The notes below the pieces were generated by a model, which saw only the letters and a list, made by a program, of their open reading frames with translations, did not search any database and was not told where the DNA came from. Below, in pieces: positions 1 to 23,116 of a stretch of 23,116 nt of DNA. Numbering within the stretch: the first letter of the stretch is position 1; each line of letters starts with the position of its first letter. A program made the position numbers and the translations under genes. Source of the DNA: a virus. Location of the stretch: the IMG/VR virus record IMGVR_UViG_3300044642_000785, positions 1 to 23,116 of that record; one strand, given 5' to 3'.

Positions 1-270
1 CCACTCAGGAATGATCTGGGGATTCTCGTATTTTTTAGGTACGAGCCAACGGACGTAGGTGGTGGGGGCGTTAGCAATGGTGGGCATTGCGCGGCCAGTA
101 ATCTCGCGGTAAGCAACTGCGCCTAGCTGCGACATACGGCGGCGCTCGCCGTTGACGGTCACTTTTTTGACGGTGGGTAGAAGGTGGGAAGTAGTCTCCT
201 GGAGCAGGTGAGTCCAAAGACGCTCGTATTCGATTTGAACGTGCGGTCCAACTGTGTAAAGTTCGGGCAT
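1..270 (-). CDS. Major capsid protein, N-terminal part (cut by window edge)
   Basis: The open frame runs from an ATG at 268-270 to the left edge, giving the first 90 residues; the rest lies outside the window. It reads MPELYTVGPHVQIEYERLW, then a stretch with GERRRMSQLGAVAYREITGR and TTYVRWLVPKKYENP. The pattern of a short N-arm, then 'GA' with an ITGR-like segment, then a 'RWxxP' strand resembles the N-terminus of podoviral capsid proteins of the Phage_capsid_2 type. Position supports this: it is the last gene of a minus-strand series terminase, portal, scaffold, small protein, capsid. There is no Shine-Dalgarno sequence; the leader is CACCTACTACC directly before ATG. It is separated from the previous minus-strand gene by about 1 kb, which may hold its own promoter. 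Coding status is firm; the capsid assignment rests on position plus weak similarity recalled from memory. Confidence 0.75.
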   Translation of the reverse strand, partial: MPELYTVGPHVQIEYERLWTHLLQETTSHLLPTVKKVTVNGERRRMSQLGAVAYREITGRAMPTIANAPTTYVRWLVPKKYENPQIIPEW

Positions 271-932
271 GGTAGTAGGTGATTAAGTTTTAGAAACGAT
301 AGATAGAAGAAACGAAACTGACTGCGTTTTTCGGGTATCCATTTCTGGGCCTACTCATGGGTAAGGCGTTTTTCGCGGGCCGGTTAAGGGTAGCCGCCAC
401 TCAATGCCTTGCTGTTAAGCATCCCCTTTGAAACTGTTTTTGCGGGAAGCAAGCATTTATTTTGATGGAAAATGAAAATAAGGCTTGAACGGTTAAACGC
501 TCCGCGCATGGTGGTGGTATCCGAAGCGGGTGACACTGCGGCGGAAACGTCGCACTAAAGCCCGCTTTGCTCTAAGCAGTTAAGCCCGATCTTGGTCCTG
601 TCACCCGCCAAGGTCGGGCTTTTCATTTTACCCGATGGACCTTTCCCAAAAATGCGCGGGCCGAGTGATCGTTAAACCGACACAACGCCAGCATCGGTAA
701 CGGGGAGCGTTGAACGCCTCAAATCCAACCCCGTGTAAATAGTCCGGTCTAACCACCGTGAGCCTTTGACCATAAACACCGTGTGCCTGTGGGCCAGCCG
801 AGCGGGGTCATTGAATGGCAACTCAACTTCCAAGTCCAAAGCGCCATGCTTAAACGTAGCTTACCCCGTTACAGGGTGAGCTATGGACTCACTGAAACCA
901 GAACCAAATCGCTACGCTTAAATAACAATCCC
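271..932. other. Gene-poor stretch between capsid and small plus-strand ORF
   Basis: No convincing gene is seen here. The stretch contains the leader of the capsid gene on the minus strand and, on the plus strand, a set of inverted repeats ending in a strong terminator-like hairpin (582-621). A plus-strand frame reaches upstream of 933 from a GTG at 783, but it lacks a credible start there. The unusual length of this gap inside a late operon suggests that regulatory sequence or a small RNA has been inserted together with the ORF at 933. Confidence 0.5.
526..630 (+). terminator. Strong hairpin terminator with competing upstream arms
   Basis: The stem AAGCCCGATCTTGG (582-595) pairs with CCAAGGTCGGGCTT (608-621), 14 base pairs with one G-U, followed by TTTTCATTTT. 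Its 12-base loop contains TGTCACCC; with the next base, TGTCACCCGC (599-608) is perfectly complementary to GCGGGTGACA (526-535). A second copy of the left arm, AAAGCCCG (557-564), can also pair with the right arm. These alternatives resemble an attenuator or a folded small RNA with an intrinsic terminator. What it would terminate is unclear, because no gene reads into it on the plus strand. The hairpin is seen directly; the regulatory role is inferred. Confidence 0.65.
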
Positions 933-1223
933 ATGAATAACCTAACTGCCCTTGATCTACTAGCCGCAAACGCTGGTCCAGCACCTGAATGGTTTACGCC
1001 GCAAATTAGCTTAAGCCACATCTACGAAATTGAAAAACTGCAAAAAATGAAACTCGATGAACTTAACTTAAACAGTTCTTTTCCAATAAATTTAACTGAT
1101 TTTGGTATAGCAATTAAAGAAAAGATTGAAAATCGAGAGCGTCAATTGCAATGGCCCTATTACTACGCCAAGTCTGTTTTGGCTTATCGTCCAATAACCA
1201 TACCTGACGACATCGCTAAGTAA
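933..1223 (+). CDS. Hypothetical protein, moron-like insertion
   Basis: This 96-residue protein starts MNNLTALDLLAANAGPAPEW and ends with a charged helix and IENRERQLQWPYYYAKSVLA. I do not recognise a named family, although short phage proteins with an 'AxAPxWF' start and a 'QWPxxYA' end exist and it may be one of them. The frame is open further upstream to a GTG at 783, but that part has unlike composition; the ATG at 933 follows AATAACAATCCC. It stands alone on the plus strand among minus-strand head genes, between the scaffold-side gene and the capsid, with hairpins on both sides. That is the usual arrangement of a moron, an extra gene added to a phage and expressed on its own. Function is unknown. 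Confidence 0.55.
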   Translation: MNNLTALDLLAANAGPAPEWFTPQISLSHIYEIEKLQKMKLDELNLNSSFPINLTDFGIAIKEKIENRERQLQWPYYYAKSVLAYRPITIPDDIAK

Positions 1224-1238
1224 CCCAGACACAGAAAA

Positions 1239-1274
1239 CCCCTAGTCGCGGAAATGAAAAAACGCAACTAGGGG
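1239..1274 (-). terminator. Hairpin terminator downstream of the 1312-1599 gene
   Basis: CCCCTAGT-C-GCG (1239-1250) pairs with CGC-A-ACTAGGGG (1263-1274), an 11-base-pair stem with one mismatch. Read on the minus strand the hairpin is followed by TTTTCTG, so it most likely ends transcripts from the scaffold side before the capsid gene. On the plus strand it follows the moron-like ORF, but the T-run is missing there, so it could act only weakly in that direction. Confidence 0.6.
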
Positions 1275-1311
1275 CTCAACCACATGAAAACCCGACACCA
1301 CATCGGGCGAA

Positions 1312-1599
1312 TTACTTCTTCAACGCGCCACCGTAGAAGTCAAGTTCGTCATGCGTAATTGGGTTATGGTCTAACGCATACTTTTGGCGACGCCCATCCT
1401 CAAAGGTGATTTCAAGGGTGTGCGTATGCTTAGGGAAATGCAGCTCAGTAGGCTTAAACACGCGGTAAGTGTAGCCAACTGGACGCCACGGCTCGGGTTC
1501 TTTGGTGATTGCAACAGGTACTGGTTCAATAACGGCAACGTCTGGCATTACGGGCACCAGTTCCACCTCTAGATTAGCGTGCTTTTTGGGTCGTGGCAT
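1312..1599 (-). CDS. Hypothetical protein between scaffold and capsid
   Basis: This 95-residue protein has a basic start (MPRPKK), a Val/Pro-rich segment in the middle (VELVPVMPDVAVIEPVPV) and a C-terminal part rich in His, Thr and aromatic residues that ends GGALKK. No family is recognised. The start ATG at 1597-1599 lies inside the end of the scaffold gene (26-base overlap), which points to translational coupling with it. The leader is GTAAACACC-ATG, without Shine-Dalgarno. In related podoviral clusters small head-decoration or assembly proteins occupy this place, so a minor structural role is possible but unproven. Confidence 0.7.
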   Translation of the reverse strand: MPRPKKHANLEVELVPVMPDVAVIEPVPVAITKEPEPWRPVGYTYRVFKPTELHFPKHTHTLEITFEDGRRQKYALDHNPITHDELDFYGGALKK

Positions 1600-2563
1600 G
1601 GTGTTTACGCATTAAGGATTGCCACTTTTCGGTAACGACTGGATCACCTGCACGGAAACTTTTCATTTGAACCGGATCGTTAAGAATGGCGTCGGCCTGC
1701 TCAAGGAATGAACCTTGGCCACCGACACCTTGACCCGTTACAACGGCAGGCTCGCTCGTCTGACGCTTCATTTCCACCAGCATACGAATCATGGTTGGAT
1801 TAAGCGCGGCCTGTTGCTCGATTTGTTCGGCGGGAATGCCGATCAAGCTACTCATGATCTCGATACCGCGTTTGGCGTCCTGAATGGCGGCGGGCAGTTT
1901 ATCGCCGTACACCTTCTGAAGCTCTTGACGACCGTTTTCCAAGATTTGCGACTGTTGCGCGGCAGCTCGCTCGCTTACCTTGGCGACGTGCTTTTCAATG
2001 ATTTGCTTTGCGGTGGCGGTAGAGACGTTACCCTTGTGGAAAATATCGAGGTAATCGCCTAGGCCGTTCTCGTCCCACTCGACGCCATCGGGAAGATTCT
2101 CAGGCTTTTTAATGCCGTAGTCCTCCTTTTTATCGGGTACGCCCATCACTTCGCGCAGACGCTTGCCAAACTCATCTTTGACAGCTTGCGGCGCATCGTC
2201 TGGCGGGCGGGAGAAACCCTTTTGACTCGCCATAAACTGAAGGTTTTCGAGTCCTTGCAGGGCGGCAGCGGTCGGATCTTCCGCTTTGGCGTACTTAGCA
2301 AAGAAGGAAGACGCCCCCTTGAACTTGTCGCCAGTTAGCGCGGCCAGCTCATCGCGTAGTTTACCGCCTTCACCGTAGAACGAAAACGCTTGCGACGCGC
2401 TTTTAGCTGGTTCGCCAGTGGTGGCGGAAGTTGTTTCGGGTGCAGCAGCGGGAGCGGCAGCAGTTGTCGTTGCTCCTAGCGCAAAAAGACCTGACGGAGC
2501 TGATGCGGCAGCGGCAGGCGTAGAAGCCGTGCCTGTATTGGTTGACGTGGTAGTTTGTTCCAT
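1574..2563 (-). CDS. Capsid scaffolding protein
   Basis: A 329-residue protein with a low-complexity Ala/Thr/Ser/Pro-rich N-terminus (about residues 1-60), then a largely helical, strongly charged body. A segment VPDKKEDYGIKKPENLPDG lies near the middle, and there is a Gln/Glu/Lys-rich helix around SERAAAQQSQILENGRQEL. The C-terminus is basic, ending RKHHATTQKAR. A flexible acidic or Ala-rich start, helices and a basic C-terminal capsid-binding tail are typical of phage scaffolds, and the 'KxxDYxIKxPENLPDG' segment is common in podoviral scaffolds. It follows the portal and Bbp19-like genes and precedes the capsid, the canonical place. It would organise capsid subunits around the portal during prohead assembly and then leave the shell. 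Confidence 0.82.
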   Translation of the reverse strand: MEQTTTSTNTGTASTPAAAASAPSGLFALGATTTAAAPAAAPETTSATTGEPAKSASQAFSFYGEGGKLRDELAALTGDKFKGASSFFAKYAKAEDPTAAALQGLENLQFMASQKGFSRPPDDAPQAVKDEFGKRLREVMGVPDKKEDYGIKKPENLPDGVEWDENGLGDYLDIFHKGNVSTATAKQIIEKHVAKVSERAAAQQSQILENGRQELQKVYGDKLPAAIQDAKRGIEIMSSLIGIPAEQIEQQAALNPTMIRMLVEMKRQTSEPAVVTGQGVGGQGSFLEQADAILNDPVQMKSFRAGDPVVTEKWQSLMRKHHATTQKAR

Positions 2564-2566
2564 GGA

Positions 2567-2884
2567 TTAAGACTGATTCATTATTGTTTCGCTTTGCTTT
2601 GGCGCAATCTCCTCTTGTGAAATACGCCCTGCTTTCACCCGTGCAATCGTGTTTAAGTGAAATAATCGCTGACCCTCGGCACTCGCGTTATATTTTTCCT
2701 GCGAGTCGGTCAAAGTAGTGCGCCACATGTAAGCGCGGTTTTCCATGTCCTCCCACACGATTTGCTGATCATGCGTGCGTTCGCTTTCGCGACCAAACAG
2801 CCGTGCATAAGCCGCATTGATTTGCAGCTCCTTAAGTTTTTGCGCATCGAGCGCATCTTGTTCCGCCTTGGTTGGTTGTCGCAT
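2567..2884 (-). CDS. Bbp19-like small phage protein
   Basis: A 105-residue protein with YARLFGRE near residue 26, then VWEDMENRAYMWRTTL and AEGQRLFHLNTIARV. This order (FG near the start, a conserved helix with an aromatic-RTT segment, then EGxRxxxLHI-like) matches the Bbp19-type proteins that accompany portal genes in podoviruses. The biochemical role of that family is not known to me; position suggests head or connector assembly. It lies between portal and scaffold with only a few bases on each side, in one transcription unit. The leader GGATAATTT-ATG lacks a Shine-Dalgarno sequence. Confidence 0.7.
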   Translation of the reverse strand: MRQPTKAEQDALDAQKLKELQINAAYARLFGRESERTHDQQIVWEDMENRAYMWRTTLTDSQEKYNASAEGQRLFHLNTIARVKAGRISQEEIAPKQSETIMNQS

Positions 2885-2887
2885 AAA

Positions 2888-4606
2888 TTATCCGGCCATC
2901 CCCATCTGCGCCTTAGCCACAGCCTTTACATCCTCGTCGGCACCCGCCAAGTTTTTTGCCGACTTGGTAGCCGACTCAGCCGCCATGAGTGCTTGCTGTT
3001 GCTGGGCCGCTTGCTGTGCCGCTGCGCGCATTTCGTCACGGTCTTCGATAGGCCGTAAGGCTTTCGAGTACAGACCCGTATTTCGGGCGTAATTGCGCAC
3101 GGCCTCATCCATGTCAAAATTGTCCGCAAGACCTGGCACCACTTGCAACGGCCCAGCCAGCATTTCGCTAATCCGCAAGAACGCATTGTTCTCCGTGTCG
3201 CGTACCGCCAGCGCCATCTTGCCCATCAAATTGATGTCGGGAATTACCGGACTAGCCGTTTTGCCATCAGCAGAAAGCACCATCATCGACTGTGGAGGCT
3301 GGGGAAATGCGCCCTCACGAAATAGAACCGAGAACACGCGGAACAGCATAGGGCGAAACACCTCATGCAGCAACCGGCTAAACGTAGGCGAGAAATTGCG
3401 CATCTTCTCGGCAAGCCGCGCCTGTACCTCAAAAGCCGTCATGCGGTCATTGGGCAAATTAGCCAAAAGCTGGAACATATCCACGAAGTAGGCGTCATGG
3501 ATTTGCTTGTGGATCATTTCGATCATGTCCTTACCAATGTCCCAGCGTCCACCAGTACCCCACTCACGCGGGCCAGCGTCAGCAGGCTGGTTAGGGTCAA
3601 CAATGGTCTGACCACCAGGCGACAAATTAACCTGCCCAACCATGCCGCTAGGAATAAGAACACGCGGCCAAGCCTGAATCTCGCCCAGCGCCGCCATGTG
3701 TTTCATCATCAGGTTGACCTGACGCACCGCCGGCAAAGCCTCAATTGACGGAGTGTAGCCGTAAGGCGAACTGCCCCACTTGAGAAATCGCGTCACTACA
3801 TAGGGCATTTCTGGAAACCCAGACTCGCGCACAATCTTGCACGCGCTCAAATCCATGTCCACCGACGCCACAGGATAAAATTTCGGGTCCAGCTTTTTGC
3901 TGTCCATCTCGCTATCACGGCGCGGGTAAATCGCGTGCAAATACTTGGTCTTTTCCGTGTCCATCTTGGACGGCTCCTTAGCCATCTCGCGCACTTTTTC
4001 GCTCACGTTCTCCTCCCCAAACTCTTGAATGGCCTGCCGTGGCGTCAGCTCATACTCGCGGAAAACTTTGTCCACAATACCTCGCTTGTTCTCGGCAATC
4101 GAGTAGGTGCCGACATCGTCATTTCTAAAGTAAAGAGCGGCCTCTCCATTGCGACGATCTTGCGGCTCAACATACCCGCAGAACATATTGGCATGAGTAA
4201 ACGTCGAACGATCCAGCAACATCTCGTGCAGCTCCAAGTAAAAATTGGACGCATCAAGTTCAGCCAGCATAATTTCGGTGCATTTCCCGCACCATTGACG
4301 CGCCTCGTCATTATTTCGGTCTTCACCTAGCCGTGACGGTGGCACCAACTCCACCCAGCGCCCACCAACCAAGTAGTCCATCTGACCGCTTGCTAAGATT
4401 TGAGCATCCCGTACCGCTACCGTATCGTAAAGCGTTTCCTCTGGCGACGACGCGCCCTTAGTTTCTGTCTGCGTAATCTGATTTTTACGCGGGTGAATGT
4501 AGTTGGCGATGTCCTGATTTAGATTGTCGATGTCGCTGCGCTCTTTCTTGAGCGCTTCGTTTTCTCGCTTCAACCGCTGCGCCAACTCTTCATTCATGTA
4601 GCTCAT
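2888..4606 (-). CDS. Portal (head-to-tail connector) protein
   Basis: A 572-residue protein starting MSYMNEELAQRLKRENEALK. It has the hallmark opening of podoviral connector proteins: a helical start, then a segment with HPRKNQI, ETLYDTVAVRDAQILASG and MDYLVGGRWVELVPP. Further on come SPYGYTPSIEALPAVRQVN, Pro-rich turns, and a helical C-terminal barrel region with MTAFEVQARLAEKMRNFSPT. It forms the dodecameric ring at one vertex through which DNA is packaged and to which the tail binds. The open frame extends to 4732, but that extra part overlaps the previous gene in another frame and is unlike connectors, so the ATG at 4606 is chosen; it begins four bases after the end of the preceding gene. 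The C-terminus is Gln/Ala-rich. Confidence 0.93.
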   Translation of the reverse strand: MSYMNEELAQRLKRENEALKKERSDIDNLNQDIANYIHPRKNQITQTETKGASSPEETLYDTVAVRDAQILASGQMDYLVGGRWVELVPPSRLGEDRNNDEARQWCGKCTEIMLAELDASNFYLELHEMLLDRSTFTHANMFCGYVEPQDRRNGEAALYFRNDDVGTYSIAENKRGIVDKVFREYELTPRQAIQEFGEENVSEKVREMAKEPSKMDTEKTKYLHAIYPRRDSEMDSKKLDPKFYPVASVDMDLSACKIVRESGFPEMPYVVTRFLKWGSSPYGYTPSIEALPAVRQVNLMMKHMAALGEIQAWPRVLIPSGMVGQVNLSPGGQTIVDPNQPADAGPREWGTGGRWDIGKDMIEMIHKQIHDAYFVDMFQLLANLPNDRMTAFEVQARLAEKMRNFSPTFSRLLHEVFRPMLFRVFSVLFREGAFPQPPQSMMVLSADGKTASPVIPDINLMGKMALAVRDTENNAFLRISEMLAGPLQVVPGLADNFDMDEAVRNYARNTGLYSKALRPIEDRDEMRAAAQQAAQQQQALMAAESATKSAKNLAGADEDVKAVAKAQMGMAG

Positions 4607-4610
4607 AATC

Positions 4611-4877
4611 TTATCCAAGAAGAGTTTTTTTATCAATCTGAGAGCCGCCCGCCATTGTTTCGCCGGCCAACAATGACGCTGCCGCTCCACGACGCTTTGC
4701 CGCATCCATTGCTTGCCCTTTTTTTGCCGCATTTACTTCCGCACTTACCGCACGCATAGGCGGAGTAGCAGGCGGTGGCGGTGGAGGAGTAGAGCCGCCA
4801 CCCCCAAACATCTGTTGTTGCATAGGATAACCCACGTTTCCTACACGAGATTGCTGTTGTTGCATAGGCTTAATCAT
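4611..4877 (-). CDS. Small Gly/Pro-rich phage protein ending KKTLLG
   Basis: An 88-residue protein: MIKPMQQQQSRVGN, then glycine and proline runs (GGGG, PPPPPP), then an alanine/lysine-rich helix and the C-terminus GGSQIDKKTLLG. Small proteins with a Pro-rich start, an 'AxxRxxxxAxxLxGE' helix and a terminal KKTLLG are common just upstream of podoviral portal genes; their role is not established. The ATG (4875-4877) overlaps the stop of the preceding gene as ATGA, implying translational coupling. An in-frame start at 4898 exists but would lie inside the previous gene. Confidence 0.72.
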   Translation of the reverse strand: MIKPMQQQQSRVGNVGYPMQQQMFGGGGSTPPPPPPATPPMRAVSAEVNAAKKGQAMDAAKRRGAAASLLAGETMAGGSQIDKKTLLG

Positions 4878-5266
4878 ACCCCCTTGCTCACAGAACACAT
4901 TGCCCTAGTCAATTTTTTAAGCCTGTCCGTAGGATAAAACTTGATTGGCCCATCGCTACAACGTGCCCCCCGCGCAAACGCAAACCACACATACGGCCTT
5001 GGCAATACCTCCCACGCTTTTAGCACATTCCCCGCCAAAGCCGATATAAACCAGCAATCGCAATCCTTCTGCTCAAAGATCATACGCGCATCGCCCACAT
5101 CCCCTGCCCACGCCCCCCTATTGACTGCCTTTGCCATCACAAAGAAATCCGGAGTCGAGTAAACAAACCCGTGCCTCATGTGCAGCTCCAGCCAGTAATA
5201 GAAATCCATGTCGCCCTCCTTCCTCGTCTTCTCATACAACGCCTCAATTTGCTCATAAGGATTCAT
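4874..5266 (-). CDS. Conserved phage hypothetical protein next to the terminase
   Basis: A 130-residue protein, MNPYEQIEALYEKTRKEGD, aromatic-rich in the middle (FYYWLELH, YVWFAFARGARC) and ending KFYPTDRLKKLTRAM plus a short tail. It contains several Cys (CDCWF). The segment with 'FYPTxRL' recalls small proteins that follow the large terminase in podoviruses. An acetyltransferase-like fold is conceivable, but I cannot show it from motifs. It is tightly packed between the terminase and the KKTLLG protein, in the same direction, with a 4-base overlap downstream. The leader TAATATAACG-ATG has no Shine-Dalgarno. Confidence 0.7.
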   Translation of the reverse strand: MNPYEQIEALYEKTRKEGDMDFYYWLELHMRHGFVYSTPDFFVMAKAVNRGAWAGDVGDARMIFEQKDCDCWFISALAGNVLKAWEVLPRPYVWFAFARGARCSDGPIKFYPTDRLKKLTRAMCSVSKGV

Positions 5267-5273
5267 CGTTATA

Positions 5274-6956
5274 TTACCGTCCTCCTCTCAGCGCCAACCC
5301 CTGCTTCATAACCGTTTGACTCCCCTTAAACCGCGCATTCACCCCCATTCTCCCCATTTCATCGCCCCCCATTGTGCTGTTATTGGCTAATCCCCTAGCA
5401 ATCGCCTGCATTGCATACCCAAACGCCGTCGAGTAATGACTCGCCCAATTGTGAACTGGCATGTTCCGCAACGTCTGACCGTCCGCCTCCTCCTTTGCGT
5501 GGTACGCCTCCAGCGCCTTTACCCCTTCCTCGCACCCTTTCTTGGCAAACCACGCCCGCCCAAACGCGTCCACCGCCGGATTGATAACATCCCACACGTT
5601 TACGCTCCGCTTCAAGCAGCTCACATTTCGCAACCCAGCCTCCAGCATAGACCGCCGCCACACCACGTCTCCGTCATGCGGCAACGTATGCCCTCCCCAA
5701 CTATACTTCATCTCCTTTAACCGCTTCACCCACTGCGCCGGAGTCTGACACGCATCGCCCCCCGTCAAACTCTCCAAAAAAACGACGCGGTCCCCCACCA
5801 ACTGAAACACCCAACACTTTGTGTTCTCAGGTGCCCCAATGTCAAAAGCCGTAAACACCGGCAAGTTTTCCCTCCACTCCACCTCTCCACTAATCCGCCC
5901 CTCACCTCTCGCTCGCCCCACACTTGCCGCGTAAATAGCCCCAGGTGTCGGAGCCAACCAGCACTCCTCAATCACACTCGGATACTCGCTATAAACATCA
6001 AATCTCAACCGCTTTGCCTCCCCCTGATAAAACCTCATCTGCTCCTCCGTAAACGAAACGCTCCACTCCAAACGCTCCTCAAGCGCCTTAAAATACTTCT
6101 TCGTGTCCTCGGTTATCACTCCTTTACCCCCCAGCGCATACCTCTTCTCCATCCACCACGGAAAGAAAAGCACCCTAAAATCCTTACTCGTCTTCTCTTC
6201 ATCCGGCGTCTCCAGCGCATTCTTTAACAAATTGTACCAATCTCCCCCCATACCTCCCTTGTGCGTGCTCTCCGCAAACACCTTCCCCGTTACCCCGCTC
6301 ACACTCGGCAACGCACCCGTCATAATCTCCCGACTCCTCGCCGCATCATCACACGCAATCGGCCCCCACTCGCTAATATGAAGCACCTGGTTCGTACCAC
6401 CTCGCGCCCTCTTCCCAGCCACCACCCTCCCCCCATTTACCCACTCCAACTCCGTCCCATTTTCACTCCTCAACTTCTCCTTCACCGCCTTCGGCAACCG
6501 CTCATAAGCATACTTTACCTTATCCAACTTCTCCTGCGCATCACTCTGCGTCTGGTCCACAATACTTGCCTGCTTCCCCTTACTAAACAACGTCTCATCC
6601 AAACAGATCAATGCAAACAACGTACTCAACCCCAACTGCCGCGCCTTCGGTATCGCCAACCTCTTCCACCCTGCCACATACACCGCCCACAACACTATCC
6701 TCTGCGCCTCATTCGGCACAAACGCCCCCTCTCTCCCCTCCGCATCCTTAATCACATACAAATTACACAACCTCCACAACGGGTCTTCCATCAACTTCGC
6801 CACCTCCCCTTCCGTCTCTCCCCCCTTCAACTCATAATCCTCCAACTTCACCCTCTTCATCTTATGCCACATTACCCTCTTCCATCCATCTCTCCCCACC
6901 CCTTCCTTCACCAGCTCTTCCAGCCCCTCTAGCTTCACGTTTAACAGGTTTTCCAT
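5274..6956 (-). CDS. Terminase large subunit
   Basis: A 560-residue packaging motor protein with an N-terminal ATPase and a C-terminal nuclease that cuts and pumps phage DNA into the prohead through the portal. The Walker A-like KARQLGLST lies at about 104-112, a Walker B-like VLHISEWG at 191-198, and the nuclease start FTAFDIGAPENT near 369-379, with D372 as first metal ligand. The usual last acidic ligand (a 'H..SH.ADAF' pattern near the C-terminus) reads NWASHYSTAF here, so Asp is replaced by Thr near residue 510. The coding strand is markedly purine-rich compared with its neighbours. It is followed closely by small head genes and the portal; upstream an HNH gene separates it from the small subunit. 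Confidence 0.92.
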   Translation of the reverse strand: MENLLNVKLEGLEELVKEGVGRDGWKRVMWHKMKRVKLEDYELKGGETEGEVAKLMEDPLWRLCNLYVIKDAEGREGAFVPNEAQRIVLWAVYVAGWKRLAIPKARQLGLSTLFALICLDETLFSKGKQASIVDQTQSDAQEKLDKVKYAYERLPKAVKEKLRSENGTELEWVNGGRVVAGKRARGGTNQVLHISEWGPIACDDAARSREIMTGALPSVSGVTGKVFAESTHKGGMGGDWYNLLKNALETPDEEKTSKDFRVLFFPWWMEKRYALGGKGVITEDTKKYFKALEERLEWSVSFTEEQMRFYQGEAKRLRFDVYSEYPSVIEECWLAPTPGAIYAASVGRARGEGRISGEVEWRENLPVFTAFDIGAPENTKCWVFQLVGDRVVFLESLTGGDACQTPAQWVKRLKEMKYSWGGHTLPHDGDVVWRRSMLEAGLRNVSCLKRSVNVWDVINPAVDAFGRAWFAKKGCEEGVKALEAYHAKEEADGQTLRNMPVHNWASHYSTAFGYAMQAIARGLANNSTMGGDEMGRMGVNARFKGSQTVMKQGLALRGGR

Positions 6957-7201
6957 GCCACACCCTTATCAACACCCTGCCCACGCACTCAAGCCCTTTA
7001 TTCCCCACGCATTCTAGCCCCCAAATGTATAGAGGGTCAAAAAAATATTTACTAAAGGTATAGTAGCGCAGCCCGCGCCGTTTGGGGCTCCCCCCCGTCC
7101 CCATAAACGATGCCCCCCCCTCTCGCTTGGGGCGTGGCGTGGTGCGTGGGCTGCGTAGTGCGTGGACTTGACTCGATTGTGTGGCCGCGTATTGTGTGAG
7201 C

Positions 7202-7717
7202 ATGGAAACATTCAAGCTTCACCCATGGTTCAGAAATCAGCTTATCGGCTCACGCGGCACGATCCTAAGCAACATTCACGGCAGGCAACGCCCTAAGGCC
7301 ACGCGTGCAGACCCTAAAAGCGGTTACATCGTGGCCAATATGCCGCCAACTGAGGGCCACAGCGTGAGGCAATACGTGCATCGACTGGTTGCACAGGCTC
7401 ATATTTCAAACCCTGACGGCTTAGACGAAGTGCATCACCTAGACCACAACAAGGCAAACAACTCCACCGAAAACCTGCAATGGATAAGCCATCGAGATAA
7501 TATCCTAGCCGCTCGAAAGCACCACGGCAATTGGACTAAGAGCAAAGGGAAGCAGTTAATCGAGACACCCGTTGACGGCTCACCAGCTCGCACATGGGCG
7601 AACGCTAAGACTTGGGCGACCACTACGGGCGACCGTAACCCACACAGAGCGGCTAACGTCTCTACGGCCATTCGCTCAAAACGTGCTGCCTACGGCTCTT
7701 TCTGGGCCTTTGCTTGA
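7202..7717 (+). CDS. HNH homing-type endonuclease
   Basis: A 171-residue protein. Residues 1-50 have the NUMOD4-like pattern in which W9, a G-x-x-G-x-I-LSN turn and GYIVANM appear. The nuclease core is VHRLVAQAH followed by VHHLDHNKANNSTENLQW (about 77-94), the usual HNH pattern with a His pair, Asp, Asn and a final NLxW. The C-terminal part (about 115-171) is probably a DNA-binding tail. Such genes nick or cut DNA at a neighbouring site and spread between phages. The ATG at 7202 is chosen over the frame's earlier start at 7181 because the domain begins just after it. It lies on the opposite strand between the two terminase subunits, so it is a free-standing intruder. Confidence 0.88.
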   Translation: METFKLHPWFRNQLIGSRGTILSNIHGRQRPKATRADPKSGYIVANMPPTEGHSVRQYVHRLVAQAHISNPDGLDEVHHLDHNKANNSTENLQWISHRDNILAARKHHGNWTKSKGKQLIETPVDGSPARTWANAKTWATTTGDRNPHRAANVSTAIRSKRAAYGSFWAFA

Positions 7718-7723
7718 TCTTTG

Positions 7724-7746
7724 CCCCTAACCGAAGGGGTCATTTT
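7724..7746 (+). terminator. Weak hairpin terminator after the HNH gene
   Basis: CCCCT (7724-7728) pairs with AGGGG (7735-7739) around a six-base loop, followed by TCATTTT. The stem is short but lies just past the HNH stop codon, at the right distance. It would keep the HNH transcript from running into the antisense of the small terminase gene. Confidence 0.4.
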
Positions 7747-7818
7747 GACCATTATACGCTATCAACCCGTACCTCAGCACGGTATAACCACCAAAACAGG
7801 CCCTAGTTTACCCCTGCT

Positions 7819-8268
7819 TTACCCCTCTATAGCCTCTGTTACGCTCTCCGCGAGCTTCTCCCTACGCTCTTGCGCTCCCCTTATTTGCGCCAGGAGACTA
7901 GCTCCGGCCTCTAGGTCGACTTTTACGGGTGAATCGTAGCCTAGCATCTTAGACGCTTGCGATATGGCGTCGATTCGCACCTTGGAGCGTTCATCTTCGT
8001 TGGTGGCGATACGTTGCAACACCTTTAGCATATCTGTTTTCTCCCACACGAAGGACTTAGCAAGTTGAACTTGGCGAAGTGCTTGTTGAGTTGCAATCTC
8101 TTGAATTACAGAGGGTAAGAGCATCCAACGGCGGGCACGCTCAGAGCAAGCGGCGTCACTTGCGGTAGAGCCTATTTGCCGCATAATGTCGATAGGATCA
8201 ACACCTTGCACGTAAAGCTCACAGTAAAGGCGCTGTTGAGCGGTGAGAGGAGTGTGAGGGTTGTGCAT
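7819..8268 (-). CDS. Terminase small subunit
   Basis: A 149-residue protein. The N-terminal part (LTAQQRLYCELYVQGVDPIDIM, then a segment like a helix-turn-helix with AACSERARRWM and a short loop) is the typical DNA-binding start of Terminase_2-like small subunits. The rest holds WEKTDMLKVLQRIA, then VRIDAISQASKMLGYDSP and a helical oligomerisation tail ending ESVTEAIEG. The order 'A...YxxGx', 'LxxIAxxxxE', 'KVxAI..xxKMLGY' is the family's signature. It recognises the packaging start on the phage genome and passes it to the large subunit. It lies upstream of the large subunit in the same direction, but the HNH gene has been placed between them. Confidence 0.88.
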   Translation of the reverse strand: MHNPHTPLTAQQRLYCELYVQGVDPIDIMRQIGSTASDAACSERARRWMLLPSVIQEIATQQALRQVQLAKSFVWEKTDMLKVLQRIATNEDERSKVRIDAISQASKMLGYDSPVKVDLEAGASLLAQIRGAQERREKLAESVTEAIEG

Positions 8269-8313
8269 GGGTATAAGTACGCGCGTGCGTGCGCGAGGGG
8301 CAAGGAAGTAAAT

Positions 8314-8329
8314 TGTTCCAAGTGGAACA
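8314..8329. promoter_or_regulatory. Palindromic operator-like site before the small terminase
   Basis: TGTTCCA-AG-TGGAACA is a perfect 7-base inverted repeat with a 2-base centre. It lies about 45 bases upstream of the small terminase start, in the short gap between it and the Cys-rich protein gene. A regulator binding site is plausible. No second copy was noticed in the window. Confidence 0.4.
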
Positions 8330-8435
8330 GGTGGTGTAAACTAAGACACACGTTACGCCGTGGGCGGCTTTTGGCGCTCGCGGACTCGCTCAGCCGTCAT
8401 CACGTATTTTAGCGGGTAAAGGGAATGTGTCGAGC

Positions 8436-8657
8436 TTATTCTGGGATGTAGGAGGGACAGGGAGAGGTGGGCGAGTGAGAGCGTGAGCAATAGCTGAGAA
8501 TGGCCATGGGATCGTCGCGGTGAGTCTGGCAGTGGCGTGCGCAGATGTCACGGTTTGGGCAGTCGATGGAGTGGAGGAGGGCGGAAGTGCCGTCGGGTAA
8601 GCGTGTGAGTTTGGGTAAAAGGCCGTCGCAGCGGGCAATGTCGTTTGGTAGGTTCAT
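8436..8657 (-). CDS. Small Cys-rich hypothetical protein
   Basis: A 73-residue protein starting MNLPNDIARCDGLLPK, with a compact Cys/His cluster (IDCPNRDICARHCQTH) typical of small zinc-binding phage proteins. The cluster could bind zinc through Cys and His, but no named family is recognised. It follows the winged-helix replication gene with a 12-base gap in the same direction, so the two are probably co-transcribed. Overlapping frames here are less convincing because they lack the ordered Cys spacing. Confidence 0.55.
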   Translation of the reverse strand: MNLPNDIARCDGLLPKLTRLPDGTSALLHSIDCPNRDICARHCQTHRDDPMAILSYCSRSHSPTSPCPSYIPE

Positions 8658-8669
8658 GGGGTTTTAGGT

Positions 8670-9290
8670 TTATGCTTTTGAGTCTTTTTCAATTTTACGA
8701 GCTAGGCCGATGATGTAGCTTTTAGGGTATGTTATGCGTTTACCCTTGGCTAGATCGTCTTCGGCTTGGCTATGTGCGCGAGCTAGAAAGCCAGGGCTTA
8801 TGCCTGTTTCATCTTCTAAAGCTTCTAAGCTAGGTAACGCATGTGCTTCCCTTGGGAATGCACACAATATTTCTTTCTTAACTATTTCTTTTCTTTCCGT
8901 TGTTTCCTTTATAGTCGCTGGTTTTCCGTCGGACGGGTTTACCGGCAGTCGGGAAACCTGATTGCCGGTAGGAATAAAGGGGTTTTCCGCAGGATCATCG
9001 AATGCAAGCCAACGCATCCCCGCCAGCTTGCCAAACTTTCCAGAAACCCGCTCAAGGTGTAGGTAGCCCGATTCCCTCAATTCCTGCATTGCAGAGGTGA
9101 CGGCGGTTCTTCCGTCATGGTCTGAGGCGTTCCCATGCAAATGCTCAACGCAAATCTCCCATGTATCGGGCAGGCTTAGAATGTAGGCCATAAGACCCCG
9201 CGCCTTTAGGCTTAGCGTGTTATTTTGAAGCAGCTTATTGCTTATCTTGGCATACTCGCGGCTTCTTGTGCATTTAATGATTGAGGTCAT
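8670..9290 (-). CDS. Winged-helix replication-type DNA-binding protein
   Basis: A 206-residue protein. The N-terminal half contains YAKISNKLLQNNTLSLKARGL, LPDTWEI and DGRTAVTSAMQELRESGYL. This is the pattern of the winged-helix domain in phage and plasmid replication proteins, where 'SLKAKGLLxYLLSLPDxWE' is followed by a recognition helix and a wing. The C-terminal half has a linker and a segment with YPKSYIIGLARKIEKD. The likely role is binding at an origin or control region to start replication or set transcription. It begins next to the gene-free region 9291-9812 and reads away from it, opposite to the early genes, as expected for a regulator or initiator acting there. The leader GACTTTTCC-like region has no clear Shine-Dalgarno. 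Confidence 0.7.
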   Translation of the reverse strand: MTSIIKCTRSREYAKISNKLLQNNTLSLKARGLMAYILSLPDTWEICVEHLHGNASDHDGRTAVTSAMQELRESGYLHLERVSGKFGKLAGMRWLAFDDPAENPFIPTGNQVSRLPVNPSDGKPATIKETTERKEIVKKEILCAFPREAHALPSLEALEDETGISPGFLARAHSQAEDDLAKGKRITYPKSYIIGLARKIEKDSKA

Positions 9291-9540
9291 GACTAGGAAA
9301 ATCCCTCACGCCGCCCGTGCTAGACCAAGGCTACCCTGTAGGCAGCTCACGGACGGCTGAGGAAATTGGGTCACTTGCAGTTAAAGCAGGGGTCTAGTCC
9401 GCTTTGATGTGCCTAGGAATAGCCAGCCAATCAGCGCGGGCAAGAATTTTCCTTGAATAAATTACGGCCGTAACCCTAAAAAGCGTATTTGTGGAATGGT
9501 TACACAAAGATATTTTGAGAGGAGAAACGCACTATTTTGA

Positions 9541-9584
9541 TTTAATTTTGAGAAAGTGCTTGCATTTAATTTTGGGAAAGTATT
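9541..9584. repeat. Tandem AT-rich near-repeats, iteron-like
   Basis: Two copies of a 20-base word start 24 bases apart (9541 and 9565) and differ at three positions: TTTAATTTTGAGAAAGTGCT and TTTAATTTTGGGAAAGTATT. Partial copies of ATTTTGAG precede them at 9512 and 9533. They may be initiator or regulator binding sites, or overlapping promoters. Only two good copies exist, so the iteron reading is tentative. Confidence 0.4.
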
Positions 9585-9731
9585 TAGTTGGTGAATCGAA
9601 GGGAGCGACGGCGCAAACGGAGATGTGATCCTTGAAAGTCAATTAGCAGGTTGAGGAAGAGAGAAAAGCGAGTGGCAGCGTTTCGAGACGTTTAAGACCT
9701 AAGCCGATCAACTCACCAAGCCTTTACCTTT

Positions 9732-9749
9732 CCGCCCTTAAATGGGCGG
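9732..9749. promoter_or_regulatory. CCGCCC/GGGCGG hairpin before the early operon
   Basis: CCGCCC (9732-9737) pairs with GGGCGG (9744-9749) around TTAAAT, a perfect palindrome of 18 bases counting the self-complementary loop. It is about 60 bases upstream of the first early gene, in what should be its leader. It could be an operator or a leader hairpin; a T-run is missing, so it is a poor terminator. Confidence 0.4.
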
Positions 9750-9812
9750 TTAGTTAGAGCTTCTGACGCCTTGAGCGTTGGAGGCTACATCTAACCACCA
9801 CACCACCACCAC

Positions 9813-10298
9813 ATGAACACGAATGACTTCTTTTCCGGTTGCTACGACGAGGCGGCACTAAAAACCCGCTTTCGTGACCTTTGCAAGATCCACCACCCCG
9901 ACTTAGGCGGCGACCTTAAAACGATGCAGGAGCTTAACGCAGCCTACGAGCGAGCAATGCGCGGCGAATATCGTAAGACAATGAGCGACGACGACGCAGA
10001 GGAAGCCGTTTCGATGGATTCAGAGCTAGCCGCTAAGGTTGCCGAGGTAATCGCCTTAAAAGGCATTATCCTTGAGCTTGTAGGCCGTTGGCTGTGGGCC
10101 ACAGGCGAGACTTACGCGGTCAAAGGCGAGCTAAAGGCCGCAGGGTTCTTTTGGGCGGCTAAAAAGGCCGCTTGGTACTATCGCAAGGCCGAAGACGGCG
10201 GATCAAGGCGTTCAAACCTTTCGCTGTTTGAGATAAGAGCCAAATATGGATCCAAAAACGTAGGCGGCGCAAATGCACGCCGAACTATTGCCGCTTAA
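9813..10298 (+). CDS. J-domain (DnaJ-like) phage protein
   Basis: A 161-residue protein with an N-terminal J domain (about 1-50): CYDEAALKTRFRDLCKIHHPD contains the essential HPD at 28-30, followed by GGDLKTMQELNAAYERA. The C-terminal part (about 90-130) has GRWLWATGETYAVKGELKAAG, then FFWAAKKAAWYYR. This is a segment found attached to J domains in phage and plasmid proteins; its role is unknown to me. A J domain stimulates Hsp70, so the protein may recruit host DnaK to remodel replication or other complexes. It opens the early operon. The leader is the repetitive ACCACACCACCACCAC before ATG, without Shine-Dalgarno. A terminator-like hairpin follows. Confidence 0.88.
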   Translation: MNTNDFFSGCYDEAALKTRFRDLCKIHHPDLGGDLKTMQELNAAYERAMRGEYRKTMSDDDAEEAVSMDSELAAKVAEVIALKGIILELVGRWLWATGETYAVKGELKAAGFFWAAKKAAWYYRKAEDGGSRRSNLSLFEIRAKYGSKNVGGANARRTIAA

Positions 10299-10332
10299 CC
10301 ATTAGAAAAGCAAACAAATCAGAGCTTATTAA

Positions 10333-10360
10333 CCCGCTACCCTAACACGGAGCGGGTTTT
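10333..10360 (+). terminator. Hairpin terminator after the J-domain gene
   Basis: CCCGCT (10333-10338) pairs with AGCGGG (10351-10356) around a 12-base loop, followed by TTTTCTGGG. It may reduce read-through into the rest of the early genes. A close relative of this hairpin lies at 12503-12527, with the same CCGCT/AGCGG core. Confidence 0.55.
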
Positions 10361-10379
10361 CTGGGCGAAACATCACCAA

Positions 10380-10562
10380 ATGAACACCACCATAAGGGAC
10401 AGAATCGATCGATTAATTAATGCCGAAGCTGATATGATTGATGCGCTTAATGAATCGCTAGGATACATTCAAATGAGGGGAGCAAGACTAGATTTGTCGG
10501 AAAAAGCATTAGATGAACTTTGCGCCAAGGTCCGAAAAGCCATCGAAAAAGCCACCAAATGA
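10380..10562 (+). CDS. Small helical hypothetical protein
   Basis: A 60-residue protein (MNTTIRDRIDRLINAEADMI to KVRKAIEKATK), charged and probably all helical, possibly a short coiled coil. No family is recognised. Its stop overlaps the start of the next gene (ATGA at 10559-10562), which supports it as a real coupled gene. The leader CATCACCAA-ATG has no Shine-Dalgarno. Confidence 0.6.
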   Translation: MNTTIRDRIDRLINAEADMIDALNESLGYIQMRGARLDLSEKALDELCAKVRKAIEKATK

Positions 10563-10774
10563 AAACTCCAAAAATAGGCGACCGCATCCGTTTTAATAAC
10601 GGAGTTTCAACCAATTACATCAACAAGAAGGGCACCGTTTACGCCATCCGTTACAGCGTTATTTGTGGCGAGGTTTTCGAGGTGAAACTTGATGACCCAA
10701 CGCCGGCCGCCGTAGGTTGGCCCGTACTTTTAACGCTAGGAGCCGCAGCACATTGCATAAACGTAATCGGTTAA
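10559..10774 (+). CDS. Small SH3-like hypothetical protein
   Basis: A 71-residue protein, MKTPKIGDRIRFNNGVSTNY followed by INKKGTVYAIRYSV and VFEVKLDDPTPAAVG. The beginning 'GDRIRFNNG...KGTVxxIRYS...FEVKLDDP' looks like a small beta-barrel of the KOW/SH3 kind, often used to bind nucleic acid or protein. That is inference from the pattern. The start overlaps the previous stop by four bases. An in-frame ATG at 10520 lies inside the previous gene and is not used here. Confidence 0.6.
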   Translation: MKTPKIGDRIRFNNGVSTNYINKKGTVYAIRYSVICGEVFEVKLDDPTPAAVGWPVLLTLGAAAHCINVIG

Positions 10775-10816
10775 CCGTTTACTTTCCCACAAATAACCCA
10801 GACAACACCCGACGCC

Positions 10817-11053
10817 ATGAGCCAAACACTACCACCACGACACAGAGATGACACCCGCACTGATCAAGAAATCCTTAAAAATTACAACGCTTGGCTTGAA
10901 GCTTGCGAAGGAGAACGGCCCAAAATGCCAGATGAATCTCCAGCCGACAGCCTAGCGCAGACTTTCCGCAAAGTTTACGGCCAAGACTCCGACCAATATT
11001 TGGAACTGCCTTTGTCCCGCTCGCAACGCCAGCGCCTAGGACTCGACGAATAA
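10817..11053 (+). CDS. Hypothetical early protein
   Basis: A 78-residue hydrophilic protein (MSQTLPPRHRDDTRTDQEIL to LSRSQRQRLGLDE). The C-terminal part is helical and basic, and the N-terminal part looks disordered. I recognise no family. Its leader is the A/C-rich GACAACACCCGACGCC before ATG. It sits in the line of early plus-strand genes with small spacings, so expression with them is likely. Confidence 0.55.
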   Translation: MSQTLPPRHRDDTRTDQEILKNYNAWLEACEGERPKMPDESPADSLAQTFRKVYGQDSDQYLELPLSRSQRQRLGLDE

Positions 11054-11065
11054 AAAACCTAAAAT

Positions 11066-11299
11066 ATGACACCGGAAGAACTCAAAATACTTCAAAATAC
11101 CACGAAAAATGGAATGCAGCGAATGGGACGCCCTCGAATGTCGCCAGACGGCAGCACTAGGGAAACTTTTACCGCGTGCCTTTCCGCCGCAAACCTTAAC
11201 TGGGTTACATCCCAAATCGAAAAGACCGGCGACACCACCAAAGGCGCTAAAGGCCGTTGGTTGGATAACCTCTTAAACGACATTCGCACTAGAGGATAA
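11066..11299 (+). CDS. Hypothetical early protein
   Basis: A 77-residue basic protein (MTPEELKILQNTTKNGMQRM to NLLNDIRTRG). The middle has GRPRMSPDGSTRETFTACLS, then ANLNWVTSQIEKTGDTTKGA, with GRWLDNLLNDI at the end. The pattern, a Gly/Arg/Pro 'GRPR' segment and a helical end, suggests nucleic-acid contact, perhaps a ribbon-helix-helix-like protein, but this is not certain. It lies between other small early genes with 12-base and 4-base gaps. Confidence 0.55.
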   Translation: MTPEELKILQNTTKNGMQRMGRPRMSPDGSTRETFTACLSAANLNWVTSQIEKTGDTTKGAKGRWLDNLLNDIRTRG

Positions 11300-11303
11300 A
11301 AAC

Positions 11304-11426
11304 ATGAAACCAAAGCAACCAACCATTTACGACGCACTTAAGGAAAAACTAGGCCGTGAGCCGACGCATACCGAGATTTGCAATGATGTTTTAAGGATTC
11401 TCCAATCAGCCAAAAAACAAAAATGA
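11304..11426 (+). CDS. Very small helical hypothetical protein
   Basis: A 40-residue frame, MKPKQPTIYDALKEKLGREP then THTEICNDVLRILQSAKKQK. It fits exactly between the previous gene (4-base gap) and the ERF gene, with the ATGA overlap at 11423-11426. The 'LKEKLGREPTHTEICNDV' pattern resembles a short helix-turn-helix. The tight packing is the main reason to accept it. Confidence 0.55.
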   Translation: MKPKQPTIYDALKEKLGREPTHTEICNDVLRILQSAKKQK

Positions 11427-12139
11427 ACGACCAAAAAGACCCAAATCAGCACGTTTACGCAACCCCGCCCAAAGTTTACGCTGCAATTAACGCAGTCCAA
11501 GCCGACCTTGCAAAAGCAGGAATCACCAAAGACCGCACCAACAGCCAGGGCAGCGGCTACAAATTCCGAGGCATTGATGACGTTTACAACGCACTCGCCA
11601 ACCTATTAGCAGCGCATAAACTTTGTATTCTGCCACGAGTAACCGACCGAAACCAAGAAGAACGACAGACCAAAGCAGGCGGAAACCTGTTTTACACGAC
11701 GATCCGCATGGAGTTTGACCTAGTTTCAGCCGTTGACGGTAGCAAACACACGTTGGCAACCTATGGCGAAGCAATGGACAGCAGCGACAAAAGCACCAAT
11801 AAAGCAATGTCCGCCGCATACAAGTACGCTTGTTTGCAGGCTTTCTGTATCCCCACGGAGGGCGACAACGACGCAGACGGGTCAACACCCGAACCAGTAG
11901 CCAAAACCGCGCCAAAAGCCAAGGAAACCGCACCACTAGGGCAGACTGTTGAAGCACTAGCGACAAACGAACAAATCAAACTCCTACAAGGTTTCTACGC
12001 CGACGCCGAACTTTGCGAAAAAATCGACACCGCTATGGCTTATTACAAGCTAACGGCTGACGACTTCACCAAACTAAACCAAAAACAAGCCCACGCAATT
12101 TTAACCAAAGCAGCAGCAGCCAAACAGCCAAAACCATGA
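11423..12139 (+). CDS. erf: ERF-family single-strand annealing protein
   Basis: A 238-residue recombinase of the ERF family, which anneals complementary single strands during phage recombination and end repair. The N-terminal core has YAAINAVQADLAKAGITKD, then YKFRGIDDVYNALANLLAAH (about 46-65), then the conserved beta-strand part and DSSDKSTNKAMSAAYKYACL and QAFCIPTEG (about 125-150). This is the usual ERF motif order. The C-terminal third (from about 160) is a Pro/Ala/Lys-rich linker and a helical tail. The start overlaps the stop of the 40-residue gene, and the stop overlaps the start of the SSB-like gene (ATGA), so recombinase and binding protein are likely made together. Confidence 0.9.
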   Translation: MNDQKDPNQHVYATPPKVYAAINAVQADLAKAGITKDRTNSQGSGYKFRGIDDVYNALANLLAAHKLCILPRVTDRNQEERQTKAGGNLFYTTIRMEFDLVSAVDGSKHTLATYGEAMDSSDKSTNKAMSAAYKYACLQAFCIPTEGDNDADGSTPEPVAKTAPKAKETAPLGQTVEALATNEQIKLLQGFYADAELCEKIDTAMAYYKLTADDFTKLNQKQAHAILTKAAAAKQPKP

Positions 12140-12492
12140 GCAACATAATTAAAGGGAAAATCAGCCTAGGTAAGATCACAGGCGCAAAAATCTTAAAAAA
12201 AGATGGCCGCACATTCGTTGAAATAACTGACAGCAAGTTGTTTGAGGGTAAAAATGGAGACATTTATCTCGATTTTGCTCTCATACCAGCAAAGAAAAGC
12301 AATTACGGCGAAACCCATTTTATCTCGCACGACATCAGCAAAGACCAGCGAGACGCAGGAAAAAAAGGAAACATCTTGGGGAATGCCACCGAAAGCGGCC
12401 CTAAGCAAGAAAGCGCACCAGCTCAGAGCAAGCCACGCCCAAAGCCGACGCCACCACCACAAGAAGACATCGACGAGGATTTGCCGTTCTAG
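12136..12492 (+). CDS. SSB-like protein with acidic C-terminal tip
   Basis: A 118-residue protein. Residues 1-70 (MSNIIKGKISLGKITGAKIL, then FVEITDSKLFEGKNGDIYLD and FALIPAK) are strand-rich and could form a small OB-like fold. After it come a Pro/Lys/Gln-rich linker and the terminus DIDEDLPF, which matches the acidic-tip consensus of bacterial single-strand binding proteins (DDxIPF-like). Such tips recruit repair and replication partners. It lies immediately behind ERF with a 4-base overlap, the usual pair in phage recombination modules. The OB fold itself is inferred. Confidence 0.75.
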   Translation: MSNIIKGKISLGKITGAKILKKDGRTFVEITDSKLFEGKNGDIYLDFALIPAKKSNYGETHFISHDISKDQRDAGKKGNILGNATESGPKQESAPAQSKPRPKPTPPPQEDIDEDLPF

Positions 12493-12502
12493 GCCTACAC
12501 TG

Positions 12503-12532
12503 CCCCGCTTCCCTTACCGGAGCGGGGTTTTC
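12503..12532 (+). terminator. Hairpin terminator after the SSB-like gene
   Basis: CCCCGCT (12503-12509) pairs with AGCGGGG (12521-12527) around an 11-base loop, followed by TTTTCC. It lies just past the SSB-like stop and before an independently led gene. It resembles the hairpin at 10333-10356 and probably reduces read-through to the downstream genes. Confidence 0.6.
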
Positions 12533-12554
12533 CGGTGTAACCTAACAACACCAC

Positions 12555-12887
12555 ATGACTGAACTTAAGCCAATCGACGTAACTTCGCCAGGAATTTACC
12601 TTACAAATGATGGGAGCCCTCACCGACTGACCATCGAGCAGGTCGAAGCACTTGCACGTCAGTTAATCCCCGTGCCAATCGGTGCGTTAATCATCACTCA
12701 GCAGCTGCAAACCAGCTTCGACATTAACCGCGTAAATATCACACGTTGGTCAATCTCGCACTTTGCCCCCAATAATTGCAATGATTGCACAGACTCACAC
12801 GGCAGCACACCACTAGCAGCCCTCTTAAAACTAATCCAAAAACTTACAGACCCTGCCTCATGCGTTATTTCAATTCCCTCCGCCTAA
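12555..12887 (+). CDS. Hypothetical early protein
   Basis: A 110-residue protein: MTELKPIDVTSPGIYLTNDG, then PHRLTIEQVEALARQLIPVP, then GALIITQQLQTSFDINRV and a Thr/Cys-rich end. It begins after a hairpin terminator with the leader CTAACAACACCAC before ATG and no Shine-Dalgarno. No family is recognised; a mixed alpha/beta small domain is likely. Its final part overlaps the start of a possible small gene in another frame. Confidence 0.6.
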   Translation: MTELKPIDVTSPGIYLTNDGSPHRLTIEQVEALARQLIPVPIGALIITQQLQTSFDINRVNITRWSISHFAPNNCNDCTDSHGSTPLAALLKLIQKLTDPASCVISIPSA

Positions 12888-13024
12888 GCTATCACGCCAC
12901 AACCTGCGCTTTTTGGCGTAGCATCTACCACTTCGCCTTTGACCAGTGCATCAAAAGCGAGCGCCGCCACTGCCGCATTCTTTACGCTGAAATCCGTATA
13001 AAGCCCTCCCAGCTTTCCAGTTAA
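12860..13024 (+). CDS. Possible small basic protein
   Basis: A 54-residue frame, MRYFNSLRLSYHATTCAFWR and then SIYHFAFDQCIKSERRHCRI, ending LSS. It fills the gap between the previous gene (28-base overlap) and the exonuclease. Three Cys and many aromatic residues are seen, but no family. I include it because this gap is otherwise empty; it could also be a chance frame. Confidence 0.35.
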   Translation: MRYFNSLRLSYHATTCAFWRSIYHFAFDQCIKSERRHCRILYAEIRIKPSQLSS

Positions 13025-13038
13025 ACCACACCACCACC

Positions 13039-13674
13039 ATGCAAACCATCATCGACATCGAGACAGCAGGCCTACCCATCGAGCAAATCGACCACCTCGC
13101 GCCCACGTTCACCGCCCCCGCAAACTACAAAGACGCCGACAAAATCGCCGCCAACATTGCAGAACAGCGCATGGAGTGGTTTAAGCGTGCCGCACTTAGC
13201 CCCATGACAGGTAAAATCGTTGCTATTGGTTACAAAGTGCCAAAACAAAGCCCCGTTTTACACGTTGCGGACGAAACCGAGCTCTTAACTGAATTCTGGC
13301 GTAACTTACAAGAACCCAATGCAGACGTTAATCAGTTTATAGGCCACAACATTCTAGGCTTTGACATCCCGTTCATCATTCGCCGGAGCTGGGCAAATAA
13401 AATCCGCGTTCCCGCCACCGTGCAAAATGGTCGCTACCTAAACGAACGACGCTTTATTGACACCATGACCGCTTTTCAGTGTGGAAACCGCACAGAAAAG
13501 TTTCACTCACTCGACACGGTAGCAAAGTTCATGGGGTTTGCAGGTAAAACCGAGGCAATCGGCGCACAGTTTGCCGAAATCCTAGCGACCGACCCCAAAC
13601 GCGCCCTTGCCTACCTTGCGGCAGACTTGCAGGCCGTCGAAGATATTGCTAAACGCATGGGTCTTTTGACCTAA
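13039..13674 (+). CDS. DEDDy 3'-5' exonuclease, PolB-like
   Basis: A 211-residue exonuclease of the DnaQ-like superfamily. Exo I is IIDIETA (D6 and E8), Exo II is GHNILGFDIPFI (D109) and Exo III is AYLAAD (Y192 and D196, the Y-x3-D of the DEDDy type). All catalytic residues of the fold are present. The middle part contains NERRFIDTMTAF, as in PolB-like predicted exonucleases. It should digest single-stranded or mispaired 3' ends and could serve recombination together with ERF and the SSB-like protein. The leader is AAACCACACCACCACC before ATG, a clear example of the A/C-rich start region used here. No polymerase domain is attached. Confidence 0.9.
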   Translation: MQTIIDIETAGLPIEQIDHLAPTFTAPANYKDADKIAANIAEQRMEWFKRAALSPMTGKIVAIGYKVPKQSPVLHVADETELLTEFWRNLQEPNADVNQFIGHNILGFDIPFIIRRSWANKIRVPATVQNGRYLNERRFIDTMTAFQCGNRTEKFHSLDTVAKFMGFAGKTEAIGAQFAEILATDPKRALAYLAADLQAVEDIAKRMGLLT

Positions 13675-13690
13675 GCACACCACACCCGAC

Positions 13691-13714
13691 GCCGTGACGG
13701 GTTCAACTCACGGC
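13691..13714. promoter_or_regulatory. Hairpin in the leader of the 13727 gene
   Basis: GCCGTGA (13691-13697) pairs with TCACGGC (13708-13714) around CGGGTTCAAC. It lies between the exonuclease stop and the ATG at 13727. It has no T-run, so it may be a leader structure or operator rather than a terminator. Confidence 0.35.
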
Positions 13715-13726
13715 ACACCACACCAC

Positions 13727-14158
13727 ATGGATTTATTTAGCATTCCCGCCACAGGCGCAGGCGCTTACCTAGCCGACAAGCTACTAGCGCAGCAAAAAGA
13801 TGGTCGCAGCTTCACCCGTGACAACCTAGCGCAGTTTATCGAGGACGCACTAGCACAGTTTAACGGAACACCCTACACGACCACCCCAAAGCCTGCCGCA
13901 AATGGCCCTAGCAAGCCAAAGTCAGACCCTAAGAGCATTCCGCCTGCCCCGGAAGACGTAACCGCTTATTTCGAGTTTATCGGCTACCCGGTAAAAGGCG
14001 AAGAATTTTGCGACAGCTACGAAACAAAAGGATGGAAAGTTGGTCGCGTTCCAATGAAGAACTGGCAAGCCGCTTGTCGTAACTGGAAGAACAACGGATG
14101 GGGAAAGCTTACCCGCCGCCCTAGCGCAGCACCCACAACCAACTACACCACGTTCTAA
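13727..14158 (+). CDS. Replication-organiser-like protein
   Basis: A 143-residue protein, MDLFSIPATGAGAYLADKLL, then a Pro/Lys linker around residues 55-80 and a C-terminal domain with DVTAYFEFIGYPVKGEEFCD, SYETKGWKVGRVPMKNWQAA and CRNWKNNGWGK. The last part, 'FxDxYExxGWKVGxxxMKxWxAAxRxWxxN', is a small domain at the C-terminus of phage replication proteins that works with a helicase loader. The next gene is a DnaC-like loader, which supports the role. The ATG at 13727 follows GGCACACCACACCAC; an earlier start at 13694 lies in a hairpin and is not favoured. The N-terminal DNA-binding part is not clear. Confidence 0.7.
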   Translation: MDLFSIPATGAGAYLADKLLAQQKDGRSFTRDNLAQFIEDALAQFNGTPYTTTPKPAANGPSKPKSDPKSIPPAPEDVTAYFEFIGYPVKGEEFCDSYETKGWKVGRVPMKNWQAACRNWKNNGWGKLTRRPSAAPTTNYTTF

Positions 14159-15028
14159 ATGGCGCACCATCACGAGACACCCGCATGGAAGCAGATAGGC
14201 AGTTGTAGCGCAGGCCCAGAAGTAGGCAACCTCACCCTTTGCGAACTCGCTTACTTAGGACAGCACCCAGAGCACCCCATGCGTGAAATGGTTGACCACG
14301 ACTGCCACGGACGACCATCAGACAAGCCTGGCGAACGCATCCCGTGCCCTGATAAAGCGCGTTTTAAATGTATGGCCTACTTTTCAGAGCTTACCGTTTG
14401 CGATAAATGCCGCGCAGACTGGGAGCTAGAGCAAAAAATGAAAGCAGCTAAAGAATACTGGGAACACATTTGCCCCGAAGACTATCGCGACACACGAACA
14501 GATCACCCCATGTTTCCCAAGGGCATTTTTTCCACGCTCGCCCAGTGGGACGGTAAAGAAAGCCTCTTTTTCTATGGGCCTAGCGGTTCATGCAAGACCC
14601 GCGTTGCAATGTTACTCCTAAAGCGCCGCCTAATTAAAGGCGATCACGTTGGCATACTTTGGCCAGAAGAAATGAAAGACGCCGCTAAGTCTCACGACCG
14701 TTTAAACAAGTTGCGGCAAATTACCCGCTACAAAGTTCTTCTAATGGATGACAGTTTGCTTACCGGAGCGCAGGACGAAAAGATTGCCGACTTCTTAAAA
14801 GACGTTGTGGAAATGGCGATTCGCAACAAACGCACCCTCATTTTTACCTCACAAATCGGTGGCGATGACTACATAAGTCAAGGCAACAAATACAGCAATC
14901 AGACCAAAACCGACGCTGAACGCATTCGCGCACTCCTTCGCCGCATCCGTGAAAGATGCCGAGTTGTGCCATTTATCGAAGTTCCTAGCCAATCACAAAA
15001 CAACAGAGCAGGACCAGACCAGTTTTAA
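14159..15028 (+). CDS. DnaC-like AAA+ helicase loader
   Basis: A 289-residue ATPase. The Walker A GPSGSCKT is at 140-147 and the Walker B VLLMDD at about 193-198. Later come a sensor-like LIFTSQIGGDD and Arg-rich RIRALLRRIRERC. The N-terminal 90 residues carry a Cys cluster (C63, C71, C81, C84; CDKC), which may bind zinc and contact the helicase or initiator, instead of the long N-domain of E. coli DnaC. It would load the host replicative helicase on phage DNA, in line with the absence of a phage helicase gene. It starts directly after the previous stop (TAA-ATG), so the two are translated together. Confidence 0.88.
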   Translation: MAHHHETPAWKQIGSCSAGPEVGNLTLCELAYLGQHPEHPMREMVDHDCHGRPSDKPGERIPCPDKARFKCMAYFSELTVCDKCRADWELEQKMKAAKEYWEHICPEDYRDTRTDHPMFPKGIFSTLAQWDGKESLFFYGPSGSCKTRVAMLLLKRRLIKGDHVGILWPEEMKDAAKSHDRLNKLRQITRYKVLLMDDSLLTGAQDEKIADFLKDVVEMAIRNKRTLIFTSQIGGDDYISQGNKYSNQTKTDAERIRALLRRIRERCRVVPFIEVPSQSQNNRAGPDQF

Positions 15029-15030
15029 CC

Positions 15031-15318
15031 ATGCCATTAACACCGGAAGAAACAAAAGAACGTAACCGATTATCCGCAGCAGCTTACCGAGCCAGAAACA
15101 AAGAAGCAATTGGGGCTAAACGCCGAGAGCATTACAAACTTACATACCAGCCCAAACCTCGCGTTAAATCCTTCGCGAGAAGACCACGTCCGGCACAAGT
15201 TTTACCAGAATTAGAAAAACCGGCAGATACCGAAAAAGCCAAATCCCTTCGTGAACGCTTTCACCGTTTCCAGCATGAAAATAAAATTAACCACAAACCG
15301 CTTTTGTTTCGAAGTTAA
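15031..15318 (+). CDS. Basic hypothetical protein
   Basis: A 95-residue strongly basic protein: MPLTPEETKERNRLSAAAYR, then ARNKEAIGAKRREHYK with alternating Arg, Lys, Ala and Glu like a DNA-binding helix, then a Pro/Arg-rich linker and a final helix with RFHRFQHE. The 'RNRLSAAAYRARN' pattern recalls the basic region of small phage proteins that bind nucleic acid; no family is certain. It lies in the run of early genes, two bases after the helicase loader and overlapping the SWIM gene by 44 bases. Confidence 0.55.
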   Translation: MPLTPEETKERNRLSAAAYRARNKEAIGAKRREHYKLTYQPKPRVKSFARRPRPAQVLPELEKPADTEKAKSLRERFHRFQHENKINHKPLLFRS

Positions 15319-15511
15319 AAGCTCAACTGGCCTTATCAACTATCAAGTTGATATCAAGGCTAACGAAGGGGCCGGAAAATGCCAATGCCAAGATTTTAAC
15401 CGCCGTAAATTAGCAGCGGTTAATCGAAAAGAACCAAAAGGAACAACTGCAACCGCTTGCAAACATATCCTAGCAGCCCGCCAGTTTTACCTAAATCAAC
15501 AATTAAGTTAA
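15275..15511 (+). CDS. SWIM-type zinc-finger protein
   Basis: A 78-residue protein with the zinc-binding pattern C-x-C (C36, C38) then C-x-H (C62, H64): GKCQCQDFNRR and TACKHILAAR. This is the SWIM pattern CxC(n)CxH, which serves DNA or protein binding. Here it is nearly the whole protein. The chosen ATG at 15275 begins MKIKLTTNRF inside the end of the preceding gene; a start at 15251 is possible. It lies in a chain of short early genes with overlaps, so it is probably translated with them. Confidence 0.7.
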   Translation: MKIKLTTNRFCFEVKSSTGLINYQVDIKANEGAGKCQCQDFNRRKLAAVNRKEPKGTTATACKHILAARQFYLNQQLS

Positions 15512-15519
15512 AACTCAAA

Positions 15520-15768
15520 ATGTGGTCTGCACCGATAAAATTACAACCCTTACCAGACGACCCATACCACAACCAACCAAAGCGTTGGATCGGAGCAACA
15601 GCACGCTTTGACCTAAACGGAAAGCGACTCGTTGGTGTTGTAATGAGTCACGTTTTTACAGGAAGAACCGCCAAAGGTAACATTCCTGATTACGAAGTAA
15701 CAATTCGCGGCCAATCAGGCGCAGTTTTAACAGTTTCAATGCACAAAACTTACATGGACATAGAATGA
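15520..15768 (+). CDS. Hypothetical early protein
   Basis: An 82-residue protein, MWSAPIKLQPLPDDPYHNQP, then RWIGATARFDLNGKRLVGVV and SHVFTGRTAKGNIPDYEVTI with a beta-rich pattern. It could be a small SH3- or OB-like fold, but no family is recognised. The earlier in-frame start at 15457 lies in the preceding gene and is rejected. Its stop overlaps the start of the DnaA-like gene (ATGA at 15765-15768). Confidence 0.55.
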   Translation: MWSAPIKLQPLPDDPYHNQPKRWIGATARFDLNGKRLVGVVMSHVFTGRTAKGNIPDYEVTIRGQSGAVLTVSMHKTYMDIE

Positions 15769-16223
15769 AAACTTTAACCGAAAATATAGAAATTTACCGT
15801 CAGCAGTCAGCCGCCCTACTGGTTACAATAAATGCCATTACTCGCATTCTCGACGTTAAAACAACCAACGTCTCACACTCCAAACGCATCAGCATTATCC
15901 AGCGCACCATTTGCGAGCATTTTGATTTACCTGTTGAAGCCATGCACTCACGGGCAAGAACAAACCGCTACGTCACCGCCCGCCACATTGCCATATATCT
16001 TAGCCGAGAACTTACCAAGCACAGTCTAGCGGAAATTGCAAAAGCCTTTCGCCCTGATATGGACCACGGAACAGCCTGCTTTGCCGTTAAATGCATACAG
16101 AACCGTCTCGACGTAGATAAGCCCTTTAACTCCACCATCGCACTCCTCCGCAACACTTGCGCGGAACGTATTACCACCTCAACCGCTGATCTCTTAGACT
16201 ACGCCAAAACCAAAAAAACGTGA
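15765..16223 (+). CDS. Free-standing DnaA domain IV-like protein
   Basis: A 152-residue protein. Residues about 44-118 match the C-terminal DNA-binding domain of DnaA: IQRTICEHFDLPVEAMHSR, then ARHIAIYLSRELTKHSLAEI, AKAFRPDMDHGTACFAVKCI. The core is the helix-turn-helix with 'DHGTA', like the DnaA signature RDHTTV, preceded by 'ARHIAIYL'. The AAA+ and other domains of DnaA are absent. The first 43 residues are helical, the last 35 unclear. Likely roles are binding DnaA-box-like sites to start phage replication, or interfering with host DnaA. The start overlaps the previous stop, and the GTG start of the RuvC-like gene overlaps its stop. Confidence 0.8.
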   Translation: MKTLTENIEIYRQQSAALLVTINAITRILDVKTTNVSHSKRISIIQRTICEHFDLPVEAMHSRARTNRYVTARHIAIYLSRELTKHSLAEIAKAFRPDMDHGTACFAVKCIQNRLDVDKPFNSTIALLRNTCAERITTSTADLLDYAKTKKT

Positions 16224-16717
16224 ACCACAAAAACACCACCGCTAAGGTTTTAGCCTTAGACCTAGCGACCACAACGGGTTGGGCCGACATTGCACACGGC
16301 ATAATCAACTCAGATTCTAAGTCATTTGCCCGTAAGCCTGCCACAAAGACTCGACCAGCTTCAACGCCAGGAGAACCGTTTCACCTGTTTGACGTTTGGC
16401 TTAACGAGCTAATCCGTACCTCCAAGCCTGATACCATCGTTTACGAGGAGGTTTATCGCTGGATGAGTTCAAGCGCGGCGCATACCTTTTGCGGATTTCG
16501 CGCCGTCCTACTTAAAACCTGCCATTATAAAGGCATTACCGTTAAAGGATACAGCCCCACGGAGATAAAAAAATTCTTCACGGGTAAGGGTAACGCCAAG
16601 AAACAACACATGATTGCCGAAGCTAAAAAGCGTTGGCCCAATCTAAAAATAATCGACGACAATCAAATCGACGCCATAGCCCTTCTCCATCTTCATCTAA
16701 AAACTACCACACCATGA
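16220..16717 (+). CDS. RuvC-like Holliday junction resolvase
   Basis: A 165-residue nuclease of the RuvC-like RNase H fold. It shows LALDLATTTGW (D14), IVYEEVYRWM (E76 or E77) and IIDDNQIDAIALL (D146/D147 and D151), the usual acidic metal-binding set with the last two Asp near the C-terminus. It would cut four-way junctions during recombination or packaging, in line with ERF and the exonuclease. Translation starts with GTG at 16220, overlapping the stop of the previous gene (GTGA). The next gene, dUTPase, overlaps its end by four bases. Confidence 0.82.
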   Translation: MNHKNTTAKVLALDLATTTGWADIAHGIINSDSKSFARKPATKTRPASTPGEPFHLFDVWLNELIRTSKPDTIVYEEVYRWMSSSAAHTFCGFRAVLLKTCHYKGITVKGYSPTEIKKFFTGKGNAKKQHMIAEAKKRWPNLKIIDDNQIDAIALLHLHLKTTTP

Positions 16718-17133
16718 ACGTAAAATTACTTCTCACCTCTGCAACCTCAGTAATGCCCAAAACCGCACGCAAAGGTGATGCTGGAATGGACTGCTACGCC
16801 AACGAATTTGTAGTAATTGAACACGGTCACACCAAGAAAGTGCCCCTAGGCTTTGCCGTTGAACTACCCGAAGGCTTTGAAATGCAAGTTCGTGGCCGTT
16901 CTAGCATGAGCTTAAAAGGCATTCTCTGCCACACCGGAACCATTGATTCTGGCTATCGTGGCGAAGTAAGCGCCATTATCACCAACTTAGGCCCAGACAC
17001 TGCTATAATCTCACGGGGCGACCGTATAGCACAGGTTATTGTCACCCACTACGTTGGAACCGTCTTTGTGCCCGTTGCATCCCTTAACGAATCAGAGCGT
17101 GGAACAGCTGGTTTTGGTTCAACCGGAGTTTAA
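16714..17133 (+). CDS. dut: dUTP diphosphatase
   Basis: A 139-residue trimeric-type dUTPase, which splits dUTP to dUMP and pyrophosphate and so keeps uracil out of new DNA. All five motifs are present in order: DAGMD (22-26), RGRSSMSLKG (60-69), GTIDSGYRGE (75-84), RIAQ (104-107) and the C-terminal RGTAGFGSTG (129-138) that closes over the active site. The chosen ATG at 16714 begins MNVKLLLTSA, preceded by ACTACCACACC and overlapping the resolvase gene. It is the last clearly phage-replication gene before the HTH protein and the cassette array. Confidence 0.95.
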   Translation: MNVKLLLTSATSVMPKTARKGDAGMDCYANEFVVIEHGHTKKVPLGFAVELPEGFEMQVRGRSSMSLKGILCHTGTIDSGYRGEVSAIITNLGPDTAIISRGDRIAQVIVTHYVGTVFVPVASLNESERGTAGFGSTGV

Positions 17134-17136
17134 CTT

Positions 17137-17376
17137 ATGAAACTTGCTCGACGATCCAAATCCAGCCGGCACCGAAAATGCGGCCCTAAAACACTGGCAG
17201 CCTTTGCAAACAAGAAAGACCCGGCCTTGGCTTTTTTACGTGATGGTTTTTCCGCCGGCTGGGTCGCCCGAAAACTGGAGTTAACCGAACAACTGGTCAC
17301 GCACTGGCGCGACGAGGCCGGAATCTCGCCATGCAAGCCGGGAAAATGTAGGCCGATGCCTGCGGCGACTGGTTAG
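17137..17376 (+). CDS. Small helix-turn-helix protein ending at a half attC
   Basis: A 79-residue basic protein: MKLARRSKSSRHRKCGPKTL, then LRDGFSAGWVARKLELTEQL with VTHWRDEAGISP, a helix-turn-helix like the winged or sigma-region type (LxxGFSAGxVARxLELTxxxVxxWR). The Arg/Lys-rich N-terminus suggests DNA binding. Its stop TAG (17374-17376) lies within GTTAGAC, the right core of an attC-like end. The last residues CRPMPAATG may therefore have been added by recombination, and the gene may be shortened or extended relative to relatives. It starts three bases after the dUTPase stop. Confidence 0.6.
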   Translation: MKLARRSKSSRHRKCGPKTLAAFANKKDPALAFLRDGFSAGWVARKLELTEQLVTHWRDEAGISPCKPGKCRPMPAATG

Positions 17377-17378
17377 AC
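17364..17378 (+). repeat. Right half of an attC-like site, 5' edge of the cassette array
   Basis: GGCGACTGGTTAGAC closely matches the right ends of the complete attC sites downstream (TAGCGACTGGTTAGGC). Recombination would cut after G at 17372. I find no good left arm upstream for the expected pairing, neither GTYTAAC near it nor a matching stem; GTTTAAC at 17128 is too far away. This half therefore marks the phage-cassette border. Confidence 0.65.
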
Positions 17379-17401
17379 ATCCGTGTCTTGAGTTTCCGAA
17401 C

Positions 17402-17809
17402 ATGATAATCAAAAAACTAAAATCAATAATTTGCCGATGGGCGCACGACGACGAAAACAAGCGACTGCGTGAAAAGCTGCGCATGTATAAAGGCTATCTT
17501 CGGGCCGCGAATAAAGGGGCCGAGTGCAATGCGCGGGTGAGCGAACTATCCGCTGCCAGAAACAATGAACTGCATAGGCGCATATACGAGATGCAGACCA
17601 AAATTGATAACCAAGCGGCCCGCATTCGATTCTTTGAGGGGGCGACTAATCACGCCGGAGGGGTTTTACTTAGTCGTCAATTTAGAGGTATGATATGTTG
17701 CGAAATATGCGGCAATAAGCGGTGCCCCCACGCGACCGATAAGAACCATAAATGCACGCAATCAAATGCGGTTGGGCAAGTCGGTGTTCCGATTTCCGAA
17801 ACTGCCTAA
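17402..17809 (+). CDS. Cassette gene 1: coiled-coil protein with CGNKRCPHA motif
   Basis: A 135-residue protein. Residues 1-80 are a Lys/Arg/Glu-rich helix, probably a coiled coil (KRLREKLRMYKGYLRAANKG and further). The C-terminal part has MICCEICGNKRCPHATDKNH followed by KCTQSN, the 'CxxCGNKRCPHAxD...CTxSN' segment that I recognise from small phage proteins; it is probably a zinc site. The start MIIKKLKSII at 17402 is 24 bases after the cassette border. The stop TAA falls inside GCCTAAC, the left core of the following attC, so the gene fills the cassette. Function is unknown; relatives lie in many phages. Confidence 0.75.
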   Translation: MIIKKLKSIICRWAHDDENKRLREKLRMYKGYLRAANKGAECNARVSELSAARNNELHRRIYEMQTKIDNQAARIRFFEGATNHAGGVLLSRQFRGMICCEICGNKRCPHATDKNHKCTQSNAVGQVGVPISETA

Positions 17810-17896
17810 CGTAAAGCCTAGCGATGACCACCTCTAAGCGGTACACGATCAATTTGCGTGACAAGCGTGGTCATTCGCTGCGGCGCTTGGTTAGGC
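17804..17896 (+). repeat. attC site A
   Basis: Left core GCCTAAC (17804-17810) and right core GTTAGGC (17890-17896) are perfect complements. The inner arms are GCGATGACCAC (17821-17831) and GTGGTCATTCGC (17867-17878), which pair over 11 bases with one unpaired base in the second arm. Length is 93 bases, with a 35-base central part. Folding the bottom strand would give the attC hairpin with an extrahelical base. It holds the stop codon of cassette gene 1 and an ATG at 17824. Confidence 0.9.
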
Positions 17897-18096
17897 TATA
17901 TCGTCGAAGAGCACACGCCCGCGAGTGGGAATATGGCATGTGCGACAAATGCCGTGCGCGCCGAAACCAGAAAACCGGAGCAGTTCAATTCGTGCTTTGG
18001 CCAGCGGGCGAGCAAGGGCACCGCTTCGATTTCTGGCACAACTTCGACCGCACATGGTGGTCTTTATTTCTGCCTAACGCCCAAGCTCAGCGATAG
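17824..18096 (+). CDS. Cassette gene 2: ORF starting inside attC A, ending inside attC B
   Basis: The open frame begins at ATG-ACC-ACC within the arm of attC A and ends at TAG within the arm of attC B (90 residues). The part inside the cassette reads HAREWEYGMCDKCRARRNQK, then QFVLWPAGEQGHRFDFWHNF and DRTWWSLF. The tail LPNAQAQR is encoded by attC B. CDKC may bind zinc. A later in-frame ATG at 17938 would give 52 residues, but would drop the arginine-rich lead that looks part of the same domain. I therefore keep the attC start, with the shorter version as the alternative. No family is certain. Confidence 0.5.
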   Translation: MTTSKRYTINLRDKRGHSLRRLVRLYRRRAHAREWEYGMCDKCRARRNQKTGAVQFVLWPAGEQGHRFDFWHNFDRTWWSLFLPNAQAQR

Positions 18097-18160
18097 CCCA
18101 CTGAAACTAGACGAACAATTTGCGGCGTTAAGGGCTATTCGCTGTAGCGCCTGGTTGGGC
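18072..18160 (+). repeat. attC site B
   Basis: Left core GCCTAAC (18072-18078) and right core GTTGGGC (18154-18160). Inner arms GCTCAGCGATAGCCC (18085-18099) and GGGCTATTCGCTGTAGC (18132-18148) pair over 15 bases with two extra unpaired bases in the right arm. Length is 89 bases. The core pair has one G-T type mismatch. It holds the stop codon of cassette gene 2. Confidence 0.9.
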
Positions 18161-18262
18161 GGTATGGTTTTTCCGCAGATCGGGTAACGTAAACAAATAC
18201 TAAAACGTAACGAATTATAAACATGACGCGGCAACGTGTCTAAAAACTAAAGAAAAACGAAC

Positions 18263-18520
18263 ATGACTGAAACACCGAGAACCAATAGAGCCGAGTTTTG
18301 TATCCTCGATTGCCGAGGGGAAACGCACGACGTGGTGGGCCGCGCATTCGCCCGCGAGCTAGAGCGCGAGAACGCACGGCTACGAGAGTGTAATAGGGCC
18401 TGTGCTGAATGGGTGAAACAATCCGCTGACCAATGGATGCACCGCCCTAGAGGTGGATGGCCAATAGAACTACGCAAAGCGTATGAAGCAGTTCATGATG
18501 CTGCATTGCCCAACGTCTAG
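18263..18520 (+). CDS. Cassette gene 3: 'TPRTN' small phage-type protein
   Basis: An 85-residue protein starting MTETPRTNRAEFCILDCRGE, then VVGRAFARELERENARLREC and PRGGWPIELRKAYEAVHDAA. Small phage proteins often begin 'xTPRTDAA' and continue with 'FARELERENAxLR', a helical region; I cannot give them a function. The start has its own ATG after AAAAACGAAC, about 100 bases inside the cassette, so unlike genes 2 and 5 it does not need the attC start. The frame continues to the stop TAG at 18518-18520, a few bases past the left core of attC C (GCCCAAC). Confidence 0.7.
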   Translation: MTETPRTNRAEFCILDCRGETHDVVGRAFARELERENARLRECNRACAEWVKQSADQWMHRPRGGWPIELRKAYEAVHDAALPNV

Positions 18521-18599
18521 CTGAGCCAGATGCGCAACACCTTCGACAGTAAACAATCAGCGGGCCAATGCGCATCTTGGCTCTAGCGACTGGTTAGGC
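18508..18599 (+). repeat. attC site C
   Basis: Left core GCCCAAC (18508-18514) and right core GTTAGGC (18593-18599). Inner arms GAGCCAGATGCGCA (18523-18536) and TGCGCATCTTGGCTC (18569-18583) pair over 14 bases with one extra base in the right arm. Length is 92 bases. The stem differs in sequence from the other sites while keeping the same geometry, as true attC sites do. It contains the stop of cassette gene 3. Confidence 0.88.
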
Positions 18600-18614
18600 T
18601 TCATTTTTTATTTT

Positions 18615-18791
18615 ATGAAATGGTCAAAAACTCCTGATGGGCGACTAATATGCAAACAATACGATGCCGTGATTTTAGGGCCGCTTGAAGACGGCGGATT
18701 CCGCGTATGGTGCGGCAGTAAATTTGTGATATGTGATTCAATAAAAGACGCTAAAGATTGGGTAAAATCAGCAATACAATTCAAACGATGA
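18615..18791 (+). CDS. Cassette gene 4a: small hypothetical protein
   Basis: A 58-residue protein, MKWSKTPDGRLICKQYDAVI then LGPLEDGGFRVWCGSKFVIC and a helix ending QFKR. It has a mixed alpha/beta look; three Cys are present. It begins 16 bases after attC C, behind TTTTTTATTTT, with no Shine-Dalgarno. The stop overlaps the start of gene 4b (ATGA at 18788-18791), so cassette 4 carries two coupled genes. Function is unknown. Confidence 0.6.
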   Translation: MKWSKTPDGRLICKQYDAVILGPLEDGGFRVWCGSKFVICDSIKDAKDWVKSAIQFKR

Positions 18792-19003
18792 GAACTCCAG
18801 ACTTGCACCATGCCGACCAAATTGGGTTCGGCCCTGAAACAACAATTGGGAAGCATCCACACAATGCGCGTGTGCTTGTTCGTCCATTCAGTGCCAGTGG
18901 CCTTAATCTAAGGCAGCGGTTTCGTATGGCATGGGCAGTATTCACTGGCAAGTATGATGCTCTGTCTTGGTTCCCTCTGCCTAACGCTCAAGCTCAGCGA
19001 TGA
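18788..19003 (+). CDS. Cassette gene 4b: small protein with attC-coded tail LPNAQAQR
   Basis: A 71-residue protein: MRTPDLHHADQIGFGPETTI, then NARVLVRPFSASGLNLRQRF and RMAWAVFTGKYDALSWF, followed by LPNAQAQR. The part 'RFRMAWAVFTGKYDAL' resembles a helix in small phage proteins of unknown role. The last eight residues are read from the left core and arm of attC D and are identical to those of cassette gene 2, which is otherwise unrelated. The stop TGA (19001-19003) overlaps the ATG of the next ORF at 19000. Confidence 0.6.
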   Translation: MRTPDLHHADQIGFGPETTIGKHPHNARVLVRPFSASGLNLRQRFRMAWAVFTGKYDALSWFPLPNAQAQR

Positions 19004-19074
19004 CCACAACACTGAAAACTCCCGAAGCATCAGCGGCAACAGCGTGGTCATTCGCCTGTAGCGACTGGTTAGGC
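18979..19074 (+). repeat. attC site D
   Basis: Left core GCCTAAC (18979-18985) and right core GTTAGGC (19068-19074). Inner arms GCTCAGCGATGACCAC (18992-19007) and GTGGTCATTCGCCTGTAGC (19044-19062) pair over 16 bases with three extra bases in the right arm. Length is 96 bases. The arm contains the overlapping stop and start TGA/ATG (19000-19003) that joins cassette gene 4b to the methyltransferase-like ORF. Confidence 0.9.
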
Positions 19075-19713
19075 TCTGATGCTCGTTTCCTAGTATGCTG
19101 TGAGCATTCTGGAATCGTGCGCGAAGCCTTCCGCAAGCGCGGTCTGGATGCCTGGAGCTGTGACCTACTGCCCGCCGATGACAACTCGCCCTATCACATC
19201 CAAGGAGACTGCCGAGAAGCCATGAAAGCGGGGCATTGGGACGGCTTCGGGCTGCATCCCGACTGCACATATCTAACCGTCGCTGGAATCCACTGGAATA
19301 ACCGAGGCCGTGGGCATGATAAAACAAACGCGGCTTTGGCCTTCGTCCGCGAGGTAATCGAGATTGCCGGAGATCGTCCGTGGTATCTCGAAAACCCTGT
19401 CTCTATAATCTCAACCAGAATCAAGAAACCAACCCAAACCATACAACCTTACGAGTTTGGTGAAGACGCCAGCAAGCGCACCTGCCTATGGCTGAATAAA
19501 CTGCCAAGGCTCACCGGAACGAAACGCTTCAACGGTCGAATGGTAGAGTGGCCAATCGGCTCTGGGAAGATGGTCGAACGCTGGTCGAACCAAACCGACA
19601 GCGGCCAAAACAAACTCGCGCCTTCTGCCAACCGCTGGAAGCTGCGCTCGAAAACATACCAAGGAATCGCCGCCGCGATGGCTGACCAATGGGTCGGGGT
19701 TCCTTCTGTCTAA
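19000..19713 (+). CDS. Cassette gene 5: DNA (cytosine-5) methyltransferase-like protein
   Basis: A 237-residue frame. Residues 1-25 are attC-coded; then RFLVCCEHSGIVREAFRKRG, LDAWSCDLLPADD, YHIQGDCREAM and FGLHPDCTYLTVAGIHWNN follow. Later come WYLENPVSIISTRI and SANRWKLRSKTYQGIAAAMA. This is the phage protein class often called DNA methyltransferase: it has an AdoMet-site-like start and a 'HPDCTYL' motif in place of the usual PPC. No in-frame ATG, GTG or TTG lies between the attC border and the first conserved residues, so the ATG at 19000 in attC D is the only evident start. Whether it modifies DNA is uncertain. The stop is in GTCTAAC, the left core of a broken attC. Confidence 0.7.
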   Translation: MTTTLKTPEASAATAWSFACSDWLGSDARFLVCCEHSGIVREAFRKRGLDAWSCDLLPADDNSPYHIQGDCREAMKAGHWDGFGLHPDCTYLTVAGIHWNNRGRGHDKTNAALAFVREVIEIAGDRPWYLENPVSIISTRIKKPTQTIQPYEFGEDASKRTCLWLNKLPRLTGTKRFNGRMVEWPIGSGKMVERWSNQTDSGQNKLAPSANRWKLRSKTYQGIAAAMADQWVGVPSV

Positions 19714-19774
19714 CGTTGTGTAGCCGGAAAACTTTCCAGATAGGCCGACCACACCAGCGCCTATCTAGAAATTT
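19708..19774 (+). repeat. Left half attC remnant and long hairpin, 3' edge of the array
   Basis: GTCTAAC (19708-19714) is a left core at the end of the methyltransferase-like gene, followed by GTTGTGTAGCCGG. The matching right arm and a GTTAGAC core are not found downstream. Instead AAAACTTTCCAGATAGGC (about 19728-19745) can pair with the segment from 19759 to 19776 (GCCTATCT and beyond) with two mismatches, forming a long hairpin followed by TTTTT. The site looks truncated, or its second half has been replaced. It may also serve as terminator of the array. Confidence 0.5.
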
Positions 19775-19856
19775 TTACAGTTTTTACAGCTAGGTTTAGG
19801 CAGGCTTAACGCCTGCAAATCCTTACTAGGTTAAAACCCCATAAGCACTGTAAAAA
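19772..19856. repeat. TTTTTACAG repeats at the module junction
   Basis: TTTTTACAG occurs twice in tandem (19772-19780 and 19781-19789) and once inverted as CTGTAAAAA (19848-19856), around a GCAGGC-TTAAC-GCCTGC hairpin (19800-19816). The arrangement is symmetric and lies between the converging array and the late genes. It may reflect a binding site or a scar of recombination. Confidence 0.4.
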
Positions 19857-19859
19857 ACC

Positions 19860-19890
19860 AAAGCCCCACCGTAACAAGTGGGGCTTTTTT
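19860..19890. terminator. Bidirectional terminator between converging genes
   Basis: AAAGCCCCAC (19860-19869) pairs perfectly with GTGGGGCTTT (19878-19887) around CGTAACAA. The plus strand continues with a T-run (TTTTTT in all), and the minus strand with GGTTTTTT a few bases later. It should stop the cassette-side transcripts and the late minus-strand transcript, which converge here. Confidence 0.85.
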
Positions 19891-19894
19891 GTGC

Positions 19895-20230
19895 TCACTT
19901 ACCAAGGATCGTGTGGTGCAGTCCTACACTCACCGCCCACGAAATGAACCCGCCTACGCCACCTATTGCAGCCGTCAGCGTAGCCACCCGCACCATGACC
20001 AACTGTTGAAACCGTTCAAGTGCCGTAACCCGTCCATTCGTTTTTAAAACCTGTTCTTTGATCGCACCCAACTCAGCCTTCAACTCAGCACGAAACACCG
20101 CCGTAGCCTCTTTGTCGGCCTCACGGTCAATGTCGTAGCGTCGATGACGCTCCATGATGGTAGCGAACATAGCGTTCACGCTGTTGGGGTCGAACCCCGC
20201 TTGACCTCTATTCCGGTCATCCCAGCTCAT
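19895..20230 (-). CDS. Small coiled-coil membrane protein, XhlA/holin-like
   Basis: A 111-residue protein: MSWDDRNRGQAGFDPNSVNA, then a long charged helix (about 20-75) ending with a heptad-like LKTNGRVTALERFQQ, then a C-terminal hydrophobic segment VATLTAAIGGVGGFISWAVS near residues 82-102. A coiled coil plus one C-terminal membrane segment is the layout of XhlA-type hemolysin or holin-like proteins in phage lysis modules; an antiholin or tail-linked anchor is also possible. The start ATG (20228-20230) overlaps the stop of the preceding gene (ATGA). A longer frame to 20260 would lie inside that gene. Confidence 0.6.
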   Translation of the reverse strand: MSWDDRNRGQAGFDPNSVNAMFATIMERHRRYDIDREADKEATAVFRAELKAELGAIKEQVLKTNGRVTALERFQQLVMVRVATLTAAIGGVGGFISWAVSVGLHHTILGK

Positions 20231-20868
20231 GCTTCGCCCCCTTTCTTCGACTCCAAACAATCAGGAATGCCGTTTCCGTCCTTATCCCACTCAGCCCGCT
20301 TATAGCCTGCCACAATAAGGCCCATTCCAACTAGCACGGCCAGCCACAACCAAGCAGGTACTTCCGCCAGCTTCCAAGCACACCCCGCCGCCACCGCTCC
20401 CACAAGCAACCCGTTCGACAACGCAGGCCACGCCGGCAGCATCGACTTCAGCACCAGGCCAACCACACCGCAGCCAATAGCCGCCCACAGTAGCCAGCGC
20501 CGTTCACTCGCCGCGCTCTCCACCTCGATACGCTTCACCGCCACAGTCGTATCAGTTGACCCACTGGTAGCCTTCGCCTGATGCGATTCGGCGCGTAATT
20601 CAGACGCCCCCGCCAGTACCACCTTCACAACCGCTGGAATGGCCGCATTTGAAGCTGTGGCCGCCACTCCCACCGTGCTCTCGACCGTTGACCCAGCCGG
20701 AACGGGTATCGTGGTCACTGTCCCACCACTCTCCACCACCGCTGGCGCACCAATGTCACGCGGCCCTTGAGCCGTTGCACCTTTTACTTTAACCTTGGGC
20801 AACGCTACGCCACAACCGACAAGACAAAATACCACTATTGCAGCAAAACAAAAGGATACGGGTTTCAT
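20227..20868 (-). CDS. Lipoprotein with C-terminal membrane segments
   Basis: A 213-residue protein. The N-terminus MKPVSFCFAAIVVFCLVGCG is a lipoprotein signal peptide with the lipobox LVGC. Residues about 25-110 are Ala/Val/Thr-rich and probably exposed. Later three hydrophobic stretches follow (WLLWAAIGCGVVGLVL; LLVGAVAAGCAWKLA; WLWLAVLVGMGLIVAGY), and the C-terminus is DKDGNGIPDCLESKKG, a calcium-loop-like DxDGNGxPD. Position in the late cassette next to a holin-like gene suggests a role in lysis or the envelope (spanin- or holin-like), which is not proven. The ATG at 20868 is preferred to a TTG at 20874 that would overlap the previous stop. Confidence 0.65.
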   Translation of the reverse strand: MKPVSFCFAAIVVFCLVGCGVALPKVKVKGATAQGPRDIGAPAVVESGGTVTTIPVPAGSTVESTVGVAATASNAAIPAVVKVVLAGASELRAESHQAKATSGSTDTTVAVKRIEVESAASERRWLLWAAIGCGVVGLVLKSMLPAWPALSNGLLVGAVAAGCAWKLAEVPAWLWLAVLVGMGLIVAGYKRAEWDKDGNGIPDCLESKKGGEA

Positions 20869-20870
20869 TA

Positions 20871-21317
20871 TCAACGTTTAATGTTGTAGATTTTCACCAC
20901 CACTCCACGCAGGTTCGCCTGTGTAACCGTACCCGTGTCGTAGCCCATGTTGGCACTGCCTGTCGTGACCCAGCCAGACGAGGTCAGCTCGGCCAACTGG
21001 TGGATAATCAAGCCTAACGAGTGCGTAAAGATCACACACTGACCCACTTTCAATGACTCCATGGATCTTGGCTCATAGATAGCCACCGCAACAACCTCAT
21101 CATGCCGCCCCACTGGAATCGTTGGCCTCATTGACCCTGTGCCCAGTACGCGCACGGCATTGGCTTGCTCCCGTAGAATCTCGTCCACTTGGTAGCGTTC
21201 GATCCATACGGGTACAGGCATAGCTTCAAGTGCTGTTTTGTTGCGCTTCATTTCCATGTAAACAAGTGCGGATAAGATAAGCGCACCTGCGCAGATGATT
21301 AGAGTTACTTTGGTCAT
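20871..21317 (-). CDS. S26 signal-peptidase-like protein (Ser-His type)
   Basis: A 148-residue protein with one N-terminal membrane segment (about 3-20), so anchored in the membrane with the rest outside. The catalytic-like part is RVLGTGSMRPTI with S62, then VVAVAIY, VGQCVIFTHSLGLIIHQLAE with H106, and the final TTGSANMGYDTG with D127. Bacterial signal peptidase I has Lys in place of this His; archaeal and eukaryotic Sec11-type enzymes have His. The order and spacing fit the S24/S26 family. It could cleave a virion or lysis protein. The frame also opens at a TTG (21347), but MTKVTLIICA at 21317 is chosen. It follows the tail spike closely. Confidence 0.75.
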   Translation of the reverse strand: MTKVTLIICAGALILSALVYMEMKRNKTALEAMPVPVWIERYQVDEILREQANAVRVLGTGSMRPTIPVGRHDEVVAVAIYEPRSMESLKVGQCVIFTHSLGLIIHQLAELTSSGWVTTGSANMGYDTGTVTQANLRGVVVKIYNIKR

Positions 21318-21347
21318 GTTAAGTAATTTATCAAAAATTTCAAGCAA

Positions 21348-23116
21348 TTAACTTCCTGGAATATAAGAGGGACTACAAGAAAATGCCCGTGCTGCATCAT
21401 ACGAATCAAACGGAACAGCACATATATTTGCTAATTGAAACACGCCAGCACCAACATTACGGAAGCGAAAGTATTCGGATGAAAGTGAATAATTCCAAAC
21501 AAAACTATATTGCTTCCAATTATTATTAAAGCGAATACTTGCTCCAGAAAAGCTGCATCCAAATAAAGTTAAATTTGGATTGCCACTCAGGCACCTAGCA
21601 GAAAATGTAACACATACATACTTTGTCGCTTGATTAGGGATAATTAAAAACAACTCAGTTACATCGGCCAAAAAATTTAATTGATATATGTCATAACGAC
21701 CTGAAACGGTTGGCTTAGTAACAGTAGCGGATGTTCCACCAAAGTACGGTCCACACGTAACACCAGCAAGAGGAATTAAGTTAGCTAAACCGTTTCCAGC
21801 ACTAACAACGCTTGCACTTCTTACCAAACACAAAACAGATCGAGGATTATTTTGCAACTGACTTGCAATCCGATAGTCATACACATCGTGGCATATACCC
21901 CACCAAATACAAAAACCCTTATCCAAAGAATCAACATTAAGCCCATATACGTTGAAATCACTTACATCGGAAAGAGTCATATTTAGACCATCAGAAGGAC
22001 CAACTATGTTACAACCAAAGAAGTTCACAAAGCACCCATCGGTAAACTTATAAGAACCGTAAATGTTGGAAGAACGGAAATCAACAGAACCACCACTTAC
22101 ATCAAAGCAATATGAATCAAAACTGGCCCCATTCCAAGTAAATGAACTTCCACCGATACCCTCATTCCAACAGGAATCATAGACTAAAGGAAGATAAGGT
22201 ACTTTAGTTAGATTTCTTCCAACTATTACACATTGTCCATACAAACAATCATTTTTGGAGAAAAACGTAGTAAGTCCGCAATCGTTATGCCCTAAATATT
22301 TCCAGTATTCTGCATCAACATAAAGGCATATATTGAAAAATGTAAATGTGCAATGGGTAATACTCGACGCCGTAGGATGTTGAATAAATTTTGGTGCTTT
22401 GCCAAATAAATCTGAAGCGTAACAAACTAAAGCGATACAACAAGAGCATGAAGTAAAAAAGCATTTATCTATTTTGTGATACTCGCTAGAATTAGAATAA
22501 ATTGCAGTGTTAAACCTGTAAAAAAAACAATTTGTTATAGGTCCATGAATATAGCCATTGATATAAATAGCTACGTCTTTGCTGTTTGATTGATAATCAC
22601 TTCTGCCAACAAAATATATTCCATCTATTGCACCAAATACAAGACCAGATCCATTTATTCCTTCATAAGATAAAATTGGCAAATTGCGGTCAAATTGCTT
22701 TAACTTGCTAGAAACAACATCACCATAAATACACACCCTATCAGAAGAAAAAACAACGTTGCATGAAAATGTGCCGCTTGGAATAAACAATTTACCTCCA
22801 TTGTTATAAGACACAGATGCTGCGTTTTGGATTGCCGAGGAATCGTTTGTAACTTCATCACCCTTTGCACCAAACCAGCGCACGTTAAGCGCACCAGAGT
22901 AAACTCTTTTCCAGCGTCCTGTACCCGTGGTCGGCTGAATCACCGTGCCGCCGTTATCCGCCTCAACAGAAGCCGAGTCGTAGTAGAACGTGCCACCGCC
23001 GCCGTCGCCCGCAGCATAGTAGCCAAGAACCGACACCTCTTGGTTGTTGGTTAAACCAGAAACGGAAATTGCCTTGAGGCTGGCAATGGAATTAGCAGCA
23101 AGGGAATCACCTGGGG
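21348..23116 (-). CDS. Tail spike with pectate-lyase-like beta-helix (N-terminal end beyond window)
   Basis: The frame stays open to the right edge, so the gene starts outside the window; 588 residues are visible. Near its start it reads ASLKAISVSGLTNNQEVSVL, then GYYAAGDGGGGTFYYDSAS, GTVIQPTTGTGRWKRVY and NVRWFGAKGDEVTND. This is the classic entry to phage beta-helix tail spikes, which bind and often digest host surface glycans. The rest is beta-strand-rich with many Ser, Asn, Gly and aromatics. The C-terminal 500 residues hold about 26 Cys, unusual for a spike, and are much more AT-rich in DNA than the first part. A carbohydrate-binding-like end is seen after about residue 430. The stop is at 21348. 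Confidence 0.88.
   Translation of the reverse strand, partial: PGDSLAANSIASLKAISVSGLTNNQEVSVLGYYAAGDGGGGTFYYDSASVEADNGGTVIQPTTGTGRWKRVYSGALNVRWFGAKGDEVTNDSSAIQNAASVSYNNGGKLFIPSGTFSCNVVFSSDRVCIYGDVVSSKLKQFDRNLPILSYEGINGSGLVFGAIDGIYFVGRSDYQSNSKDVAIYINGYIHGPITNCFFYRFNTAIYSNSSEYHKIDKCFFTSCSCCIALVCYASDLFGKAPKFIQHPTASSITHCTFTFFNICLYVDAEYWKYLGHNDCGLTTFFSKNDCLYGQCVIVGRNLTKVPYLPLVYDSCWNEGIGGSSFTWNGASFDSYCFDVSGGSVDFRSSNIYGSYKFTDGCFVNFFGCNIVGPSDGLNMTLSDVSDFNVYGLNVDSLDKGFCIWWGICHDVYDYRIASQLQNNPRSVLCLVRSASVVSAGNGLANLIPLAGVTCGPYFGGTSATVTKPTVSGRYDIYQLNFLADVTELFLIIPNQATKYVCVTFSARCLSGNPNLTLFGCSFSGASIRFNNNWKQYSFVWNYSLSSEYFRFRNVGAGVFQLANICAVPFDSYDAARAFSCSPSYIPGS

Follow-up and report, generated by a model that had tools for sequence, protein, structure and literature searches.

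Organization of the locus

The window, as we call the whole stretch of 23,116 nucleotides of phage DNA analyzed here (IMG/VR record IMGVR_UViG_3300044642_000785), carries four complete attC sites within 1.3 kb, measuring 93, 89, 92 and 96 bp from the start of R'' to the end of R' (Table 1). As the preliminary description had reported, they lie in a single orientation, approximately where they had been placed, and the gene units associated with them are found between the replication and the late modules. The range originally proposed, 17373–19714, begins just inside an attC half-site on the left and stops on the right at the first base of an attI-like element, which is thus left out. The view that only attCs are present is not supported, this element being conserved across unrelated phages.

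Table 1. Features of the cassette array and its flanks (positions in the window)
Feature	Position	Strand	Evidence and remarks
RuvC-like resolvase gene, left flank	16220..16717	+	Pfam PF02075, E=6.4e-8; 87% amino acid identity in relative G001
dUTPase gene, left flank	16717..17133	+	Pfam PF00692, E=1.1e-27
Small DNA-binding-like ORF	17137..17376	+	3' end fused to attC half-site; stop codon inside R box
Truncated attC of distal cassette, R''-L'' side only	17358..17376	-	Comparison with G346 and G337; weak R2 match, E=0.015
Cassette 5 (distal, anchored)	17370..17809	-	ORF 17402-17809 (+), no assigned function
Cassette 4	17810..18077	-	attC1 and short gene, coding strand ambiguous
Cassette 3	18078..18513	-	attC2 and ORF 18263-18520 (+), no assigned function
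Cassette 2	18514..18984	-	attC3 and ORFs 18615-18791 (+), 18797-19003 (+)
Cassette 1 (attI-proximal)	18985..19713	-	attC4 and DNA methyltransferase-like gene (+ strand, to 19713)
attC1	17804-17896	-	R2 53.7 bits, E=7.5e-12; R1 86.8 bits
attC2	18072-18160	-	R2 60.2 bits, E=1.7e-13
attC3	18508-18599	-	R2 53.8 bits, E=7e-12
attC4	18979-19074	-	R2 55.3 bits, E=2.9e-12
attI-like element, putative docking site	19714..19886	-	nhmmer 19886-19708, E=2e-42 (window itself in profile)
Terminator-like hairpin AAAGCCCCAC..GTGGGGCTTTTTT	19860..19890	+	Sequence; inside attI-like element; recurs in several other arrays

Cassette 1 encodes a protein matching the phrog_757 DNA methyltransferases (E=8.6e-55): its frame is open from an ATG at 19000, inside attC4, and the family match starts near 19084. 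The second ORF of cassette 2 matches phrog_21988 (E=1.8e-6). Much of this material recurs in other phages: the gene part of cassette 1 is 93.4% identical to G010_c4, the last 161 nt of the cassette 3 gene part are 96.9% identical to G347_c4, and the gene part of cassette 4 is 100% identical, over 181 nt, to a cassette of phage G010, as is its attC stem. The first 190 nt of cassette 5 reappear at a different array position in G001. At the left edge, the small ORF has a relative in G346 (97.7% nucleotide identity over 17264-17350), which features a longer C-terminus followed by an intact attC; the half-site of the window is a deletion scar with CTGCGGCG microhomology. In addition to the RuvC-like resolvase, the phage encodes an Erf-type annealing protein.

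Structure and strand of the attC sites

A scan for the motif plus stem found the four sites in the window, against one per 312 kb of shuffled sequence, and single-strand DNA folding of the window attCs gave z values of -2.4 to -3.3 relative to shuffles. The proposal that geometry is kept while sequence varies is supported by covariation. In an alignment of 39 sites from phages, the paired share of stem cells is 97.1% (98.5% in the inner stem), compared with 83.8% in shuffles and 20-43% when the alignment is slid by 1-3 columns, and 9 of the 21 pairs show compensatory change. The R'' and R' boxes, in which AAC and GTT are invariant in 39/39 sites, form with the inner L''/L' arms an imperfect palindrome, featuring two fixed unpaired positions on one arm and a spacer separating the R box from the stem.

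A covariance model, R2, was built from 19 attCs located on contigs with a match to the integron-integrase profile TIGR02249, 16 of which from bacterial MAGs and three from one integrase-bearing contig classed as viral. R2 selects in the window precisely the four attCs, with E values from 1.7e-13 to 7.5e-12, the next-best match being the left half-site (E=0.015), and in ten further pieces of phage arrays it recognizes no fewer than 60 attCs. A second model, R1, built from phage attCs only, matches attCs that neighbor IntI in MAGs of Chthoniobacteraceae and of proteobacteria, where the attI/IntI side of the array is the side of the phage attI-like end. No match was found in the window with Rfam, and none of the named phages matches the tested attC. 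The known phage TJE1, used for comparison, is matched by neither model, so that both must be regarded as narrow and silent on other attC types.

A covariance search had been suggested from the outset, on the plus strand: the sites do score far above background, but all matches fall on the minus strand. The plus-strand orientation was rejected, as the arrays adjoining IntI and the direction of genes in the bacterial array G017 both disagree with it. Judged from sequence, the window sites are true integron attCs, whose canonical orientation, deduced from the arrays adjoining IntI, is minus; they are predicted to be recombined by IntI as folded bottom strands. Since the true orientation is minus, the genes point to the docking end, the reverse of what is seen in the bacterial array used for comparison.

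The attI-like element and the missing integrase

About 190 bp at the right end of the array are conserved in a total of 14 arrays; these belong to five or more phage groups which otherwise have few or no proteins in common. The core of this end, GCCTA-N7-TTRGGC, is similar to GCCTAATACATG|TTAGGC, the candidate attI core of the bacterial integrons, and the predicted minus-strand crossover, G|TT, separates 19713 from 19714. We take this edge to be an attI-like element and putative docking site; its interpretation as a truncated attC was rejected, about 190 bp being conserved across unrelated phages. A point against the mechanism proposed below is that only short fragments of the element, mostly of the terminator, were found in the sampled bacterial genomes. 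In the phage collection, the attI-like end gave only weak matches of 36-46 bp near the terminator. One pattern scan for an empty attI in relatives led to two new arrays, L186 and L187, and to no empty site.

The absence of an integrase, also part of the preliminary description, stands: TIGR02249, with positive controls, matched neither the window nor any of ten phage contigs, either related to it or bearing arrays, and the 41-kb close relative likewise has none; the contigs may be incomplete. With at least two attCs close together and no intI, the window falls within the definition of CALINs, clusters of attC without an integrase; the intI gene of a complete integron was seen neither in the window nor in ten other phage contigs.

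Turnover and sharing of cassettes

Arrays of this kind are less rare in phages than first supposed: fifteen other IMG/VR contigs carry the same attC type and the same array end, and attC clusters of lytic phages had been published in 2023 (PMC9892861). Among relatives the locus is conserved and its content almost wholly different, which is not the behavior of ordinary intergenic repeats maintained in all relatives. The window and G001, for example, have flanks 84-92% identical and different arrays. Over 12.5 kb, G007 and G009 show 99.9% identity, but their attI-proximal cassettes differ, with breakpoints at R boxes. On the upstream side of the array the two are less alike (96.5-98% identity) than on the downstream side, and this case could therefore be explained by homologous exchange. 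Certain cassette genes show 100% identity in phages that are otherwise unrelated. A comparison of the window cassettes with 286 genomes of the class found them absent, except for one attC fragment.

Of 73 cassettes, 55 have a start that is complementary to their own end, at R'', against 32 expected in shuffles (p 2e-4); the same holds for 6/6 bacterial cassettes. In the window, the three cassettes between complete attCs follow this rule, which is broken by the end cassettes, 1 and 5. Such pairing is, as far as sequence can tell, the mark of a circular stage, and the suggestion that the cassettes can move is supported.

Gene and attC are nevertheless often decoupled, shared genes adjoining unrelated attC stems, a feature not predicted by simple cassette movement. 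Among the five shared genes of full length, three are accompanied by a similar attC (84-100%) and two are not (66-73%). The canonical unit, a gene followed by its attC, was rejected, the downstream attC not being kept with shared genes; the reversed unit, attC followed by gene, fits better, though not always. Some attCs, in G001 and G006, are hybrids or halves. L186 and L187, from two metagenomes, share the same array segment, and their array includes a Phd/ParE toxin-antitoxin cassette, whose attC is of bacterial type and whose genes are oriented in the usual way.

Proposed mechanism and alternatives

The attC structure and strand, the conservation of the attI-like element, the turnover and sharing of cassettes and the lack of IntI on the contigs are directly supported. 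The region is probably an integrase-less integron platform, made of a phage-borne attI-like site and of cassettes, each an attC plus a small phage gene, served in trans by a host IntI. During infection, the IntI of the host cell, perhaps a verrucomicrobial or similar aquatic bacterium, would insert circular cassettes at the G|TT of the attI-like site; excision would occur at attCs that fold once phage replication exposes them as single-stranded DNA, and cassettes would come from co-infecting phages and from the host's own integron. The inverted genes would be read from the upstream phage replication operon towards attI and the terminator, and cargo such as the methyltransferase or an RNA ligase may be of benefit. 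A second layer of shuffling may come from homologous recombination, with attCs as well as conserved gene leaders as its substrates and perhaps with the help of the Erf-type protein and the RuvC-like resolvase. On balance, and by a narrower margin, we favor the broader view that several otherwise unrelated phage groups share a phage-specific integron platform, which has its own attI but lacks an integrase, and whose genes are turned round with respect to attC so as to be read by the phage operon, and use host integrases to swap genes mutually and to capture bacterial cassettes, in a cassette economy at the phage level.

A less probable, still tenable account is that the phage lineage at one time acquired part of a bacterial integron, through either illegitimate or homologous recombination. 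This piece would now vary solely as attC and leader repeats recombine by the homologous recombination of the phage, without any integrase acting on it today. The ERF and RuvC-like proteins, the hybrid and half attCs, the common leaders of 25-50 bp preceding unrelated ORFs and the attCs beside shared genes, mostly 47-77% alike against a median of 65% for random pairs, are all compatible with it. A passive cluster would not, however, be expected to retain 98.5% stem pairing with compensatory change, start/own-end pairing across arrays and an attI-like element, with an attI-type core, at the array end of unrelated phages, nor to include a bacterial-type cassette in the usual orientation.

The location of the hairpins between co-directional phage genes, together with compensatory change, would also suit a role in RNA, in processing, termination or translation coupling of a polycistronic message, the likeness to attC being inherited and of no use in recombination. 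We consider this quite unlikely: AAC/GTT are invariant in the R boxes of all 39 sites, the unpaired bases keep to fixed positions in one arm, as IntI binding predicts, and the boundaries of cassettes coincide with the crossover point expected for IntI. Even less credit can be given to an artefact of metagenome assembly, joining unrelated contigs at repeats. Every record is indeed a metagenome contig with repeated elements, but from one array to another the median attC identity is about 65%, so that long exact repeats are few, and the same architecture occurs in many separate metagenomes, including the segment common to L186 and L187. That these are ordinary phage intergenic repeats, for which no favorable point was found, is practically discounted by the matches to an independent attC model (E = 1e-11 to 1e-13).

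Comparison with known systems

Integrons have been studied as gene-capture devices of bacteria, and phage arrays so far reported as scattered single cases. If a conserved docking site with fast cassette turnover is confirmed in several phage groups, phages would depend on a host recombinase to swap genes, part of phage mosaicism would be explained at one predictable locus, and cassettes, such as toxin-antitoxin and methyltransferase ones, would have a direct route between phages and bacterial integrons.

Secondary insertion sites of the attG kind are named in PMC12901181. Cassettes may be accepted outside integrons at such double-stranded GTT sites. They are scattered and of low specificity, whereas the phage site is one conserved element of about 190 bp in a fixed place.

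Integrons on the chromosomes of aquatic bacteria, Chthoniobacteraceae among them (MAGs G011, G017, G015), resemble the phage arrays in attC stems, R boxes, geometry of the attI core and array side of attI. They differ in carrying IntI (found in G011 and G015), in attI sequence outside the core and, in G017, in gene orientation, which is the usual one for 6/6 scored cassette genes, unlike the window's group.

Fragments of integrons in temperate phages of Vibrio anguillarum, mentioned in PMC9892861, are likewise host integron parts within a phage genome; they derive from the host's own integron and both have IntI, in contrast to the separate, phage-shared pool without IntI found here. The closest parallel is with the CALINs of the virulent phages TJE1, P12002L and PH101 (Qi et al. 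2023, PMC9892861), which also combine attC arrays and small genes, including DNA methyltransferases, with the absence of integrase; five of the six published phage sites tested recombine with IntI1 in E. coli. In the text consulted, the phages are presented singly, with no mention of cassette sharing, of a conserved attI-like end or of turnover at the locus. Another difference is that in the window's group the genes are inverted relative to attC. Phage attC clusters were hence already known; as far as that text goes, the shared attI-like platform, the trading of cassettes and the inverted genes appear to be new.

Layout of the window and structure of the attC sites

The window is a linear sequence of 23,116 bases from an IMG/VR virus record, in which the array separates the plus-strand operon from the genes on the right (see table). 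The four complete attC sites of the preliminary description were borne out, with lengths of 89–96 bp. In an alignment of 39 attC sites, from the window and seven other phage contigs, 97.1% of the stem cells are paired and 9 of the 21 stem pairs show compensatory change; pairing falls to 20–43% when the partner is slid by 1–3 columns. A covariance model, R2, was trained on 19 attCs, all found on contigs also carrying a match to the integron-integrase profile TIGR02249 (16 from the bacterial MAGs G011 and G015, 3 from G336, a contig classed as viral). All four window sites are matched by R2, with E = 1.7e-13 to 7.5e-12, invariably on the minus strand and not on the plus strand initially proposed, and its next-best match in the window is the left half-site (E 0.015). 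R1, the model built on phage sites alone, matches attCs adjoining the integron integrase gene, IntI, in bacteria.

Features of the window and of related phage arrays
Feature	Location	Strand	Remarks
Terminase- and connector-like genes	left part of window	minus	
Replication and recombination genes	middle of window	plus	include ERF, exonuclease-like, DnaA C-terminal domain, RuvC-like, dUTPase
Phage protein with bacterial DnaA C-terminal DNA-binding domain	window 15765-16223		E 8.5e-19; downstream of helicase-loader-like gene
Genes mostly of unknown function	right part of window	minus	
Half-site	window 17358-17376		left edge
attC1	window 17804-17896	minus	
attC2	window 18072-18160	minus	
attC3	window 18508-18599	minus	
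attC4	window 18979-19074	minus	
attI-like element	window 19714-19886	minus	putative docking site
Half attC	L010:892-960 (G006)		
Hybrid attC	L008:1803-1892 (G001)		arms from different stem families
RNA ligase cassette	L014:6774-7444 (G010)		PF09414
Phd/YefM-ParE toxin-antitoxin cassette	L187:3500-4210; also L186		usual orientation, bacterial-type attC

Edges of the array

The right edge was also considered as a lone R'' box, a reading rejected because the next ~190 bp are conserved in 14 arrays, a comparison that also used nhmmer. These belong to at least five phage groups sharing few proteins outside the array (the window and its close relative G001; G004, G006, G008, G010, G337 and G347; G007, G009 and G335; G005; G352), with at most 9 related ORFs between groups, and 0 to 6 where the group of the window is involved. 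On the minus strand the element contains GCCTA-N7-TTRGGC, arranged as in an attI core, and may be described, on this sequence likeness, as an attI-like, putative docking site.

At the left edge, the small gene passes directly into an attC arm at CTGCGGCG in both the window and G001, while in the contig G346 a complete attC comes after the same gene (97.7% over 87 nt); the attC of the distal cassette is therefore incomplete through loss, which probably anchors the cassette. CTGCGGCG occurs in the small gene and in attC arms alike.

Integrase and orientation

The absence of an integrase, as first suggested, was confirmed: TIGR02249 has no match in the window or in ten phage contigs, in a search sensitive to ordinary tyrosine recombinases in control genomes. 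Four further contigs classed as viral do match, three convincingly; their phage status is putative, and they mostly carry other attC types. G338, G336 and G341 (L139, L137 and L149), IMG/VR contigs of 31–52 kb, combine an integron integrase match with attC-like matches; they are bacterial DNA wrongly classed as viral, or else phages that carry a complete integron.

In the five integrase-bearing contigs with attC matches near IntI, attI and IntI lie to the right of the attCs, in the frame used here, the exception being a single weak attC match at the far end of L183, beyond IntI. The G015 integrase faces away from its array, as is usual. All six cassettes scored in the bacterial array G017 have their genes on the minus strand, but 56 of 62 decidable phage cassettes have them on the plus strand; from this and the side taken by the integrase, we conclude that phage genes are inverted relative to attC, reading towards the docking end. 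In canonical attCs, unpaired, extra-helical bases are expected on the 5' arm, and, read along the minus strand, the attC alignment has its fixed unpaired bases on that arm. Strand selectivity of attC has been described (PMC8946536). In three verrucomicrobial integrons (G011 contigs C60, C135 and C196) the IntI gene faces the cassettes, opposite to what is usual.

Turnover and sharing of cassettes

The flanks of G001 and of the window are 92% (left) and 84% (right) identical, while the G001 array is longer and different in content; a relative of the distal gene of the window is located there three places further in. G007 and G009, from two metagenomes, share 99.92% identity over 12.5 kb beside the array and keep the distal cassette gene, but all cassettes nearer the docking site differ, with breakpoints at R boxes. 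Gene parts are also shared between otherwise unrelated phages: the window and G010 have one of 181 nt in common at 100% identity and one of 639 nt at 93%, G001 and G007 one of 245 nt at 100%. The array segment carrying the toxin-antitoxin cassette occurs in two metagenomes, and the array it belongs to has the attI-like end of the other phage arrays. The RNA ligase cassette of G010 recurs in G004 (82%) and G006 (81%), whose copies are 98.9% alike.

Signs of a circular stage and of homologous recombination

The first bases of a cassette once circular and now integrated must complement its own R''. The cassette start fully matches its own end in 55 of 73 cassettes, where shuffling within arrays gives 32 (p 2e-4), and in 6 of 6 in a bacterial control array. 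For the inner box of the same attC, a part of the neighbouring cassette, the figure is only 27 of 60. This pairing of start and own end is a sign of a circular stage, although the window's first and last cassettes do not follow it.

The attCs beside many shared genes resemble each other no better than attCs paired at random (identities mostly 47–77%, baseline median 65%), hybrid attCs are present among the phage arrays, and a handful of leaders of 25–50 bp recur just after attC, before unrelated ORFs (at cassette starts in G001, G004, G006, G008, G010 and G347). Homologous recombination must therefore supplement, or even replace, integrase action. The recurrent leaders are possibly translation leaders or recombination anchors. 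The half attC in G006 and the hybrid in G001 are scars of attC-attC recombination.

Host and relation to known integrons

Among bacteria, R1 scores highest in a Chthoniobacteraceae MAG (67 bits), and terminase relatives, up to 41% identical, turn up in 27 of the 272 genomes covered, all from this single class; the idea of a verrucomicrobial host is no more than a lead. Neither a shared attI-like platform nor an exchange of cassettes across phage groups was found described in the searchable literature, which leaves preprints and most subscription journals outside; for lytic phages, attC clusters and attCs active with IntI1 have already been published (PMC9892861). The bacterial integrons compared carry, where the putative docking core would lie, GCCTAATACATG|TTAGGC, which resembles the GCCTA-N7-TTRGGC of the phage element.
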